Shown: positions 1 to 64,000, numbered from the stretch's first letter. The stretch: DNA of 64,000 nucleotides from Phycisphaerae bacterium (GCA_035275405.1 DATEMU010000008.1:62001-126000); one strand, 5' to 3'. Translations and numbers: made by a program. The notes: generated by a model from the letters alone, not told the origin.

Positions 1-72
1 GCCGGCCGCAAGCGCGCGGAGTTTCGCTCGGAGGGCGCGAGCGTCCTCGTCTCACAGTTCGTCTATCCCTGA
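1..72 (+). CDS. C-terminal end of an unidentified protein (5' truncated)
   Basis: Frame 1 is open from the first base and reads 23 residues ending in SVLVSQFVYP before a TGA at 70-72. The stop lies 15 bases before the next start, an operon-like spacing. Too little remains to name a family. The reading could be accidental, since short open stretches are common in GC-rich DNA. Confidence 0.35.
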   Translation, partial: AGRKRAEFRSEGASVLVSQFVYP

Positions 73-87
73 CACTCGGAGTTTCCC

Positions 88-549
88 ATGGACAGCGTTC
101 TGAATGCTTTGGCAATGTACCTGTTTCTGGTTGTCCTGATGCGCCTGAGCGGGCGCCGTACGCTGGGTGAGATGACCACCTTTGATTTTGTCCTGATGCT
201 CGTCGTCGGAGAAGCGACCCAGCAGGCGCTCCTGAATGACGATCGATCCATGACGAACTCCTGGATCGTCATCGCCACGTTGATCGGGCTGGATGTGGCT
301 ATGTCGCTGCTCAAGTCGCGATACACACGCGCCGCCGCCATCCTGGAAGGGCTGCCCACCGTCCTGATTCGCGACGGCCGTATCCTCCGTGACCGAATGA
401 AACGCTGCCGCGTTGATGAGGCGGAAATTCTCCAGGCCGCCCGGGCGTTTCGCGGCCTGGAGCGGCTGGATCAGATCAAGCACGCGGTCCTGGAGCCCGA
501 CGGCGGCGTCTCGATTATCGCCAAGTCGTCCGCGCCAGGTGATTCTTAA
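88..549 (+). CDS. DUF421 (YetF-type) membrane protein
   Basis: A 153-residue protein of the DUF421/YetF family. Residues 1-22 and about 30-80 contain hydrophobic segments with the family signature RLSGRRTLGEMTTFDFVLML. The soluble C-terminal half carries the usual small mixed alpha/beta DUF421 domain (GLPTVLIRDGRILRDRMKRCRV). Biochemical function of the family is unsettled; Bacillus homologues are linked to the spore or cell envelope. A GGAG at 78-81 supports the ATG at 88. The stop codon shares the TTAA at 546-549 with the stop of the convergent ligD gene, so the two genes overlap by three bases. Confidence 0.85.
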   Translation: MDSVLNALAMYLFLVVLMRLSGRRTLGEMTTFDFVLMLVVGEATQQALLNDDRSMTNSWIVIATLIGLDVAMSLLKSRYTRAAAILEGLPTVLIRDGRILRDRMKRCRVDEAEILQAARAFRGLERLDQIKHAVLEPDGGVSIIAKSSAPGDS

Positions 550-3233
550 CGACGTCGTGTCGACGATGGCCCCGCGAGTTTCTTGAGAAACGCCGGCGAG
601 AGGGACTGCTTCGACTTCCAGAATCCGGGCCATGGATCACTGCGCCGCGCGAGCCTCGAGGGAACAGTCTTGACATTGAACTCCGCGGGATCATCGACAT
701 TCTTGAGTTCGCGCCAACTCAGGGGGAATGACACACCCGCACCCTCTCGCGCCCGCGAGGAGAACGCGGCCACGCATGTGCTGCCACGCCCATTCCGCAA
801 GTAGTCGATGTAGATCTTGCCGGCGCGAAGGGATCGCGTCATCTTTCCCACAAAACGATCGGGCGCAAGAGCGACCAGAGACTGCGACACCGCCTGGGCG
901 AAGCTCTTGGCGGCTTCCCACTCCGCGGCCGGGCGCAGCGGCACGAGGACGTGCAGGCCTTTGCCTCCGGTCGTCTTCACGAAACTGGTTAGACCGATCT
1001 CCGCGAGCTGGTCGCGCACCAGGAGTGCGGCCTCTACAATGGAGGCCCATTTGACGCCGGGGCCCGGATCCAAATCGAAAATCAGTCGGTCGGGTTTCTC
1101 CAACTGCTTCGTTGTGCTGCCCCAGGTATGAACCTCCAGCGCGCCCATTTGCACCAATGTCACCAGTCCACGGACGTCGTCCACAACCATGTAGGTTTCC
1201 GTCTTGCCTTTCTCGCGAATGGGCACTCCGCGCAATCCGGAAAGCGGCCCGGCGGACGGGTGCTTTTGATGAAAACACGGCCCCCCGGCCCCTTCCGGGC
1301 AGCGGACCAGCATCAGCGGCCGATCGCTTACGTGCGGCAACATCTGATCCGCGACCTTTTCGTAATAGGCGCCGAGATCCGCCTTGGTGAAACTCAGTTT
1401 CGAATACAGCACACGGTCGGGATGAGAAATTCCCACACCTGCAACGACGAGGCGATCCATGTTCTTTCCTTCGGAAACCTTCCGGCGATCCGGGGCCTTA
1501 TCGGATACATCGGTTCGGTTCATATTTCGCATCAAACGCGACCGTCTTGATTTCTTCGCCGGCGCACGCTGCGCGATTACGCCATCTTCCCGGACGCGAA
1601 GCAAGGGAACCTCGCGAACGACTTCCTGCGCTTTTTTGTCCATCCGCAATCCGGAAAAGGACGGATGCCGCAGGATTCCATCGCTGGTTATCTCGGTGTA
1701 TCTGACTTCCCCGACCAGTTGCGGTTTGACCCAATGTACGCCCCGCGCGTCCATCCCCGTCGGAGGATTGACAAAGGCCGGCTCGCGCTGTTCCAGCTTC
1801 TTAAGCTGCGCCAAAATGCTGTGGAGTGTCTTGCCGCTGAAACCGGTGCCGACCCGCCCGCAGTAGCGGAGCGAATCCTTGGCCGTGTAGTACCCCAGCA
1901 ACAATGCGCCGAAGCCGACGCGCGCGCCGGCGGGGTCCGTGAAGCCGCCAATGACAAACTCCTGGCCCTTGACGCATTTGACCTTGAGCCAAGAACGACT
2001 TCGCCGCGACTCATATACGCTTCCGGCACGCTTGCTGATGATTCCTTCTAGGCCCCCTTTGCATGCCTGTTCGAAGACCTCCGATCCGTTGCCGCGAACA
2101 TGCTCACTCAACCGGATTATCGAGCTGGAGCGTTTGGGAATGAGCGCCGCCAACAGGACTTTTCGATCGATCAGCGGAACGGCCGTCAGATCAAATCCGT
2201 CGAGGTGCAGGAGATCAAACGCAAAATAATAGAGCTTGGCCTTGCCTCCCGCCTGCATGGCGTTCTGCAGGGCCTGGAAATCCGACAAGCCCTTGGAATT
2301 CAACACCACGACTTCGCCATCGAAGACAGCCTGCGCGACCGGCAGCGCCTCGACCGCCGCGGCCACGCTGGCAAATCGGTCCGTCCAATCCTTTTCATTT
2401 CGGGAGATCAGCCGCGCATGGCCTTTTTGAAGCAGGGCAAGAAGTCGATAGCCGTCATATTTCGCCTCGTGAATCCAGTCATCGCCCTCCGGCGCCGCCT
2501 CGACCAACGTGGCCAACTGCGGAGGTCTCCAGCGGACTTTCGACTCACGCTTGGCGCCCGGTAACTCGGACGGTTTGGGCGTTGTACCTCCGCGCTTGGC
2601 GCGCTTAACAGCGGCCGGACGCACTCGCCCGGCCTTCTTGCTCTTGCGACCCTTTACCGGCTTGGCTTTCGCGGCGATTTGATCGAGGTCCCGCCCGCTC
2701 GTGACGCTCAACGGCTCCTCGGACAATACGTCGTATTCCGATCGCGGCTGCGCATGTTCGTCCGTCGATTTCATCAGCAGCCAATGAACCCGCCCACCAT
2801 TCTCGGGCCGCATCCTCACGAGCTTCCAGCGGCCATGGAGCTTCTCGCCGCGCAATTCGAATTCCAGTTTCCCTCGCTGGAAACCATCCTTCGGATCATT
2901 AGCTGGTATCCACTCGCCGCGATCCCACAGCAAAACCGTTCCCCCGCCGTATTCACCCTTCGGAATGGTCCCCTCAAAGCCGCCGTATTCCAGCGGATGG
3001 TCCTCCACCTCAATGGCCAGCGCTCTCACGCTCGGATCCAGACTCGGCCCTTTGGGCACGGCCCAGCTCTTGAGCACACCTCCCCATTCCAGGCGAAAGT
3101 CATAATGCAAATGGCTGGCGGCGTGTTTTTGGATCACAAAGCTGAGTGACCGATGCGCGGCTTTCGACGCGTGCCCGCGCGGTTCGGAAGTCCGTCGAAA
3201 GTTCCGCTTGTGACGGTACTCTGTGAGTGCCAC
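546..3233 (-). CDS. ligD: Multifunctional NHEJ DNA ligase LigD (PE-LIG-POL)
   Basis: This 895-residue enzyme repairs double-strand breaks by non-homologous end joining with Ku. The domain order is 3'-phosphoesterase, ATP-dependent ligase, then primase-like polymerase, as in Pseudomonas LigD and unlike the POL-PE-LIG order of mycobacteria. The PE domain (about 20-170) has the metal-site motif HAASHLHYDFRLEW (H37, H43, D45). Ligase motif I is EAKYDGYR with the adenylated lysine at K258. The polymerase domain (about 600-880) carries LIFDLDPGPG with the metal-binding aspartates. A basic Lys/Arg/Pro linker (190-235) joins PE and LIG. The start is a GTG; ku ends 18 bases upstream, so the two are almost certainly co-transcribed. 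Confidence 0.96.
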   Translation of the reverse strand: MALTEYRHKRNFRRTSEPRGHASKAAHRSLSFVIQKHAASHLHYDFRLEWGGVLKSWAVPKGPSLDPSVRALAIEVEDHPLEYGGFEGTIPKGEYGGGTVLLWDRGEWIPANDPKDGFQRGKLEFELRGEKLHGRWKLVRMRPENGGRVHWLLMKSTDEHAQPRSEYDVLSEEPLSVTSGRDLDQIAAKAKPVKGRKSKKAGRVRPAAVKRAKRGGTTPKPSELPGAKRESKVRWRPPQLATLVEAAPEGDDWIHEAKYDGYRLLALLQKGHARLISRNEKDWTDRFASVAAAVEALPVAQAVFDGEVVVLNSKGLSDFQALQNAMQAGGKAKLYYFAFDLLHLDGFDLTAVPLIDRKVLLAALIPKRSSSIIRLSEHVRGNGSEVFEQACKGGLEGIISKRAGSVYESRRSRSWLKVKCVKGQEFVIGGFTDPAGARVGFGALLLGYYTAKDSLRYCGRVGTGFSGKTLHSILAQLKKLEQREPAFVNPPTGMDARGVHWVKPQLVGEVRYTEITSDGILRHPSFSGLRMDKKAQEVVREVPLLRVREDGVIAQRAPAKKSRRSRLMRNMNRTDVSDKAPDRRKVSEGKNMDRLVVAGVGISHPDRVLYSKLSFTKADLGAYYEKVADQMLPHVSDRPLMLVRCPEGAGGPCFHQKHPSAGPLSGLRGVPIREKGKTETYMVVDDVRGLVTLVQMGALEVHTWGSTTKQLEKPDRLIFDLDPGPGVKWASIVEAALLVRDQLAEIGLTSFVKTTGGKGLHVLVPLRPAAEWEAAKSFAQAVSQSLVALAPDRFVGKMTRSLRAGKIYIDYLRNGRGSTCVAAFSSRAREGAGVSFPLSWRELKNVDDPAEFNVKTVPSRLARRSDPWPGFWKSKQSLSPAFLKKLAGPSSTRRR

Positions 3234-3251
3234 GTGAGGAATCCGTATGGA

Positions 3252-4136
3252 TTATCCGGCCCGCCTTCGTTTCGGCGCCGACCGCTGCATTCGTGTCCGC
3301 CCTGTTTCGGACTTGCCCTTTCGGCGCAAGCTTTGTTGAAGCAGATCCGTGATGTTGATAATACGGCCCGGCTCCGCCTCCTCCTCTTCGGGCTCCGGCG
3401 TGGGCATTGTCCCACCGCTGCGGGCCTTTTTCTCAATCCACTTCATCAGCTTCTCACGGTACTCGTCCCGATACTTGGCCGGCGTCCACTCCCCGCTCAT
3501 GGACTCAATGAGCTGGACCGCCATGTCCCGCTCCTTCGGCGCCAGGCCGGTCTTTTTGACATCAACCTCAGGCAATCCCAGTTCCGCGGGATCGCGAAGT
3601 TCCTGTGCGAAGCGCAGGAGGATGAGCACCAGGGCCGAACCCTGCACCATCAGCGCGGAAAGATGCTCACGCGTGCGGATGACGACGCGCGCCACGCCGG
3701 TCTTGCCCGTTCGAGCCAGTCCGTCGCGCAGCAGCGCGTAGCCTTTCTCGCCTTTTTTTCCCGGCATGAGGAAATAGGGCCGGTCGAAGTACATCGGGCT
3801 GATCTCGCTCACGTCCACGAATTCTTCGATCTCGATCGACTGCGTGGCCTCCGCGGCCGCCCTCTTGAAATCTTCATCGCCGAGCACGACGTAGTTGTTC
3901 TCATCGTATTCGAATGCCTTGACGATCTCGTTCCAAGGAACTTCCTCGCCCGTCGCTTCATTAATGCGCTCGTATCGAATTCTCGCGTGGTCGCGGCTGT
4001 CGACAAGATGAAAGTGCAGGTCATACCGGCTTTCGGCGGAGTGCAGTACGACCGGAATCTGGACGAGTCCGAACGTGACGTGGCCCTTCCAAATGGGGCG
4101 CGAAATGCGTGAAGTTGCGGCCTTTTTGCGTGCCAT
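3252..4136 (-). CDS. ku: Ku homodimeric DNA end-binding protein
   Basis: A 294-residue prokaryotic Ku that rings broken DNA ends and recruits LigD. It begins with the usual ISRPIWKGHVTFGLVQIPV, followed by the Ku core (DLHFHLVDSRDHARIRYERI; FVDVSEISPMYFDRPYFL) and the conserved MAVQLIESMSGEWTPAKYRD segment. The C-terminal tail after about residue 255 is acidic then basic (PEPEEEEAEPG, ending SAPKRRRAG), like the variable DNA-binding extension of many bacterial Ku proteins. It is the first gene of the ku-ligD pair and is divergent from csbD across about 160 bases that should hold both promoters. Confidence 0.97.
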   Translation of the reverse strand: MARKKAATSRISRPIWKGHVTFGLVQIPVVLHSAESRYDLHFHLVDSRDHARIRYERINEATGEEVPWNEIVKAFEYDENNYVVLGDEDFKRAAAEATQSIEIEEFVDVSEISPMYFDRPYFLMPGKKGEKGYALLRDGLARTGKTGVARVVIRTREHLSALMVQGSALVLILLRFAQELRDPAELGLPEVDVKKTGLAPKERDMAVQLIESMSGEWTPAKYRDEYREKLMKWIEKKARSGGTMPTPEPEEEEAEPGRIINITDLLQQSLRRKGKSETGRTRMQRSAPKRRRAG

Positions 4137-4300
4137 AGGGCGCCTTGTCTGAACGCAGGATTTTAGTATCTGCCGCTTTCCTAAAACCGCCGTAAATTGA
4201 ATCTAAACATTTGATCAGACGGATTTAACGACCCCGTTAGCGGCCAATGCTAAGGTTTAATAACGCGCAGGACGCGAGACGAAAGTGGAGGATCAGTTCG

Positions 4301-4507
4301 ATGAATCAGGACACCGTCAAAGGCGATTGGATGCAGCTCAAGGGCAAAATTAAGCAACGGTGGGCAAAGCTCACCGATGACGACCTGCAGCTCTTGGAAG
4401 GGAGATTGGAGGAATTGACGGGCGTTTTGCAGAAACGATACGGCCTCGCCCGAGATGCCGCGGATCGGCAGGCGAGGGAATTTTGCGACGAGTGTAGTTG
4501 TCTCTAG
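4301..4507 (+). CDS. CsbD family general-stress protein
   Basis: A small hydrophilic protein of 68 residues with the CsbD pattern MNQDTVKGDWMQLKGKIKQR and the helical GRLEELTGVLQKRYG segment. In other bacteria CsbD proteins are induced by general stress and their molecular role is unknown. GGAGG at 4287-4291, nine bases ahead, selects the ATG at 4301 rather than an upstream in-frame ATG at 4247. The C-terminus ends in a Cys-containing CDECSCL, unusual for the family. Downstream is a DUF1328 gene, a frequent CsbD partner in stress-related clusters. Confidence 0.85.
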   Translation: MNQDTVKGDWMQLKGKIKQRWAKLTDDDLQLLEGRLEELTGVLQKRYGLARDAADRQAREFCDECSCL

Positions 4508-4552
4508 GGCGCCGCCAGCCGACCGGCCCGGGGCGCGAGGAACAGGTGAATT

Positions 4553-4729
4553 ATGTTATCGTGGGCTATTACATTCCTGGTCATCGCCTTAATCGCGGCG
4601 CTCCTGGGCTTCGGTGGAATTGCGGCGGGGGCCGCGTCCATCGCCAAAGTTCTTTTCCTCATCTTCATTGTGCTGTTCCTGATCTCAATCATTGCCTACG
4701 GCACGCGGCGAGGGCCACCCGTAGTCTAA
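4553..4729 (+). CDS. DUF1328 (YtjA-type) small membrane protein
   Basis: A 58-residue, almost entirely hydrophobic protein with two predicted membrane helices (about 3-22 and 30-49) separated by a glycine/alanine-rich turn, [14 protein letters not shown], which is the family signature. It ends in a short basic tail (GTRRGPPVV). The length and pattern match DUF1328 proteins closely. It lies 45 bases after csbD and is probably transcribed with it. The family is widespread, often stress-induced, and without known biochemical activity. Confidence 0.88.
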
Positions 4730-4753
4730 GGATGGCGCCAGAGGTCCATGGCC

Positions 4754-5125
4754 ATGAGCCCATTCAGATTCACTGATGGGAATATGCTGCTCGGACGACC
4801 CGCCAGTTCGTTCATGAATCTGTTCGCGCTCACGGTGGATGGTCCGGACCTGCCGCCGCGCGAACCGATCTCGCCCGTGCCGCAGGATCCGCCCGCCCGA
4901 CCCCAGGAACCGCCAAATCCACCGCGGCACGAACCGCCACCCCGGAACCCGGTGTCCCCGTCCGATCCGCCGGTTCCAGCGTCGCCGCCGGATGTTCCAC
5001 AGCCAATCGGTCAGTGGTTGATGGCGAACAGCAAAAAGGGATTGGCGAAATCGATCCGCCGAGGAATTCTCATTCACGCCGGGCAAGGGACTGAATGCGT
5101 TGCTGATAGTCCCTGGCACGCGTGA
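4754..5125 (+). CDS. Possible small proline-rich protein
   Basis: An open frame of 123 residues from the ATG at 4754 (AGAGG nine bases upstream), with a central proline-rich tract (about 35-90, repeated PP and NPP steps) and a basic C-terminus. Short proline-rich proteins of this look do occur beside stress genes, and it follows csbD and DUF1328 on the same strand. Against it, the frame runs 56 bases into the convergent TPR gene, proline-rich frames arise easily in GC-rich DNA, and the reverse strand is also open. No family is recognised. Confidence 0.35.
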   Translation: MSPFRFTDGNMLLGRPASSFMNLFALTVDGPDLPPREPISPVPQDPPARPQEPPNPPRHEPPPRNPVSPSDPPVPASPPDVPQPIGQWLMANSKKGLAKSIRRGILIHAGQGTECVADSPWHA

Positions 5126-6923
5126 GGTCATCCCGCGAGGTGAAGTGCGCTTCCAAACGGCCGCAGGCGTCCAAATAAAGACGACGTGACTCGTCGCCGA
5201 CGCCAGCCTGCACGTGAGGCTCGAGCAAGGCGATCGTGCGCTCCAAGGACGCCGCCGCCTCAATGGGGCGGCCGAGCTGAATCAAAACGGTTCCCAGTGC
5301 GTAATGCGTCGTGGCCTCGTTGGGCTCGATCGTAAGGGCCCGGCGATAGAGATCGACGGCATCCACATGGTCGGACATGCTTGCGCGGATCCGCGCCGCG
5401 GACAGCAGAGTGCGAACACTGCGTGGGTCCTTTTCGAGCGCCTGTCGCAGGAGTTGTCGCGATTCGTTGGACTGGCCTACCTGCGCGCACGCGTATGCCA
5501 GGTTTAGCATGCCAATGGAGTCGGGCTGCTTTGCCAGGCCGACCCGGAAGCACTCGATGGCTTCGGCAAACCGCCCGGCCTTGACGAACTGCGCGCCCAT
5601 ATTGCTGTTGGCCGTCGGAGAACGGGGATCGATCTCCAATGCGCGAGCCCACAGTGCCGTGGACGACCTCCAGATTTGAGTCTGCGTCCACGTTGACGTG
5701 GCAAGCACTATGACCACCGCGACGGTCGCCATCGCTGCCGCGCTGCGCGAATAACGGCCGCGGCGAGCGGCCATCAGCAGCGCACCGCCCGCCAGCAGTG
5801 CGAATGGAATGCAGGAGATATAGCTATAGCGATCCGCCACAAGCTGGGGGCCGGTCTGCGCCAGACCGAGCGCCGGGGAGACGAGAATTCCAAACGCCAG
5901 CATCGCGACAAAAAGTCCCGGAACACGCCGTCGTACTGCCGCCAGCGTCAAGGCCGCAAGCGCTACGACGACGCCGCTGAAGATGAACTGTCGCGCGGAC
6001 GCTTCGAAGGGGATCGGCAGTTCATAGATCGGACTGAGACCGGCGGGCCATAACGTCTTGAATGGATAGAAACATAGGCCGAAGGCCGCCTGGGCGAAGC
6101 GCTCGGGCCAGCCGTGGTGATGCAGCGACACCATGCCCGCCCGCGACTTGGCGTAATAGGCGAGGCCGGCGGTCACGATCGCGATGAGAACGAACGGCAG
6201 TTTTTCCAGCAGCAGACGCGACACACGATTGATGGCCGGCCAGTCGCGCGTCGGCCATCGACGGAGCGGATAAACGTCGATCAGGAGCAGGACAAAGGGC
6301 AACGTGATTGCCCACGCCTTGGAGAGCAGCGAGAGGAAGAAAAGGGCCAACGAGAGAAGATACCAGCGCCGCCGATGCTTCAGGTGCTCGGTGTACCGAA
6401 CATAATAAAGGACGCATGCCAGAAGAAAGAACGTCGAGACGAGGCTGCCGCGCTCGGTGATCCAGGCGACGGACTCGGCGCGGAGCGGATGGACCGCGAA
6501 GAGCGCTGCGCACGCCGCAGCGGCCCAGCTCAAGGCAGCCGAACGGGGCGCCGGCCCCCGTGCCGTCCGGCGCAGCATTACAAGAGCCAGTGCATAAACG
6601 AGTGCCGTATTCGCGAGATGGAAGAGCAGGCTGGTGACGTGATAGCCGACGGGGTTCATGCCCCAGACGCAATAGTCCGCGCCGAGCGTCAGCCAGGCGA
6701 TCGGTTGATAATGACCGAGCGTTGCATGGGTGAACATCCAGCGGATGTTGGCCAGGCCCAGACCGCGGTAGTTTCCGTTTTCCAGAAAGAGCGTGTTGTC
6801 GTCCCAGTCGACGAACTCGCCGCGGAGAGATGGCAGGAACGCGACGACAGTGAGAAGCAAGACCGGCAGGAACGGCAAGAGCCGGCCCCTGGCCCCCACG
6901 GTGGCGGTCGCGCCCAGGTTCAT
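5070..6923 (-). CDS. Polytopic membrane protein with C-terminal TPR repeats (TMTC-like)
   Basis: A 617-residue protein built like TMTC/O-mannosyltransferase relatives. The N-terminus has a membrane helix (LLPFLPVLLLTVVAFLPSL) followed by a periplasmic acidic motif FVDWDDN, typical of GT-C glycosyltransferases, and about ten more hydrophobic segments up to residue 415. The C-terminal 200 residues are tetratricopeptide repeats (ALEIDPRSPTANSNMGAQFV; YRRALTIEPNEATTHYALGT). Such proteins are common in Planctomycetota; a lipid-linked sugar transfer role is plausible but unproven here. It follows a small lipoprotein gene on the same strand, from which a strong hairpin (6974-7001) separates it. Confidence 0.85.
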   Translation of the reverse strand: MNLGATATVGARGRLLPFLPVLLLTVVAFLPSLRGEFVDWDDNTLFLENGNYRGLGLANIRWMFTHATLGHYQPIAWLTLGADYCVWGMNPVGYHVTSLLFHLANTALVYALALVMLRRTARGPAPRSAALSWAAAACAALFAVHPLRAESVAWITERGSLVSTFFLLACVLYYVRYTEHLKHRRRWYLLSLALFFLSLLSKAWAITLPFVLLLIDVYPLRRWPTRDWPAINRVSRLLLEKLPFVLIAIVTAGLAYYAKSRAGMVSLHHHGWPERFAQAAFGLCFYPFKTLWPAGLSPIYELPIPFEASARQFIFSGVVVALAALTLAAVRRRVPGLFVAMLAFGILVSPALGLAQTGPQLVADRYSYISCIPFALLAGGALLMAARRGRYSRSAAAMATVAVVIVLATSTWTQTQIWRSSTALWARALEIDPRSPTANSNMGAQFVKAGRFAEAIECFRVGLAKQPDSIGMLNLAYACAQVGQSNESRQLLRQALEKDPRSVRTLLSAARIRASMSDHVDAVDLYRRALTIEPNEATTHYALGTVLIQLGRPIEAAASLERTIALLEPHVQAGVGDESRRLYLDACGRLEAHFTSRDDLTRARDYQQRIQSLARRE

Positions 6924-6973
6924 GGGACGCGATTATATGGCGAACGAGATGGAGCGAGCAGGAGCGACGGGTG

Positions 6974-7001
6974 GCACGGTCTGACAGCAGTCAGGCCGTG
7001 C
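6974..7001. other. Strong 12-bp stem-loop with AGCA loop
   Basis: Positions 6974-6985 pair with 6990-7001 over 12 base pairs with one G-T wobble, around a four-base AGCA loop. It sits in the 106-base gap between the lipoprotein gene and the TPR gene, both on the minus strand. No T-run follows it on either strand, so an intrinsic terminator is not well supported. It may be a REP-like palindrome or a transcript-end stabiliser. Confidence 0.6.
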
Positions 7002-7029
7002 TCAATGGGGGTTGGGGAATAATGCGTCG

Positions 7030-7248
7030 TTACCCCGGGTCCGCATGAGGATCGTCTTCGTTCCTGGATTTGTAGAGTTCGACGCCCTTTTCCTCGTCGC
7101 TGATGGTCTCTTTCAGCTTGACGGAGTGCTCCGTGGACGTGCGACCGCCGGGCTCGTCGCTGACGGTCTTGGTGTGCTCGATCTTGCAGGCCCCGAGCAG
7201 CAGGCCAGCGAAAAGGACCAGGAGCAGTCGAATTCCGGCGGACTTCAT
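7030..7248 (-). CDS. Small secreted lipoprotein
   Basis: A 72-residue protein with a textbook lipoprotein signal: basic start, hydrophobic core LLLVLFAGLLLG and lipobox LGAC with the acylated cysteine at residue 21. The mature 52 residues are charged and hydrophilic, with two similar stretches (HTKTVSDEPGG and VKLKETISDEEKG), and have no recognised fold. A longer upstream extension of the same frame runs through the neighbouring enzyme gene and is discarded because the signal peptide fixes the start at 7248. Probably anchored in the periplasm. Confidence 0.75.
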   Translation of the reverse strand: MKSAGIRLLLVLFAGLLLGACKIEHTKTVSDEPGGRTSTEHSVKLKETISDEEKGVELYKSRNEDDPHADPG

Positions 7249-7335
7249 GTACGATGCTAGGCGCGCAACGCCGAAAAGTCGAAACGCCCGCTGGTACAAG
7301 AGTCCCTTCTTGCACCCACCTCGGAGTGACGAACA

Positions 7336-8271
7336 ATGAGCGATTCCGCGAACATTCTGGAAGCGATCGGGAATACGTCGCTGGTGCGGCTTCGGCGGGT
7401 GGTGCCTCCGGATTGCGCGAAGATCTTTGTGAAGCTCGAGTGGGAGAACCCGACGGGGAGCATGAAGGATCGCGTGGCGCTGGCGATGATCGCGCGGGCG
7501 GAGGAGGATGGTCGGCTCAAGCCGGGGGATACGGTCGTCGAGTACACCGGCGGGAGCACGGGGACGTCGCTGGCGCTGATCTGCGCGGCCAAGGGGTATC
7601 GACTCAAGGTCGTCACGTCCAACGCATTCAGCCAGGAGAAGCGGGATCACATGGCGGCGCTGGGGGCGGAACTGACGCTCGTGGAGAGCCCCGGCGGCCT
7701 GACGACCAAGCAGCTCTTCCTCGACATGATCGAGACGGCCCGAGGACTCGCCCGCGAGCCGCACACGTACTGGACGAACCAGCTTGAAAACAAGGATAGC
7801 ATCACGGGCTACTACCCGATGGGCGAGGAAATTTGGTCGCAGACCGAGGGCAAGGTCGGTGCCTTTGTCCAAAGCGTCGGTACGTCGGCGTCGACACAAG
7901 GCGTTGCCCGAGTGCTCAAGCGGCACAAGCCGCAAGTCAGAATCGCCGTCGTCGAGCCGGCCGAATCGCCGGTCCTGTCGGGCGGCAAGCCAGGGCCGCA
8001 CACGATCGAGGGCATCGGCATCGGTTACACGCCGCCGATCTGGGACGCCAACGTCGTGGACGAGGTCATCCCCATCGCAACGGCGGATGCGAAGGAGATG
8101 GCCCGGCGACTTGCGCGGGAGGAGGCCCTGTTCGCGGGAACCTCGTCCGGGGCCAATGTCCTTGCAGCCATTCAACTCGGCAAGCGACTCGGCCCGGAGG
8201 CGACCGTCGTGACGCTGATGATCGATTCGGGGTTGAAGTATTTGAGCACGGATGTGTACCGAAAGGCTTGA
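7336..8271 (+). CDS. PLP-dependent cysteine-synthase-family enzyme
   Basis: A 311-residue fold-type II pyridoxal-phosphate enzyme of the CysK/CysM family, which makes cysteine from O-acetylserine (or a related acceptor) and sulfide. The PLP lysine is K44 in PTGSMKDRVA, the phosphate loop is EYTGGSTGTSLA, and the late glycine-rich segment GTSSGANVLAA and the PGPHTIEGIG loop are conserved. Exact substrate (cysteine synthase, cystathionine beta-synthase or thiosulfate-using CysM) cannot be settled by reading. The gene is solitary. Its last codon and stop lie inside a dispersed repeat of the type GGCTTGA (8265-8295). Confidence 0.88.
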   Translation: MSDSANILEAIGNTSLVRLRRVVPPDCAKIFVKLEWENPTGSMKDRVALAMIARAEEDGRLKPGDTVVEYTGGSTGTSLALICAAKGYRLKVVTSNAFSQEKRDHMAALGAELTLVESPGGLTTKQLFLDMIETARGLAREPHTYWTNQLENKDSITGYYPMGEEIWSQTEGKVGAFVQSVGTSASTQGVARVLKRHKPQVRIAVVEPAESPVLSGGKPGPHTIEGIGIGYTPPIWDANVVDEVIPIATADAKEMARRLAREEALFAGTSSGANVLAAIQLGKRLGPEATVVTLMIDSGLKYLSTDVYRKA

Positions 8272-9152
8272 GGCTTGAGACCTGAGGCTTGAGGGAAGGC
8301 AGATCCACAGATGACGCAGATGGGCGCAGGTTTTTCTTTTTTTGAGGCGCCACTGGCTGGGATTTGGTGCGACGAGGCGAATGCGGAATGCGGATTGCGG
8401 AATTCGGAATGGGAAGTTCACGGCCGCGACGGCGGGTAAATTGCGGTGCAGAGGCGCAGAAATTTTTTTTGGCCGAAAGAAGGGAGAACGGCGGCGCTGC
8501 GCGGGCAAACGATTATTCAGGGTGGTCCCCCCTCCCCCTGAATGGACCTGAACGAGGCTGAATGAGCCGGAACCGCAGATGGCGCAGGGGTGCACAGATG
8601 GGGCCGAACGGGGGCGGAAACGCTGAAAAAAGCTAAACAAGCCGGAACAGCGGGCGGAGATGGCAGCGCGGCAAACGGCGCGGGGTTGAAAACGGTTGAA
8701 GCTCTTGAAATTCATCATCATGGCGCGGACCGTCCCTCCTACGGCGGGTCTTCGACCGGGGCCGCGTTCGTCGGCGTTCCGACGAGATACACGGCCTTTC
8801 CTCTTTTTCTGTCCTTGCGACTATCCTTGCTCAATGCTCCCTCTAGGACGAGGGATTCAGGGAGCAGGGATTAAGGGATTGAGGGCAGGCGTGAGACTTG
8901 GGGCTTAAGGTCAGCGACTTCATCCCTGCCGGTCGCGCCGATGACACGCCCGCACAGGAGCAAGCGAATGGGCCGCCTGACAAAACGCCACACGTGACCG
9001 CGGCGGCGGATGGCTGCCGTCGTGTTGGTGCAGCAGGCGGAAACAAGTAGAATATCCCCTTTTCTGGCCTTGCGGTGTTAGAGGAAACACCGACTCGGAG
9101 AGTCTTAGTCTTCGAATTCTTCGTGACGTTAAGAACTATTGGGAGCCCGACA
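8272..9152. other. Gene-free gap packed with fragments of dispersed repeats
   Basis: No convincing gene is seen across about 880 bases. The gap holds single copies or arms of several short repeats that recur in the window: GGCTTGAG units (8265-8295), CAGATG..CGCAG units (8302-8330 and 8573-8600), GGAATGCGGA-type units (8379-8413), a GCAGAGGCGCAG fragment (about 8445-8460) and an AGGGATT..GGGATTGAGGG arm (8853-8885). Short open frames exist but contain these repeats and lack coding character. Confidence 0.6.
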
Positions 9153-10199
9153 ATGGCAGAATCCAAAGCTGAGGAAATCAAGAAGCTCTTGGACGAGATT
9201 GACAAATGGAATCCCGAAGAGATTTGCTCTCGCAAGGCGCTGGGCACCTTTAATTTCGCAACCCATCTCGACACCGTGAAATCAATCCAAAAACTCGCGA
9301 ATTATTACTTGGCACTGGGGTCGCTCGAGTCTATACCGGAAGTCGTTCTCCAGAAAACGCTCGTCTACCTACAAACCGCCAAGGGTAACGTCGGTCAATT
9401 ACAGGAATTCGATCTTGCAAACAATCCTACCGAGGCTCCCAATCGGCACGCGAATATCAATAACAAGGTCGGGCAGCGGTTACGGGACGACGAACAACAA
9501 CTTCTGAATCACTGGCCTGTCCTGTTCGCCTTCAGCGCAGAAGCAGCAGCACGCACCAAGACCAGCAGCGCCCTTGCGAACGAGCTTGAAGGCGCAACGC
9601 GAGCGCGTTTAGAAGTCGAGAACATTCTGAAAGAATCAAGGACCTTATCCAGTGAACGCGGCGCAGAACGGCACGCTATTGTATTTGATAGCGAAGCAAA
9701 TAAACACTCGTGGATCGCGATTGCCTGGATGTCAAGCGGTGTTATAGCCGGGGGAATCGCGGTTTATGCTTCGCTGATGCTTGCCAATCCGGACAGCTTG
9801 CTCATCAGGCACCTTTGGCCGATCTCGAAGTTGCGAGATAGCACCGCCACGACTTCTGCGCCGACGGGAGAGCCGCAGGCGATAGGCGCGTCGCGCGTCG
9901 CACACATGCTTGTATCGAAAATAGTGATTCTTTCGGTGCTTTATCTGAGCGTTTTTTGGGCGCTGCGTAATCACAGGGCGCATCGGCACCTCGCGGTGGT
10001 TAACCGCCACCGTGCTAATGCGCTATCAACATTCAAGACCTTTGTTGAAGGCAGCGATAAACAGGAGATTCGTGACGCCGTTCTATTGGAAGCGACTCGC
10101 TGCGTCTTTGGGCAGGCAGTCAGCGGTTACCTGGGACCAGAAGAAAATACCCCAAGTCCGCCGCTTATCGACTCGATGAGGAGTGTGATTCAGAAATGA
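9153..10199 (+). CDS. Unknown protein with two membrane helices
   Basis: A 348-residue protein of unknown function. The ATG at 9153 follows GGGAG at 9141-9145 and is preferred over an upstream in-frame start. The N-terminal ~190 residues are soluble and probably helical (charged, with ELEGATRARLEVENILKES coiled-coil-like). Two membrane segments follow (WIAIAWMSSGVIAGGIAVYA and about residues 250-270), then a C-terminal domain with NHRAHRHLAVVNRHRANALS and a VLLEATRCVFG segment. I recall similar tails in uncharacterised two-helix proteins but cannot name the family. Base composition is near 50 percent GC, clearly below its neighbours, suggesting acquisition. Confidence 0.7.
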   Translation: MAESKAEEIKKLLDEIDKWNPEEICSRKALGTFNFATHLDTVKSIQKLANYYLALGSLESIPEVVLQKTLVYLQTAKGNVGQLQEFDLANNPTEAPNRHANINNKVGQRLRDDEQQLLNHWPVLFAFSAEAAARTKTSSALANELEGATRARLEVENILKESRTLSSERGAERHAIVFDSEANKHSWIAIAWMSSGVIAGGIAVYASLMLANPDSLLIRHLWPISKLRDSTATTSAPTGEPQAIGASRVAHMLVSKIVILSVLYLSVFWALRNHRAHRHLAVVNRHRANALSTFKTFVEGSDKQEIRDAVLLEATRCVFGQAVSGYLGPEENTPSPPLIDSMRSVIQK

Positions 10200-10366
10200 G
10201 CATGGTCGTCAGTGCTGACTCGGCGATGCTCACCGGGGTCAGGTCTCCGGCAACGAGCCCGAGTGGATGCGCTGCCTTTGGAAAACTACCGAGACTTCCT
10301 CGAAGGATTTAGCCCGCCGCAGACAATGCTTTTGTCTGGATTCTCCTGCATTGGGCATGTCTCTCA

Positions 10367-11296
10367 TTAGATTCTTGGCTCAACATGAATATCAAACAAC
10401 AGATTTGGCATAAATCGATTGAGGATGGTATCGCGGTAAAATGCTTTGAAGGGATTATCCCAATCACGGATATCATCTTCGATCATAGGTGCGTCGCCTT
10501 CGCCGCATCGGTATTGAAAGGTTAGGTCAACGTCTTGCTGCGTGACGTTGTACGGACCCTCGTAGGCGATCCACACGCCTCTTGGTCTCCCGGCAATTTG
10601 CTTTGTAAAAGATAGCGTAACATCGCCCCGCTTGAAATCTTCTGGTTGAATAGAAGCGATCGGCGCCTCGCGATCCGCGTGGTTTGTCGCATGGGGCAAT
10701 TCTGCCTTGATGAGCTTGCCAAGGAGTTCAGTGTTGCGAGCGTCGCGCTGTTCGGTGATGTGGGTACCTAGGCGTAATCTCTGCTCGAACCTGAAGATCA
10801 CGCGGTGTACCAACCCCAATCCGGCCATCCCTAAGCAATCGAGCAGCGAAAGAGGCCGGTCTTTCTTGTTATCCGCTGCCGGTGTCCGCACAGGGAACAG
10901 TCGCTGGCAAATGTCCTCAAAAATGGGGACCGTCAGAATCAAGTCTTGGAGGCTTGATCGATTCTTGACTATATGGAGGCCTGTCTGAGTTAGAAGGAGG
11001 CCAAAGTCGTACACCGGTGTTCCGAGCGCTACAGCGAAGAGTACAGCGCCTTCATCGCCGTCTTCGGTCTTGCCGGATGACGCCGGTATAGCCTGATGTT
11101 GCAGCGTGTAAAGCGGACAGTCCTCCCGGTCGCGAATAGAACCTACAACGCACTGAATGAGGAAGTTTCTCAATTGGAGGAGCTGCCCGGGGTCTGGTTC
11201 AATCCGAACGAACTCAACTTTATAACGGAAGCTAACGGGCAGAAGAAACCTCTTCTCCAACAAACCCGATCGGAAATCAATCCAATTGAAGGCCAT
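10367..11296 (-). CDS. Unknown cytosolic protein
   Basis: A 309-residue soluble protein with no signal peptide and no membrane helix. The sequence looks like a real protein (balanced composition, several aromatic/acidic segments such as FRSGLLEKRFLLPVSFRYKV and WDNPFKAFYRDTILNRFMPN), but I do not recognise a family. It faces the two-helix protein at 9153-10199 convergently across 167 bases and shares its lower GC content, so the pair may have arrived together. The N-terminal start (MAFNWIDF) has only a weak ribosome site. Confidence 0.6.
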   Translation of the reverse strand: MAFNWIDFRSGLLEKRFLLPVSFRYKVEFVRIEPDPGQLLQLRNFLIQCVVGSIRDREDCPLYTLQHQAIPASSGKTEDGDEGAVLFAVALGTPVYDFGLLLTQTGLHIVKNRSSLQDLILTVPIFEDICQRLFPVRTPAADNKKDRPLSLLDCLGMAGLGLVHRVIFRFEQRLRLGTHITEQRDARNTELLGKLIKAELPHATNHADREAPIASIQPEDFKRGDVTLSFTKQIAGRPRGVWIAYEGPYNVTQQDVDLTFQYRCGEGDAPMIEDDIRDWDNPFKAFYRDTILNRFMPNLLFDIHVEPRI

Positions 11297-12032
11297 GATT
11301 GCTCTCCCTCAAACCGCGAGCCAGAATTGCCCCAGTGGTACGTGGACTACGCTCCCGGCGTCGCACTCGCCGTCTCGCTCTATGGGTCGGGCTCGCCCCG
11401 GCGGTTGAGCCATCTGGGCATATAGTGCCCGTGTGGCCCGCCTGATCGCCAGTGTAATCCACCTTAGCCGGGCTGCAGGTGAACAGCAACAGAAAAATCA
11501 ACCGGCTCCGTCGGTGGGAATTAGGCGGGCCGGAACAGGGACCGCTTTCTGACGGGCGCGGTTCGGATCGGCGGACGGGGCCGCAATGAGGGGAATTGAA
11601 GCGGGATCGGATTCCCGCACGCGTGGGTGCGAGACCCTTGACATTGCGGAACAACGTCAGGGGCAAGCGTGATTCTTGCACAGGCGATCCTTCGCCCGCT
11701 TCGGGGTAGGGAAAGGGATGGGGGCGCGTTCTTTTTCCATGGGCTCGCGGCCGCGGCTACGACCCTGTGCCTCAATTAGGGGCGGGGAGGCGAGTGGTGA
11801 ATTCGATCCCTTTAGGATCGAGGGGATGTTGGCGGCGGTCGCGATCCGTTCCGGTGGCGGCGCTTCGCTTGCCACCGGCTACTATCGGTCAGCCCTTCAG
11901 GCTGAAGATCGGGTCGGCCGTCTACACCGTTCGCTAAAATGGGTGTTCACTATCGGCGGGGTTTCCGTTCTTCAGGGATGTGGTCGCGGCCGATCATTGC
12001 GAAATGACCGTCGATCGGGAAAGGAGCCCATC
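11297..12032. other. Long gap holding the first three-hairpin repeat
   Basis: About 735 bases without a convincing gene. An open frame from 11676 runs into the NHL-protein gene, but its first 119 codons read through the palindromic repeat at 11804-11912 and are not taken as coding. The rest shows only short palindromes and no recognisable RNA or regulator. Confidence 0.5.
11804..11912 (+). repeat. Three-hairpin palindromic element, copy A
   Basis: Hairpin 1 at 11804-11820 (CGATCC/GGATCG). Hairpin 2 at 11851-11878, stem CCGGTGGC pairing with GCCACCGG. Hairpin 3 at 11890-11904 (CAGCC/GGCTG). The same order recurs in copy B (13671-13774) and, degraded, in copy C (12978-13072), all in the same orientation. 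The third pair of the hairpin-2 stem is G-C here and A-T in copy B, so pairing is kept while sequence changes. Confidence 0.8.
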
Positions 12033-12977
12033 ATGCAAATCCGGCGCCTAGCAAGCCGTCGAACGGTCTTGGCCCTTATCGGGGCCTGTTTGATCTCCGC
12101 TCCCGTGTCGGCGCATCCCGGATCGGGCATCGCCGTTGACCGGCAGGGGCAAGTCTATTTCCTCGACACGGGGTCGGGGTTGTGGAAGATCGACACGCAG
12201 GGCAAGTTGTCGAAGCTTTCGGGCACGAGATTTCATTGGCTGTCCCTCGACGCAAACAATCGGTTCGCCGATACGCCGCTGCCTTCGGGTTCACGCGGCG
12301 ACATTGAGAAGGCCGGCACGAGCCCGACGGCGCTTCTCTCGAGCGACTATCCCATCGCGACCGGTCAGGATGGCAATCTGTATTACCCATCCGGTTCGCC
12401 CGATGGTCTGCAGATCATGCGGATGTTGCCTTCTGAGCAGCGATTTGGCCACCACAAAGGACGGTCGCTACGGACGTCGGTTCTGGCCAGCCTCACCGCG
12501 ACGGCACGGGGGCCGCTCATGCACATCAACGGCATCGCCGCCGGCCCCGACAATTCCCTCTACTACACTGAGGACGACGCCATTCGGCGGATCAGCGCGA
12601 TGGGTCAAGTCACGACCGTGGCGACGGTTTCCGCTCTGGTCGGTCCCGGCGCGCCGGGATCGATTCCGGGCGTCGAGCAGCGGCCTTATCTCCGCGGGCT
12701 AGCCGTCGATGCGCGCGGCGTGATGTACGTGGCGGACAGCGGGGACGCGCGGGTGCTGAAGATCACACCCGACGGGAAGTTCACCACGCTGCTCCAACTC
12801 CAAAGCCCGTGGTCGCCGACGGCGGTGGCGCTTTTCGGCGGCGACGTGTACGTGCTCGAGTACCTGCATGTCGCAGGAGACGACCGGCTGGCCTGGTTGC
12901 CGCGGGTCAGGAAGATTTCGGCGGATGGGAAGTCGACGATTATCGCGACGGTTGAACAGATGCCGGGTGCGCGGTAG
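12033..12977 (+). CDS. Secreted NHL/SMP-30-like beta-propeller protein
   Basis: A 314-residue protein with a signal peptide (TVLALIGACLISAPVSA, cleavage near residue 27) followed by repeated propeller blades of NHL/gluconolactonase type: GIAVDRQGQVYFLDTGSGLW, LAVDARGVMYVADSGDARV and NSLYYTEDDAIRRIS. Such propellers bind ligands or act as lactonases in the periplasm or outside the cell; no catalytic set is clear here. AAGGAG at 12021-12026, six bases ahead, fixes the ATG at 12033 and excludes a longer upstream reading through a repeat. It stands alone between repeat copies A and C. Confidence 0.8.
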   Translation: MQIRRLASRRTVLALIGACLISAPVSAHPGSGIAVDRQGQVYFLDTGSGLWKIDTQGKLSKLSGTRFHWLSLDANNRFADTPLPSGSRGDIEKAGTSPTALLSSDYPIATGQDGNLYYPSGSPDGLQIMRMLPSEQRFGHHKGRSLRTSVLASLTATARGPLMHINGIAAGPDNSLYYTEDDAIRRISAMGQVTTVATVSALVGPGAPGSIPGVEQRPYLRGLAVDARGVMYVADSGDARVLKITPDGKFTTLLQLQSPWSPTAVALFGGDVYVLEYLHVAGDDRLAWLPRVRKISADGKSTIIATVEQMPGAR

Positions 12978-13072
12978 GGCCCTTCGGGCTCGAGAAAAAT
13001 TGGGGGATCGTCAACCGATGGCGGGGCTGTGCTTGCCACCGGCTACTATTGGTCAGCCCTTCGGGTTGATCC
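12978..13072 (+). repeat. Three-hairpin palindromic element, copy C (degraded)
   Basis: Begins directly after the stop of the propeller gene: a CCCTTCGGG hairpin, then CCGATGGC/GCCACCGG at 13015-13042 with one mismatch, then a CAGCCCTTCGGG half-hairpin. It lies about 140 bases upstream of the RAYT gene. The stretch from here to 13208 holds more short palindromes: CAGCCC/GGGCTG near 13081-13095, CAGGGGC/GCCCCTG at 13108-13125 and GATCC/GGATC near 13152-13166. Confidence 0.65.
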
Positions 13073-13208
13073 ACGCTCTTCAGCCCGAAGGGCTGGTCTA
13101 AAGTAGGCAGGGGCAGTCGCCCCTGTCTTGGGAAGCGACCCCCATTGATTTCGATCCTGAAGGGATCGTCTTGACGCTCTGCCGGACGCGAGGCACGATT
13201 CTCGCGCG

Positions 13209-13661
13209 ATGGCTCAGACGCTCACGCGACTCCTCGTCCATTCGATCTTCTCCACGAAGAACCGCGCGAATTTGATCCAACCGGAAATAGAGCCGGAGCT
13301 TTATGCCTACATCGGCGGCATTTGTCGCAACGCGCAGTCGCCGCTTCTGAGCGTCGGCGGTACGGCCAACCATTTGCATCTGCTTTTCAGCCTGTCCAAA
13401 ACGGGGTCGCTGGCCGATTTGATGCTGGACGTGAAGAAAGACTCATCGAAATGGATCAAAACCAAGGCCGCGTATTTCGCCGATTTCCAGTGGCAGGAAG
13501 GCTACGGCGGGTTTTCGATTGGCGAGTCGCAGGTGGATGATCTCAAAGGATACATCGCTCGCCAGAAAGAACATCATCGCACCGTTACGTTTGAAGAGGA
13601 ATACCTCGCGTTCGTTAAAAAATACAATGCGCCGTACGACGAGCGATATATGTGGGGGTGA
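13209..13661 (+). mobile_element. REP-associated tyrosine transposase (RAYT, IS200/IS605-like Y1)
   Basis: A 150-residue transposase of the Y1_Tnp/RAYT group, which nicks single-stranded DNA at hairpins. It has the LVHSIFSTKNR start, the HUH metal motif region NHLHLLFSLSKT, the GESQVDDLKGYIARQKEHHR helix that carries the catalytic tyrosine (Y in KGYIARQ), and the typical ending DERYMWG. Downstream (13671-13774) and upstream (12978-13072, 11804-11912) are copies of a three-hairpin repeat, as expected for a RAYT with its REP substrates. It is similar to but clearly different from the second RAYT at 40110-40565. No partner TnpB is present. Confidence 0.9.
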
Positions 13662-13670
13662 GCGATTATC

Positions 13671-13774
13671 CGACCCTTTCAGGGTCGAGGACATTGGGGC
13701 GGCTCGTCGTCCAGTGGCGGCGCTGCGCTTGCCACTGGCTACTATCGGTCAGCCCTTCGGGCTGAAGCTTGGAT
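13671..13774 (+). repeat. Three-hairpin palindromic element, copy B
   Basis: Starts nine bases after the RAYT stop. Hairpin 1 at 13671-13687 (CGACCC/GGGTCG), hairpin 2 with CCAGTGGC 13711-13718 pairing with GCCACTGG 13731-13738, hairpin 3 at 13750-13764 (CAGCCC/GGGCTG). A further GC-rich palindrome, GGGCGGGGCCCGCCC, follows near 13779-13793. Confidence 0.8.
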
Positions 13775-13792
13775 CGGAGGGCGGGGCCCGCC

Positions 13793-14644
13793 CTACGAAA
13801 CGAAATACCAAGTACCAAGGGCGATGTTGAGCGCCATGAGCATGGGGATGAGCGTCGCCGTCAGGGCCTTGGCGCGGGTGGTGGCGTGGAGGGTTTCGAT
13901 GCCGCTGCAAACGACGCAGAGGTACCAGAAGAGACCGACAGGGGGCAGGAGCAGGATCGCGGGGAGGACGGCGCTGCCGAGGGCGACGGCGCGGACGGAG
14001 GATTCATACTGACCGCGATGGTGGCCGAGGCCGAGGAGGACGGCTTGGATGAGCAGGCCGTAGAGATAGTTCCAGGCGATCTGGGCGAAGGGGACCGCGA
14101 TGAGGAGGATGACAAGGGCCGGGGATTTCATCAACTTGAGCGGATCGGGCAGCCAGGCGGCCAGACCGCTGCCGTGGAAGAGGAGCAGGAGACCGGCAAA
14201 GACGGCGAGGGCGACGTAGGCGCAGAGTATGCTGAAGCCGGCGGAGCCGTCGCGGCTGTTGGCGGCGGCGAGGCGGAAGTATTCGCCGGGGGAGATGGAG
14301 ATGCGGGCGACGGCGTCGACGAAGCCGCGCAGAAAGCCGACGCGGCGGCGGTGCTGCCAGGGCGTGCCGAAGTGAAGCGCTTCGCCGACGACGTTGTCAG
14401 CGACGGGCCGCACCGTCATTTCGGCGGCGTCGAGCGGGTGGCAACAACCGACACAGGTGAACTTGCGCGGATAGGGAAGGCCGCGATCGTCCGTGCCGAC
14501 GTAGCCCTGATGACAATGGCGGCAGAGAAATTCGACCTTGTCCGGCGGAAAGGCGAAATCGGTGACCTCGAAAGCATTGCCGCACTCCGGGCAGCGGTTC
14601 TCGGGGAGGTTCCAGAGGAGATAGTCGCAGTGGACGCAGTTCAT
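13793..14644 (-). CDS. Zinc-ribbon YIP1-family membrane protein
   Basis: A 283-residue protein with two N-terminal zinc-ribbon CxxC units (C3-C6 with CPECG at 18-22, then CRHCH and CVGCC) followed by a YIP1-like membrane domain with about five helices (LCAYVALAVFAGLLLLF; ALVILLIAVPFAQIAWNYLY; LPAILLLPPVGLFWYLCVV; LTATLIPMLMALNIALGTWY). Zinc-ribbon/YIP1 fusions are frequent in Planctomycetota, where their function is not established; some role in membrane organisation is inferred from eukaryotic Yip1. It lies downstream of murA on the same strand, with a GC-rich hairpin in the 175-base gap. Confidence 0.8.
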   Translation of the reverse strand: MNCVHCDYLLWNLPENRCPECGNAFEVTDFAFPPDKVEFLCRHCHQGYVGTDDRGLPYPRKFTCVGCCHPLDAAEMTVRPVADNVVGEALHFGTPWQHRRRVGFLRGFVDAVARISISPGEYFRLAAANSRDGSAGFSILCAYVALAVFAGLLLLFHGSGLAAWLPDPLKLMKSPALVILLIAVPFAQIAWNYLYGLLIQAVLLGLGHHRGQYESSVRAVALGSAVLPAILLLPPVGLFWYLCVVCSGIETLHATTRAKALTATLIPMLMALNIALGTWYFVS

Positions 14645-14795
14645 GAAACAAATCTCACGCAGGGGCGCGGAGGCGCAGAGGAGGAAAAGACAGTATTTAC
14701 AGAATCAACATGATTTGAATCTTGGTTGAGCATCCGTGCTCCTTCTATCCGTGGGCGGCAGGTCTCGAAGACTTGACCCTGCCCTACATCTCTTC

Positions 14796-14815
14796 GGCCG
14801 GCAGGGGCGCCGGCC
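14796..14815. repeat. GC-rich palindrome at the 3' end of murA
   Basis: Stem GGCCGGC (14796-14802) pairs perfectly with GCCGGCC (14809-14815) around the loop AGGGGC. A palindrome with the same layout and near-identical loop (AGGGAC) but a compensating stem lies inside a gene at 40880-40899. The surrounding gap 14645-14819 also carries one arm of a CGCGGAGGCGCAGAG-type repeat (about 14652-14678). Confidence 0.65.
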
Positions 14816-14819
14816 GCTA

Positions 14820-16091
14820 CTACTCCGGCTGGCGTTGGATATCGGCGCCGAGGGCGATGAGGCGCTGCTCGATGTGCTCGTAGCCGCGATCGATGTGGTA
14901 GACGCGGGCGAGCTTGGTCTTTCCCTTGGCGACGAGACCGGCGAGGACGAGGGCGGCCGAGGCGCGGAGGTCGCTGGCCATGACCGGGGCGCCGATGAGT
15001 TGTTTGACGCCTTCGACGATGACCGTGGGGCCCTCTTTGCGGAGCCTGGCGCCCATGCGGCCGAGTTCGGCGACGTGGGTGAATCGGTCGGGGAAGATTT
15101 TCTCGGTGATGATGCTGTTGCCGTCGGCAAGGCAAAGGAGCGTCAATACCTGGGCCTGCAAGTCCGTCGGGAAGCCGGGGTACGGCTGCGTCGTGACCGT
15201 AATCGGCTCGAGCCGGCGCGACGAAGAGACGGTAACCGTGCCGTTCGCCCGTTCGACATTGACGCCGACGGCCTTGAGGCGGTCGACAAGGGCGAGCAGG
15301 TGGTCGAGGCGGCAGTTGGTCAGCTTCACATCGCCGTTGGTGATGGCGGCGGCGATCATGAAGGTGCCGGCCTCGATGCGGTCGGGAATAATCGTGTGCT
15401 CACAGCCGCGGAGGCTCTTGACGCCTTCGATGGTGATGCGCGAGGTGCCGTGACCGGTGATGTGCGCGCCACAGGTGATCAGATAGTCGGCGAGGTTGGT
15501 GATTTCGGGTTCGCAGGCGGCGGACTCGATAACGGTCGTGCCCTCGGCAAGTACGGCGGCCATCATGACGTTGGCCGTGCCGAGGACGGTCGAGCCGAAG
15601 GGACCACCGAGGAAGATTTCGCCGCCTTTGAGGCGCTTGCTCTTCAGATGGATGTCGCCGCTGACGAGTTCGATTTCAGCGCCAAGGGCCTCCATGCCCT
15701 GGAGGTGGAGACCGACGGGGCGGTCGCCGATGTTGCAGCCGCCGGGTAGGCTGACTTGGGCCTGGCGGCGCTTGGCGAGGAGCGGGCCCATGACGCAGAC
15801 GCTGGCACGCATCTTGCGGACGAGTTCGTACTCGGCGTGACAGTTCATCTCGTCTTCGACTTTGAGATGAAGGCCGCCCTTTTCATCGCGCCAGACGTTG
15901 ACGCCGAGCTTTTCGAGGAGGAAGGTCAGGTGTTTGATGTCCTCGAGCTGCGGGACGCCGCGCAGAACGGTCTCGCCCTCCGTGAGGATCGCCGCGGCCA
16001 TGATCGGCAGGGCCGCGTTTTTGGAGCCGTTGACGGCGACAGTGCCGCGAAGTCGATTGCCACCGGTGATCTGGAAACAGTCCACGTGCAT
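14820..16091 (-). CDS. murA: UDP-N-acetylglucosamine 1-carboxyvinyltransferase
   Basis: MurA catalyses the first committed step of peptidoglycan synthesis: transfer of enolpyruvate from PEP to UDP-GlcNAc in the cytosol. The 423-residue length is normal. Conserved features are NGSKNAALP (21-29, with the active-site lysine and asparagine) and the loop GGCNIGDRPVGLH carrying the catalytic, fosfomycin-target cysteine at C119. A GGAGG just before the ATG at 16091 fixes the start; a longer reading to 16214 lacks support. Its presence supports a peptidoglycan wall, as now accepted for planctomycetes. Confidence 0.97.
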   Translation of the reverse strand: MHVDCFQITGGNRLRGTVAVNGSKNAALPIMAAAILTEGETVLRGVPQLEDIKHLTFLLEKLGVNVWRDEKGGLHLKVEDEMNCHAEYELVRKMRASVCVMGPLLAKRRQAQVSLPGGCNIGDRPVGLHLQGMEALGAEIELVSGDIHLKSKRLKGGEIFLGGPFGSTVLGTANVMMAAVLAEGTTVIESAACEPEITNLADYLITCGAHITGHGTSRITIEGVKSLRGCEHTIIPDRIEAGTFMIAAAITNGDVKLTNCRLDHLLALVDRLKAVGVNVERANGTVTVSSSRRLEPITVTTQPYPGFPTDLQAQVLTLLCLADGNSIITEKIFPDRFTHVAELGRMGARLRKEGPTVIVEGVKQLIGAPVMASDLRASAALVLAGLVAKGKTKLARVYHIDRGYEHIEQRLIALGADIQRQPE

Positions 16092-16268
16092 ACCTCCGTG
16101 TATGATCTGGTTGCGGCGGCTTCGCCGGATAGGGGTCGGCGCCGCCCCGCAACCGTCCTGATGCGAGGGATTATACTGAGGCGGTCGGGCTGCGCGAACC
16201 AGGGGTTTTGACACTACTTGTGCATCGGCAGAATGCTCCCCCGCACCGTCCCGGGGCGCCCGTTGGCT

Positions 16269-16664
16269 TTATAGCTCTTGGAGGAACTCGGCGATTGGCA
16301 CAATCTTGGTATTCCCGTGCTGCCGGAGGACCAACAGGTCTTCATCCCTTGAGACCAGCCGATCCGCAGTGGCGGTCGCCGCCAGGGCAAGTAGGTAATC
16401 ATCGTTGGGATCACGACAGATCGTGGGAATCTGAGCGGGCCTAAACAACTCGGCGCGACGAAGCAAGTTGGCCACTTCTTCAGCATCCTCCGGATCAATC
16501 AACTTGGCGATGTGGGGACGGCGGGAGACATCTACAAACTCATCAATCGCCGCCGGGGAGGTGATCAAAGTGAGGCGGCCGACTTCAACCGCGTCGGCGA
16601 TTTGCCGCCACCAGCCCTTGATGAGGGAGCTGATCAAGACTGAGGTGTCGAGGATCGATCGGAT
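16269..16664 (-). CDS. PIN-domain ribonuclease toxin, apparent AUC start
   Basis: A 131-residue PIN-domain protein of the putative toxin-antitoxin PIN family. The four acidic positions of the RNase site are visible: D in ILDTSVLISS, E in AIDEFVDV, D in RDPNDDYLLALA and D in LVSRDEDLLVL. The first lies upstream of the only conventional start codon in frame (TTG, 16637). An AAGGAG at 16678-16673 sits eight bases before an ATC at 16664-16662, which would give the normal N-terminus IRSILDTSVLISS. I therefore place the start at this ATC; a point mutation or sequencing error of ATG is the alternative. It overlaps the antitoxin gene by 31 bases, typical of such pairs. Confidence 0.75.
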   Translation of the reverse strand: MRSILDTSVLISSLIKGWWRQIADAVEVGRLTLITSPAAIDEFVDVSRRPHIAKLIDPEDAEEVANLLRRAELFRPAQIPTICRDPNDDYLLALAATATADRLVSRDEDLLVLRQHGNTKIVPIAEFLQEL

Positions 16665-16879
16665 AGGGACTTCTCCTTACGAACCTCTCGAACGGCTTCG
16701 TCGACCTGATCGTCGCTCATTGGATTGGTAGACCGGACCCGGGCCTCGATCCGTTCGCAGACGCGGCGCCAACGCTGGGCCCAGGTGAATTTGTCGATGG
16801 CTTCGGCGACGCGGAGTTGCTCGTCCGGCGGCAGGGCCTTTACCTGATCGACGATCGATTGTGAGGGTGAAATCGCCAT
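16634..16879 (-). CDS. Antitoxin partner of the PIN toxin
   Basis: An 81-residue, strongly charged helical protein starting MAISPSQSIVDQVKALPPDE, located just upstream of and overlapping the PIN toxin. The LPPDEQLRVAEAIDKF helix resembles small addiction-module antitoxins. The C-terminal part (about 50-80) is basic/acidic and would be expected to wrap the toxin. No clear DNA-binding motif is seen. The gene order antitoxin-toxin with overlap is the usual arrangement and would couple their translation. Function is inferred from position and size more than from sequence. Confidence 0.7.
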   Translation of the reverse strand: MAISPSQSIVDQVKALPPDEQLRVAEAIDKFTWAQRWRRVCERIEARVRSTNPMSDDQVDEAVREVRKEKSLSDRSSTPQS

Positions 16880-17006
16880 ACGCTTGTATTATATCGCGTT
16901 TTTGATCGAAGGGGCGAGGCCACGTCCTCCCTTATCGGAGCAATTGCAAACGCCGGCGACTTACCCGAAACTACCGGTTTTTGACCGCGATTCTCATGGA
17001 GGGACT

Positions 17007-18950
17007 ATGAAATCATCGGACGCGATTCACGCCAAGGCGATTGAACTGGGGAAGCAGGTCGTGCGAATGACGACCGCGGCGGGGTCAGGGCACCCCTCCA
17101 GTGGCCTTTCGATCATGCATATCGTCGTAACGCTGATGCACGAAGTCATGCGCTGGGACCCGGCGGATCCGTGGGACTTGGGGAATGACCGGCTGGTGTT
17201 GTCCGAGGGGCATGCGGTGCCAGCGGTTTATGCGGCGTATGCGGATTTGGGCGGGGTGGTGGGGAAGGACCGGCGATCGGCGCGGAAACTGATGCCGGGT
17301 GATTTGAATACACTGCGGGAGACGGAGAGCCCGCTGGACGGCCACCCGAACCCTGCCGAGGGGTTTCCGTTTTTCGATGCGGCGACGGGATCACTCGGTC
17401 AAGGGTTGAGCGTCGCGGCGGGGCTGGGGATCGCCGCGCGGCTGGCGAAGAGCGATCGGCGAATCTACACGATCATCGGCGACGGGGAGTCTCGCGAGGG
17501 GCAGATCTGGGAGGCGATGGACCTGATCGCCGAGCGGGAGCTGACCAACGTCGTCGCTATTTTCAATTGCAACGGACAAGGCCAGGCGGACTACGTGTCC
17601 CGGCAGCAATCACCGGAATCGCTCGCCGCGAAGGCGGAGGCGTTTGGGTGGCGGGCCGTAACGATTGATGGCCATGATCCCGCGGCGATCAAGGGGGCGA
17701 TTGCCGATGCCGCGTCGGGTGAACGGCCGTTGGCGGTCATCGCGCGTACGCAAAAGGGATGGGGGTGCGAATCGCTCAAGGATCGGTCGAATCATGGCAA
17801 GCCGGTGGCCACGGCAAAAGTCGAAGAGGCGATCGCCGAGTTGGACGGGATGTATGAGGCGCTGGGGGTGGCGCGCGGAGGGGTATCGAAGCCACCGCCG
17901 ATGTCGGCGCACACGGGAGGCCCGTCGCCCACGGCCAAGGACCTCGTTCCGGTGACGTTCGCGACCGCGATGCAACGGGCGGGTTTGGAAGGGGCCCTGG
18001 CGAAGGGTCAGCTTGCGACGCGGCGGGCGTATGGGGCGGCGCTAATGGCGCTGGGGGCGGCCGACCCCCGCGTGGTGGCGCTGGACGGCGACGTACGAAA
18101 TTCGACGTTCTCGGAGATGTTCATGGAGAAATTCCCCGAGCGGTTCATCGAGTGCAAGATCGCCGAGCAGAATATGATCTCGACGGCGGCGGGGATGGCG
18201 GCCGCCGGCTTTGTCCCGTTCGTCAGCACGTTCGCGAAATTCGTCGCGCGGGCGTACGACCAGATCGAGATGGCGCAGATCACGCGGGCAAATATCAAGA
18301 TCGTCGGCTCGCACGCGGGGATTTCACTGGCGGCGGATGGTCCGAGCCAGATGAGTTTGCAGGACGTCGCCTATTTTCGCAGCGCCAGCGAGGCCGATGA
18401 CGGGGCCGGGCGACCGGCGTGCGTGTCGTTTCAGCCGGCGGACGCGGTGGCGGCCTATCACTGCACGTGGTTGATGGCGCAGCATGTCGGCATGTGTTAC
18501 ATGCGGACACATCGGCCGGATGTCGAGTTGCTGTATAAGCCGGACACGCGGTTTGAGGTCGGCGGCAGTCACGTGCTGGCGGAAGGTGACGCGATCACGC
18601 TCGTATCCGCCGGGTACATGGTGCATGTCTGCAAGAAAGCGATGGCGGAGTTGGCGGCGGCGGGGATTCGCTGCACGCTGATCGACGCGTATTCATTCCC
18701 ATTGCGGGCCGAGCCGATCCTGGCGGCGGCAAAGAAGACGGGGGGACGCATGTTGAGCGTCGAGGACAACTATGTTGGGGGGCTGGGCGGAGCTCTGGCG
18801 GAGGCGGCCGCCGCACACGGGGGAATTCGCGTATGGTCGATGACCTGCCGGAAAATCCCCAAGAGCGCAAAGACGACGGATCAGATCATGGCCTATGCGG
18901 GCCTCTCTGAAAGCGATATCACGCGGCGGGCGCGCGAAATTCTTCAGTAA
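17007..18950 (+). CDS. tkt: Transketolase
   Basis: A full-length 647-residue thiamine-diphosphate enzyme moving two-carbon ketol units in the pentose phosphate pathway. Recognisable parts are GSGHPSSGLS near the N-terminus, the ThDP/Mg motif GDGESREGQIWEA ending in FNCNGQGQ, the pyrimidine-domain segment KIAEQNMISTAAGMA, and a C-terminal domain with LIDAYSFPL. The ATG at 17007 has GGAGGG at 16998-17003; an open upstream extension lacks support. It could be a sugar-specific paralogue, but length and motifs fit transketolase. It ends 13 bases from the convergent LolA-like gene. Confidence 0.93.
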   Translation: MKSSDAIHAKAIELGKQVVRMTTAAGSGHPSSGLSIMHIVVTLMHEVMRWDPADPWDLGNDRLVLSEGHAVPAVYAAYADLGGVVGKDRRSARKLMPGDLNTLRETESPLDGHPNPAEGFPFFDAATGSLGQGLSVAAGLGIAARLAKSDRRIYTIIGDGESREGQIWEAMDLIAERELTNVVAIFNCNGQGQADYVSRQQSPESLAAKAEAFGWRAVTIDGHDPAAIKGAIADAASGERPLAVIARTQKGWGCESLKDRSNHGKPVATAKVEEAIAELDGMYEALGVARGGVSKPPPMSAHTGGPSPTAKDLVPVTFATAMQRAGLEGALAKGQLATRRAYGAALMALGAADPRVVALDGDVRNSTFSEMFMEKFPERFIECKIAEQNMISTAAGMAAAGFVPFVSTFAKFVARAYDQIEMAQITRANIKIVGSHAGISLAADGPSQMSLQDVAYFRSASEADDGAGRPACVSFQPADAVAAYHCTWLMAQHVGMCYMRTHRPDVELLYKPDTRFEVGGSHVLAEGDAITLVSAGYMVHVCKKAMAELAAAGIRCTLIDAYSFPLRAEPILAAAKKTGGRMLSVEDNYVGGLGGALAEAAAAHGGIRVWSMTCRKIPKSAKTTDQIMAYAGLSESDITRRAREILQ

Positions 18951-18963
18951 GACTGTCCCTTGA

Positions 18964-19695
18964 CTACGAGGGCATGTCCTGGATCGTGACACCTTCGGGG
19001 GCTTTGAACTTGAATCGGTCGGGGGGGATGGCGGCATCGACCTTCACGTCGGTGGTCGTGGACGTGGTCGTGGCTTTGCCGTCCTGATCATAGGTGTCGG
19101 ATTTTCGGATGATGCCGTCGCCCTTATCGAAATACGAGACGGTCTTCGAGATACCCGATATCGCGGCCGGGTCCTTGGGAGTCATTTCCAGAACGAAGCA
19201 GGATCTGCCATCCACCGTGGCATCGGGCAGCACCTTGATCGCGAAGGTCTTCTCCAGGTCGGCGAACATCTTATGCGTATCGAAAACATTGACCTGCTTG
19301 GCCGGATCGAGCTTCTGTCGAAATGCGGATTTTTGTCCCGCGGACTCTGAGTAAGTGTATTGGTATTGCCCATCAGAGACAGACAGCATGGTCGAAGGGA
19401 TCTTCTGTTCCTGACCGCCGAATCTCTGAGTTGTGTTCGACGTCACTTCGATTCGTGCAAACATCTGGTCACCCTGTCTCACGAACTGTGCGACCTGGTC
19501 GTTCTCGCTTTTGATGGTCATCTCGGGCGTCTGCATCACGGACACAAAATGCGACTTGTAGCTTAGCGTCTTCAAACGCGACGTCCGCTCGTGGATTTGC
19601 TTCTTGACCGATTCCAGTGTCTCTCCGTAGGCGGGCGAAAAAGTCAAAAAGACCGCCGCCCCAAAGACGATTACGCGATTACTCAGTGCCGTCAT
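18964..19695 (-). CDS. Exported LolA/DUF2092-like protein
   Basis: A 243-residue exported protein. The ATG at 19695 follows AAGGA and begins a signal peptide (VIVFGAAVFLTFSPAYG, cleavage near residue 24); an upstream ATG at 19710 is the alternative. The mature part looks like the LolA/LppX half-barrel fold: alternating beta strands, a helix SVKKQIHERTSRLKTLSYKS and a late FKFKAPEGV strand. Such proteins carry lipids or lipoproteins across the periplasm. It is divergent from bamA across 300 bases. Exact role unproven. Confidence 0.7.
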   Translation of the reverse strand: MTALSNRVIVFGAAVFLTFSPAYGETLESVKKQIHERTSRLKTLSYKSHFVSVMQTPEMTIKSENDQVAQFVRQGDQMFARIEVTSNTTQRFGGQEQKIPSTMLSVSDGQYQYTYSESAGQKSAFRQKLDPAKQVNVFDTHKMFADLEKTFAIKVLPDATVDGRSCFVLEMTPKDPAAISGISKTVSYFDKGDGIIRKSDTYDQDGKATTTSTTTDVKVDAAIPPDRFKFKAPEGVTIQDMPS

Positions 19696-19996
19696 TTTTT
19701 GTTCCTTCATCTCGCCGCCCATAACGGGCGGCAGCCACAAACTTACTTGATATCCCGTTGTGCATCCTACCCGAGAACGATGGCTTCCGAGGACTCGGAC
19801 TATAAGTTATTATTTTATAGGTAGTTGCAAATCGAAGGCGTTGCGCGATTACCGGTTCACCCCCTGCACGAGATTGAACCCCCTCGTGGCAACTTTATGG
19901 CGCATTCGTGCTTTCGATGAAGCGACGGCAGCGTTATATTCCCCGTTGACCGTGGCCCAGAGACTTGCGCGCACCCTCCGCTGACAAAGGGTCAGG

Positions 19997-22378
19997 ATGG
20001 CGGTTGAAACAGGGACGTTTCGTCCGTTTGATTACAGACGGACCTTGGCGGTCGCGGTTTGTACCGTGCTGGCACTCACGTCGACGATGGGGCTTTTTCA
20101 GCTCCAGCCCGGCGGCGCGCAGGCCGTTCCCGTTCAAACTGAGGGGCGCGTGATCGATCGCGTCGAATTCCGGGGGCTCTCCAGCGTCGACGCCACCTAT
20201 CTTCAGGGCATCGTTCGCATTGCGCCGGGAGCCGTCTGGAACCGCGAGGAAATCGCGGCGGCCTGCGCGCGTCTGGCGGGAACGGGGAAATTTGAAGGCA
20301 GCCCGTTCGCCGAGGCCCATGAGGACGATGGCAAGCTGGTGCTCGTCTTCGTCGTGCAGGAGCGGCCGTTCGTCACGGGTGTCGATTTTGTCGGGAACGA
20401 AAAGTATAAGACCTCGGAGCTGCTGAAAGAAATCGAAATCTCGACCGGCTCGCCGATCAGCGAATACCTCGTCAACCAGGCGAAGCAGCAGATCGAACGC
20501 AAGTACAAGGAGGGCGGCTATTACCATGTGACGGTTGAAGCCGATGAGGAAGTCCTGAAAAATGAGCAGCGCGTCTTGTTTTATATTTCCGAGGGACCGC
20601 GGGTCAAAGTCCGCAAGATCCTCTTCGAGGGAAATACGGCCTACACGGATATCACGCTCCGCTCGAAGATCGAGACGGCCACCTACCTGTGGCTGTTCCG
20701 CACCGGGGCGTTTGATGATGAAACCGCCGAGCGCGACGCGGCGACGATCAAGAAATGGTATGTCGATCGCGGCTATCTCAACGCGCAGGTCGGCTATCGA
20801 ATCGACCTGGCGGAGAATCAGTCCGATCTGACGCTGATCTTTCAGATCGACGAAGGGCTCCTGCACATCATCAAGGACATCAAATTCGTCGGCAACCATA
20901 TCTATGACAACGACCGTATCGCCTCGGTTATGCAGTCGGCCGTGGGCAAGCCGATCGACGCGGATATCTTGAAGGCCGACCGCGAGAAGGTCCTCGCCGA
21001 GTATGGTCGGGAGGGTTACATCTACGCCGAGGTGACGACGACGCACGTCTTCGACGAGGAAGACGGTTACGTCAACCTGACGGTGCAGGTGAACGAACGC
21101 GAACAATATCGCTTCGGGCGGATCGTCGTTCGCGGCAATACGCGGACGAAGGACAAGGTCATCCGCCGCGAGCTGCGTTTCTATCCCGAGCAGCTCTTCA
21201 ACACCGTCGAGACGAAGGCCGCCGAGCAGCGGCTGGTGGAGACGCGGTTATTTTCAGAGGCAACCATCACGCCCCAGGGCGAGACGCCGGCGGTCCGCGA
21301 CGCACTGGTCGATGTGACCGAGGCGGAAACGGCGACGATCCTCTTCGGCGTGGGCGTCACGTCGAACAGCGGCCTGGTCGGCTCGATTTCGATTGAGCAA
21401 CGGAACTTTGACATCTTTGATTGGCCGCGAACCGGCACCGAACTCTTCAAGGGCAAGGCCTTTCGCGGTGCCGGCCAGACGCTCCGGACGCAATTCGAAC
21501 CCGGTACGGAACTGACGCGCGGGCGGATTGATTTCCGCGAACCGTATTTGCTCGATCAGGACCTGGGATTGGGCCTGGGCGTCTACATCTTTGAGCGCGG
21601 GCGCGACGAATACGACGAACAACGGATCGGGTTTTACAGCAGCATCGACAAGCGTTTCCGCGAAGGCCTGCTGAAAGGATGGGCCGCGGAAATCGCCTCG
21701 CGGTTTGAATCAGTCAAAATCAGCGACGTGGAATGGCTGTCGGCAAGGGATATTGAGGACGCCAAGGGCACGAGCTTCTTGACGTCGCTCAAGGGCACAT
21801 TGGTCCGCGACCGGACGGACAGCGCGTGGCTGCCAAGCAAGGGCACCAAGCTCAAGGGCTCGTGGGAGCAGGTCGGGGCGCTCGGCGGGGACTGGTCGTT
21901 TAGCAAGGTCATCGGCGAATACGAACACTACTTCACGCTGCACAAAGATACGTTCGACCGCAAGCACATCCTGCAGCTCGGGGCGACGATAGGCCAGATC
22001 TTCAGTGACGCGCCGGTCTTCGAGCGGTTCTACGCGGGCGGCATCGGCTCAATCCGCGGCTTCGAGTTTCGCGGGATCAGCCCGCGCGAAGGGATTCGCG
22101 ACGACGCGGTCGGCGGAGACTTCATGCTGCTCACCAACGCGGAGTATTCCTTCCCCGTGGTGGGCCAGACGGTCCGCGGCGTGACGTTTCTGGACATGGG
22201 GACGGTCGAGGAAGATTTCGGCATCCACCAGTGGCGGGCAAGCGTGGGCGTAGGCGCACGAATCTATATCAAATACTTCGGGCCCATTCCGCTGTCTTTT
22301 GATCTGGCCTTCCCCATCGCCAAGGACGACGACGACGATACGCAGGTCTTCAATTTCTCGTTTGGCACGACGTTCTAA
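19997..22378 (+). CDS. bamA: Outer-membrane protein assembly factor BamA
   Basis: A 793-residue Omp85 protein that inserts beta-barrels into the outer membrane. An N-terminal signal segment (about 15-45) is followed by five POTRA domains (strands such as IDRVEFRGLSSVDATYL, VTGVDFVGNEKYKTSEL, VRKILFEGNTAYTDI, IKDIKFVGNHIYDNDRI, FGRIVVRGNTRTKDKVI) and a C-terminal barrel from about residue 450. The barrel shows the conserved GSIRGFEFRG (VRGF-type) loop and ends in a strand with terminal phenylalanine (FSFGTTF), the outer-membrane signature. It supports a true diderm envelope for this organism. Confidence 0.95.
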   Translation: MAVETGTFRPFDYRRTLAVAVCTVLALTSTMGLFQLQPGGAQAVPVQTEGRVIDRVEFRGLSSVDATYLQGIVRIAPGAVWNREEIAAACARLAGTGKFEGSPFAEAHEDDGKLVLVFVVQERPFVTGVDFVGNEKYKTSELLKEIEISTGSPISEYLVNQAKQQIERKYKEGGYYHVTVEADEEVLKNEQRVLFYISEGPRVKVRKILFEGNTAYTDITLRSKIETATYLWLFRTGAFDDETAERDAATIKKWYVDRGYLNAQVGYRIDLAENQSDLTLIFQIDEGLLHIIKDIKFVGNHIYDNDRIASVMQSAVGKPIDADILKADREKVLAEYGREGYIYAEVTTTHVFDEEDGYVNLTVQVNEREQYRFGRIVVRGNTRTKDKVIRRELRFYPEQLFNTVETKAAEQRLVETRLFSEATITPQGETPAVRDALVDVTEAETATILFGVGVTSNSGLVGSISIEQRNFDIFDWPRTGTELFKGKAFRGAGQTLRTQFEPGTELTRGRIDFREPYLLDQDLGLGLGVYIFERGRDEYDEQRIGFYSSIDKRFREGLLKGWAAEIASRFESVKISDVEWLSARDIEDAKGTSFLTSLKGTLVRDRTDSAWLPSKGTKLKGSWEQVGALGGDWSFSKVIGEYEHYFTLHKDTFDRKHILQLGATIGQIFSDAPVFERFYAGGIGSIRGFEFRGISPREGIRDDAVGGDFMLLTNAEYSFPVVGQTVRGVTFLDMGTVEEDFGIHQWRASVGVGARIYIKYFGPIPLSFDLAFPIAKDDDDDTQVFNFSFGTTF

Positions 22379-22393
22379 CGACGCTGCAATTGT

Positions 22394-23497
22394 TCAATGC
22401 ATTTGTGCGGCCGCCGTTGGCTCAAGCTTTCCTCGCTCCCGATGAAGCGGAAACCGTAGACGGACCTGGGTCCCCTGACCCACCTTGGAGGTAATCGAGA
22501 TCGTGCCGCCCATTTCAGTCACCAAGCCGTGGACGGCGGCGAGGCCCAGGCCGATGTTGACGCCCTCGGCGCCGAGTTCGCCTTTGGTCGTGTAGAACGG
22601 CTCGAAAAGGTGGTCGAGCGATTCCTCGGGGATGCCGCAGCCGCTGTCCGAGACGACAATGACGGCGCTTTCCTCCTGATGCGTCATTTCGATGGTGAGC
22701 GTGCCACCCTCGGGCATCGCGTCAATCGCGTTCTGCGCGAGGCTCTCCAGGATCGAGGTCAGCCGGTTGGATTCGAATGGGCCGGAGGGGATCGCGTCGA
22801 TCCGCGCGACGAGGTGGATGCCAGCCGCCTCGGCCTGCCGGCGGAGCCGTTCGATGAACCGGTCCATGACCGGTCCGAGGTCACTCCACTCGTCCTGCTG
22901 GTTCTCGGAAGCGGCGAAGGCGGAGAGCTGCTTGGTGATGCGCGTCGCCCGGCCGATGGACTGGGCGAGGAGGCGCAGCGTTCGGCGGAGCTCGCGGGCG
23001 CTGTCGCTGGGGAGGGCGTAGTCGATGCTGGTCATCATCCCGCCGAGGATATTGTTGAAGTGATGGGTGATGGCGGCGGCCATTTTTCCGAGCGACGCCA
23101 TGCGCCGCGTTTTGCCGAGTTCCCTGGACAGCCGGCGGCGTTCGGTGATGTCGCGGATGCTGGCGGAGGCCCCGATGCAGGCGCCGGTGCCGTCGATGAT
23201 CGGCGAGGTGATGAGCACCAGCGTCTTCCGCGGCTCGTCGCCGCTTTGGTAGTGAATTTCCATCTCGCCCGAAGTGCTGGTGGAGAGCGTCGAGTCGAAA
23301 AGACGCTGCGCCGCGTCGCGCTCGGCTTCCTGGAGGACCTCCAGAAAATCCCGGCCGATCATCTGTTCGGCGGATTGGCCGAAGTATTCGGCGGCCTTCT
23401 GGTTCCAGAAGACGATCTTCAGCTCGCGATCCACCGCGACGAAAATGAAGCCCAGGCTTTGGGCAAGATGTTTGAAGAACTGGTCGTCCAGCGTCAT
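22394..23497 (-). CDS. PAS-domain sensor histidine kinase
   Basis: A 367-residue cytosolic kinase with no membrane helix. PAS domain at about 5-118 (FIFVAVDRELKIVFWNQKAA; IRDITERRRL), HisKA-like helix with phosphoacceptor H145 in ITHHFNNILGG, and HATPase domain with N box AQNAIDAMPEGG, G1 SDSGCGIPEE and G2 NIGLGLAAVHG. In the usual HD/HE-FNN pattern the residue after the histidine is acidic; here it is H146. Its start codon overlaps the stop of the upstream lipoprotein gene by four bases (23494-23497), so the two are translationally coupled. No response regulator is adjacent. Confidence 0.9.
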   Translation of the reverse strand: MTLDDQFFKHLAQSLGFIFVAVDRELKIVFWNQKAAEYFGQSAEQMIGRDFLEVLQEAERDAAQRLFDSTLSTSTSGEMEIHYQSGDEPRKTLVLITSPIIDGTGACIGASASIRDITERRRLSRELGKTRRMASLGKMAAAITHHFNNILGGMMTSIDYALPSDSARELRRTLRLLAQSIGRATRITKQLSAFAASENQQDEWSDLGPVMDRFIERLRRQAEAAGIHLVARIDAIPSGPFESNRLTSILESLAQNAIDAMPEGGTLTIEMTHQEESAVIVVSDSGCGIPEESLDHLFEPFYTTKGELGAEGVNIGLGLAAVHGLVTEMGGTISITSKVGQGTQVRLRFPLHRERGKLEPTAAAQMH

Positions 23498-24486
23498 CGT
23501 TTCAGTGCCTGCCGGCCATCGGCTTCCAAGTCCGCGCCGCGCGTCTCAACCCGATCCGTCTGCGAGCGGATGATCGGGCTGATGATATAGATGCTCTCCC
23601 GCCAATGCGTCTCGCCGGCGGCTTCCGCCGGTCGGACCTCCTGTTGCAAGAAGAACGGCCGTCCCAGATACGGTAGATCGTACACGATGTCGCCCGCGCC
23701 GAGAAGCAGGAACCCGCCTTCCGGGATCTGCGCCGTCAGGACGACGTCATCAAACACGTGCCGCCGCTGTTCCGGAACTTGCTCGGCGGTCCCATCCGCG
23801 TTGATCACCCAGCGCGGCGGGCCGGGCGGCTCCTCAAGAGCGGGCACCACCTTGAGCGTCACCTCGTGCAGATTGGCGGAACGCATCTCGAAGGCCAGGA
23901 GCAGTTTGGCCGTCGCGCCGACAAAATCCATCCCACGGAGGCCGCCATGCGGCGGGTGATAAAAAAGCGTGAGCCGCGGCTCGCAGGGCCCGAGTTCCAA
24001 CTCGACCAGCTTGCTGGCGTCCGGCACGGTCTGGTCCGGGACGGCGCGGAGGTCAACTTTTTCGCGGAGGAGGTCGAGCGTGTCCAAGAGGGGCTTGCGA
24101 TCCGATTCCCGCCCCACCGCAGCGCGGAATCCATTGTCGGTTAACTGCTGCGTAATGGCCGCGGCCGGGACCGGCCCATTGACCTTTTTCCAGATTTCCG
24201 CGTCACCGGTGAACACGCCGCGCGGCGCGGAGATGCGATGCACTTTTATCTCGACCGCCAGCCGCGTCATCGGGCGATCGAAGATTGAGTTGCCCGCCGA
24301 CGAGGGCTGGCGCTGGATGAGCGGATTATCGTTCAGGTCCGCCGGGGGCGTAGGAATGGGGTCGGGATTGGGCGGAGGCGGACAACCCCCCGCGAGGACG
24401 AGCATGGCGATCGCCGCCGTCGCGCGCGGGCAAAACCTCGTGCCCATCAGCGAGGTTCGGTGAGTAAAAGCGTGATTGAAGAGCAT
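23494..24486 (-). CDS. Secreted lipoprotein of unknown function
   Basis: A 330-residue protein. From the ATG at 24486 (AGGGAACCGG upstream) or the internal ATG at 24447 it carries a lipoprotein signal (AAIAMLVLAGGC) followed by a proline-rich linker (PPPPNPDPIPTPP). The mature domain has beta-rich segments (LAVEIKVHRISAPRGVFTGD; VVLTAQIPEGGFLLLGAGDI; FFLQQEVRPAEAAGETHW) of no family I can name. It is the first gene of a coupled pair with the PAS kinase, so it may sense or report an envelope condition for that kinase; this is inferred from coupling only. Confidence 0.65.
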   Translation of the reverse strand: MLFNHAFTHRTSLMGTRFCPRATAAIAMLVLAGGCPPPPNPDPIPTPPADLNDNPLIQRQPSSAGNSIFDRPMTRLAVEIKVHRISAPRGVFTGDAEIWKKVNGPVPAAAITQQLTDNGFRAAVGRESDRKPLLDTLDLLREKVDLRAVPDQTVPDASKLVELELGPCEPRLTLFYHPPHGGLRGMDFVGATAKLLLAFEMRSANLHEVTLKVVPALEEPPGPPRWVINADGTAEQVPEQRRHVFDDVVLTAQIPEGGFLLLGAGDIVYDLPYLGRPFFLQQEVRPAEAAGETHWRESIYIISPIIRSQTDRVETRGADLEADGRQALKR

Positions 24487-24523
24487 CCGGTTCCCTAGAC
24501 TGTAGAAACCGGACGAGTGAAGG

Positions 24524-25660
24524 TCAATTCGCCTTGGTTGGCCCGCTTCGCGCGAGCTGGCAAAGACCGTCGCACCCCTTGCGAAGCGTGTCGTCCGGAG
24601 CGGCGTAACTGATTCGGAAATGGGTGTCCACGCCCGAAAATACGTTGCCGGGGATGACGATGACGCCTTGGGAGAGCGCCGCCTCACAGAATTGCGTGGA
24701 GTTGGAGAAACTCGGGGGGACCTTGGGAAAGACATAAAACCCACCCGAAGGTCGTACAAATTCGAAGCACGGCTTGAGCAATTCGCAGACGAGATCGCGC
24801 TTCTTCGCATAGTCGCGGGCATGTGCGGAGACGTCCGTATCCAGCGCCGTGAGCGTGGCGGCCTGCGCCATCGACGGCGCGCACACGTACGTATACTGAT
24901 GAAGCTTGGTCATCTCGCCGATCAGCCAAGCCGGGCCGGCGGCGTAACCCATCCGCCAGCCGGTCATGCCGTAGGTCTTGCCAAATCCGCGGAGGATAAG
25001 CGTGTTTTGCGGGGCCAGGGGAAGCGGGCACGGGGACGGACCGTCATAACAGAGCTTGTCGTAAATCTCGTCGGAGATGAGGAGGATGTCCCTTTCGCGG
25101 GCGATGCGCGCGGCGGCCTCCATCTCGGCGCTGGTCATGACTCGGCCGGTCGGATTGCCGGGCGAATTAATCATCAGCACCTTGGTGCGCGGCGAGATCG
25201 CCGCTTCGATGTCTTTGGGACGAAACGCAAAATCCGGGTACGACGGCACGGGAACGGGCCGGCCGCCGACAAGATGGACGAGATGCAGGTAGGAGACAAA
25301 GTACGGATCGCAGAACACGACCTCGTCGCCGGAGTTCACGACGGATAGCAGCGCGAGCGTCAGGCCGCCGGAGACGCCGGATGTAATAAGGACGGCGTGA
25401 TCGCCCCCGTGGGTCGCGCGGACCTCGGCGGTCACTCGTTCCCGAAGCTCCGGCAGACCGGCGCTGGGGGTGTAGCGGTTTTTTCCGGCGCGAATGGAAG
25501 CAATGGCCGCGTCCTTGACGGCGTCCGGGGCGTCATAGTCGGGCATTCCAATGGAAAGATCGCAGGGGTTCTTGATCCGGCCGGCGAGCTCGAAAAACTT
25601 GCGGATGCCGGAATACTCGACTTTTTTGGTGCGATCGGAGAGGAGCTTTTCTGGATCCAT
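24524..25660 (-). CDS. Class I/II PLP aminotransferase (AspC-like)
   Basis: A 378-residue fold-type I aminotransferase, close to the aspartate/aromatic aminotransferase subgroup I-gamma. Landmarks: YTPSAGLPELRE, NSPGNPTG (the asparagine contacts PLP), SDEIYDKL (D197 and Y200), and the Schiff-base lysine K228 in FGKTYGMTGWRMGY. A substrate such as aspartate or another amino acid cannot be fixed by sequence alone. An inverted repeat of the ACAGGATT type (25669-25746) fills the gap between its start and the small basic protein upstream. Confidence 0.9.
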   Translation of the reverse strand: MDPEKLLSDRTKKVEYSGIRKFFELAGRIKNPCDLSIGMPDYDAPDAVKDAAIASIRAGKNRYTPSAGLPELRERVTAEVRATHGGDHAVLITSGVSGGLTLALLSVVNSGDEVVFCDPYFVSYLHLVHLVGGRPVPVPSYPDFAFRPKDIEAAISPRTKVLMINSPGNPTGRVMTSAEMEAAARIARERDILLISDEIYDKLCYDGPSPCPLPLAPQNTLILRGFGKTYGMTGWRMGYAAGPAWLIGEMTKLHQYTYVCAPSMAQAATLTALDTDVSAHARDYAKKRDLVCELLKPCFEFVRPSGGFYVFPKVPPSFSNSTQFCEAALSQGVIVIPGNVFSGVDTHFRISYAAPDDTLRKGCDGLCQLARSGPTKAN

Positions 25661-25668
25661 CGAAGAAT

Positions 25669-25746
25669 AAATGGACAGGACTTACAGGATTATCCCGATC
25701 AGGTGAAATCCCCAATCACGTGAATCGTGAAAATCCTGTCCATTCC
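25669..25746. repeat. Inverted repeat of the GGACAGGATT family
   Basis: Left arm AATGGACAGGACTTACAGGA (about 25669-25689) is mirrored by ATCCTGTCCATT at 25733-25744. Related AATCCTGT units lie in the centre of another intergenic element (38774-38800). It fills the gap between two minus-strand genes. Confidence 0.65.
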
Positions 25747-25754
25747 ATTTCATG

Positions 25755-26048
25755 CTATTTCTTGGCGGGCTTTTTTGCAGCCGTCTTCGCCGGTGCAGCC
25801 GCGGGTGCTGCCGCCGGAGCCGCGCCGGCCGCCGGCGCCCCTTCCGCTGCCGCGCCCTCTTTGGCGACCTTCTTCGTCTTGCCGCCAACCGCGACCTTGC
25901 GGTGGGCCACTTTGGGCAGACCGATCGGCCGGTTGTCCGGCTTGAATTTCTCCTGTTCGGTCAGGAGCTTGATCCGCTCGGCGCGGGACAGGACATTGCG
26001 ATGTCGCGAAAGCGACGCTTTGCTCTTTAGTGAACGATCCATGGACAT
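25755..26048 (-). CDS. Small basic protein (TIGR04137 type)
   Basis: A 97-residue basic protein. The first ~50 residues match the small basic protein family found across Planctomycetes, Verrucomicrobia and Chlamydiae: MSMDRSLKSKASLSRHRNVL followed by SRAERIKLLTEQ and RPIGLPKVAHRKV. The C-terminal half is a low-complexity tail of Ala, Pro and Lys (ending AAKKPAKK), longer than in typical members and histone-like in composition. It may bind RNA or ribosomes, but no function is proven. GAGG lies upstream of the ATG at 26048; a longer reading to 26120 is rejected. Confidence 0.88.
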   Translation of the reverse strand: MSMDRSLKSKASLSRHRNVLSRAERIKLLTEQEKFKPDNRPIGLPKVAHRKVAVGGKTKKVAKEGAAAEGAPAAGAAPAAAPAAAPAKTAAKKPAKK

Positions 26049-26071
26049 CGTAGTAATACCTCGTTGCGTGT

Positions 26072-27040
26072 TTAGACCGGATCGCCGGCCTTGGTTGACG
26101 AAAAACTCACGAAAAGACACCCTTTGAACTGATACCGGCCACCGGCGGTGCGATACTCCTGGCCGAGTTGTTCGATTTTTCTTTGGAACGCGGCCCGCTC
26201 CTGGGCCGTGGTCTTGCCCGGCGCGAACCCCTGTTCGGCAAAGAGGACAAAGCCGTTGCTTCGCTTGCGGGCAAAGGTCCGCACGCCGCGCTCGAGGAGA
26301 AACTGGCGGACATGCGCCACATCATGGGCCAGCACATCTCCGCTTCGCTCCCGTGTGACGAGGAAAGACTCGATCTGAAGATAGTTAAGGCTCTCCGGAG
26401 TTCCCGGCGAGGGTCGCGCTTCGACTTCTTCCGCGACATGTGCGGGCTTGTTGGCGTTGACGGCCGAGGCGGGACGCTGGAGAAGGTGCGACAAATCGGG
26501 ATTGCGGAGCGCTGCGTCGGCAGCACTTGGCTTTTTCTGGGGCGATGTCGGCGCCGGCAAGAGCGGCGATGCCGACGGATCGCCATTATTCGCACGAGCG
26601 GCGACCGGCGGAAGGCGGGAAGTGGACGATCGCTGACCGACGACATAGGCCGCCAGGGCAATCGTGGCGACGACACCGACGACCGCCACGCAGGCGGGGG
26701 TGCTGAGTTGGAGCGACAGGCGACCGTTTGCAAATCTGAAGATAGGGGGCGATTCGACGGCCTCGTCGGAATCTATCGGATCGGTCGAAAGCTTCAGCGG
26801 CTCGGCCTCGATGGGCTTGGGCAGGCGCGGTTCGGGCACTCCAGGTTCCGGCAACTCGACCGGATGCTGCGCCGCCAGTTCCGCCGCCGCCTCCTCTTCC
26901 GATAGCGCTTCGGCGACGGAAAGGACCGGCGCGGCCACCTTCCGTTTAAGCCACGAGAGCCGCGGCCGCTCGCGGGGCGTCGCGGCGATGGGCGCCTTGC
27001 TCATCACATCAAAAAGGCTGGGTCCGCGTCGGGGTTTCAT
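26072..27040 (-). CDS. Single-pass membrane protein, unknown, proline-rich
   Basis: A 322-residue protein from the ATG at 27040 (GGAAGAG upstream). A cytosolic, acidic and proline-rich N-terminal part (to about 105) is followed by one membrane helix (CVAVVGVVATIALAAYVVG) and a periplasmic region with a low-complexity linker. The C-terminal ~100 residues form a compact domain (YLQIESFLVTRERSGDVLAH; FARKRSNGFVLFAEQGF; YQFKGCLFVSFSS) that resembles SPOR-like planctomycete membrane proteins, a tentative comparison. It is 23 bases upstream of the small basic protein on the same strand. Confidence 0.65.
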   Translation of the reverse strand: MKPRRGPSLFDVMSKAPIAATPRERPRLSWLKRKVAAPVLSVAEALSEEEAAAELAAQHPVELPEPGVPEPRLPKPIEAEPLKLSTDPIDSDEAVESPPIFRFANGRLSLQLSTPACVAVVGVVATIALAAYVVGQRSSTSRLPPVAARANNGDPSASPLLPAPTSPQKKPSAADAALRNPDLSHLLQRPASAVNANKPAHVAEEVEARPSPGTPESLNYLQIESFLVTRERSGDVLAHDVAHVRQFLLERGVRTFARKRSNGFVLFAEQGFAPGKTTAQERAAFQRKIEQLGQEYRTAGGRYQFKGCLFVSFSSTKAGDPV

Positions 27041-27155
27041 GGCCGCTCTTCCAATCGCCGGGTAGTCGGTTCGGGCTTGCATAAAGCCGGTACGAACGGG
27101 CTGCCCTGCCGGTTTGGTAGGATAACGCGGAAAGGACAAAACGGCAAAACCCTTG

Positions 27156-28205
27156 TCATGCCCTACAGATAACGTCAGCGTCTGATTTTGGACCCACTTT
27201 GCCGACTCGGACGGCAGGCCATAGATGATTACTCGAAAAAACTGATATCGCCTCGTCGGCGCGGTCGGGGGCGACGGAAATGAGCAGACCGCCGGAGGTC
27301 TGGGCGTCGGAGAGCACGCCCACGAGCGCGTCGGCGACGCCGTTGTTCTGGAATCGCGAGCCGAGGGATTCGAGTGTACTTTTCCAGGCGCGCGTCAATA
27401 CGCCACTCTCGGCCAGTCGCAGCGTTGGCCCGATCAGCGGGACGGCAGACGCGTTCAATTCGATCGTGACGCCCGACGCCTCGGCCATGCCCGCCGCGTG
27501 ACCGACGAGGCCGAAGCCGGTGATGTCGGTACAGGCGTGGGCTCCGACAGCAAGCGCGACTTCGGCGGCGGCGGCGTTCAGCGTGGTCATGACGGCGATC
27601 GTTTCCGCCAGATCATCCTGCGAAATCTTGCCGCTCTTGGCCGCGCTGGTCATCACGCCCGAGCCGATCGGCTTGGTCAGGATCAGCACATCGCCCGGCC
27701 GGGCGCCGCGATTCGACAGGAACCGATCCGGATGCACCGTGCCCGTGACGGCCAGGCCGTATTTGATCTCGCTGTCGCGAACGGAGTGACCGCCGACGAT
27801 GACCGCGCCGGATTCGGCGACCTTGCTCGCCCCGCCGGCGAGGATCTCGCTCAGAATCTCGACGGGCAGGTCCTTGTCCGGGAAGCCGACGATGTTGAGG
27901 CAGGTGATCGGCGTCGCCCCCATCGCGTAGCAATCCGACAGGCTGTTGGCCGCGGCGATCTGGCCGAAGGTGAAGGGATCATCGACGAGCGGCGGGAAGA
28001 AGTCGGCCGTCTGCACGATGGCAAGGTCGTCGCGCAGCTTGTACACGCCCGCGTCGGAGTAATGTTCCGGTCCGATGAGCAGGTTGGGGTGCGTCGTGGC
28101 GGGTAGGCGGCGCAGGACCTGCGCCAGGGCCTCGAAGGGCAGCTTGCCCGCTCAGCCGGCGCACGAGGCGTAGTTGGTCAGCTTGATCTGGCGACCGGGT
28201 GCCAC
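27156..28205 (-). CDS. selD: Selenide, water dikinase SelD with in-frame UGA (selenocysteine)
   Basis: SelD makes selenophosphate from selenide and ATP, the selenium donor for selenocysteine and modified tRNA. From a GTG at 28205 (AGGAG five bases ahead) the frame runs 349 residues but contains one TGA at 28154-28152, codon 18, in the context SCAG-U-AGKLP. That position aligns with catalytic Cys17 of E. coli SelD (GCGCK), which is selenocysteine in other bacteria such as Haemophilus. Sequence on both sides of the TGA is conserved SelD (ATTHPNLLIGPEHYSDAGVY; QTADFFPP; ITGFGLVGHAAGMAEASG). I conclude a selenoprotein, not a broken gene. Conventional calling would start at 28046 and lose the active site. 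No selA, selB or tRNA-Sec is in this window. Confidence 0.92.
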
Positions 28206-28219
28206 GGGAACTCCTGAAG

Positions 28220-28322
28220 AAAGGGACTGAGGGAACAGGGATTGAGGGAATAAGGGAAGAAGTAGTACGCGAGGCTCCGACCGCCCCCTCAATCCCTTAA
28301 TCTCTCATTCCCTTAGTCCTTG
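28220..28322. repeat. Imperfect inverted repeat of the AGGGA family
   Basis: Left arm about 28220-28257 and right arm about 28286-28322 are imperfect reverse complements built of AAGGGACT, AGGGAA and GGGATTGAGGG units. It occupies the gap between ferritin and selD and would form a long hairpin in a joint transcript. A single arm of the same family lies at 8853-8885. Confidence 0.65.
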
Positions 28323-28325
28323 GTC

Positions 28326-28814
28326 TCACGACGCCATCGACTGCGCCAGGCGCGTCTCCAGCGGGATCAGGTTGTCACCCGCCAGCGTCACCCATTGCAG
28401 CAGTTCCGTCATCGAGGAGACTTCCTCCACCTGTTCCGTCACGAACCATTGCATGAAACTTCGCGTGGCGTAGTCCGTCTCCTTCTCCGTCAGGGCGACG
28501 ATCTCGTTGATCTGGGCCGTCACGGTCAGCTCGCTGTCCACGGCGGCCTTGACGATCGCCTTGGCGTTGGAATAGTCCCCCTTGGGCTTGTCGATCGCGT
28601 CGAAGACGACTTTGCCGCCGACATCCTTGATAAAGTCGGCGATCTTGAGGGCGTGGCCCTGCTCTTCGACGGCCTGTTGCTTGAACCGCTGGGCAAAGAC
28701 CTTCAGCCCCATCGCGTCGAAACAGTAGGACATGGCCAGGTACTTGTGCGCGGCGTTGAGTTCGTTGGCGACCTGTTGGTTGAGCCGGTCGTTCATCTTG
28801 GCGGAAATCATCAT
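28326..28814 (-). CDS. Ferritin (non-haem, bacterial Ftn type)
   Basis: A 162-residue iron-storage protein. The ferroxidase residues are spread over a four-helix bundle as in bacterial FtnA: the first-helix NELNAAHKYLAMSYCFDAM, the second-helix EEQGHALKIADF with the E..H pair, and the third-helix WFVTEQVEEVSSM. The ATG at 28814 follows CAGGAG; a longer upstream frame is unsupported. It oxidises and stores ferrous iron in the cytosol. Next gene on the same strand is selD, beyond an intergenic inverted repeat. Confidence 0.93.
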   Translation of the reverse strand: MMISAKMNDRLNQQVANELNAAHKYLAMSYCFDAMGLKVFAQRFKQQAVEEQGHALKIADFIKDVGGKVVFDAIDKPKGDYSNAKAIVKAAVDSELTVTAQINEIVALTEKETDYATRSFMQWFVTEQVEEVSSMTELLQWVTLAGDNLIPLETRLAQSMAS

Positions 28815-28963
28815 GGCGTAAGTCTCCTGAAAAGCCGTAGTCGGACAGTCTGTTTGGATGATACGGCTCGTCGCGCGGCCGATCAATAACGATCCATCCT
28901 ATCGCTAACAGGGAGTTTATTTGTGTTTGCGACGGAATGGCAGCCGAGGGCGGCCGCTCTCCA

Positions 28964-30685
28964 TCAATCGGACCGTCTAAATGCGGCCAATAGATAGTAC
29001 CTGCCGGGATGGGCGTGCTCGAAGACGCGCTCGGCGCCAAGCTGGGCCGCTACGTTGTCGGTCCAATACGCGGCGCGGGGCGAGACCGGTCGCGGTCGGA
29101 CGTACCGGGCCCTGAAATCCGGGTCGTTCCAAATGCGCGTGTCGTTTGTGGACCAGGGCTTCAAGCGCGTGCCCAGGGGCGCGGGAACATCGGGATTCCC
29201 GGGGGCGCCAAAGACCAGCACGATGAACTCCGGCTTGCGCCCCAGGACGTAACGCGTGTCGTATTCCTTGCGCATGAACTCTCCCGTGCTCTTGGCGATG
29301 GTTCGATCCGTCAGCCCCGTGATGTCAAGGATCGTCTGGTCCACGCAGAGGTAGCCAACGATGCCGATGTCCATGAGCGCCACGGTATCGCCCTTCTTCG
29401 CCGCGCCGGAGCGAAGCCACTGGGCGAGCGCCGTGTGGCCGGTCTTGTAACCGCGGGCGCGCATGGCGATGTGGTCGTGGAAAAAGGCGCGATCGTCGCT
29501 GCGCAGATACCAGAGCAAGGGGACGGCCAGCAGCACCAGAGGCGGACCGAGCCAGCGCGGATGGCGGACGAGGAGCGTGGCGATCCGACACCAGCCGATT
29601 GCGACGACGCCGGCAATGACCGGAAGGAATGGCATAAGCAGACGCCAGCCCAGCATCCAATCCGTCCCGGTCACAAATGGTAGAAGCGCCCCCGCTGCCG
29701 CAATGCAGAAGAGCGGGAGGCTCGCGCGGCGCGTCGCGCCCGAGAGGATCCAGCCGACGACGCCGATTCCGGCGCCGATGCCGTAGATATCAAAAAACGG
29801 GCGCAACGCGCCGTGACCAATGTAGGAGGCAGCGGCGACTTTCCAAAAGCCGCCGGCCTTGGCGTAGTAAGTGTTCGGAAGCCATTCGCCGTCGTAAGCG
29901 ATCAGGCGAAAGACGAGGTGCGCGGCGAAGACGACGGTGACGATGAGAGCGTCAAAAAGGTGAATTCGGAATGGGGAATTCGGAATGCGGAATGACCGAA
30001 GGGCAGGCCGCTGGGCCACGAGCTGAGCAAGCCAGTAGATGGCAAAAAAAAGGATGCCCTCGGGGCGCGTGAGGGCGGCGCAGGCGAAGGCGATTCCCGC
30101 CCCCCGCCAACGACCGCTCTCCATGAATAAATGGCCGAGCAGCAGACCGAGAGAAATCTCCCCGGCGAGCAGCATCGTCTCCAATCCGCTGGTGCTGTTG
30201 AGGGCGTAGGCCGGAAAGACGGCAACCAGCGCGGCGGCGAGGATGGCGGCGACACCGCTCCGTAGCGGCGAATCGGCGGTGGCGCGCCCGATCCGCCAGA
30301 CCAATGCCCCGATGGCGCCGATGGCGAGCGCGCCGCCCGCGATGCCGAGCCCCTTGGCGAACGGGGCGGCGTTGGACTCTCCGAAGAGGGCGATGATTGG
30401 AGTGACCAGCAGCATCAAGAGAAAGTTCGTGTAGCCCTCAACCTGTTCTCCGATGTTGAAGTACGGTCCGCGGCCCATGGCGAGGAAGCGGCTGTAACGG
30501 AAAGTGATGTACGCGTCGTCGTTGACATAGGCCCAGAAGTAGATGCAGTGGGCGATGTAAACCGCGACGGTAACGAGGAGACCGGCAACGACGAGACCAA
30601 TTGCGGATTGCGGATTGGCGATTGCGGATTGAGACTTGCCGCCGTTCCTAGGGGCCGATCGGATTCGTGTCTTCGCACTGCTCAT
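28964..30685 (-). CDS. GT-C membrane glycosyltransferase (AftB-like) with in-frame repeats
   Basis: A 573-residue polytopic protein. The first periplasmic loop carries VNDDAYITFRYSRFLAMGRG and a following FNIGEQVEGYTNFLLML, the pattern of the AftB-type lipid-linked sugar transferase family in which the Asp pair is catalytic. About ten membrane segments follow and a soluble C-terminal domain (about 440-573). Two pieces of a dispersed GGATTGCGGA/GGAATGCGGA repeat are read in frame: SQSAIANPQSAIG in the N-terminal tail (30599-30632) and RSFRIPNSPFRI in a loop (29962-29995). The start at 30685 is by length; its ribosome site is weak. Confidence 0.8.
   Translation of the reverse strand: MSSAKTRIRSAPRNGGKSQSAIANPQSAIGLVVAGLLVTVAVYIAHCIYFWAYVNDDAYITFRYSRFLAMGRGPYFNIGEQVEGYTNFLLMLLVTPIIALFGESNAAPFAKGLGIAGGALAIGAIGALVWRIGRATADSPLRSGVAAILAAALVAVFPAYALNSTSGLETMLLAGEISLGLLLGHLFMESGRWRGAGIAFACAALTRPEGILFFAIYWLAQLVAQRPALRSFRIPNSPFRIHLFDALIVTVVFAAHLVFRLIAYDGEWLPNTYYAKAGGFWKVAAASYIGHGALRPFFDIYGIGAGIGVVGWILSGATRRASLPLFCIAAAGALLPFVTGTDWMLGWRLLMPFLPVIAGVVAIGWCRIATLLVRHPRWLGPPLVLLAVPLLWYLRSDDRAFFHDHIAMRARGYKTGHTALAQWLRSGAAKKGDTVALMDIGIVGYLCVDQTILDITGLTDRTIAKSTGEFMRKEYDTRYVLGRKPEFIVLVFGAPGNPDVPAPLGTRLKPWSTNDTRIWNDPDFRARYVRPRPVSPRAAYWTDNVAAQLGAERVFEHAHPGRYYLLAAFRRSD
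29962..29995. repeat. GGAATGCGGA-type dispersed repeat inside a gene
   Basis: Units GAATTCGGAATG, GGAATTCGGAATG and CGGAATGACC sit in frame within the glycosyltransferase gene and encode a short basic/aromatic stretch. A closely related array is intergenic at 8379-8413. Confidence 0.7.
30599..30632. repeat. GGATTGCGGA-type dispersed repeat at the 5' end of a gene
   Basis: Tandem units of ATTGCGGATTG, in frame, encode an AI-NPQ-SAI stretch in the cytosolic N-terminal tail of the glycosyltransferase. Confidence 0.7.
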
Positions 30686-30699
30686 TGCAGGAGTCAATT

Positions 30700-31971
30700 C
30701 TACAGGACGCGAAGCCAGATCGCCTTGAGATAGGCCGATTCGGGACAGTCGAGCAGGACCGGATGATCCGGGGCCGCGGCCGTCTCCTCGAACTGTTGCA
30801 GTGTCCGCCGGGCATAGCGTGAGGCACGGTGCACGGTCTGAGTAAACATCTGCGGCGAGACAAGACCGCTGCAACTGCACGTCAGGAGGATGCCCCCGGG
30901 TCGGACGACCTGCATGGCGAGACTATTGAGGTCGTAGTATTTTCGCATTGCATCGTCGACATCTTCGCGGGAAATCGCGAGCTTGGGCGGGTCGAGCACG
31001 ACGGCGTCGAACATGCGGCCGTTGGCGATCATCTGTCGCAGATAGATGAAGGCATCGCTGTGAATGAGGGCCAAGCGGGCATTGTTGAGATTGACGTTTT
31101 CCCTGGCAATGGCCAGCGCCGCCTCGTCGAGGTCGACCGAAATGACCTCCTTCGCCTGGCCGAGAATCTTGGCGGACAGCCCGAACCCCCCGGTGTAGCA
31201 ACAGAGATCGAGGACGTTTGCCTCGCGGCAGAGGTTTGCGAAGCGGCGGCGGTTGTCCCGCTGATCGCAGAAGAAGCCGGTCTTGTGCCCCCCTGTCATG
31301 TCGACGCGATAACGAACACCGTGCTCCTGAATAAGGGCGCGAGTGCTGGCACCTTTCGAAACGTCCGGCACATGGAAGCCTTCCATCTTTTCCACGCGCT
31401 CGTCCGCCCTGTGAACGATCCGCCACTTGTCGCCGGCGCCTGCGGGCCGGTCCAGGCGCGTCGGCGGGCCGAGGGCGCCGGTAATGATCTCCGCGAGTTG
31501 ATCGCGTCGTTGGAACATGCCGAGCGAGAAGAACTCGAAGACGAGATGGTCCGCGTACCGCTCGACGATCAATCCGCTGAGACCGTCGCCTTCGGCGTGG
31601 ATGAGCCGGTACGCGTCGGTCACGGCGTCCAGGTTGAGTTGGCGGCGGAGGGTAATCGCGCGCTCGATCACCGTTCGCCAGAACGCGTCGTCGACGGGCG
31701 CATCGCCATACGTAAGGACGCGGAGCGCGATCTGCGAACCGGGATTGAAAAACCCCCTGCCGAACAGAAGCCCGCTCTTTTCGTAGATTTGGACGACATC
31801 GCCCGGTCTTGCGGCGGCATCCGCGCCATCGATCATCCGCTGGTAAATAAACGGATGTCGCGACGCCGACCGAAGCAGCACCCACGGCGATTGGGCGTTT
31901 GGCGGGGCCTGCGCGGATGTCGCGATGGAGCGAGTCGGACGGCGCGGCGCGAACTTTCGCGGCGGGGGCAT
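30700..31971 (-). CDS. RlmI/RlmK-type 23S rRNA cytosine-C5 methyltransferase
   Basis: A 423-residue class I SAM-dependent methyltransferase. It has an N-terminal PUA-like segment (HPFIYQRMIDGADAAARPGD), an EEHRMD-type middle domain (AEGDGLSGLIVERYADHLVF), and a Rossmann domain with motif I VLDLCCYTGGFGLSA, the acidic loop SVDLDEAAL, catalytic-type motif DPPKLA and a late CSCSGLV with the nucleophilic-site cysteines. This matches the YccW/RlmI family that modifies 23S rRNA; the exact base is not known here. The N-terminal ~30 residues are basic and poorly conserved in character, so the true start may be later. Confidence 0.88.
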   Translation of the reverse strand: MPPPRKFAPRRPTRSIATSAQAPPNAQSPWVLLRSASRHPFIYQRMIDGADAAARPGDVVQIYEKSGLLFGRGFFNPGSQIALRVLTYGDAPVDDAFWRTVIERAITLRRQLNLDAVTDAYRLIHAEGDGLSGLIVERYADHLVFEFFSLGMFQRRDQLAEIITGALGPPTRLDRPAGAGDKWRIVHRADERVEKMEGFHVPDVSKGASTRALIQEHGVRYRVDMTGGHKTGFFCDQRDNRRRFANLCREANVLDLCCYTGGFGLSAKILGQAKEVISVDLDEAALAIARENVNLNNARLALIHSDAFIYLRQMIANGRMFDAVVLDPPKLAISREDVDDAMRKYYDLNSLAMQVVRPGGILLTCSCSGLVSPQMFTQTVHRASRYARRTLQQFEETAAAPDHPVLLDCPESAYLKAIWLRVL

Positions 31972-32323
31972 TGGCCCATCGTCCGGGCGCGACCCGAGCG
32001 ATGCAAGTATGCGGCGGACCGAGCCCGCCCCCTACCCCGTCGCCTCTTCCTGCATGAGCAGCGGCGGTCGGCGGCGGGGCCGAGCGGGCGCTTCGTTCCG
32101 TGGCGGATGGTGGACGGACTCTTGGGGAGGGGGTATACTGTTAGCGGACTTGGTCGGCTATGAGTGATGGATCGCGAGGCACGATATTATTTTTTTTTGA
32201 CCGTATAACAGCATTCATCATCCTTCCCAAGCGATTCTCATGACCGGCTTCCGAGTCCTTCGTTGACGGGGAGATTCCCCGTCGGTTCGAAGTGATGCTC
32301 ACTGGGGGAGCCGGAGTTTCATC
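31972..32323. other. Gap with a fragment of the downstream B12-protein gene end
   Basis: About 350 bases without a gene. It contains the 41-base copy of the end of the B12-fold gene (32037-32077) and an A/T-rich stretch near 32185-32215 that could belong to a promoter of the kelch gene; no box pair with convincing spacing is seen. Confidence 0.5.
32037..32077. repeat. 41-bp direct repeat, left copy
   Basis: Identical over 41 bases to 34544-34584, in the same orientation. In the reverse reading it would encode PPLLMQEEAT then a stop, matching the C-terminus of the B12-fold protein, but no gene precedes it: upstream codons run into a stop at 32143-32141. Confidence 0.85.
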
Positions 32324-34354
32324 ATGTCACAATCTGTTGGAACGGTCTCCTTTGGTGGGGCCAGTGCGCCGTCTCGGTCGATTTTTCGGGATCATCAGCC
32401 CACTGCGGCTTGGTCTTGGTTGGTTTGCCGCTCCCTGGCAACCCGACGTTTCAACCGACGCGGACCACTAGTAGGGTTGGTTGTACTTCTCGGTGCAAGT
32501 AGTGCAGCCGCTCAATCGCTCGAATGGAAGCCTATTACATCTCTCGCCGGCGGGCGCTACGGAGTGGCCATGGCCTACGACAGCGCGCGCGCAATGACCG
32601 TGGTATTCGGTGGGCGGGGTAGCGGCTTCCTGGGAGAGACTTGGGAATGGGATGGGACCGGCTGGCACCAACGCCTGCCGGCAACACGACCACCGTCTCG
32701 CTACCGACACGCCTTGGCGTACGACAGCGGACGCGGCGTTACGGTCTTGTTTGGAGGCACTGACAGCTACGACCATGTCAGTTCTCTGGGTGACACATGG
32801 GAGTGGGACGGCACGAATTGGCAGCAGCGTCATTCTGCCTTCAGTCCGCCGACGCGATACGGACACGCCATGACTTATGACAGTGCTCGCGGTGCCATTG
32901 TCCTCTTCGGAGGCTCGCCGGAAATCGGCGCTTTCTTCGACGACACGTGGGAGTGGGATGGCTCCACTTGGCAGCAGCGCACGGTCGTGACAAGCCCATC
33001 GGCCCGGAGGGGTCATGGACTCGCCTACGATTCGGCCCGCGGGCTTAGCGTTCTCTTCGGCGGATACGATTCAGCTTCCCTTAGCGATACCTGGGAGTGG
33101 GACGGTCGCAACTGGGAGCAACGCAGTCCGGCTACCAGGCCTTCCGAGCGAAACGGTCATGCCATGGCCTACGACGCCCTTCATGGTAGAACGGTCTTGT
33201 TCGCAGGGGGGCCCGGCTTTGTGGGAGATAACGAGACGTGGCTATGGGATGGAACGAACTGGCAACGGCGCAACCCACCGAGCCAACCGCCAAGGCGAAA
33301 ATACCATGGTTTGGTATATGACTCCATTCGTGGCCTTGTTGTCACTTATGGAGGTTTCGACACCGTGGGTACAATTTTTGGACTTGGCGACACGTGGGAA
33401 TGGGATGGCGAGAATTGGACTGAGCGACCCCACCCACCCGCGCGCGCCAATCATTCTCTTGTTCACGACAAGGCCCGCCAAGTGAGCGTCATGTTCGGAG
33501 GCTGGAATCCCACAAATCACAACCTCGGCGATACCTGGGAGTGGGATGGAACGAATTGGTTCAAGCGAAACTCAGACGTCAGTCCGTCTCCACGATACGA
33601 TCATGCGACGGCCTACGACAGCGGGCGCGGCGTCGTCGTTCTCTTTGGAGGATATGATGGGAGCCATCTCGACGACACGTGGGAGTGGGATGGAAGCTCC
33701 TGGCGCCAGCGCACCTCGCCAAACCGTCCGCCCGCGCGAAGCGCTTTCGCAATGGCCTATGACTCCGCACGCGGCGTGACCGTTCTGTTTGGAGGGAGTA
33801 GCGAGGGAGGCACGACGTTCGGCGACACGTGGGAGTGGGACGGGATGAACTGGCAACAGCGCCTCTCGATCAACAGCCCGTCGGCTCGATATGCACATGC
33901 CATGGCCTACGACAGTGCGCGGGGCGTAAGCGTGCTTTTCGGAGGAACCGGCAACGATCGCCTCGGGGAAGTATGGGAGTGGAATGGCCAGAACTGGTCG
34001 CGGCGTTTCAAAATCGTGGAGCCTGTGTCAACGACTACTCCTTTTGAGGGCGACGCCCCCTTCTCTCCGCAAACCGCGTCGATCCGTCCCGCGGCCAGGG
34101 TCTGGCACGCGCTCGCCTACGATAGCACCCGTCGCGTGACTTTGCTGTTCGGAGGTTACTTTCCGGGCAGTGAATACCTTAACGAAATCTGGGAGTGGGA
34201 TGGCCACCAGTGGCAACAGCGAATCCCGGCGATGAACCCTCAGTCTCGGTATAGTCACGCAATGGCCTTTGACGACTCACGTGGCGTAACCGTGCTCTTT
34301 GGGGGGATCCGTGATGAATGGCTGGGAGATACGTGGGAGTACGGCCCACCGTGA
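32324..34354 (+). CDS. Secreted kelch-repeat propeller protein (12 repeats)
   Basis: A 676-residue exported protein. After a long basic n-region a signal core (LVGLVVLLGASSAAAQS) ends near residue 63. The rest consists of twelve tandem ~48-residue kelch-type repeats, each with the pattern R-x-H-A-M-A-Y-D-S-A-R-G-V, then VLFGG, then DTWEWDG-x-x-W-QQR. Repeat 10 carries an extra ~20-residue insert. Twelve blades would give two six-bladed propellers; the number is my count. Likely extracellular and binding in role. It lies between 41-bp direct repeats (32037-32077 and 34544-34584), and GC is lower than neighbours. Confidence 0.8.
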   Translation: MSQSVGTVSFGGASAPSRSIFRDHQPTAAWSWLVCRSLATRRFNRRGPLVGLVVLLGASSAAAQSLEWKPITSLAGGRYGVAMAYDSARAMTVVFGGRGSGFLGETWEWDGTGWHQRLPATRPPSRYRHALAYDSGRGVTVLFGGTDSYDHVSSLGDTWEWDGTNWQQRHSAFSPPTRYGHAMTYDSARGAIVLFGGSPEIGAFFDDTWEWDGSTWQQRTVVTSPSARRGHGLAYDSARGLSVLFGGYDSASLSDTWEWDGRNWEQRSPATRPSERNGHAMAYDALHGRTVLFAGGPGFVGDNETWLWDGTNWQRRNPPSQPPRRKYHGLVYDSIRGLVVTYGGFDTVGTIFGLGDTWEWDGENWTERPHPPARANHSLVHDKARQVSVMFGGWNPTNHNLGDTWEWDGTNWFKRNSDVSPSPRYDHATAYDSGRGVVVLFGGYDGSHLDDTWEWDGSSWRQRTSPNRPPARSAFAMAYDSARGVTVLFGGSSEGGTTFGDTWEWDGMNWQQRLSINSPSARYAHAMAYDSARGVSVLFGGTGNDRLGEVWEWNGQNWSRRFKIVEPVSTTTPFEGDAPFSPQTASIRPAARVWHALAYDSTRRVTLLFGGYFPGSEYLNEIWEWDGHQWQQRIPAMNPQSRYSHAMAFDDSRGVTVLFGGIRDEWLGDTWEYGPP

Positions 34355-34538
34355 CCTGACTCACGAATACCGCGGTGCCTTAAACACGCGTAGCGTTCGA
34401 ATAGCTACAAGAAGTAGCTCGCCGCAACACAGTTCAGTCGTGATGACCTCATTTGACCGAACTCGATGGCAGGCGATTATCGTCTCGGCGCAAATCCGGT
34501 ACTGCAAATATGAGAAGGCTATTCGGTGGATTACCAGA

Positions 34539-35273
34539 TTACACCGTCGCCTCTTCCTGCATGAGCAGCGGCGGTCGGCGGCGGCGACGGCGCTTCTTGG
34601 GCGCGCCGGCAATCCGCATTTCAGCTTCCCTGGGCTCCGCCGTGCCGGCTAATTCGAGGGCTTCCAACGCCGTCTCCGCGAAGAGATCGGCCTTCACTTC
34701 CTTCCACAGCTCCGCCGCGCGGTTGAAGACGCCACCGGAGACCATGATGTTCATCGTCGGGCAGGCGTTGATCTCGCGAACCTGGTCGATCAGCTCGCGG
34801 ACCGCCGGGGCGTCGATCGGCCGGCTGCCGAAGATGAGCAACAGGTGCGGCTGGAGTTGACCCACGAGGGAGATCGTCTCATCGTGCGGGACCCCCCCAC
34901 CGAGGAAGAATACTTCCCAGCCGTCGGCCTCGAAGAGATCGGCGCACATCTGGGCGCTGAACTCCTCCGGCTCGCCGGCGGCACAGGTGATGAGGATCCG
35001 CCGGTCGATCGGGCTCTTGCGATCGAGCCGCGTCTGCAGGTGATCGGCGACCGTGCGATTGATCCGCGTGGCCATGTGCTCGGAGGCAAGGTTGATGCGG
35101 TCTTCGCGGTAAAGCTGATCGACGCGGGCCATCGCCGGCCAAAGCAGATCCTGGTAGAGGTTTCGCGGGTGAATGCCCTGATCGAGGGCGCTCTTCACCA
35201 TCTCGCGGCAGGCGTGGCGCTGGCCCTGAAGGAGCGGATCGAGATAACGATTGAGGAGTTCGTGCGTGGACAA
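34539..35273 (-). CDS. Cobalamin-binding-fold protein lacking the cobalt-ligand histidine
   Basis: A protein of about 244 residues with a four-helix cap (THELLNRYLDPLLQGQRHAC; LASEHMATRINRTV) and a Rossmann-like B12-binding domain (DRRILITCAAGEPEEFSAQM; ADLFEADGWEVFFLGGGVPH). In B12 proteins of this type the loop is G-x-x-H-x-x-G with the histidine binding cobalt; here the sequence is GEPEEFS, so the ligand is missing. It may bind B12 base-on weakly or have lost binding. A TTG at 35273 with GGAG six bases ahead is the best start; TTG at 35327 is the alternative. The C-terminus is an Arg/Pro-rich tail ending QEEATV, whose coding bases overlap a 41-bp direct repeat. Confidence 0.65.
   Translation of the reverse strand: MSTHELLNRYLDPLLQGQRHACREMVKSALDQGIHPRNLYQDLLWPAMARVDQLYREDRINLASEHMATRINRTVADHLQTRLDRKSPIDRRILITCAAGEPEEFSAQMCADLFEADGWEVFFLGGGVPHDETISLVGQLQPHLLLIFGSRPIDAPAVRELIDQVREINACPTMNIMVSGGVFNRAAELWKEVKADLFAETALEALELAGTAEPREAEMRIAGAPKKRRRRRRPPLLMQEEATV
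34544..34584. repeat. 41-bp direct repeat, right copy
   Basis: Forms part of the C-terminal coding sequence of the B12-fold gene, identical to 32037-32077. The gap 34355-34538 before it holds no recognisable feature. Confidence 0.85.
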
Positions 35274-35656
35274 GGGAGTCTCCGTGGGGATCAGAGCCGT
35301 TGCGTCGTATTCGACGAGCCGGTGCAATCGCCTCCCGCGTTACACCGGTCGCTCTGATCCGACTGATTCGTAGTGAAGCCCGACATCCCGAAGGGCGACG
35401 AGGCGCAGAAATTGCCGAAGGACAAAGCAGCGAAGCCGCAGAGCTTGGGCATCTTGTTGATGGTGAGTATTCTGGAAAGTTTGGGTAACTTAGATAACAT
35501 GGGCAATATGTAAGTCGGCGCGGGACCGTTTTTTTCTTGAGTGCCCATCCGCATTTGTGCGGTCACCAAATTAGCAAGGCCCGAGAATCCCGCTGAGTGC
35601 GTGCCCCATGCACGGCCCGTCCGAAAAAAGCACTCCGAATTAGAGGGCGATCCAGT
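35274..35656. other. Divergent intergenic region with repeat fragment
   Basis: About 380 bases between the minus-strand B12-fold gene and the plus-strand DUF5655 gene. A run of TTGGGTAACTTAGATAACAT-like units at about 35478-35510 resembles another dispersed short-unit repeat. No promoter can be assigned with confidence. Confidence 0.45.
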
Positions 35657-36121
35657 ATGAAAAAACCGCCTCCGAGGTCGAAAAAACTGCAGCCGCTATG
35701 GCGGTGCCCGAAGTGCGGACATGAATTCGTTACCCGGAATTTGTCACATTCGTGCACCAACTACACTCTGGACCATCATTTCAGAGGGAAGGACCCCATC
35801 TTTCACAAGACGTTCGACAAATGGCTGGCGGCGGCGCGCAAGTGCGGACCCATCACGGTCATCTCCCAAAAGACGCGGATCGTCTTCTCCGTGCGGGTTC
35901 GCTTCGCCAGCGTGATCGTCCGTAAGAACTGGCTGGAAGCGGGCTTGTGGCTATCCCGCGAAGTCCCCCATCCCCGCCTGAATCGCGTGGCGAACTACAT
36001 GCCCGGTTGTTATTACCACTACTTCCGATTCACGAGACCGGCGGACATCGACCGTGACCTCGGCCCACTGCTCCGTGAGGCGTATGCGATTGGGTGCCAA
36101 AGGCCATTGGCCAAAAAATAA
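35657..36121 (+). CDS. DUF5655 domain protein with zinc finger
   Basis: A 154-residue protein. A zinc-binding start (WRCPKCGHEF then NLSHSC) leads into a DUF5655-type domain: LDHHFRGKDPIFHKTFDKWL, GPITVISQKTRIVFSVRVRF and the late HPRLNRVANYMPGCYYHYFR. Start at 35657 is preferred to an upstream ATG at 35597 because the zinc finger would then be normally placed. DUF5655 occurs alone or with DUF4287, as in the gene at 41373-42005 in this window. Function unknown, often guessed as DNA or nucleotide related. Confidence 0.75.
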   Translation: MKKPPPRSKKLQPLWRCPKCGHEFVTRNLSHSCTNYTLDHHFRGKDPIFHKTFDKWLAAARKCGPITVISQKTRIVFSVRVRFASVIVRKNWLEAGLWLSREVPHPRLNRVANYMPGCYYHYFRFTRPADIDRDLGPLLREAYAIGCQRPLAKK

Positions 36122-36203
36122 TAAAAACGGGCGTTGCGCGAGTCCCCCGGGCCCGACTAGGCTTTCCGGGGATTGAGAAGTACGGCCCGACGAAGGTTTT
36201 TCC

Positions 36204-37391
36204 ATGCGCCTTTACGTTCCAACAGCCTGCGTACTCTGTTTATTACCTTCCTTCGCATTTTCAGAGGAACCGGAGAGGGTCGAGGTCTCAGTTGAGGTGA
36301 AACATGCGGACGGAACAGATGCGCACGCCGCGATGGCAGGGCACATGTGGAGTTTCATGGAGTGTGGACCAGACCACCCATTCTCGAAGATCTCGAAAGA
36401 TATGAGAAGCAAACTTGACGGCCCAATGGCCCACATTAACGAGCTTTACGCTCGAAACGGAGTTACAGCAGACCAGGAGGGACTTCTGAATTTCGTGATT
36501 GCGACATCCGAGCTTCCCGAAACCTACTTTCTGATGAGTCGCGACCATCGCGAAGGGGCGATTCTCCGCTTCGTCGATCTTCTCGACATTCTTACGCGGC
36601 AGGGAACGGAGGTGCGACTGGAAAAAATGACTACGGTCAAGCTGGATATGGTGCGTCCGCTACCGGAAGACCCAGTCCAGTCGTTCGTTAGCGTTGGCGT
36701 CATCCACGCTGCCAGCAAGAGTAATATCTACAACTCCCATCTCGACCGATCGCCAAAGGAAGACCGTATAACCACGGAATTCCGGTTACCGCCAGGACAG
36801 TACAAGTATTACGTTCAAAGCGATGGATGCGCGATGCGGCTGCGGGATCTTGTAATTGACGAGAATCAGGCGGGTCAGGAAATGCGCATAGAAGCGAAGC
36901 TGAAACCCAAGTTCATTCTCGCTTATGCCGGAAAGGTCCCTCCGCCGCTCTGCACGACGGGAAGCGTCGGCGCCATATCGCCCGATGTGGTTACTACCCA
37001 CAAGGGCCGACCTCTTTTGATTGTCTTTTTTCAAGCCATTGGGTGCGGGTCACAGGAGGACATCAAGAAACTCTTCGAACTCTATCGCCAGTTAGATCAG
37101 GCGCAAAAGCGCGACCGTATTCTGATTCATTGCCTGCCTGATGTTCGCGACGCAAAGGACTATCAGGCGAAGGTCGTCGATCCAATTCAACGAGAGCACA
37201 AGGACATTGATTTTTCGGCCCCCGTCCTCCTCGACGGCGATCTTTGCACAATCAGGAGATGGGGAATCGATCAGTTTCCCACTGCCGTTTTGCTCGACAA
37301 AGATGGCCGCGTGGTGGAACAAGCCTCCCCGTGGCATTTGTGGTCGCGTGTCGATTCTCTTGCTGACGAGGCCTCGAAATCCCACCCATAG
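36204..37391 (+). CDS. Exported protein with C-terminal redoxin-like domain lacking CxxC
   Basis: A 395-residue protein. Signal peptide MRLYVPTACVLCLLPSFAFS, then a ~240-residue unknown N-terminal region (many charged helices and a beta-rich LPPGQYKYYVQSDGCAMRLR), then a thioredoxin/TlpA-like domain (about 250-390: RPLLIVFFQAIGCGSQEDIK; IDFSAPVLLDGDLCTIRRWG; QFPTAVLLDKDGRVV). The usual active CxxC is replaced by GCGS, with one cysteine, so a standard thiol-disulfide role is doubtful. GC is near half, lower than the flanks. Confidence 0.65.
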   Translation: MRLYVPTACVLCLLPSFAFSEEPERVEVSVEVKHADGTDAHAAMAGHMWSFMECGPDHPFSKISKDMRSKLDGPMAHINELYARNGVTADQEGLLNFVIATSELPETYFLMSRDHREGAILRFVDLLDILTRQGTEVRLEKMTTVKLDMVRPLPEDPVQSFVSVGVIHAASKSNIYNSHLDRSPKEDRITTEFRLPPGQYKYYVQSDGCAMRLRDLVIDENQAGQEMRIEAKLKPKFILAYAGKVPPPLCTTGSVGAISPDVVTTHKGRPLLIVFFQAIGCGSQEDIKKLFELYRQLDQAQKRDRILIHCLPDVRDAKDYQAKVVDPIQREHKDIDFSAPVLLDGDLCTIRRWGIDQFPTAVLLDKDGRVVEQASPWHLWSRVDSLADEASKSHP

Positions 37392-37414
37392 CTTCGATTG
37401 TCATGAAATAGCGA

Positions 37415-37918
37415 TCAGGACGCGCGTGGATCCGGATTCGCCAGAATCTGCTTCGCCTGCTCCTCGCGATGGCGCCGCACGGCCTCGCGGATTTCAGGAC
37501 GCTTGTTGCCCACGATCATCGCGGCCAGGATCGCCGCGTTGATCGCGCCGGGCTTACCGATGGCCAGCGTCCCGACCGGCACGCCGCCGGGCATCTGCAC
37601 CGTCGAGAGGAGCGAGTCGAGACCGCCGAGCGACGCCGACTCCATCGGCACGCCGAGGACGGGCAGGATCGTCTTGGCCGCCGTCACGCCCGCAAGGTGG
37701 GCCGCGCCGCCCGCCGCCGCGATGATCACCTCCAGCCCGCGCTTCTCCGCCGATCCCGCGTATTCCAACAGTGCATCCGGCGTACGATGGGCCGACAAGA
37801 CCCGGACCTCATGCGGCACGCCCAGCTTCTCCAGCGTCTGCGCGGCGTGCGCCATGGTCTCCCAGTCCGATTTGGAGCCCATAATGATCCCGACCAGCGG
37901 TGTTGCGGCGGCGGCCAT
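37415..37918 (-). CDS. purE: 5-(carboxyamino)imidazole ribonucleotide mutase
   Basis: A 167-residue PurE catalysing the N5-CAIR to CAIR rearrangement in purine biosynthesis. Signature elements: [28 protein letters not shown] (the active-site His), [17 protein letters not shown] and [20 protein letters not shown]. The ATG at 37918 puts the first strand in the standard place; another start at 37930 adds four residues. The gene is solitary; purK is not adjacent. Confidence 0.96.
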
Positions 37919-37970
37919 GCCCCGAATCATCGCAAACGGGTCGTCGGAATGCAAACGAATCAAGAGAGGA

Positions 37971-38081
37971 TTAACCACAGAGGCTCAGAGACTCAGAGAC
38001 GACGAATTTGTAGGGAAAAAGCCTGAACCCGACCTTCCTAATACCGTCGTTCCTCTGCGTCTCTGTGGCTCTGTGGTAAAC
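37971..38081. repeat. CACAGAG-family inverted repeat, copy 1
   Basis: Left arm about 37971-38004 (TTAACCACAGAGGCTCAGAG) mirrored by right arm about 38045-38080 (CTCTGTGGCTCTGTGGTAAA). The ~40-base centre is not shared with other copies. It lies between purE and the PilZ gene and covers most of the gap. Confidence 0.8.
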
Positions 38082-38251
38082 CTGCTGTTTCCCGCGCAAG
38101 AATTGCAGGTAAACCGCCCGTCAACGACTTTAGTTTAACCCCACATCCCCCCGGTTCGATAAGCACCTCGATTCGAGGGGTTCGCGGGGACGGTCGCGGT
38201 AGTCGGTACGGATACCGGCCCAAAAGCAACTCGCCAGAGCGGGGCACGGCC

Positions 38252-38710
38252 ATGGAATTCGCGGCATTGGAACGCAGACGAGACCCTCGAACACCGACCT
38301 TCGTACCGATCACCCTGCACTACGACGGGGCCGACGACACGACGCCCGCCCACCTGGTTGACCTGTCCTGCGGCGGCGCGGCCTGCCTGATGACGGCGCA
38401 GAACGCCCCGCTCCTCGGGCAGTATGTCGATCTGCAATTTGACCGGTTGAGCACCGACGAGGGGATCGAGACGAAACTGCATCGCGAGAGCGGCGTCGTC
38501 GTCAACATGGGCCGACCGGAACGCGGCATCGTCCGCATCGGCATCCGCTTCATCCACCGGCCGGTGAGCGACCGCGGCCTCTTCGACCCGATTGACGCCC
38601 TCACCTCCCATCGCAAGAGCTGGGATACCAAGGGCTACGGCTCGCGCTGGACGACGGCGCGGAATTTCGACAAGTCCGGCGCAACAAACACGGCCGTGCT
38701 CACGAACTAG
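38252..38710 (+). CDS. PilZ-domain protein (putative c-di-GMP receptor)
   Basis: A 152-residue single-domain PilZ protein. The c-di-GMP motif pair is present: an ERRRDPR motif (RxxxR type) at about 7-13 and DLSCGGAA (D/NxSxxG) near 38-45. Strands typical of the PilZ barrel follow (VDLQFDRL; SGVVVNM; IVRIGIRFI). Residues after about 115 (basic, Ser/Thr-rich) have no known domain. It would bind c-di-GMP in the cytosol and relay it to a partner not encoded nearby; that partner is unknown. Confidence 0.8.
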   Translation: MEFAALERRRDPRTPTFVPITLHYDGADDTTPAHLVDLSCGGAACLMTAQNAPLLGQYVDLQFDRLSTDEGIETKLHRESGVVVNMGRPERGIVRIGIRFIHRPVSDRGLFDPIDALTSHRKSWDTKGYGSRWTTARNFDKSGATNTAVLTN

Positions 38711-38713
38711 AAC

Positions 38714-38834
38714 TTCAACACAGAGCCACAGAGTCTCAAAGGAACGGACGAGTTTTTCAGGATTCTTTTTTGCAATCCTGTTAATCTTGTAAATCCTGTC
38801 TAGTTTCCGTCGTCTCTGTGCCTCTGTGGTGATG
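38714..38834. repeat. CACAGAG-family inverted repeat, copy 2, composite
   Basis: Left arm from 38714 (ACACAGAGCCACAGAGTCTC), right arm 38807-38833 (GTCTCTGTGCCTCTGTGGTG). The centre at 38774-38800 carries three AATCCTGT-like units, the other dispersed family seen at 25669-25746. Lies between the PilZ gene and the YhaM-type nuclease. Confidence 0.8.
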
Positions 38835-38904
38835 GGTTTTTTGCTTCCCCCCGACATCTCACAGCTTCTATTCGCTCCGCTTTCGCGGCCGTATAATCGC
38901 CGCT

Positions 38905-39948
38905 ATGACCACTACAACCTCACCCGCTCCCCCCGTCGCGCGGCGTTTCATCGCCGAACTCAAGGCCGGAGAACTCATCCAGGACCAGGTCTTTCTCATC
39001 TCCAAGAAAGACCTCCGCACCACTACCAACGGCTCGCTCTACATCCACCTCGTCCTCGCCGACCGCACCGGTCAGCTCCTTGGCCGCATCTGGAGCGCGA
39101 CGCAGCAGCAATATGACATGATCCCCGACGGCGGGTTCCTTCGTGTCCGCGGCCGCACCGAGAGCTACAAGGGCGCCCTGCAATTCATCGTCGACGGGAT
39201 GCGCCCCGCCGAAAAGGGCGCGTTCGACGTCGCCGATTTCATCCCCAGCACCGAAAAAGACGTCGGCGAGATGTGGGAGAAGGTGCTGGCGATCCTGCGA
39301 ACCGTCAAACACCCCATGCTCCTCGCCCTGATTAAGGAGTTCGTAACGGACGCCGCGATCGTAGCGGGTTACAAGAAGGCCCCGGCGGCGATCGCGAACC
39401 ATCACGCCTTCGTCGGCGGTCTCCTGGAGCACACGCTCAGTGTGCTGGAACTGGCGACGCGCGTCCTCGGGAGGACCGACGACTCCGATAGCCACTACCC
39501 CGAGGTCAGCCGCGATCTCGTCCTGACGGGCATCTTCCTCCACGACATCGGCAAGACCGCCGAACTGACCTACGACACGAACTTCACCTACACCACGTCG
39601 GGCCAACTCCTCGGTCACATCACGCAGGCGGCCCTCTGGATCGACCGCAAGGCCGCCGAGGTCGAGGCGAAGACGAGCCAGCCGTTCCCCGAAGATATTC
39701 AAAACGTCCTCACGCACATCGTCCTCTCGCACCACGGTCAGTACGAATTCGGCAGCCCGAAACTCCCTTCGTGCCTGGAGGCGATCCTCGTCCACTACCT
39801 GGACAACATCGACGCGCGCTTGAACATGGCGCTGACGGCGATCAAAGACCCCAAGTCCGCCGGCGAGGATTGGACGGAATACGTCCGGGCGCTGGAGACG
39901 CGGGTGTATAAGAAGGATGTGATGGGGAATCGGGCAAAGGGACAATGA
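38905..39948 (+). CDS. YhaM-type 3'-5' exoribonuclease (OB fold + HD domain)
   Basis: A 347-residue protein with an N-terminal OB-fold (about 15-110: YIHLVLADRTGQLLGRIWSA; LQFIVDGM) and a metal-dependent HD phosphohydrolase domain (about 160-320) showing NHHAFVGGLLEHTLSVLEL, IFLHDIGKTAEL (the HD pair), HIVLSHHGQYEFGSP and LVHYLDNIDARLN. This order is that of Bacillus YhaM, which degrades RNA and single-stranded DNA 3' to 5'. Length is normal. The last codons run into the repeats that flank the second RAYT. Confidence 0.92.
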   Translation: MTTTTSPAPPVARRFIAELKAGELIQDQVFLISKKDLRTTTNGSLYIHLVLADRTGQLLGRIWSATQQQYDMIPDGGFLRVRGRTESYKGALQFIVDGMRPAEKGAFDVADFIPSTEKDVGEMWEKVLAILRTVKHPMLLALIKEFVTDAAIVAGYKKAPAAIANHHAFVGGLLEHTLSVLELATRVLGRTDDSDSHYPEVSRDLVLTGIFLHDIGKTAELTYDTNFTYTTSGQLLGHITQAALWIDRKAAEVEAKTSQPFPEDIQNVLTHIVLSHHGQYEFGSPKLPSCLEAILVHYLDNIDARLNMALTAIKDPKSAGEDWTEYVRALETRVYKKDVMGNRAKGQ

Positions 39949-39957
39949 CTGCGCACC

Positions 39958-40091
39958 TTTCCCCGCGGCAAAGCCGATTTTCGTTTGTGAGATTTCAACG
40001 CCAAAGGCGTTTCGTCCATAGCCCAGGGTTGTCGCGAAGCGGCTACCCTGGGATGATGTTGCGCCTGACCCACCCTACCCCAACGGGGTAG
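39958..40091. repeat. Palindrome cluster upstream of the second RAYT
   Basis: Three hairpins: AACGCCAAAGGCGTT at 39997-40011; a 32-base element at 40021-40052 with an 8-bp outer stem (CCCAGGGT/ACCCTGGG) and inner GTCGC/GCGGC; and CTACCCCAACGGGGTAG at 40075-40091. Confidence 0.85.
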
Positions 40092-40109
40092 TGTTCCTGA
40101 GCGCAAACG

Positions 40110-40565
40110 ATGCCCCAATCCCTCGCCGCCGTCCATGTTCATCTAATCTTCTCGACGAAGGAGCGGCATCCGTTTCTGCACAACAAGATTCTGCGCGAAG
40201 AATTGCACGCCTACCTCGGCGGCATCTCCAAACAACTTGATTGCCCTCCGGTCCGCGTCGGCGGTGTCGAGGACCACGTGCACATCCTCGCACACCTCGG
40301 CCGCACGATTGCGCTCGCCGATTGGGTCAAGGAACTCAAGCGGGTCTCAAGCATTTGGCTCAAGGAGAAAAATCCGGACTTGGGAAAATTTCAATGGCAG
40401 GCGGGCTACGCCGCCTTCTCGGTGAGCCAGTCCAATCTCGAACAGGTCGAGAACTACGTCGCCGAGCAAGATGAACATCATCGCAAGATGTCCTACCAGG
40501 ACGAGCTTCGCGCCTTCTTCCACAAACATGAACAGGATTACGACGAGCGCTTCGTCTGGGATTAG
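40110..40565 (+). mobile_element. REP-associated tyrosine transposase (second RAYT)
   Basis: A 151-residue Y1/RAYT transposase: start VHVHLIFSTKERHPFLHNK, HUH region GGVEDHVHILAHLGRT, catalytic helix QSNLEQVENYVAEQDEHHRK with the tyrosine in ENYVAEQ, and ending DERFVWD. It is a sister of the RAYT at 13209-13661 but only moderately similar. Both sides carry palindromes: a 32-base hairpin at 40021-40052 whose near-exact reverse complement is at 40610-40641, and CCCCAACGGGG-type palindromes at 40075-40091 and 40650-40666. There is no TnpB. Confidence 0.92.
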
Positions 40566-40570
40566 GACAC

Positions 40571-40666
40571 AACCCTTTCAGGGTTGGGGGGGTGATCTCG
40601 CTTTTGAAACCCAGGGTAGCCGCTGCGCGACAACCCTGGGCTAGTGTCATTTCCCCGTTGGGGAAA
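40571..40666. repeat. Palindrome cluster downstream of the second RAYT
   Basis: AACCCTTTCAGGGTT at 40571-40585; a 32-base hairpin at 40610-40641 that is the reverse complement of 40021-40052 with one loop difference; TTTCCCCGTTGGGGAAA at 40650-40666. The last lies inside the 3' end of the DUF4287 gene. Confidence 0.85.
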
Positions 40667-41240
40667 GGGCCGCCAATTGTTCCAGCTGCTTGCCCCAATA
40701 CGCCTTCATCTTCGCCGCGGTCTTCGCATCGGCGAGCTTGTTGTGCTGCACCGTCACCTGAGTCTTGCCGCTCGGCGTCTTGTAGAAGTTGACTTCGATA
40801 TTGGTCTCGTCGGGCCAGGTGATGCGGAGGGATTTGTTGGCCGTCGCCCTGCGGATGACGAGGTCGCTGTCGGATTTCTGGCGGGCAGGGACGCCCGCCC
40901 CACCCAAACTAAGCCATCGCCCGCGCGCTTTGGGGTCTTTCCACGCCTTGAACAGGGCGGGGAGCGGCGCATCGACCGTCTTGCTCCGGCTGATCTGGTA
41001 GCCCTTCGCCGTCTCCCCCACCTTGCGCAGGCCGCGGGCCTGTTCGTAGCCGACGGTGATCATCTGTTGCCACCACGGCCGTGCGCCCTTCTGCTTGCTG
41101 ACGACGGCGACGATCTGCTTGTGGTCCATCTTGCGACCACCCGCCCGGTCGATGATGCGGAACCACTCGTCCCATCCCTTGCCCGTCGCCGCCTTGACAG
41201 CGTCGCTGCCGATGCCGCCCGCCTTGATTGCCTTCGCCAT
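40647..41240 (-). CDS. DUF4287 plus SRPBCC (AHSA1-like) protein, with in-frame palindrome
   Basis: A 197-residue protein. Residues 10-70 form a DUF4287 domain (KAATGKGWDEWFRIIDRAGG; WWQQMITVGYEQARG). The rest resembles an SRPBCC/AHSA1 lipid-binding-like fold (TVDAPLPALFKAWKDPKARG; NIEVNFYKTPSGKTQVTVQHN). Between LS and KSDSD is GGAGVPARQ, coded by a perfect GC palindrome (40880-40899), which looks like a mobile insert. The C-terminus LSPTGK is coded by part of the RAYT-flanking hairpin at 40650-40666. Function unknown. Confidence 0.7.
   Translation of the reverse strand: MAKAIKAGGIGSDAVKAATGKGWDEWFRIIDRAGGRKMDHKQIVAVVSKQKGARPWWQQMITVGYEQARGLRKVGETAKGYQISRSKTVDAPLPALFKAWKDPKARGRWLSLGGAGVPARQKSDSDLVIRRATANKSLRITWPDETNIEVNFYKTPSGKTQVTVQHNKLADAKTAAKMKAYWGKQLEQLAALSPTGK
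40880..40899. repeat. GC-rich palindrome inserted in a gene
   Basis: Stem GGCGGGC (40880-40886) and GCCCGCC (40893-40899) around loop AGGGAC. Compare 14796-14815: the stem is changed on both sides so pairing is preserved. Confidence 0.75.
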
Positions 41241-41267
41241 TTGGACCTCCTTTGGTCAAGAGAATAT

Positions 41268-41365
41268 TTTACCGCAGAGGCACAGAGTACACAGAGACGC
41301 TGTACAGGATTTCAAAAAGAACTCGTCGTTCGAATCTCTGTGTCTCTGTGCCTCTGTGGTGAATC
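41268..41365. repeat. CACAGAG-family inverted repeat, copy 3
   Basis: Left arm 41269-41299 (GCAGAGGCACAGAGTACACA) mirrored by right arm 41331-41364 (TCTCTGTGCCTCTGTGGTGA). The best-preserved copy in the window. It fills the gap between two minus-strand genes, ending just before the stop of the upstream one. Confidence 0.85.
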
Positions 41366-41372
41366 TGCGCAT

Positions 41373-42005
41373 TTACTTATCGAGGTCGTAGGCGATCTTA
41401 AGCCACTTCTTGACTTCGGGGTCGATATCGCCGGGCGCGGCGATCTCGAACCGGTGCGTGATGCGGTCCTTCTTGGCCAGGCCGCCCGTGTCGATCAGCC
41501 GCTTGGGCAGCTTGCCCTTGTACTTCGTCAGGCACAAACCGAAGTCGATCCGCGTCCGCGTGCTCGGTTTGATCTGCGCAAAGACATGATTGCGATAGAA
41601 CGGCACGATCGTCTGGCAAGGGCAGATCTTCACGTCCTTGCCCAGACTCCTGCCAAGCTTGATAAGCGCGTCATGCAAAGGCCGCAAGTTCGCTTTGCCG
41701 CCCGCGTACATCGCCTCGACCCACTTGGTGGCCGCCTTCAAGTATCCCTCTGGCGTGTCATCGTCGCCGCCCTTGCCTTCAGCCCGCTCGGCGATCCACC
41801 AGGCGGAGTTCGTGCCCAGACCGTGCTTGGCCTTGAGCCAGTCGCGCCGCTCGGCCTCCGTCTTCGGGCCGGATTTCTTGACGAAGCCGACCCATTCGTC
41901 GAGCGAGCGGCCGGTCTTGGGTTTGAGCGTGGCGACCCAGTCCACCATCATCACGACGCCGGGGTGGACGCTGTAGATCGACGACTTCGCGGATTTTGCG
42001 GGCAT
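41373..42005 (-). CDS. DUF4287 and DUF5655 domain protein
   Basis: A 210-residue protein joining a DUF4287 domain (about 20-75: LKPKTGRSLDEWVGFVKKSG; LKAKHGLGTNSAWWIAERAE) to a DUF5655 domain (about 85-205: YAGGKANLRPLHDALIKLGR; CPCQTIVPFYRNHVFAQIKP; RITHRFEIAAPGDIDPEV). The same two domains occur separately in genes at 40647 and 35657. Role unknown; the fusion suggests the two domains act together. Confidence 0.8.
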   Translation of the reverse strand: MPAKSAKSSIYSVHPGVVMMVDWVATLKPKTGRSLDEWVGFVKKSGPKTEAERRDWLKAKHGLGTNSAWWIAERAEGKGGDDDTPEGYLKAATKWVEAMYAGGKANLRPLHDALIKLGRSLGKDVKICPCQTIVPFYRNHVFAQIKPSTRTRIDFGLCLTKYKGKLPKRLIDTGGLAKKDRITHRFEIAAPGDIDPEVKKWLKIAYDLDK

Positions 42006-42021
42006 GGAAGTTCCTCAGATT

Positions 42022-43167
42022 TTATTGCTTCGCCTCGGTTTTCTGGTAGGCCATGCGCTGGCTGCTAACGACAGCTAATCGGCCGTCGTCGCCCGGATGC
42101 AGGACCCAGCGCACACGCACCATCAGGTAACCCGTGGGGTGCTTATTCTCGTCGAGATAGACGATATTCCCAAACGACTCCACCTCCAAGTCTCCATTCT
42201 CCAGCCACTTCTCCCCGCGGACGTCGTTCGACGACCAGCGCAGTGGGGTTTTTCGATCCGCCTCCTCCAAACACTGCCACGGATCAAGCTGGTCCGGACG
42301 CCCAAAGGGCGTTACGGGATCGGACGCGCGCAGCACGAGAACCCGCTTTTGGTCGATCGGCCCGGTGTTGTTGACGGCGACCATGCGGCCGTCTTTCCGC
42401 CACATCGCCGACATCGCATAGCCCTGGAGTTTGGTGGTCCAGAGGGGCGAGCCGCGCGAAGCATCGACTATACTCAGAATGCGGGTTTTCGAACCCGGCG
42501 TCTGCGGCTCGTTGACCAGGACGCGCGATCCCTGCGGGGCTTTCCAGCGGATCGAGTAGTCCTCGTCCCCGCCCTTGAGGTAGTACCGGGTGGTATCCGT
42601 CTTGGGCCATACGAGGACGACCGCATCACGCGGCGACGAGGCATTGATCGGGCGAAGCTCAATGTTATTCGACTGGAGCAGCTTAACGTCATCGTCAATA
42701 ATCGCCCCGGCGCGGCGCAGGTCGTCGGCGCTACTCGACGTCGTGCCAGGATGACCATCGACATACCGCGCGATCTTCGCGGCAAGGTCGCGGACGTTTT
42801 TCTGCTGCTCGATGGAGCGGTTCCAATCGACCATGGCAAACACGTAGAAGCCCAGGATGAGCAGCCCCATGAGACCGCCGCCCCCCAGCCACGCGATAGG
42901 GCCGCGCCAACTAAAGAGATCAGATAAGTCAGGCAAGTATGGGGATTCGCGACTGTCAAAATTAATGACCTTTTCCGCGGCCTTAAGCTGGGAATACGGT
43001 ACCCACTCGTCGGTCCCCTCGGGGCGAACACGGTCGCCATCCTTGAGTTCGCCTCGGGACATCATTTCGGCAAGCTGAGGCGGGGTGAACGAGCCGACGA
43101 ACCGACCCTGCTGTTCGAGTTCGATTTTCTTGGCACCGAAGCCAAAGTTGAACTTGAAAACCGCCAT
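42022..43167 (-). CDS. GYF_2-like membrane protein of unknown function
   Basis: A 381-residue protein. N-terminal ~75 residues form a GYF_2/DUF4339-like domain (RFVGSFTPPQLAEMMSRGEL; GDRVRPEGTDEWVPYSQLKA). One membrane helix (IAWLGGGGLMGLLILGFYVF) follows, then a ~250-residue periplasmic or cytosolic region, partly beta-rich (YSIRWKAPQGSRVLVNEPQT; GYAMSAMWRKDGRMVAVNN) with no known family. An upstream extension of the frame runs across the tRNA gene and is rejected; the ATG at 43167 begins the GYF_2 part. This domain order is frequent in Planctomycetota. Confidence 0.7.
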   Translation of the reverse strand: MAVFKFNFGFGAKKIELEQQGRFVGSFTPPQLAEMMSRGELKDGDRVRPEGTDEWVPYSQLKAAEKVINFDSRESPYLPDLSDLFSWRGPIAWLGGGGLMGLLILGFYVFAMVDWNRSIEQQKNVRDLAAKIARYVDGHPGTTSSSADDLRRAGAIIDDDVKLLQSNNIELRPINASSPRDAVVLVWPKTDTTRYYLKGGDEDYSIRWKAPQGSRVLVNEPQTPGSKTRILSIVDASRGSPLWTTKLQGYAMSAMWRKDGRMVAVNNTGPIDQKRVLVLRASDPVTPFGRPDQLDPWQCLEEADRKTPLRWSSNDVRGEKWLENGDLEVESFGNIVYLDENKHPTGYLMVRVRWVLHPGDDGRLAVVSSQRMAYQKTEAKQ

Positions 43168-43351
43168 GGAGCGCCCATCATAACTCCCTGGCGAATCTTG
43201 ACGAACACCCTCGGGGGCTCTGCCGCCGAGGCGTCGAATCGAGGTGGCTGGCCCGGCGTGTGATCCCCCTTGTTTACTCCTATGAACAACGCAGTCGCGG
43301 GATAGAATACCCTGCCCCGCCGATAAACTTCCGTTGGGCGACCGGCGGCGT

Positions 43352-43438
43352 GGAGAGGTGGCCGAGTGGCTGAAGGCGACGGTTTTGAAAACCGTTGACG
43401 TCGCAAGGCGTCCGGGGGTTCGAATCCCTCCCTCTCCG
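43352..43438 (+). tRNA. tRNA-Ser (anticodon TGA)
   Basis: An 87-base class II tRNA. The acceptor stem GGAGAGG (43352-43358) pairs with CCTCTCC (43431-43437), discriminator G at 43438. The anticodon stem ACGGT/ACCGT encloses the loop TTTGAAA with anticodon TGA at 43386-43388. A long variable arm (about 43396-43412) and a T-loop GGTTCGAAT fit tRNA-Ser. No CCA is encoded. Confidence 0.96.
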
Positions 43439-43494
43439 TTTCCTTTTGAGGGCATTCCATAAGCGTTTGAAACGCTTGCGGGGATGGAAGCATT

Positions 43495-44136
43495 ATGCTG
43501 AGTTTTATTCAAACGGTTTTTTCACGCCGAAGGAATTTCTGGAGCGTGCTGTTTGCCGGCTTGATGCTGACTGTCGGTTGCAGCCGTAAATCAGCCGAGC
43601 GGTGGAACACGGGGTCACCGGAGCCGGGGCAGACATGCGTCTTTCTGTTGCTCGGGTTTGGGGATCTGGATGGGTCGGTAGGGATGGACAAGCTTGCGGC
43701 GACGCTGGAGCGCAAGGGATGCTTCGCGGACCTGGAACCCTACCGGAAATGGAAAGCCATCGCGCAGGCCATTCTGCGGGATCGACCCGACAAGCTGGTG
43801 CTCATCGGGCATTCGCACGGGGGAGTGGTCGCGATCAAGATGGCCCACCTCCTGGAGGAGCAAGGCGTGAAGGTGCGACTTCTGGTGCTGCTGGACGTGG
43901 GAAGACCGGACCCGATTCCGGCAAACGTCGATGAGGCAGTGCACTATTATGTGGTCCCCGAAACCCTGTCGTTCCGAAGCGGGCCGCGGAGCCAGTTGGA
44001 GCCGGGGAACACGCATACGCGATTGACCAATGTTGCCGTGGGGCCGGAGGGCGAACTTCCGGGGGCACGGGATGTCGATCATATGAATATTTCGGATTGT
44101 GCCGCAATTCAGAGCTTGATTGCGAAAAAGTTGTGA
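43495..44136 (+). CDS. Lipoprotein alpha/beta-hydrolase
   Basis: A 213-residue protein with a lipoprotein signal (VLFAGLMLTVGC) and an alpha/beta-hydrolase core. The nucleophile elbow is GHSHGG (serine of the catalytic triad) in KLVLIGHSHGGVVAIKMAHL; the late aspartate/histidine would be in DVGRPDP and DHMNISD. It is likely a membrane-anchored esterase or lipase of the periplasm; substrate unknown. It follows the tRNA by about 55 bases. The next frame (LuxR-like) begins just after its end. Confidence 0.7.
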   Translation: MLSFIQTVFSRRRNFWSVLFAGLMLTVGCSRKSAERWNTGSPEPGQTCVFLLLGFGDLDGSVGMDKLAATLERKGCFADLEPYRKWKAIAQAILRDRPDKLVLIGHSHGGVVAIKMAHLLEEQGVKVRLLVLLDVGRPDPIPANVDEAVHYYVVPETLSFRSGPRSQLEPGNTHTRLTNVAVGPEGELPGARDVDHMNISDCAAIQSLIAKKL

Positions 44137-44203
44137 GAAGGCGTGCCGGCCCGCACTTAGGCTTGGCGGGAAACTCCGGACGCGGGCGGCTCCCCTTCTC
44201 CGA

Positions 44204-44710
44204 ATGATGAAAGCAGGCGCAGCGCGTTCCATGGCCAGCCGGTTTCGTATCGACCCTGATTCACAGCCGCGGCCGACAAGGCTGAACGCGGTGTTTTGCG
44301 CGAACTTCCGGGGAGTCTGTGCGGAATGTCCAAACCGGCTCGGCGTCGGTGTTGGAGAAATCGGCCCGACGAGAAACCAATGTCGACTCCCTCCATTGGC
44401 CGCCGAAACGATTGCCGCGCTGAGCCGGTGTCGCCGATTGACCCGACGGGAGCGTGACGTCCTCACGCTTTGCTGCGGCGGGGCAAAAAACGCGGTGATC
44501 GCCCGAACGCTGGGCATCTCGAACTCCGCCGTGCGCCGGCATCTTCGCAACCTGCACAAGAAAACGAACACGTCGGACAAGGCGGAATTGATTCTCAATC
44601 TCTGGTACTCCAGCACTTCCTGCCCCGAACCCGTCGCTTCCCCCGTACGCAGGTCCAGATCGCGTTCGCGGCGCCGCATCGCGTCTCCGCGCCGGCCATC
44701 CGTGTCCTAG
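44204..44710 (+). CDS. LuxR-type HTH protein
   Basis: A short protein (about 168 residues from the ATG at 44204; the start is uncertain and could be 44231) with a C-terminal LuxR DNA-binding domain: LTRRERDVLTLCCGGAKNAV then ARTLGISNSAVRRHLRNLHK and a final KAELILNLW. No receiver or ligand domain is recognised in the N-terminal ~90 residues, which include a CANFRGVCAECPN cysteine stretch. The C-terminus is an Arg/Ser-rich tail. A regulator of the neighbouring secreted-protein genes is possible by position only. Confidence 0.65.
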   Translation: MMKAGAARSMASRFRIDPDSQPRPTRLNAVFCANFRGVCAECPNRLGVGVGEIGPTRNQCRLPPLAAETIAALSRCRRLTRRERDVLTLCCGGAKNAVIARTLGISNSAVRRHLRNLHKKTNTSDKAELILNLWYSSTSCPEPVASPVRRSRSRSRRRIASPRRPSVS

Positions 44711-44878
44711 AACACGGTATCCAAAGAGATACCTCTGCAGCAATCAACAAGGAGATTAGCGTTGTGGGACATTCCGCGCGTTGTCCACTCGGGGGTTTCG
44801 CGCACATCGCAGGATGAACACGCCGACGCATCCTTTTCCTTCGATGTTTCAACTCTTGTCGGTGGACCGGAGGCAATT

Positions 44879-47197
44879 ATGACAACTTGGAAGTCAACAA
44901 GCCGTGCCTGCATCTGCGAGTCCAGAGTTTGGGCCACCCGGCTTTGGAAACCCGTGGCGATGATCCTCCTGTCCAGTCTGGTTCTCGCGCCAGCGTCTGC
45001 ACCGCCTCAGCGCCCCCGCATCGAGCCCGGCGGAAACAACCGGATAGCGCCGGCCGTCCGTGCGCCTCAGGCGCTAACGACGCAAAACCTCAATTTCGGA
45101 CTGACGCCGTCGGATCTCGTCACGACCTTGCTGGGTACCGGCGTGACGGTGTCCAACGTGACATTCACCGGCGCCAATATTGCGGCCGGCACGTTCGCCG
45201 GCGGAACGGGCATTGTCGGCTTCGAAAGCGGCATCATCCTGAGCAGCGGGGACATCTCTTTCGTGCCCGGCCCGAACACGCAGGACGACGTCTCTGGCGT
45301 TAACGCCGGAATCGGCGATGTTGATCTGAACGGGCTGATCCCGGGTTACACAACGTTCGACGCGTGCATCCTGGAATTTGACTTTGAATGCACCGGTACC
45401 CAGGTCATCCAGTTTCAGTATGTGTTCACGTCGGAGGAATACAACGAGTGGGTGAATTCGCCGTTCAACGACGTGTTCGGCTTTTTTCTGAACGGCGTCA
45501 ACATTGCCCTGGTTCCCGGCAGCGCGGGCACGCCGGTCAGCATCAACAACGTGAACTGCAACAACCCCTTCAACCCGCCTACCGGAAGCTTCTGCAATCT
45601 CTTTATTAACAATGACTGCAGCGACATTCCACCGGGAACTTTCCCGTGTGCCGGAGTCCGCGACATCCAGATGGACGGGCTGATCGTAATCCTGACGGCG
45701 ACCGGCACGCTTATCCCCGGCGTGAACCATATCAAGCTGGCCATTGCCGATGCGGGCGACCAGGTCCTCGACTCGAATGTATTCATCCAGGGGCAGAGTT
45801 TCACCTGCGGAGAGCCGACCGGAGCGTGCTGCGATACCAGCACGCAAACTTGCGTCGGCGGCGTCCCGCAAGCCAATTGCCAGGGGCCCAACATGATGTG
45901 GACCGTCGGGCTGGCCTGCAATCAACTGGACCCCCCCTGCACGGCCACACATCCCGCTGGGACGGACTGCGCGAATCCGATTCCCATTACGGCGCTGCCC
46001 TTTGTTGATACCAATACGACGACCGACAAAGGCAACGACTACACCAGTACGTGTCTTGGCGACTACGACAACGGTCTCGACATCCTCTATGAACTCACGA
46101 TCGCGGCTACGCAGTGCGTGGACATCACCGTGACGGGCGCCACGCCGAACGACAACTGGATCGGCGTGGCATTGGACAGCGCATGCCCGCCGGGCGCCGT
46201 GTGCATGGCGCAGGGAACCAGCCAGGGAAACGTGGCGACCATCACCAATCTGACGCTGGGGCCGGGCACCTATTACCTGATGATCGACCGGTGGCCCCTG
46301 GCGAGTGACGGACTGAATTTCACGCTCAGCGTCGCGGATTGCGGTGGGGCTCCGACCGGGGCGTGCTGCAATACCGCCACTCAAATCTGCAACGACAATG
46401 TCCTGGCGGCCAACTGCCAGGGACTGGATGACGTTTGGAGCGCCGGTATTGCGTGTGGTGATCTAAATCCGCCCTGCGCTCCGGAGGTTGACCCGGTGGG
46501 ACAGGATTGTGAATTCCCGATCTACGTTACGTCCATACCGTTCGAAGATGTCAATACAACGGCCGACAAGAAGGAAGACTACGCCATCACCTGCCTCGGC
46601 GTCTACGACGACGGCAATGACATCGTCTACCAGATCACGTTGACAGGTGCCCATTGTGTCGACATCACGGTGGCGGGGGCGACAGCGATCGATCACTCCA
46701 TTGGGGTGGTGCTGGACGACGTTTGCCCACCGGGTTCTACAGGGTGCATTGCACAGGCTACGACGACGGGCACCGTGGCCACGATCACTAATCTTCTGTT
46801 GGACCCCGGCACGTACTACCTCATGATCGACCGGCAGCCCGACAAAGACGGACTCGCCATCCTGGACTTCCGGCTAAGCATCGCCGACTGCCCACCGCCG
46901 TCGGGTGCGTGTTGCCTGCAGGATGGCCAGTGCGCGCAGCTGAGCGAAGCGGACTGCATGAGCGCCAACGGCCTGAGCTGGACGATTGACGTGCCGTGTT
47001 CGCCCAATCCATGCCCGTACATCAAGGGCGACACGAATTGCAGCCACGCTGTGACCACGGATGATATTCCGGACTTCGTCGACGCGCTGATCGGCACATA
47101 CACCGGCTGTGACATCACCTTGGCGGATATGAACAACGATGGCAACGCAGATGGACTTGACATTCAGGATTTCATATACGTCTTGTTGCCTCTTTAG
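44879..47197 (+). CDS. Secreted choice-of-anchor-L protein with GACC repeats and dockerin-like tail
   Basis: A 772-residue exported protein. GGAGG at 44869-44873 precedes the ATG. After the signal (AMILLSSLVLAPASA) comes a choice-of-anchor-L domain (about 65-290, with SEEYNEWVNSPFNDVFGFF). Then two copies of a GACC-type Cys unit (PTGACCDTSTQTCVGG; PTGACCNTATQICND), each followed by a ~120-residue beta domain (DYTSTCLGDYDNGLDI; DYAITCLGVYDDGNDI), a third GACC unit, and a C-terminal dockerin-like pair KGDTNCSHAVTTDDIPDFVD and DMNNDGNADGLDIQDFIYVL. Planctomycete proteins of this type are cell-surface or secreted; the dockerin may serve attachment, an inference. Confidence 0.85.
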   Translation: MTTWKSTSRACICESRVWATRLWKPVAMILLSSLVLAPASAPPQRPRIEPGGNNRIAPAVRAPQALTTQNLNFGLTPSDLVTTLLGTGVTVSNVTFTGANIAAGTFAGGTGIVGFESGIILSSGDISFVPGPNTQDDVSGVNAGIGDVDLNGLIPGYTTFDACILEFDFECTGTQVIQFQYVFTSEEYNEWVNSPFNDVFGFFLNGVNIALVPGSAGTPVSINNVNCNNPFNPPTGSFCNLFINNDCSDIPPGTFPCAGVRDIQMDGLIVILTATGTLIPGVNHIKLAIADAGDQVLDSNVFIQGQSFTCGEPTGACCDTSTQTCVGGVPQANCQGPNMMWTVGLACNQLDPPCTATHPAGTDCANPIPITALPFVDTNTTTDKGNDYTSTCLGDYDNGLDILYELTIAATQCVDITVTGATPNDNWIGVALDSACPPGAVCMAQGTSQGNVATITNLTLGPGTYYLMIDRWPLASDGLNFTLSVADCGGAPTGACCNTATQICNDNVLAANCQGLDDVWSAGIACGDLNPPCAPEVDPVGQDCEFPIYVTSIPFEDVNTTADKKEDYAITCLGVYDDGNDIVYQITLTGAHCVDITVAGATAIDHSIGVVLDDVCPPGSTGCIAQATTTGTVATITNLLLDPGTYYLMIDRQPDKDGLAILDFRLSIADCPPPSGACCLQDGQCAQLSEADCMSANGLSWTIDVPCSPNPCPYIKGDTNCSHAVTTDDIPDFVDALIGTYTGCDITLADMNNDGNADGLDIQDFIYVLLPL

Positions 47198-47346
47198 AGC
47201 GACTCAGCCCGATTTCGCAGAAATCGGTACCCTTTGGCAACGGGGCGGCAATTGCTTTTGGCGGGGATGGCAGCGCGGCAATACGCGCCTGCGATTGGCG
47301 ATCGTGATACTTGACCTGTCTTACGTCCTGCGTGGAGGAAACTTCC

Positions 47347-48564
47347 ATGATTCACTACATCCCATTATCAGTTCCGGTCTTTGCTCTCGTTGCCATGCTC
47401 GGCGGCCAGGCACCATCTGGGGAGCCCGTAACCGCGCTCCCGATGGATGTCGGACGGACGGCGCCACGGGACGTGTGGACGCCCTATGTTGTCCTTGCGT
47501 TCAATGACTTGGGCATGCACTGCATGAACCTTGACTGTTCGGAATTGCTAGTCCTGCCGCCATTCAATACTCTGCACGCCCAAGTTATCGACCGAACGCA
47601 CGGCTCACCCGAAATCGTGACCAGCGGCATTACCGTGCAATACACGATTCCGGGGAACACCCGAACCGCCGACAAGACCAATTTCTGGTCGTACGCCAAT
47701 GCCATTTTCGGCGCCAACCTACCGCCCGGGATCGGCCTCACCGGGCATGGCATGTCCGGAACGATGTCGCCTACGCCGGGAAGCAATGACTGGTCCGTCA
47801 CCGGGATTCCGATCACGCAGATGGATGACAGCGGTCGCGAAAATCCGTATTGCCTGGCCACCATCACCGTCAAACAAGGAGCGACCCTAATGGGGACAAC
47901 GCAGGCAGTGGTACCGGTTTCCTGGGAGATGAGCTGCAACCTCTGTCACGCCACGCCCGGCATCTCCACCGCGACAGACATTCTTCGGGCACACGACCGA
48001 TTGCACCAGACGCAGCTCGAGTTTCAAAAGCCGGTCCTCTGTGCCGCCTGCCATGCCGATGCCGCGCTGGGGGCCCCGGGCCAGCCGGGCGTTTCTAGTC
48101 TTTCTTCGGCAATGCACACCGCCCATGCACCGCGCATGTCCGGCATTTCTCTCGAATCGGAATGCTATGCCTGCCATCCCGGCGTTCGCACCCAGTGCTT
48201 CCGCGACATTCACTTTAGCGCCGGACTGACCTGCAACAGTTGTCACGTCTCGATGGCTGCTATCGGCAATCCGGCCCGACATCCGTGGGTGGACGAACCG
48301 AGTTGCGGATCCTGCCATCAGGCACAACACCCTACCTGGGAGTTTGAAGAACCCGGAAAACTGTACCGCCAATCGCGCGGACACCGAGGCATCCAGTGTG
48401 CTGCGTGCCACGGAAGTCCTCACGCGATCACGGCCACCATTATGGCCGTTGACAACGTTCAGGCGATCACCATTCAGGGCCATGCCGGCCGAATCGATAC
48501 CTGTACGGTCTGCCACCAGGAAGTCCCAGGCGATCCATTCCCCCACCGGCTGACGGACGACTAG
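47347..48564 (+). CDS. Periplasmic heptaheme cytochrome c
   Basis: A 405-residue exported protein (signal IPLSVPVFALVAMLGGQA). Seven CxxCH haem-binding motifs are visible in the C-terminal half: CNLCH, CAACH, CYACH, CNSCH, CGSCH, CAACH and CTVCH. The N-terminal ~200 residues have a non-haem domain starting YVVLAFNDLGMHCMNLDCSE, seen in other multihaem proteins of this kind. It should carry electrons across the periplasm or outside the cell. GGAGG precedes the ATG at 47347. It lies between a choice-of-anchor-L protein and a HAF-repeat protein, an unusual neighbourhood with no partner reductase. Confidence 0.87.
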   Translation: MIHYIPLSVPVFALVAMLGGQAPSGEPVTALPMDVGRTAPRDVWTPYVVLAFNDLGMHCMNLDCSELLVLPPFNTLHAQVIDRTHGSPEIVTSGITVQYTIPGNTRTADKTNFWSYANAIFGANLPPGIGLTGHGMSGTMSPTPGSNDWSVTGIPITQMDDSGRENPYCLATITVKQGATLMGTTQAVVPVSWEMSCNLCHATPGISTATDILRAHDRLHQTQLEFQKPVLCAACHADAALGAPGQPGVSSLSSAMHTAHAPRMSGISLESECYACHPGVRTQCFRDIHFSAGLTCNSCHVSMAAIGNPARHPWVDEPSCGSCHQAQHPTWEFEEPGKLYRQSRGHRGIQCAACHGSPHAITATIMAVDNVQAITIQGHAGRIDTCTVCHQEVPGDPFPHRLTDD

Positions 48565-48615
48565 GTTTGATCAGAGTATGAACACGCTGATATTGACTCT
48601 GTTCGGAGACTACCC

Positions 48616-49830
48616 ATGTACCAGAAGAACCTTATTTACATAACGGCAATCGCAGCTATCGTCTCCGCCCCATTCGATGCGCGCGTCGGCGCCGCCGCAT
48701 ACGAATACCTCGTGACCGATCTTGGCGTGACCGGCGGTCCACAAGGGGCCGCCTACGCGATTAACAGTACCGGGGCTGTCGTCGGCTTTACGACGACCGC
48801 ATCCGCCGATTGTCACGCCGTGTATTTCGACGGCGCGCTCATCGATCTGGGCACGCTTGGAATCGACGATCAAAGCATGGCGTTTTCGATCAATGATGCG
48901 GAACAGGTCGCGGCCCAGTCCTACAGACTCGGCGAATTGCAGAGCCACGCGATGCTCTGGCAAGGTGGAACAGCGACTAATCTGGGCCACTTCGCTCCGC
49001 GTGACATCAATGGCGCGGGCCTCATCGTCGGGCATCTGACGACATTTCTCAACGACCTGTGGGTCGATCACGCGTGCAAGTGGCAGGCGGGAATTCTGAC
49101 CGATCTCGGTACGCTTGGCGGACGTAATAGCCGAGCATTCGCAGTTGACACGTCCGGCCGGGCCGTCGGCCAGTCGTATCTGATGGATGATCAAACCGTA
49201 CGAGCCTGCCTGTGGCTGAATGGAATTCCGCACGATCTTGGGGCTCTCGACGGGGCAGCCAATAGTTCGGCGACAGACATCAACGACAGCGGACGAATTG
49301 TGGGTTGGTCGGACACGGCGTCCGGCGCACCGCATGCGTTCAGCGTACAGGTCGACTCCACTGGGATCGTGATTACACGCACCGACTTGGGTACGCTGGA
49401 GAATACCTTTAGTGTCGCATACGGGCTCAACAGCGCGGGTGATGTCGTGGGCACGTCCAATTCTCGGGCTGTCCTATGGCGCGGGAACCAGGTCATCGAT
49501 TTGAATACCCGCATTCCCTCCGGCGCGGGCTGGGTGCTTGGCCGCGCGCACGCCATCAACACGGCCGGTCAGATCGTGGGCGAAGGTGCACATGTTGGTT
49601 TTCCGCACGGCTACCTGTTAACACCGGTCACGTGCACTAAGGGGGACGTGAACGACGATGGCGCGCGAAACGGGTTGGACATTCAGGCGTTCGTACAGGT
49701 TCTTTTGGTCGGTGGTACTCCGCGCCAAGTGTGCGCCGGCGACGTTGGCGCAAACCCGGACGGAGAGTTAACTACCGATGACGTGGAAGCGTTTGCGCAA
49801 TGCCTATTGGAAACCGGCGGCTGCCAGTGA
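48616..49830 (+). CDS. Secreted HAF-repeat protein with dockerin-like tail
   Basis: A 404-residue exported protein (signal IYITAIAAIVSAPFDARVGA). It consists of repeated HAF units, each with a short TDLGTLGG-type strand followed by AINSTGAVVG or similar (DLGTLGGRNSRAFAVD; INDSGRIVGWS; LNSAGDVVGTS; INTAGQIVGEG). At the C-terminus is a dockerin-like pair KGDVNDDGARNGLDIQAFVQ and a second GDVGANPDGELTTDDVEAFA. The fold is likely a beta-propeller; function unknown. It closes the three-gene secreted cluster. Confidence 0.85.
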   Translation: MYQKNLIYITAIAAIVSAPFDARVGAAAYEYLVTDLGVTGGPQGAAYAINSTGAVVGFTTTASADCHAVYFDGALIDLGTLGIDDQSMAFSINDAEQVAAQSYRLGELQSHAMLWQGGTATNLGHFAPRDINGAGLIVGHLTTFLNDLWVDHACKWQAGILTDLGTLGGRNSRAFAVDTSGRAVGQSYLMDDQTVRACLWLNGIPHDLGALDGAANSSATDINDSGRIVGWSDTASGAPHAFSVQVDSTGIVITRTDLGTLENTFSVAYGLNSAGDVVGTSNSRAVLWRGNQVIDLNTRIPSGAGWVLGRAHAINTAGQIVGEGAHVGFPHGYLLTPVTCTKGDVNDDGARNGLDIQAFVQVLLVGGTPRQVCAGDVGANPDGELTTDDVEAFAQCLLETGGCQ

Positions 49831-49955
49831 GTCTATGTCTGGAGACCCCCTCGGGATTTCCATTGTCACTCTAAAGGCCGGGTGATAGACTATTGAATGG
49901 GCACTCTCCATTGGCCCACAAGCGGCCGTAAAAGCGGACCCATGATGGGCCTTCG

Positions 49956-50513
49956 ATGCATCGGGACGATTTCTTATCCAAACTGGCACGCTATTCTCCG
50001 CTTGATGCGCGCGATGAGGCGCAGCGGGGGCGAATTGAGGCGTTTGTCCGCGAGCACCCCGGCTGCTTTGACAGCACCTTCGAGCCCGGCCATCTGACCG
50101 GCTCGGCGTGGCTGCTGGATTCAGCGGGCCAGCGCGTCCTGCTCACGCATCATCGCAAGCTGGACAAGTGGATTCAACTCGGAGGCCATGCTGACGGCGA
50201 TCCCGATCTGCTCGCCGTCGCGCTCCGCGAAGCGCAGGAAGAGTCCGGCATCACCGACATTCGGCCGGTCTCCGAAGAGATTTTCGACCTGGACGTCCAC
50301 GATTACCCGGCCACAGCGACCGAAGGCGAACACGAGCACTTCGACATCCGCTTTCTGCTCAAGGTCCACGGGAAGGATGAATACGCCGTGAGCGATGAAT
50401 CGCACGACCTCGCCTGGTTCACCTATGAAGCATTGGCACCGATGGATCTCGACGAAGCGGTGCGGCGGATGGCGGAGAAGTGGCGACGGTTGCGTATCCC
50501 CACGTCAGGTTGA
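49956..50513 (+). CDS. Nudix hydrolase
   Basis: A 185-residue protein with a Nudix fold: KWIQLGGHADGDPDLLAVAL leading into REAQEESGI (REUxEExGU), giving the metal-binding helix. The first half of the box is less regular than consensus. It hydrolyses a nucleoside-diphosphate-linked substrate; which one is not knowable here. Start by ATG at 49956. It ends convergently with the next gene, overlapping by nine bases. Confidence 0.85.
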   Translation: MHRDDFLSKLARYSPLDARDEAQRGRIEAFVREHPGCFDSTFEPGHLTGSAWLLDSAGQRVLLTHHRKLDKWIQLGGHADGDPDLLAVALREAQEESGITDIRPVSEEIFDLDVHDYPATATEGEHEHFDIRFLLKVHGKDEYAVSDESHDLAWFTYEALAPMDLDEAVRRMAEKWRRLRIPTSG

Positions 50514-51158
50514 GCGAGCCGATTCGGTGGTGGGACGGTTCGCCTCGTGTAGTTCTTCCAGTTGATCAAGGCACATCCGCGACCAGGATTCCAGCGAATC
50601 CCGAACGTCGTGCAGCTCGGCGGGCGTCAGGAAGGCGAGTTGCGTGATCATCTGTTCGCGCTTGCGGACGTCGGGGGCATCCAATTCCCACAAATGGACA
50701 ACGCCCAGATGCACGCGGCCGACCTCAGTGGAGTCATCGTTGAGCAGGGCCACAATTCGGTCGGTGTGGCCCGCGCCCACGACAACTTCCTCGGCCACTT
50801 CGCGTTCCACCGCCGCGCGGTAAGTTTGGCGCAGGTCGGAGCTGAACAACGGCAGGTCGTCGGCGGGGTTGATGTGGCCGCCGATGCCGATCGAGCGATG
50901 GCCGACCAGGCGCTTCTCCCCGCCCCGCGCACCGCGGACGTAGCTGAGGTAGCGGCCGGTGTGGGTCATCACCACGTAGGGGATGATCTGCTTGAAGTTG
51001 GGGTCAACCTCCGCCTCGGGCCGCGGAATGAATCGGAGCGTGCCGGGCGAAAAGAACCGTTCGAGGTACGGCGCCGCTTGCCGGCACAGCCCCTGGAAAC
51101 TGCCCGCGTCGTCGAAGACGGACCGTTCGACAACCAGGACTTGCTCGATATCGCCCAA
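50505..51158 (-). CDS. Nudix-type predicted phosphoesterase
   Basis: A 217-residue protein with GIGGHINPADD...YRAAVEREVAEEV, the Nudix-box pattern found in COG4112-like predicted phosphoesterases. The TTG start at 51158 has GGAGG six bases ahead. Surrounding residues such as FIPRPEAEVDPNFKQIIPYV and MTHTGRYLSYVRG fit that group. It is convergent with the Nudix gene at 49956 but not closely related to it. Substrate unknown. Confidence 0.8.
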   Translation of the reverse strand: MGDIEQVLVVERSVFDDAGSFQGLCRQAAPYLERFFSPGTLRFIPRPEAEVDPNFKQIIPYVVMTHTGRYLSYVRGARGGEKRLVGHRSIGIGGHINPADDLPLFSSDLRQTYRAAVEREVAEEVVVGAGHTDRIVALLNDDSTEVGRVHLGVVHLWELDAPDVRKREQMITQLAFLTPAELHDVRDSLESWSRMCLDQLEELHEANRPTTESARST

Positions 51159-51244
51159 TGGCTCCCTCCCGATTGCGGTCTCGGTTACCGCAGTCCAGCG
51201 GGAGGGTAACGACGCAAGATAAGGCCGTCAACGTTCGGCACGGA

Positions 51245-54200
51245 CTACGCCGTCGCCTTTTCTGTTTCCGCCTCCTGCGCCGTTCGATCGATCCGGTCTT
51301 GGTTTACTCCGCCGGCGTTTGATTCTGCCTCGCGGAGCGTTTCGCGAAGCCATTCGTGGAGTTTCCGATTTCGCGAGACGATGTCACCCAACATGGCCGG
51401 AGCCGGACGATCCGGCAACGCACCCGGGGCCGGCTTCAGTATATTGGCCTTGCTCCTGGTTGATGGCGGCGCATCCTTGAAACGGGCGGAATTGGTTCGC
51501 ATCCGTTCCACCGCGTGTTCGCCATTGCGTCCGCTCCCCAGTGCCGAACGAAGTCCATCGATTTCCTGAGGCACCGTCCGACACAGATTCTCCGCCTGAT
51601 CCAGCCGGCCGCGCAAACCTTCTATCCGCGCGTCCATGACGCCGTAAAGCTGTCGGATGATGCCCACAAGCTGGCCCACGCGGGTTGTGTGGCTGCGGAG
51701 TCCTTCGAGTCGTTCCTGTGCCAGCTCGCTGGCCTCGGCGATTTCTTGATTCTGCGCACGGGCGGCCGCTCCGGCGGCGCTGAGCTGCGTGATGACCGAT
51801 GAGAGCGACTTGGACAACTCGGCGAGCGCGGCCGTCTTCGCATTGGCCTCGTCAATGATCTCTTTGGGAAGGCGCAGCAGCGAATCCACTCGGCCCTCCG
51901 TCTCGCGGGCGTGTTGGATGATCCGCTCGGCGCGGGCCTGCGACTCGCGTTCAAACCGACCGGCTTCCTCGTAGAGCCGCGACGTCGTGGCATTGGCCAT
52001 CTCAATGAGCCGGGACGACTCGCTCCGGGCCTGATCGATGAGTCTCGCTGCTTCCTGGCGCGCCTCGCTCAACAGCGCCTTGGACTCCACGATCTGCTCA
52101 CGGACCTGTTCCCGGTCTTTACGCAGATCCGTTCGCAATTCCTGCAATTCACGCCGGGAATTCTCCGCCGCCGCATCCGCACGCCGGGCATCCTGTTCCA
52201 TTTGCTCGCGAAGGCGCTGGGCCGCTCCGCGGGCCTCGGCAAGGGCGATCGCCGCCTGTTCATTGGTGACGGCCGCCGCGGTTTGAGCCTGCGTCAGGAT
52301 ATCGGCGACCTGCAATTGCGCGGCATCAAATCGCGCCCGTGCGTCGTCGATGATCTGCTGCACGGCCGCCTTCGCGGAAACGACCCCCTCGCCAAAGCGA
52401 TGCTCCAGGCGTCCCATTCGATCGCACGACTGTTCCGTCTCCCCGCGAATCTGCGCCGCTTTTTCGTCAATCTGTTGCAGCAGTTCGGCAACGATGCCTT
52501 TCAGGCCCTCGACGCTTCGCGCAGCGCCGTTCCTCGCCTGATCGGCCAGTTCCTGGACGGCCTTCTCCGCCGCTGCGCCCCGGTCGTCGATCTGTCGTAA
52601 CAGCTCCCCGGTTGTTTCGTGGAGGCGACCGACACACTGTTTGGAGTCGGAGCGGACTTGATCAGCAAGTTCCCCGAGTTCGTTACAGGCCGCGGCGCCG
52701 CGCGCGTCGATCTGGTGCAGCAGCCCCGCGGCGGTCTCCTGGAAGCCCTCGACGCACCTTAGCGAGCCGGATTTCATTTGCTCGGCGAGTTCCACAAGGT
52801 CTCGCCGGGCTGTATCAGCCCGCTCGATCATCTGTTCCATGGCCACGCGGACCTGAGCAATTGAAGATTCGGATTGCTCGCGCAACAGGTCGCCGGCTTT
52901 CTTCGATTCTTTCAACGAATCCTGCAAGACCCGTTGCATCTCATGCAGGGCGGCCGTCACTTGCGCGGACAAGCCCTCAGATCGGCTCTCGATGTCCAGC
53001 CCCAACCGCGTGGCGGCCGCGATTCGGCGATCCAGCTCCGCTCGCGCCGCCTGGAGATCGGCGACCGCCTCGACACCGGCCTGATCAGCGACAGCCTTAA
53101 GGACTTCCGTCTTTTGGGCCACCGCTTCAGCCGCCGTCTCTATCTCCGTTCGCACGGTCTCAATTCTGGTTCGCTGCTCCTCAATGTGAGACGCCAGGTC
53201 GCGCTTGGCCGTTTCGACGCGCTTTTCCATCTCCTCGGCAAGTGAGCGCCTCGTTTGCCCATTGGCAACCATTTCATCCAAGAGCCTCCGCAATTCCGCA
53301 TGGGCGGCGGTCGTCTGCGCGGACAGGCCCTCGGATCGCCTTTCGAGGTCCATCCCGAGGCGCGTGGCCTCGGCTATTAGTCGATTCATTTCCGCCCGCG
53401 CCGCTTCAAGGTCGGTAGTCGCGCCCAGCTTGACCTGATCAGCAATTGCCCGAAGGCCCGCCACCTGCCGGGCCGCCCGTTGGGCCGTCTCCGTAAGGGC
53501 CGATCGAACACCCTCCACTTTTTTCCGTTGTTCCTCGATCTGTGTGGTGAGTTCGCGTTTGGCCGTTTCGACATGCCGATCGATCTCGTCGGTGAGTGCG
53601 CGTCGATCCCGCGCGTTCGTCGGCAGTTCGCACTGAATGCGGGTTAGCTCATCCTTGGCCGATGTCAGGGCCCTTTCGAAGAACGTTTGCGCGCGTTCGC
53701 AATCCGCCACCGCGTCACGTACCCGTCGCTCCAGGGAGCGCACGGATTCCTCCGCCGACCCTGTATCCAGGATGACTCGTTGCGGTGCATCGCTCCTAGC
53801 GGTGGGCGCGGCCGTCAATGGTTGCTGCCCCGTCACGCGCATGTTTTCGCTTGACGAAGCAGAGTTGGGTCCGCACGGGGCGACGACTTCCTCCACCATC
53901 GTTTCCGTGATCTTTTTCGCGGAGCGCGAGTAGGCGGCGAGCATCGCCCCATCACAAATCTGGTTGATGAGCCGGGGGATTCCCCCCGACGCGGCATACA
54001 CAGCGTTCAGCGCCGGGCGTTCAAATACCGTTTGGGCCTTTGGGATTCCCGCGACGCGGAGTCGATGGGTGATGTAGCCTTCCGTCAGTTCCCGCGACAA
54101 CGCCTTCAGGTGATACCTTCGAAAAAGGCGCTGGCGGAGCTGCTCCATTCCCGGCAACCCAAACGCGTCCTGCAACTCCGGCTGACCGAGGATCAGGACG

Positions 54201-54673
54201 GTCAGCAGCTTGGCGTCGTCTGCTTCGAGGTTGCCGAGCAAGCGCAGTTCCTCGAAGGACTCTGTCGTCAAATGCTGAGCCTCGTCGACAATGACGACCG
54301 CAAGACGATCCCGGGCGTATTGGTCGAGCAGGAACTCCTCCAGGGCGCGGGACATTTCCGGGGCCGACGCATCCGCCGCCACGCGGACATCGAACTCCCG
54401 GCAGATCGAAAACAAAAGTTCCCGGGGGCCGACGCGTGTATTGTGGACCACGGCGAATTTCGCCGAGCGCTCCAGACGCGACAACACCAGCCGGCTGACG
54501 AGCGTCTTTCCCGAACCGACTTCGCCCGTCAACAGCGCGAAGCCCTTGCGCTCCTGCGCCGCATAGACCAGCGAGGCGACGGCTTCTTCGTGATCCGGCG
54601 TATTGAAGAAAAAACGCGGATCCGGCGTGTTGTTGAACGGGCTGTACTTCAGGCCGAAGAAGTCGGTGTACAT
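51245..54673 (-). CDS. Exosortase-type AAA ATPase fused to a giant coiled-coil
   Basis: A 1142-residue protein. The first ~270 residues are an ExeA/XrtA-associated-type ATPase (opening YTDFFGLKYSPFNNTPDPRF, Walker A GEVGSGKT at 50-57, Walker B VVIVDEAQ with D130-E131, and a GGIPRLINQICDGAM sensor helix). The typical family member ends near 350 residues. Here it continues with about 850 residues of charged heptad coil. These contain a ~96-residue duplication around EATRLGMDLERRSEGLSAQ and AATRLGLDIESRSEGLSAQ, and three ~38-residue units like VEGFQETAAGLLHQIDARGA. It lies divergently upstream of the polysaccharide export genes. A role in driving or organising polysaccharide export is inferred. 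Confidence 0.85.
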   Translation of the reverse strand: MYTDFFGLKYSPFNNTPDPRFFFNTPDHEEAVASLVYAAQERKGFALLTGEVGSGKTLVSRLVLSRLERSAKFAVVHNTRVGPRELLFSICREFDVRVAADASAPEMSRALEEFLLDQYARDRLAVVIVDEAQHLTTESFEELRLLGNLEADDAKLLTVLILGQPELQDAFGLPGMEQLRQRLFRRYHLKALSRELTEGYITHRLRVAGIPKAQTVFERPALNAVYAASGGIPRLINQICDGAMLAAYSRSAKKITETMVEEVVAPCGPNSASSSENMRVTGQQPLTAAPTARSDAPQRVILDTGSAEESVRSLERRVRDAVADCERAQTFFERALTSAKDELTRIQCELPTNARDRRALTDEIDRHVETAKRELTTQIEEQRKKVEGVRSALTETAQRAARQVAGLRAIADQVKLGATTDLEAARAEMNRLIAEATRLGMDLERRSEGLSAQTTAAHAELRRLLDEMVANGQTRRSLAEEMEKRVETAKRDLASHIEEQRTRIETVRTEIETAAEAVAQKTEVLKAVADQAGVEAVADLQAARAELDRRIAAATRLGLDIESRSEGLSAQVTAALHEMQRVLQDSLKESKKAGDLLREQSESSIAQVRVAMEQMIERADTARRDLVELAEQMKSGSLRCVEGFQETAAGLLHQIDARGAAACNELGELADQVRSDSKQCVGRLHETTGELLRQIDDRGAAAEKAVQELADQARNGAARSVEGLKGIVAELLQQIDEKAAQIRGETEQSCDRMGRLEHRFGEGVVSAKAAVQQIIDDARARFDAAQLQVADILTQAQTAAAVTNEQAAIALAEARGAAQRLREQMEQDARRADAAAENSRRELQELRTDLRKDREQVREQIVESKALLSEARQEAARLIDQARSESSRLIEMANATTSRLYEEAGRFERESQARAERIIQHARETEGRVDSLLRLPKEIIDEANAKTAALAELSKSLSSVITQLSAAGAAARAQNQEIAEASELAQERLEGLRSHTTRVGQLVGIIRQLYGVMDARIEGLRGRLDQAENLCRTVPQEIDGLRSALGSGRNGEHAVERMRTNSARFKDAPPSTRSKANILKPAPGALPDRPAPAMLGDIVSRNRKLHEWLRETLREAESNAGGVNQDRIDRTAQEAETEKATA

Positions 54674-55013
54674 GGTTCACTGGCTCCAAGGCGCGCTGGC
54701 GCGGCACGGTGCGGTCGGATGACCGGTGGCGCGGAAATCGCGCGGGCAGCGTTGTCGCTGTGCGTCCGTTATCGGAAGTCCGAGAAACCTCCCTTGATGG
54801 CGGGACGCGCCGCGGACCGGTCGCGCGACAATTGCCGCTTTGTCCGAGAATAGGCCTCTCCATTGATCGGCCGAGAATCCGCCTAATTGGAGTCCCGCTT
54901 CAGCGATTTATTCAGTCGGTAGGGTCCCCACCCGATAAACGCCCGGCGAGGGGTTGAAGTCCGTGGCCCGAGGTCGGGCGGCGGGCCATCGAAAGAAGCA
55001 TTGGGAATACGCG
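54674..55013. other. Divergent promoter region of the polysaccharide locus
   Basis: About 340 bases separate the minus-strand ATPase gene from the plus-strand export genes. Both promoters should lie here. No repeat and no convincing box pair is seen; an open frame at 54954 extends into the next gene but lacks a ribosome site. Confidence 0.4.
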
Positions 55014-55790
55014 ATGCCGCCTATCGGCGAAATCCTCATCCCTGCGTCCGCGCCCCTGGCGTTGCTGCGACGGCGCCTCGCAGGCGGAGCGTCGGCATGG
55101 TTGGGCGTGCTCGCGCTGGGCGCTGCGTGCGGCCCTTCCGATCGCGAGATTGACTCCTTTGTTCGCTCCTGGGAGACCTCCGTTTCGGCGGCCGACTATC
55201 AGGTGCAGCCGCCCGACGCATTGGAGATCAGTTCGGCGCAGGCCAGAGAGATCGACGGAGAAATTCAGACGGTCCGACAGGACGGAAAGATTACGCTTCG
55301 ACTCCTGGGGGACGTGAAAGTAGCGGGCATGACGCCGATCGAGATTTCCCGCAAACTCGAATCGCTGCTGCAACGGTACTATGTTGATCCGCAGGTCAAT
55401 GTTCGCCTGAAGGAGGCGAACAGCAAACAATATTATGTCTTCGGGCAGGTCGATCGCGAGGGTCCATTTACCTGCACCGGCCGGGATACGCTGCTCAGCG
55501 CGCTGGCCCTCGCGCAGCCGACGTTTATCGCACTCAAATCCAGTGTCAAAGTGATCCGTCCGAACCGGGACCGCGAGAAGCGCCACGTCATGACCGTCGA
55601 CGCTGACCGAATCATCAAGAAGGGCAAGCTCGAGGACAACGTCTACCTTCAGGACGGGGACATTGTATACGTGCCGCCGACGCCGCTTGGCTGGCTGGGC
55701 TTGAAGCTCAGTGCGCTGTTCTACCCGGTGCAACAGACCCCGATTTACGGGTACGCGCCTGCACGATTGGCGAGCGGATCAGACGATTAA
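55014..55790 (+). CDS. Wza-type polysaccharide export lipoprotein
   Basis: A 258-residue outer-membrane-linked exporter. The N-terminus has a lipoprotein signal ending LALGAAC, followed by the polysaccharide-export domain (DYQVQPPDALEISSA; GKITLRLLGDVKVAGMTPIE; YYVDPQVNVRLKEANSKQYY) and an SLBB-like strand pair (YVFGQVDREGPFTCTGRDTL; DNVYLQDGDIVYVPPTPLGW). It would form the outer-membrane channel of the exopolysaccharide machine with the Wzz protein encoded 32 bases downstream. The ATG at 55014 is preferred over an upstream frame since it starts close to the lipobox. Confidence 0.9.
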   Translation: MPPIGEILIPASAPLALLRRRLAGGASAWLGVLALGAACGPSDREIDSFVRSWETSVSAADYQVQPPDALEISSAQAREIDGEIQTVRQDGKITLRLLGDVKVAGMTPIEISRKLESLLQRYYVDPQVNVRLKEANSKQYYVFGQVDREGPFTCTGRDTLLSALALAQPTFIALKSSVKVIRPNRDREKRHVMTVDADRIIKKGKLEDNVYLQDGDIVYVPPTPLGWLGLKLSALFYPVQQTPIYGYAPARLASGSDD

Positions 55791-55822
55791 GGAAACCTAG
55801 AAGAATCTTGTAGACCACGGAA

Positions 55823-57529
55823 ATGCAGCACCACATTGAAGAATTCTCCGTCGCGGATGTTCGCCACACCCTGGCAGAGGTCTGGCGCGTGATCGCGGCG
55901 CGGCGATGGTGCTTTCTCTTTCCATTTCTGGCCGTCGCGACGCTGGCCTTCACCGCGTCGCTCTGGGTTCCACGGAAATATTCCGCGACCACGGTCATCA
56001 AGCGCGAGCACGATCCCGTCCTGGCCAGCATGATGGGCAAGGCGTGGTCCGAGCCCTACGCCGAAATTCGCCAGCGAATGGCCGCCGAACTGACCCACCC
56101 CGACCTGATTCAGCACGTTCTGGCCGAACTGGACCTGCCGGAGGGGCTTTCGCGCTTTGAGAATGGTGAACTCACGCCGGATGCCCAGGCGGCACAAAAG
56201 GAAATGGCCGAGGAGATCGCGCAAGGTCTGGCCACGAAATCCCTCGAGGCGTCGCCCAATCGCGATGTCGTCGCGCTGACACTCGTCCTGTCGGACCGGT
56301 CGCACCAGGCCGCGATTCTCCGCGAACTGCGCGATCAGTATATCGCCCGCACCAAGAAGCGAACGATCGAGGTCATGCGCGGGGTTGAAGCGTTCCTGCT
56401 CACTCAATCGGAGCGATGCAGAACCGAACTGGCCGAGCATCAACGAAATCTTGTTGAATTGGAGTACCAATTTCCCGGCATTGACCCCGTGGCCACTGAT
56501 CCGACGCTGGCGCAGGAAGCCGTGCTCCTGCACGAGAAGGTGGACCTCGAACGGCAGCTTCAAGCGCTGGAGGCGCAATTCCAGCAGTGGACCGACCGCC
56601 TGGCGCACTCCTGTGTAACGGCGAACGGGACTCCGGACGGCCGACCGATACGGCTCCCGCAAGCGCCGAATCCGCAATATCTCGAACTTCGCCAGCAGAT
56701 CGAGAAGCTCGAGCGTGAACTCACTGACGCAAAGTCCGTGCGCATGATGACGAACGAGCACCCCATTGTCGTGGAACTGCATCGGTCGCTGGCCGCCCGC
56801 CGGTCCGAGCTTGGCCAAACGCCCGTGACCGTGGATCGATCGGCCCCGGTAATTTCAGGGCCGGATGGTCCAATGGCGGCGGCACAGAATGCCGAATTTC
56901 AACTCGCGGATCTCGAGGCGAGATTGCAGAGCGCGGAGAGTCGACATCGAGAAGTGTCTTATCAGATCGCCAAGATTCAGGATGGGAGAATCCTTGCAGG
57001 CGGACGACGCGAAGAATACCTCGGCATCAAACAGAAATCCGACCGGGCGCGCGAGGAAATGGCGACCTGGACTCAACACCTCGGGCCGCTCCGCCGCGTC
57101 GTCACGCTCGAGAGCGACAATCGCGGCATTCACTTCAGCACCGTTCAGGACGTCGTCGCCGAGGCGCGGCCTCAATCGCCCGACGCGCTGCTGGTCATGG
57201 CCGCATGCCTGGCGATCGGCGCCGCCGCCGGCGGGCTCTCAGTCCTGGTGCGCGAGCTGATGGATCGATCATTCCGAACGGTCAAGCACCTCTCCACCTC
57301 GCTGGGCATTCCCGTCATCGAGAGCATCGATGAGATCATGACGCAAACGTCGCATCGCCGGCGCCTGATTCGAACGCTCGTGACGGTCCCTGCCGCGGCG
57401 GCGCTGATGCTGTCCGTTACGTCGGCAACCGGAGTGATGGCGTACCTGAGTCTGAAGGATCCCATTGGGTACGAACGCGTAAAGTCCACTCCCACGAGCG
57501 TGGTGGAAGTCCTTTTGGAACAGAAATAG
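55823..57529 (+). CDS. Wzz/GumC chain-length determinant protein
   Basis: A 568-residue inner-membrane protein. An N-terminal helix (CFLFPFLAVATLAFTASLWV) is followed by a long periplasmic coiled-coil domain (about 60-445) and a second helix (LLVMAACLAIGAAAGGLSVL). A third hydrophobic stretch near the C-terminus (TLVTVPAAAALMLSVTSATG) is less usual. It lacks the Walker motifs of fused Wzc proteins; the kinase is a separate gene (57556-58491). It controls polymer length and links Wza to the cytosol. Confidence 0.9.
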   Translation: MQHHIEEFSVADVRHTLAEVWRVIAARRWCFLFPFLAVATLAFTASLWVPRKYSATTVIKREHDPVLASMMGKAWSEPYAEIRQRMAAELTHPDLIQHVLAELDLPEGLSRFENGELTPDAQAAQKEMAEEIAQGLATKSLEASPNRDVVALTLVLSDRSHQAAILRELRDQYIARTKKRTIEVMRGVEAFLLTQSERCRTELAEHQRNLVELEYQFPGIDPVATDPTLAQEAVLLHEKVDLERQLQALEAQFQQWTDRLAHSCVTANGTPDGRPIRLPQAPNPQYLELRQQIEKLERELTDAKSVRMMTNEHPIVVELHRSLAARRSELGQTPVTVDRSAPVISGPDGPMAAAQNAEFQLADLEARLQSAESRHREVSYQIAKIQDGRILAGGRREEYLGIKQKSDRAREEMATWTQHLGPLRRVVTLESDNRGIHFSTVQDVVAEARPQSPDALLVMAACLAIGAAAGGLSVLVRELMDRSFRTVKHLSTSLGIPVIESIDEIMTQTSHRRRLIRTLVTVPAAAALMLSVTSATGVMAYLSLKDPIGYERVKSTPTSVVEVLLEQK

Positions 57530-57555
57530 GCCGGGGCGAAGGATAGGTATCAGCC

Positions 57556-58491
57556 ATGGGACATCTCGCGGACGCACTCAAAAAAGCGGAACAAGAGCGG
57601 GGCCGAACGCGACACGCCGGAATGTCGAGGGAGTCGACCCCGACGCTGACTCTGGCCCCCCCGTCGGCGGATCGCCTGCGCGATGCCGTCCATTGGACGC
57701 CGATTGCACGCGGATCAATGGAATCGCCTGTACTTCCCCTGGGCGGGTCGATCCTTAATGAAGTCGTCGTTCCGCTCCGTTCCGCCGGCCCCCCTTGTCG
57801 GCCGGCCTGGACCATCCACCCGTCCGTCGTCGCCTATCACGATCGCACCTCTTCCATCACCGAGCAATTCCGCGCCGTTCGCACCTGGCTTCTCGCGCAT
57901 GCCGCGCCCGGACAATCGACCTGCCTGGCCATTACCAGCAGTGTCCCCGGCGAGGGCAAGAGCGTCACCACCGCCAACCTTGCCGTCGCGATGGCGGAGG
58001 TGCGGCAGATGCGCGTGCTGGCGGTCGATTGCGACTTTCGGCAAGGTGGACTGGGAAGGCTCCTGCGTACGACGCCGGGGCCCGGGCTGGCGGATGTGAT
58101 CGCCGGTCGCGCCGCCCTGCGCGAGGCGATACGTTCCACACCGTTGGACAATTTCTTTGTGCTTCCGGCCGGCACGTGCGGGGATATCGGGCCGGCGGAG
58201 CTGCTGAACTGCACCGAGGCGGCCCGCGTCTTCGAGGAGATCCGCGACAGCTACGATTGCGCCCTGGTCGATACACCTCCCGTCCAACAGGTGTCGGACG
58301 TCGGGGTAATTGGCGGCCTCTGCACGGGCGTCGTCATGGTGGTGCGCATGAATCGCACGGATTCCCAGGTGGTCCGGCAATCCTTGCGCTGGTTGCAGTC
58401 GAACAATGTGAAAGTACTCGGCTGCATCGCCGCGGCATGCAGCCTCAAGGCCTCGCTCAACAGTTACCGACCGACCGACGACATTGAATAA
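57556..58491 (+). CDS. CpsD/CapB-type tyrosine-kinase-like ATPase
   Basis: A 311-residue cytosolic partner of the Wzz protein. Walker A is SSVPGEGKSVTTANLA, Walker A' is VLAVDCDFRQGGLG and Walker B is CALVDTPPV, the set of bacterial tyrosine kinases. The C-terminus (LNSYRPTDDIE) has only one tyrosine rather than the usual tyrosine cluster, so autophosphorylation may be reduced. The N-terminal ~85 residues are a weakly conserved linker. Located 26 bases after wzz. Confidence 0.9.
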   Translation: MGHLADALKKAEQERGRTRHAGMSRESTPTLTLAPPSADRLRDAVHWTPIARGSMESPVLPLGGSILNEVVVPLRSAGPPCRPAWTIHPSVVAYHDRTSSITEQFRAVRTWLLAHAAPGQSTCLAITSSVPGEGKSVTTANLAVAMAEVRQMRVLAVDCDFRQGGLGRLLRTTPGPGLADVIAGRAALREAIRSTPLDNFFVLPAGTCGDIGPAELLNCTEAARVFEEIRDSYDCALVDTPPVQQVSDVGVIGGLCTGVVMVVRMNRTDSQVVRQSLRWLQSNNVKVLGCIAAACSLKASLNSYRPTDDIE

Positions 58492-58533
58492 GCCGGCGGG
58501 GTGTCGGCATCGCGGGGGGTGGAACGAACTTCG

Positions 58534-59568
58534 ATGCAAATCCGCCTCCTCGACGCTTCGTCCGAGACCCGCTACGCGGAATACGTCGCGCGCCGCGCCG
58601 ATGCAACCTTCTTTCACGAACTCGGCTGGAAGCGGGCCGTCGAGCGGGCGTTCGGCCATGAGTCATGGTACTTGACGGCGGAACGTGATCGAGAAATAGT
58701 CGGCATATTGCCACTGTTCCAGGTAAACAGCCTCCTGGCGGGTCGGCTCCTGATCAGTGTCCCCTATGCGACGTATGGAGGAGTACTGACTGACGACTCG
58801 GACGCTGCACATGCGCTCTTCAGCGAGGCGAAGTCGATCGCCGGACGTGTCGGCGCTCGGTCCATTGAGTTTCGATCCCTCCGCGCTGCGGACCCATCTT
58901 TACACACCGAGTCCAGCCACGTCACCTTTACAAAAGCGCTTCCGACTCGTCCCGATGAAGTGCTCGGCTCATTTCCTCGCAAGGCCCGCGCTGCTGCCCG
59001 TCGCGCCGCGGAGCGCTACGCCCTCACAACACAGTTCGGCCCGCATTTTCTCCCAGACGTGTGGAGACTTTACGCCCGGTCGATGCGGCGACTAGGCTCG
59101 CCCAACTATCCTCGGAAATTCTTTGAAGGGCTGTTGGCTTCGGAGCCGGAACGCTGCGTCTGCCAACTCGTTCGGTGCGGGGAGCGGCCGGTCGCGGGGT
59201 TGCTCACCTTTCTGCATCGCGACACCGTCATGCCGTACTTCGCGGGCATCGACGAGCGCCGCGAGATCTACGGCCTCTCGCACTATCTCTACGCCGAATC
59301 GATGCGCTGGGGCGTTCAGCAAGGGTTTGCCCGCTACGACTTCGGGCGCAGCCGGATCGACAATGCGGGCGCCTACGACTTCAAGCGACTGTGCGGCTTT
59401 GAGCCACAGCCTTTGGAGTACCAGACCTACATCGCGCCGGGTCGTAGCGCGCCGGATCTCGCCGCCGGATCCCCGCGTTGGGCGATGGCTCGACGGATGT
59501 GGAAACATCTTCCGCTGGCGGTCGCACGACCGTTAGGCGGGTGGCTGGCTCGGTCCATCCCCGGTTGA
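58534..59568 (+). CDS. FemAB-type protein of the exosortase/PEP-CTERM system
   Basis: A 344-residue GNAT-fold protein of the FemAB family (TIGR03019-like, exosortase-associated). Segments include ATFFHELGWKRAVERAFGHE, GILPLFQVNSLLAGRLLISV, YATYGGVLTD, and LSHYLYAESMRWGVQQGF with RYDFGRSRIDNAGAYDFKRL near the end. Exosortase-linked FemAB proteins are believed to add amino-acid or acyl groups to the polysaccharide or its carrier; unproven. The ATG at 58534 is used; a GTG at 58501 adds 11 residues. Confidence 0.87.
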   Translation: MQIRLLDASSETRYAEYVARRADATFFHELGWKRAVERAFGHESWYLTAERDREIVGILPLFQVNSLLAGRLLISVPYATYGGVLTDDSDAAHALFSEAKSIAGRVGARSIEFRSLRAADPSLHTESSHVTFTKALPTRPDEVLGSFPRKARAAARRAAERYALTTQFGPHFLPDVWRLYARSMRRLGSPNYPRKFFEGLLASEPERCVCQLVRCGERPVAGLLTFLHRDTVMPYFAGIDERREIYGLSHYLYAESMRWGVQQGFARYDFGRSRIDNAGAYDFKRLCGFEPQPLEYQTYIAPGRSAPDLAAGSPRWAMARRMWKHLPLAVARPLGGWLARSIPG

Positions 59569-59585
59569 TTCGGAGTATCCCCAGC

Positions 59586-60848
59586 GTGCATTCACGGCAG
59601 AACATCCTCTTCCTGACGCATCGCGTCCCTTTTCCCTCGAACAAGGGCGACAAGATCCGCACGTTTCACCAGATGGAGTATCTGGCCGCGCGGCACAACG
59701 TCTACTGCGCGTGCTTTGTCGATCGGCCCGCCGATAGGGTCCACGCCATCGCCCTTCGCCAATGGTGTAAGGGCGTTATCGCCATCCCGTGGGACCGACG
59801 AACGGCTATTCGCCGCGCCGTGAAGGGATTTTGGAAAGGGCGCAGCCTGACGTGCGCCGCGTACGACGATCCCACGATGTGGCATCACCTGCGGGAGTGG
59901 GCGCGCGCTATTCAGTTTGACGCCGTGACAGCATTCTCGGGGTGCATGGCCCCCTACGCTTGGGCCTTTCCCGCGGGCAGGCGCATCCTGGACCTGTGCG
60001 ACATCGACAGCCGGAAGTGGCACGACTACGCCGGCGACTCCCTATTTCCGCTTTCTACCGCCTACCGCGCCGAGGGGCGACGACTGGCGGCCTTTGAGCG
60101 GCGGTGCGCCGATCATTTTGATTCCACGATCGTGGCGACACCGCGCGAGCGCGAGTTGATCGACCCAGAACAACGCCAGCGGACGTTGTATATCGTTCCG
60201 AATGGAGTCGACCTCCCGGCCCTCCCGCCGGAACCTCCCTCGGCCAATCCACCGATCGTGACCTTTGTCGGTGCGATGAACTATCGGCCCAATGTCGATG
60301 GCGTGCTCTGGTTTGTCCGGCGTGTCTGGCCGCGTATTGTGCAGGCGACGCCTGACGCGCGGTTTGTGATGGTCGGTGCAGACCCTGCCCTCCTTGTCCG
60401 CCGTCTTTCCCGGTTTAAGAACATCGTCGTCACCGGCGAAGTGCCTGGCGTGCAACCCTACCTGCGCGCCTCACGCGTCGTCATCGCCCCGATGCCGATC
60501 GTTCGCGGCATCCCCAACAAAGTGCTCGAGGCCATGGCCATGGCGCGGCCGGTTGTCGGGACACCCGGCGTCGCGGCCGCGTTGGGTGCGCAGTCGGGCC
60601 GGCACCTGATGACCGGCGAGTCGCCTGAGGCGTTCGCCGACCATGTGATAGCCCTGCTGACCGATAGCAAACAATGCGACCGGATCGCCGCCGCCGGCTA
60701 TCGCTTCGTCGACATTCACTACTGCTGGAAGGATGCACTGACGGATTATGAACGCGCCGTCGCAGGGCCGGCGATCTCTGCGGCTCGACCGTCTGTGCTG
60801 TTACAAAGGGCTTCCAATTCCGCCCGATCGGCCGTGGGAGTCCGATAA
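59586..60848 (+). CDS. Exosortase-type GT4 glycosyltransferase (TIGR03087-like)
   Basis: A 420-residue GT-B glycosyltransferase. The GTG start at 59586 has GGAG ten bases upstream. N-terminal domain: NILFLTHRVPFPSNKGDKIR and ILDLCDIDSRKWHDYAGDSL. C-terminal domain: YIVPNGVDLPALP, PIVTFVGAMNYRPNVDGVLW, VVIAPMPIVRGIPNKVLEAM. These match the family found next to exosortase loci. It would add a sugar to the growing lipid-linked unit. Stop and start are 17 bases from the FemAB gene, so co-transcribed. Confidence 0.9.
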   Translation: MHSRQNILFLTHRVPFPSNKGDKIRTFHQMEYLAARHNVYCACFVDRPADRVHAIALRQWCKGVIAIPWDRRTAIRRAVKGFWKGRSLTCAAYDDPTMWHHLREWARAIQFDAVTAFSGCMAPYAWAFPAGRRILDLCDIDSRKWHDYAGDSLFPLSTAYRAEGRRLAAFERRCADHFDSTIVATPRERELIDPEQRQRTLYIVPNGVDLPALPPEPPSANPPIVTFVGAMNYRPNVDGVLWFVRRVWPRIVQATPDARFVMVGADPALLVRRLSRFKNIVVTGEVPGVQPYLRASRVVIAPMPIVRGIPNKVLEAMAMARPVVGTPGVAAALGAQSGRHLMTGESPEAFADHVIALLTDSKQCDRIAAAGYRFVDIHYCWKDALTDYERAVAGPAISAARPSVLLQRASNSARSAVGVR

Positions 60849-60969
60849 AGTACAACTCCATCCCGCGCTTCTTATCGCTTTAGTCGCGTCCCGCCCCGCT
60901 CGATACAACAGACACGAACAGTTTTAGGACGATTCGCGCGGGCTGTTGTTCCAGGCCCTCGCGACCGGA

Positions 60970-62502
60970 ATGGAGTCCCGTTTGTCCGCACGCGCCAAGT
61001 CAACCCGTTCTGCCGTCGACGTCTCTTCGCGCCCCAGGCGGCCCGTGCGAATCCCGCCCCGGCTTCGCCAACCCGCCTTAACGGACGAGCCGCCAATCGG
61101 TGCAGCGCCCGTCGACAATTCCGGACGGCGACACAAGGTGCTCATCATTGCCAGTCGCTTTCCGCCGGTGGCTTCCGTCGGGGCCACCCGCGTTCGGAAA
61201 TTCGTGAAATTTCTGCCGGAGTTCGGGTGGGACCCGGTCGTCATCACCGGGGCCGCGCGAAAAGGTGACTTAACGCTGCACGACGCCCGCCGCGCATCGG
61301 ATTTCGAAAGTCTCGCCGACCTGCCCGCCGGCGTACCGGTCCATCGACTGGGCGCGGCGCTCGATCATTGGCCGACCTACCTGGCCCGCGCGGCGGGGCA
61401 GCGCCTCGCGCCGTGGACATGCGCACTCGGCGTAGACGAGCTTCGCTGGTGCAGCGCGTTGAAATGGCGTTTCGAGAAGCTGCATGACGCACTGGCCTTC
61501 CCCGATCGCGGAATATGGCGTCTGCCCTCGACGGTTCGGCTGGCCTTGCGGCTCCACCGGCAATACCGCTTTGACGCGATTTTCTCCACCGGGATGCCCT
61601 TCAGCGATCACGTCACCGCGATGGTCATTCAATCGCTTATTCGCCGCCCGTGGTTGGCGGACTTTCGCGACCCCTGGGTCGAGTACATCCACTGGCAACA
61701 ATGGCAATCTGATGCGGGCCGGCGACTGACGGCCGCTGCCGAGTCGGCCGTCGTCCGGCGAGCGGCCTTTGTCATCAGCGTCAACGATCCCATGACGCGC
61801 CGCTTTGCGGCCCGCTATCATGGGGTGGGCCCCGCAAAATTCGTCACGATCGCCAATGGTTACGATCCGGCCGATTTTCCGGCGTCAGTGCCCACGCCCC
61901 CGACCACGGGCTTCCGACTGCTTTACGCCGGTTCGCTGTACGGCGCGAGGACGCCACATACCCTGCTGGCAGCGTTCCGCCAGTTTCTTGACGACACGCC
62001 CGGCAGTCGGCGTCACGCCTTCATCGATTTCGCCGGTCGCCCCGGGCCGCACGTCGACGAACTGTTGCGAGAGTCCGATGCGGGCAACGTCCGCTACCTC
62101 GGCATGTTGCCGCACGGCAAGACGCTGGAAGCCATGGCGTCGGCGGACGTCAATGTGATCATCCTGCCCAATCTTCCCGGCAGTGCCAACGATTCCACCG
62201 CCAAGCTCTACGAATGCCTGGGCAGCAATCGAGCCATTCTGGCCGCCGTCCCGATCGACGGCGCGGCGGCGAATGAGCTGCGCCGGTTTGACGGAGTGAG
62301 TATCTGTGATCCGGATTGTGTCGATCAGATCAGCCGGGCGATCGGGGAGTATTACCAGGCGTGGCTTTCGAACGACTTGACCGTCCGGCGCCCGGCTTCA
62401 TTGCTCGCCACGGTGACGCGCCGACATCAGACCGGACAACTCGCGGAGCGGCTTGACGCCGCCGTCCGCGCCAGCCGATGCACACTGGAGGTGCGACCAT
62501 GA
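60970..62502 (+). CDS. GT4-type glycosyltransferase
   Basis: A 510-residue GT-B protein with an N-terminal basic extension (about 1-55, low complexity; the start could be later). Core: KVLIIASRFPPVASVGATRV, RRPWLADFRDPWVEY, KFVTIANGYDPADF, FRLLYAGSLYGARTPHTLLA and NVNVIILP-like strand with NDSTAKLYECLGSNRAILAA. Together with the preceding gene it gives the locus two glycosyltransferases. Its stop overlaps the start of the deacetylase gene by four bases. The donor sugar is unknown. Confidence 0.85.
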   Translation: MESRLSARAKSTRSAVDVSSRPRRPVRIPPRLRQPALTDEPPIGAAPVDNSGRRHKVLIIASRFPPVASVGATRVRKFVKFLPEFGWDPVVITGAARKGDLTLHDARRASDFESLADLPAGVPVHRLGAALDHWPTYLARAAGQRLAPWTCALGVDELRWCSALKWRFEKLHDALAFPDRGIWRLPSTVRLALRLHRQYRFDAIFSTGMPFSDHVTAMVIQSLIRRPWLADFRDPWVEYIHWQQWQSDAGRRLTAAAESAVVRRAAFVISVNDPMTRRFAARYHGVGPAKFVTIANGYDPADFPASVPTPPTTGFRLLYAGSLYGARTPHTLLAAFRQFLDDTPGSRRHAFIDFAGRPGPHVDELLRESDAGNVRYLGMLPHGKTLEAMASADVNVIILPNLPGSANDSTAKLYECLGSNRAILAAVPIDGAAANELRRFDGVSICDPDCVDQISRAIGEYYQAWLSNDLTVRRPASLLATVTRRHQTGQLAERLDAAVRASRCTLEVRP

Positions 62503-63503
62503 ATCCGCTGATGACGACCGCCGGTTTCGATACGTTGACGGGCCGATTGATCCGGCGCATGCGCCGCTTGCGGAGCGAGACCTGCGTCACGATCCTGACC
62601 TACCACAGCGTCGACCACACCGAGACGATATTCAATTCCAACGTCCGTCACGACCCGGCGGAGTTCGAACGGCAAATGGATTATCTCGCGGAGAACTATT
62701 CGCCGCTGAGCTTGCGCGAGTGGATCGAACGGGCCCATCGAAACGACCCGCCGCATCGCGGCGTCGTCGTAACGCTGGACGACGGATACGCCGATTCTTT
62801 ACGGCAGGCGCTCCCCATTGCGTTCCGGCGGCGCATTCCGGTCACGATCTTTCCGGTGACGGCGGTCATCGGAAACCGCGACCTCCTGTGGCAGCACAAA
62901 CTGGCATGGCTGGTCGCGCATCATCATGAAGCCCGAGTCCTGGATGCGCTGATCTCGGCGGGGTATCCACCGGTCCCGGAGAATCAAAACGTCGAAGCGT
63001 ATGTCCGCGCGCAATTCCGCGCTGATACGCCGGAGATCCTTGAATCCCTCTTGAAGAAGTTGGGGCAATCCGGCGCGTCGATCGCCGCCGCCGAGCGACT
63101 TTACCTGGAACCGGAAGAGATCGCCCAGGCCGACCGGGACCTCGTCGAATTCGGCAACCACACGCATACCCATCCTTTTCTGTCGGCCCTCAGCGTGGAT
63201 GAACAACGCGAGGAAATTATTTTGGCCCGAGATGCCCTTTCCGCGCTGACCGGGTACGCACCGATCGCGCTGGCGTATCCGTTCGGTCTCAAGCGTCACT
63301 ACAACGCTGCGTCCTCTCAAATCGCGAGAGAAACGGGTCATCGCGTCGCCATGGATATGCGCCGCCGCATCAATCGGCCGGATGGCGATCCGTTTGAATT
63401 GAGCCGTAAGCCGGCGACGACCGGTCCCCATGATCACTTTGAGCGCATCCTGGAAGATTGGCCGGACAACGCCGAACCGCCGCCCATGGAGGGCCGCGCA
63501 TGA
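62499..63503 (+). CDS. Polysaccharide deacetylase
   Basis: A 334-residue NodB-type carbohydrate esterase. The fold is seen in TCVTILTYHSVDH, GVVVTLDDGYADSLRQALP (motif with the two metal/base aspartates), HTHTHPFLS (metal histidines) and a late LAYPFGLKRHYN. It likely removes acetyl groups from the exopolysaccharide or its precursor. GGAGG at 62487-62491 lies seven bases ahead of the ATG, and the ATGA overlap with the upstream gene shows translational coupling. Confidence 0.9.
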   Translation: MNPLMTTAGFDTLTGRLIRRMRRLRSETCVTILTYHSVDHTETIFNSNVRHDPAEFERQMDYLAENYSPLSLREWIERAHRNDPPHRGVVVTLDDGYADSLRQALPIAFRRRIPVTIFPVTAVIGNRDLLWQHKLAWLVAHHHEARVLDALISAGYPPVPENQNVEAYVRAQFRADTPEILESLLKKLGQSGASIAAAERLYLEPEEIAQADRDLVEFGNHTHTHPFLSALSVDEQREEIILARDALSALTGYAPIALAYPFGLKRHYNAASSQIARETGHRVAMDMRRRINRPDGDPFELSRKPATTGPHDHFERILEDWPDNAEPPPMEGRA

Positions 63504-64000
63504 ACGGCGATCCGCGGGTGCTCGTGGTTGCCCCCTACCTTGGGGAGTTCGGCTGGGAATTAATGAACTGGCAGGGGCGCGTGCGCCGCCTCCTCATGGA
63601 CCAGACTCATCCCCGCGTCGTGCTCTGCGCTTCGCCGGATCGCCGGCCGCTCTACGCAAACGCGGCTGCGGATGGCCGTTTTCTGTTTTGTCCGGTCCAC
63701 GTTGATGCGCCGGGCATTGCCAGCGAAGATCATCGAATCGATGCGCGAGGCAATCGTCACGACCCGGAAAGATTGCGGCTCTTGACGTGCGATGCGGCCC
63801 GTCGGGCCTGCGAACACTACGGCATCGACCTGGCCCACGCCGAGTTTCTGACCCCCGACTATCGCGGAACGCTCTGGCCGACCGATCGCGCCGATCAGTG
63901 GTTTTCCGAATTGCGCCAATCGTCACCCCTCGAAACGGATATCCTGCTCGTCCCCCGCACGCGGAAGAGCGCAACGGAGCGAAATCAACCCGCGTCGTGG
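63500..64000 (+). CDS. Unknown protein, truncated at the window edge
   Basis: Starts with an ATGA overlap of the deacetylase stop and stays open for 167 codons to the last base. It begins MNGDPRVLVVAPYLGEFGWE and includes NWQGRVRRLLMDQTHPRVVL and CDAARRACEHYGIDLAHAEF. Its opening strand-turn-helix looks like the start of a Rossmann-type glycosyltransferase or related export enzyme, but no family can be assigned from this part. Its tight coupling places it in the polysaccharide operon, which therefore continues beyond the window. Confidence 0.75.
   Translation, partial: MNGDPRVLVVAPYLGEFGWELMNWQGRVRRLLMDQTHPRVVLCASPDRRPLYANAAADGRFLFCPVHVDAPGIASEDHRIDARGNRHDPERLRLLTCDAARRACEHYGIDLAHAEFLTPDYRGTLWPTDRADQWFSELRQSSPLETDILLVPRTRKSATERNQPASW

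Follow-up and report, generated by a model that had tools for sequence, protein, structure and literature searches.

An XrtA-type exopolysaccharide-locus ATPase with a giant helical tail and a conserved far end in a Phycisphaerae bacterium

Why should the ATPase of a polysaccharide export locus carry a helical tail of 877 residues? The question is raised by one open reading frame (ORF) in the window, that is, the whole 64,000-nucleotide stretch of DNA analysed here (Phycisphaerae bacterium, GCA_035275405.1 DATEMU010000008.1:62001-126000). A preliminary description of the window, made by a model from the sequence, had regarded the product as an exosortase-type ATPase fused to repetitive coiled coil, and had suggested that it serves as a scaffold or as a length ruler for the export machine. 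The domain layout, the distribution and selection of the gene, and its relatives in two sister families were investigated, and these readings were weighed against several others.

The ATPase head and its export locus

The ORF (51245-54673, minus strand) comprises 1142 codons in one uninterrupted frame. Residues 1-265 form the ATPase head and are followed by the tail, 47% of which consists of Ala, Arg, Glu and Gln. The features of the protein are listed below; f1 denotes the family-level sample of 17 genomes.

51245-54673, minus: complete ORF of 1142 aa with AAA+ head, long helical rod, C-terminal cap and terminal helix; matching architecture in 15 other f1 genomes
53879-54673, minus: ATPase head, residues 1-265 (TIGR03015 / AAA_22; ExeA-MuB-TnsC-Cdc6-like); NCBIfam E 2e-75, Pfam E 2e-23
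54503-54526, minus: Walker A GEVGSGKT, residues 50-57; G50, G53, G55, K56 and T57 invariant in the alignment
54275-54298, minus: Walker B VVIVDEAQ, residues 126-133, with the catalytic E131 present (alignment)
53789-53878, minus: non-helical linker joining head and rod, residues 266-295, from the secondary structure of the model; weakly conserved
51902-53788, minus: helical rod, residues 296-924, 3.55-3.65 residues per turn (model and periodicity)
52868-53704, minus: 118-residue repeat, residues 324-602, 2.4 copies (protein self-match and DNA)
52301-52840, minus: 40-residue repeat, residues 612-791, about 4.5 copies (protein self-match and DNA)
51536-51871, minus: conserved C-terminal cap, residues 935-1046, core RVGQLVGIIRQLYG, heptad periodicity (conservation in f1)
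51398-51535, minus: Pro/Ala-rich linker of variable length, residues 1047-1092 (alignment and model)
51335-51391, minus: conserved terminal helix, residues 1095-1113, LGDIVSRNRKLHEWLRETL (motif in 16 of 16 f1 members; model helix 1095-1119)

The head aligned to positions 1-264 of the 269 of TIGR03015, the XrtA/PEP-CTERM system-associated ATPase (pepcterm_ATPase), with 253.5 bits, under the curated cut-off of 324.5, which was passed by none of the 114 genomes of the order. Together with the helical tail, this full-model match bears out the preliminary reading as an exosortase-type ATPase: the protein is an XrtA-type exopolysaccharide-locus ATPase with a hugely enlarged coiled-coil-like tail. 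TIGR03015 frames in the phylum sample mostly run to 270-490 codons, whereas the ORF protein has a further 877 residues of tail (rod, cap and terminal helix). Sensor 2 (GIPRLINQICD) and the candidate arginine-finger region were intact and nearly invariant, and in every f1 member with the gene the motifs of Walker A and Walker B, like the sensor/arginine motifs, were intact.

The closest solved sequences and folds were those of the AAA+ filament formers MuB and TnsC and of Cdc6/Orc. Sequence matches in the PDB ranged from E 8e-4 to 0.07 (MuB, 8e-4; TnsC, 0.016), and fold matches to Cdc6/Orc/TnsC/MuB reached a Z of about 10 with a high rmsd, the head model having a pLDDT of 68; the fold search returned nothing closer than this general AAA+ ORC/TnsC group. 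Those proteins act on DNA, whereas the ORF protein has no DNA link, and the likeness is confined to the AAA+ core. SMC/Rad50 proteins also combine an ATPase with a long coiled coil, but SMC HMMs matched the coiled coil only (26.5 bits versus a cut-off of 567), and an SMC head is an ABC domain divided between the two termini, in contrast to the single N-terminal AAA+ head found here. A related AAA ATPase is ExeA/GspA of type II secretion. ExeA, which multimerises, requires its ATPase domain to form a complex and to assemble the outer-membrane export pore (PMC4098917). In ExeA a single transmembrane segment follows the ATPase domain, and a peptidoglycan-binding domain lies in the periplasm; according to Pfam and hydropathy, the ORF protein has neither. 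No membrane-spanning segment was detected in any tail, the peak 19-residue hydropathy in the tail of the ORF protein being 0.87. Considering this difference from ExeA, the ORF protein would work from the cytoplasm, and its sequence indicates that it is most likely soluble and cytoplasmic.

The genes next to it are as follows.

54674-54953, no strand: intergenic region between the divergent ATPase and Wza genes; head-to-head order in 15 of 15 other f1 loci
54954-55790, plus: Wza/Poly_export polysaccharide export protein (Pfam/NCBIfam)
55823-57529, plus: Wzz/XrtA chain-length determinant-like protein (Pfam/NCBIfam)
57556-58491, plus: CpsD/Wzc-type tyrosine autokinase (Pfam/NCBIfam)
58501-59568, plus: XrtA-associated FemAB protein, TIGR03019 (306.9 bits; cut-off 260.35)
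59478-60848, plus: XrtA-associated glycosyltransferase stp1, TIGR03087 (380.3 bits; cut-off 316.65)
60946-62502, plus: GT4-type glycosyltransferase (Pfam)
62478-63503, plus: polysaccharide deacetylase (Pfam)

The family matches agree with the Wza, Wzz and CpsD neighbours named in the preliminary description. FemAB, stp1, Wza, Wzz and the tyrosine kinase are the locus partners of the TIGR03015 ATPase, and since FemAB and stp1 exceeded their cut-offs, the locus is genuinely of the XrtA type. An exosortase over the TIGR02602 cut-off was found in the genome on a contig (C13) separate from that of the ORF, together with 13 PEP-CTERM matches. The order of the genes was the same in all 15 other f1 loci, with the ATPase and Wza genes head-to-head and Wzz, CpsD, FemAB and stp1 following Wza. 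The second glycosyltransferase and the deacetylase lay downstream in most of them (where the retrieved stretch extends that far), and the divergent ATPase/Wza pairing also occurred in most remaining loci of the order. A search of the intergenic region for a sigma-54-like promoter, such as XrtA regulators might lead one to expect, gave 2 weak sites versus 3.1 in shuffles.

The rod and the conserved far end

In the predicted model the tail contains six long helices within residues 296-1046, then a disordered stretch, and a last helix at 1095-1119. Structure prediction gave helix throughout the rod, though confidence in the full-length model was low (pLDDT 52, pTM 0.25; the tail was modelled on five sequences). 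Because this model is poor, the extended rod rests on the periodicity of the sequence; fully helical and extended, it is predicted to span about 110 nm, and 84-207 nm across f1.

All self-alignment diagonals were scanned for repeats, and heptad-preserving shuffles (composition kept per heptad position) reached a maximum score of 58. The best ungapped self-match, at an offset of 118, paired residues 324-484 with 442-602 (43% identity, score 328); the second, at an offset of 40, paired 612-751 with 652-791 (36% identity, score 183). Both repeats were also visible in the DNA (67-68% identity). The repetition noticed in the preliminary description is therefore real, but its two copies of about 96 residues and three of about 38 have to be replaced by 2.4 copies of 118 and about 4.5 of 40. 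An 11-residue offset was additionally detected across residues 785-989. Internal duplications were also found in relatives, of 98 residues at 75% identity (L037), 191 at 64% (L067) and 29 at 70% (L051). Their varied sizes indicate that lengthening of the tail by internal duplication, as had been suggested for this protein, is general.

The gene was present in 16 of the 17 f1 genomes, the exception being a 75%-complete assembly. The ATPase with its rod was uninterrupted in all of them, at 960-1790 aa (frames of 1024-1828 codons) and with no internal stops, and tail length varied 2.2-fold (696-1524 residues). Across f1, identity to the ORF protein was only 6-30% through most of the rod, versus 40-81% for the head. 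Comparison of close relatives showed strong purifying selection on the rod, with dN/dS of 0.07 (L039/L041), 0.04 (L043/L044) and 0.16 (L051/L058). No gap columns occurred over 454 rod codons of the first pair or 995 of the second, and the rods of the third pair differed by 29 gap columns, the size of the local repeat unit. Thus, an artefact of assembly or frame, or a tail limited to one strain, was ruled out by the 16 genomes and the rod dN/dS values, and the same architecture, when sought in other planctomycete loci, was present in the 15 other f1 genomes.

Beyond the rod the sequence is conserved again. Identity of the cap to the ORF protein averaged 67% at residues 991-1020 across f1, with a core consensus of HTxRVGQLVGIIRQLYGxMDARI and a heptad periodicity of 3.50 residues per turn. 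Among solved structures, the cap gave nothing but chance coiled-coil matches. The terminal motif LGxIVxRNxKLNxWL was found in all 16 f1 members, as LG[ED][IL]VxRNxKLNxWL with minor substitutions. The preliminary description had overlooked both elements. Considering that the cap and terminal helix are conserved, the molecule is two-ended and not simply a motor on a plain rod.

The terminal helix, with its KLNxWLK, resembles the RLNSWLRK of the membrane-targeting sequence of FtsA, although the host proteins are unrelated. Its core RNxKLNxWLKE scored 25.6 against the C-terminus of E. coli FtsA (WIKRLNSWLRK), the maximum among 892 background C-termini being 20.8; this comparison was post hoc, run after the likeness had been spotted. 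The helix is also less amphipathic and less charged than that of FtsA (hydrophobic moment 0.36-0.50 versus 0.53-0.70; net charge 0 to +4, mostly +1, versus +3 to +4). For these reasons, lipid binding by the terminal helix is treated as hypothetical.

Sister families with another rod and with a split form

In a tree of the heads, the export loci of f1 and of two further families, f5 and f8, formed one clade each. The f5 proteins, from the same order, had heads 51-55% identical and tails of 836-1150 residues. Their rods showed a classical heptad (3.51 residues per turn) with 28-, 56- and 112-residue repeats, whereas f1 rods had 3.56-3.60 residues per turn and 18- and 36-residue repeats. The C-terminal region of f5 was conserved and of its own type, most members ending in [IV]xWPxxR, and had no detectable similarity to the f1 cap. 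The f5 tails are as long as those of f1 while differing in period and having unrelated ends, which suggests that distance counts for more than the sequence of the rod.

In f8, the ATPase of the export locus had a shorter tail (roughly 480-750 codons overall) and intact catalytic motifs, and most f8 genomes contained a second frame of 1200-2180 codons elsewhere. By hmmsearch, nine of these second proteins, taken full-length, carried a C-terminal relative of the f1 cap, and neither reversed decoys nor f5 export proteins were matched in the same search. Moreover, hhalign of the f8 cap against the f1 cap gave a probability of 95.9 and E 5e-9, with 31% identity over 67 columns. In most heads of the second proteins, DE of Walker B was changed to DQ (L095, L096, L100, L102 and L106, also L071, L103 and L104), and in three proteins the ATPase head was wholly missing (L098, L099 and L101). 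In AAA+ proteins, a DE to DQ change in Walker B usually keeps ATP binding and stops hydrolysis. The loci of these giant-rod paralogues had no export genes, and their neighbours were varied and uninformative as functional clues. The rod need not, therefore, be specific to polysaccharide. By the logic of Rosetta-stone proteins, a catalytic head and a rod with cap that are joined in f1 and separate in f8 would act together, and the sequences thus suggest that these two parts work together.

A two-ended tether and its rivals

We propose, with a probability of about 0.5, that this AAA+ ATPase, encoded at the XrtA exopolysaccharide locus, serves in the cytoplasm as a long two-ended tether or scaffold. 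Judging from ExeA and from the kinship with the ring- and filament-forming MuB, TnsC and Cdc6, the head may self-assemble with ATP, and it would act on the Wza-Wzz-CpsD export machine from the side of the inner membrane. The helical rod would be a spacer between the head and a second docking site and may multimerise via the heptad cap. Past the flexible linker, the cap and terminal helix may bind this second site, a membrane or a partner protein, so that several export machines could be gathered, or kept at a fixed position in the cell. The proposal is based on the architecture and its conservation, the intact ATPase motifs, the lack of membrane segments, the selection acting on the rod, the conserved C-terminal elements and the conserved gene order. 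Considering that the same design occurs in every f1 genome with the gene, the protein is probably a tether or scaffold, not a ruler or an artefact. What speaks against the tether is that the rod, at 3.58-3.60 residues per turn, lacks the periodicity of a classical two-stranded coiled coil, so that the tail might instead be folded back into a bundle, and that the head scores under the curated TIGR03015 cut-off, as in the whole order.

A narrower form, in which the second site is lipid, is a special case of the tether. Here the terminal helix would be an FtsA-like amphipathic membrane-targeting sequence, and a membrane-bound layer or filament would concentrate the export machines. The score of the terminal core against FtsA, above every background C-terminus, agrees with it, as does the position of the helix near the C-terminus after a disordered linker, as in FtsA. 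However, the moment and charge lie under those of FtsA, the likeness was found post hoc, the conserved polar N and K suit a protein contact, and the C-termini of f5 and f8 carry other motifs; we regard this form as rather doubtful. Another view begins from the rod: rod and cap would assemble into filaments or bundles with a role in the shape or organisation of the cell, with the head an optional regulator and the export locus one client. It accommodates the f8 relatives that keep rod and cap with a DQ head or none, in loci without export genes. It is nevertheless unlikely, since the head motifs are intact in nearly all export loci of f1, f5 and f8, the head is far better conserved than the rod, and the gene order with Wza is fixed.

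The ruler of the preliminary description, a gauge of chain length for the polysaccharide or of length for the export machine, is not supported. Rod length is indeed locally fixed (at dS 0.3-0.7, alignments of 454-995 rod codons are free of gap columns) and shifts by steps of a repeat unit, and a Wzz chain-length gene lies in the locus. But a protein with no membrane segment cannot measure anything outside the cytoplasm, and short-tailed homologues serve similar loci in f8. In f1, moreover, tail length varies 2.2-fold while Wzz length is steady (rho 0.14, p 0.61), and no correlation of tail length with the length of Wzz, Wza or CpsD was found; the chance that the protein is a ruler is very slight. 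Neutral elaboration, in which the tail grew by duplication and function is not tied to its length, would account for a rod that is near-random between genera (6-30% identity) and for the common recent duplications. It fits poorly with short-range purifying selection (dN/dS 0.04-0.16), the absence of gaps, the conserved ends beyond the rod and the long tail in every f1 member with the gene, and is improbable.

The kinds of head and locus described here are already known. The giant tail, the two conserved ends and the split form are new, in that no description of them was found in a literature search made outside most subscription journals. That search, light on subscription journals, gave no mention of TIGR03015, nor, with most such journals outside it, any work linking exosortase, planctomycetes, polysaccharide and ATPase, and this ATPase is absent from the 2006 PEP-CTERM paper. 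More broadly, the AAA+/giant-helical-rod proteins may constitute a hitherto unrecognised class that planctomycetes of this order use as a cytoplasmic framework, in which catalytic members organise export, DQ or headless paralogues are structural rods, and families have been lengthened with different periodicities and docking ends; we offer this generalisation tentatively, as somewhat unlikely in this full form.

Little is known about where in the cell Wza/Wzz-type export machines are located and how they are grouped, and the cell organisation of planctomycetes is unusual. The annotation TIGR03015 hides a large structural protein. With a catalytic AAA+ ATPase, a predicted rod of 84-207 nm and a conserved far end, this protein is a candidate long-range cytoplasmic organiser of polysaccharide export, and the occurrence in nature of a short catalytic form beside a separate DQ or headless rod makes the idea of a tether genetically testable.

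The exosortase and genes around the window ATPase

Two genes adjoin the ATPase gene of the window, and a third encodes a predicted protein that is likely a multihaem cytochrome c, considering its at least seven CxxCH motifs.

window:47311-48564 (+), likely multihaem cytochrome c
window:49956-50513 (+), NUDIX hydrolase, adjoining
window:50505-51158 (-), 217-aa protein, adjoining

The two adjoining genes are convergent and overlapping. The 217-aa product matched no Pfam family, and by eye its sequence looks NUDIX-like. The single exosortase found in the window's own genome was located on a separate contig (C13:70239-70952, -), outside the window's polysaccharide locus. The Wzz gene of one relative was found in two overlapping frames (L043:12220-13961), and this split was likely caused by a frameshift or sequencing error.

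Rod proteins with and without a head

Very long AAA+/rod proteins were encoded apart from export genes at two loci. Three others encode headless coiled-coil proteins of ~825-865 aa, each with a C-terminal cap that is a relative of the window protein's cap.

L067:9001-15804, AAA+/rod, 2267 aa
L070:8917-12366, AAA+/rod, 1149 aa
L098:4528-7002 (-), headless
L099:5925-8480 (+), headless
L101:9187-11781 (-), headless

Directly after each AAA+/rod gene, with no gap, is a gene for one of two related 211-216-aa proteins, for which no Pfam family was matched. The headless proteins may represent a split form of the head-rod fusion.

Tail ends and Walker B motifs in relatives

The tails of sister family f5 (L051, L052, L055-L059) end in a short conserved motif, roughly [IV]xWPxxR and often RTH, which follows f5's own conserved region and differs from that of the window family. 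A short relative (375 aa; L035:7078-8202, +) has a degenerate Walker B, VENAH. In the heads of the f8 non-export giant-rod ATPase paralogues (L095, L096, L100, L102, L103, L104, L106, and L071), Walker B DQ replaces DE; thus, these heads are predicted to bind ATP without hydrolyzing it.
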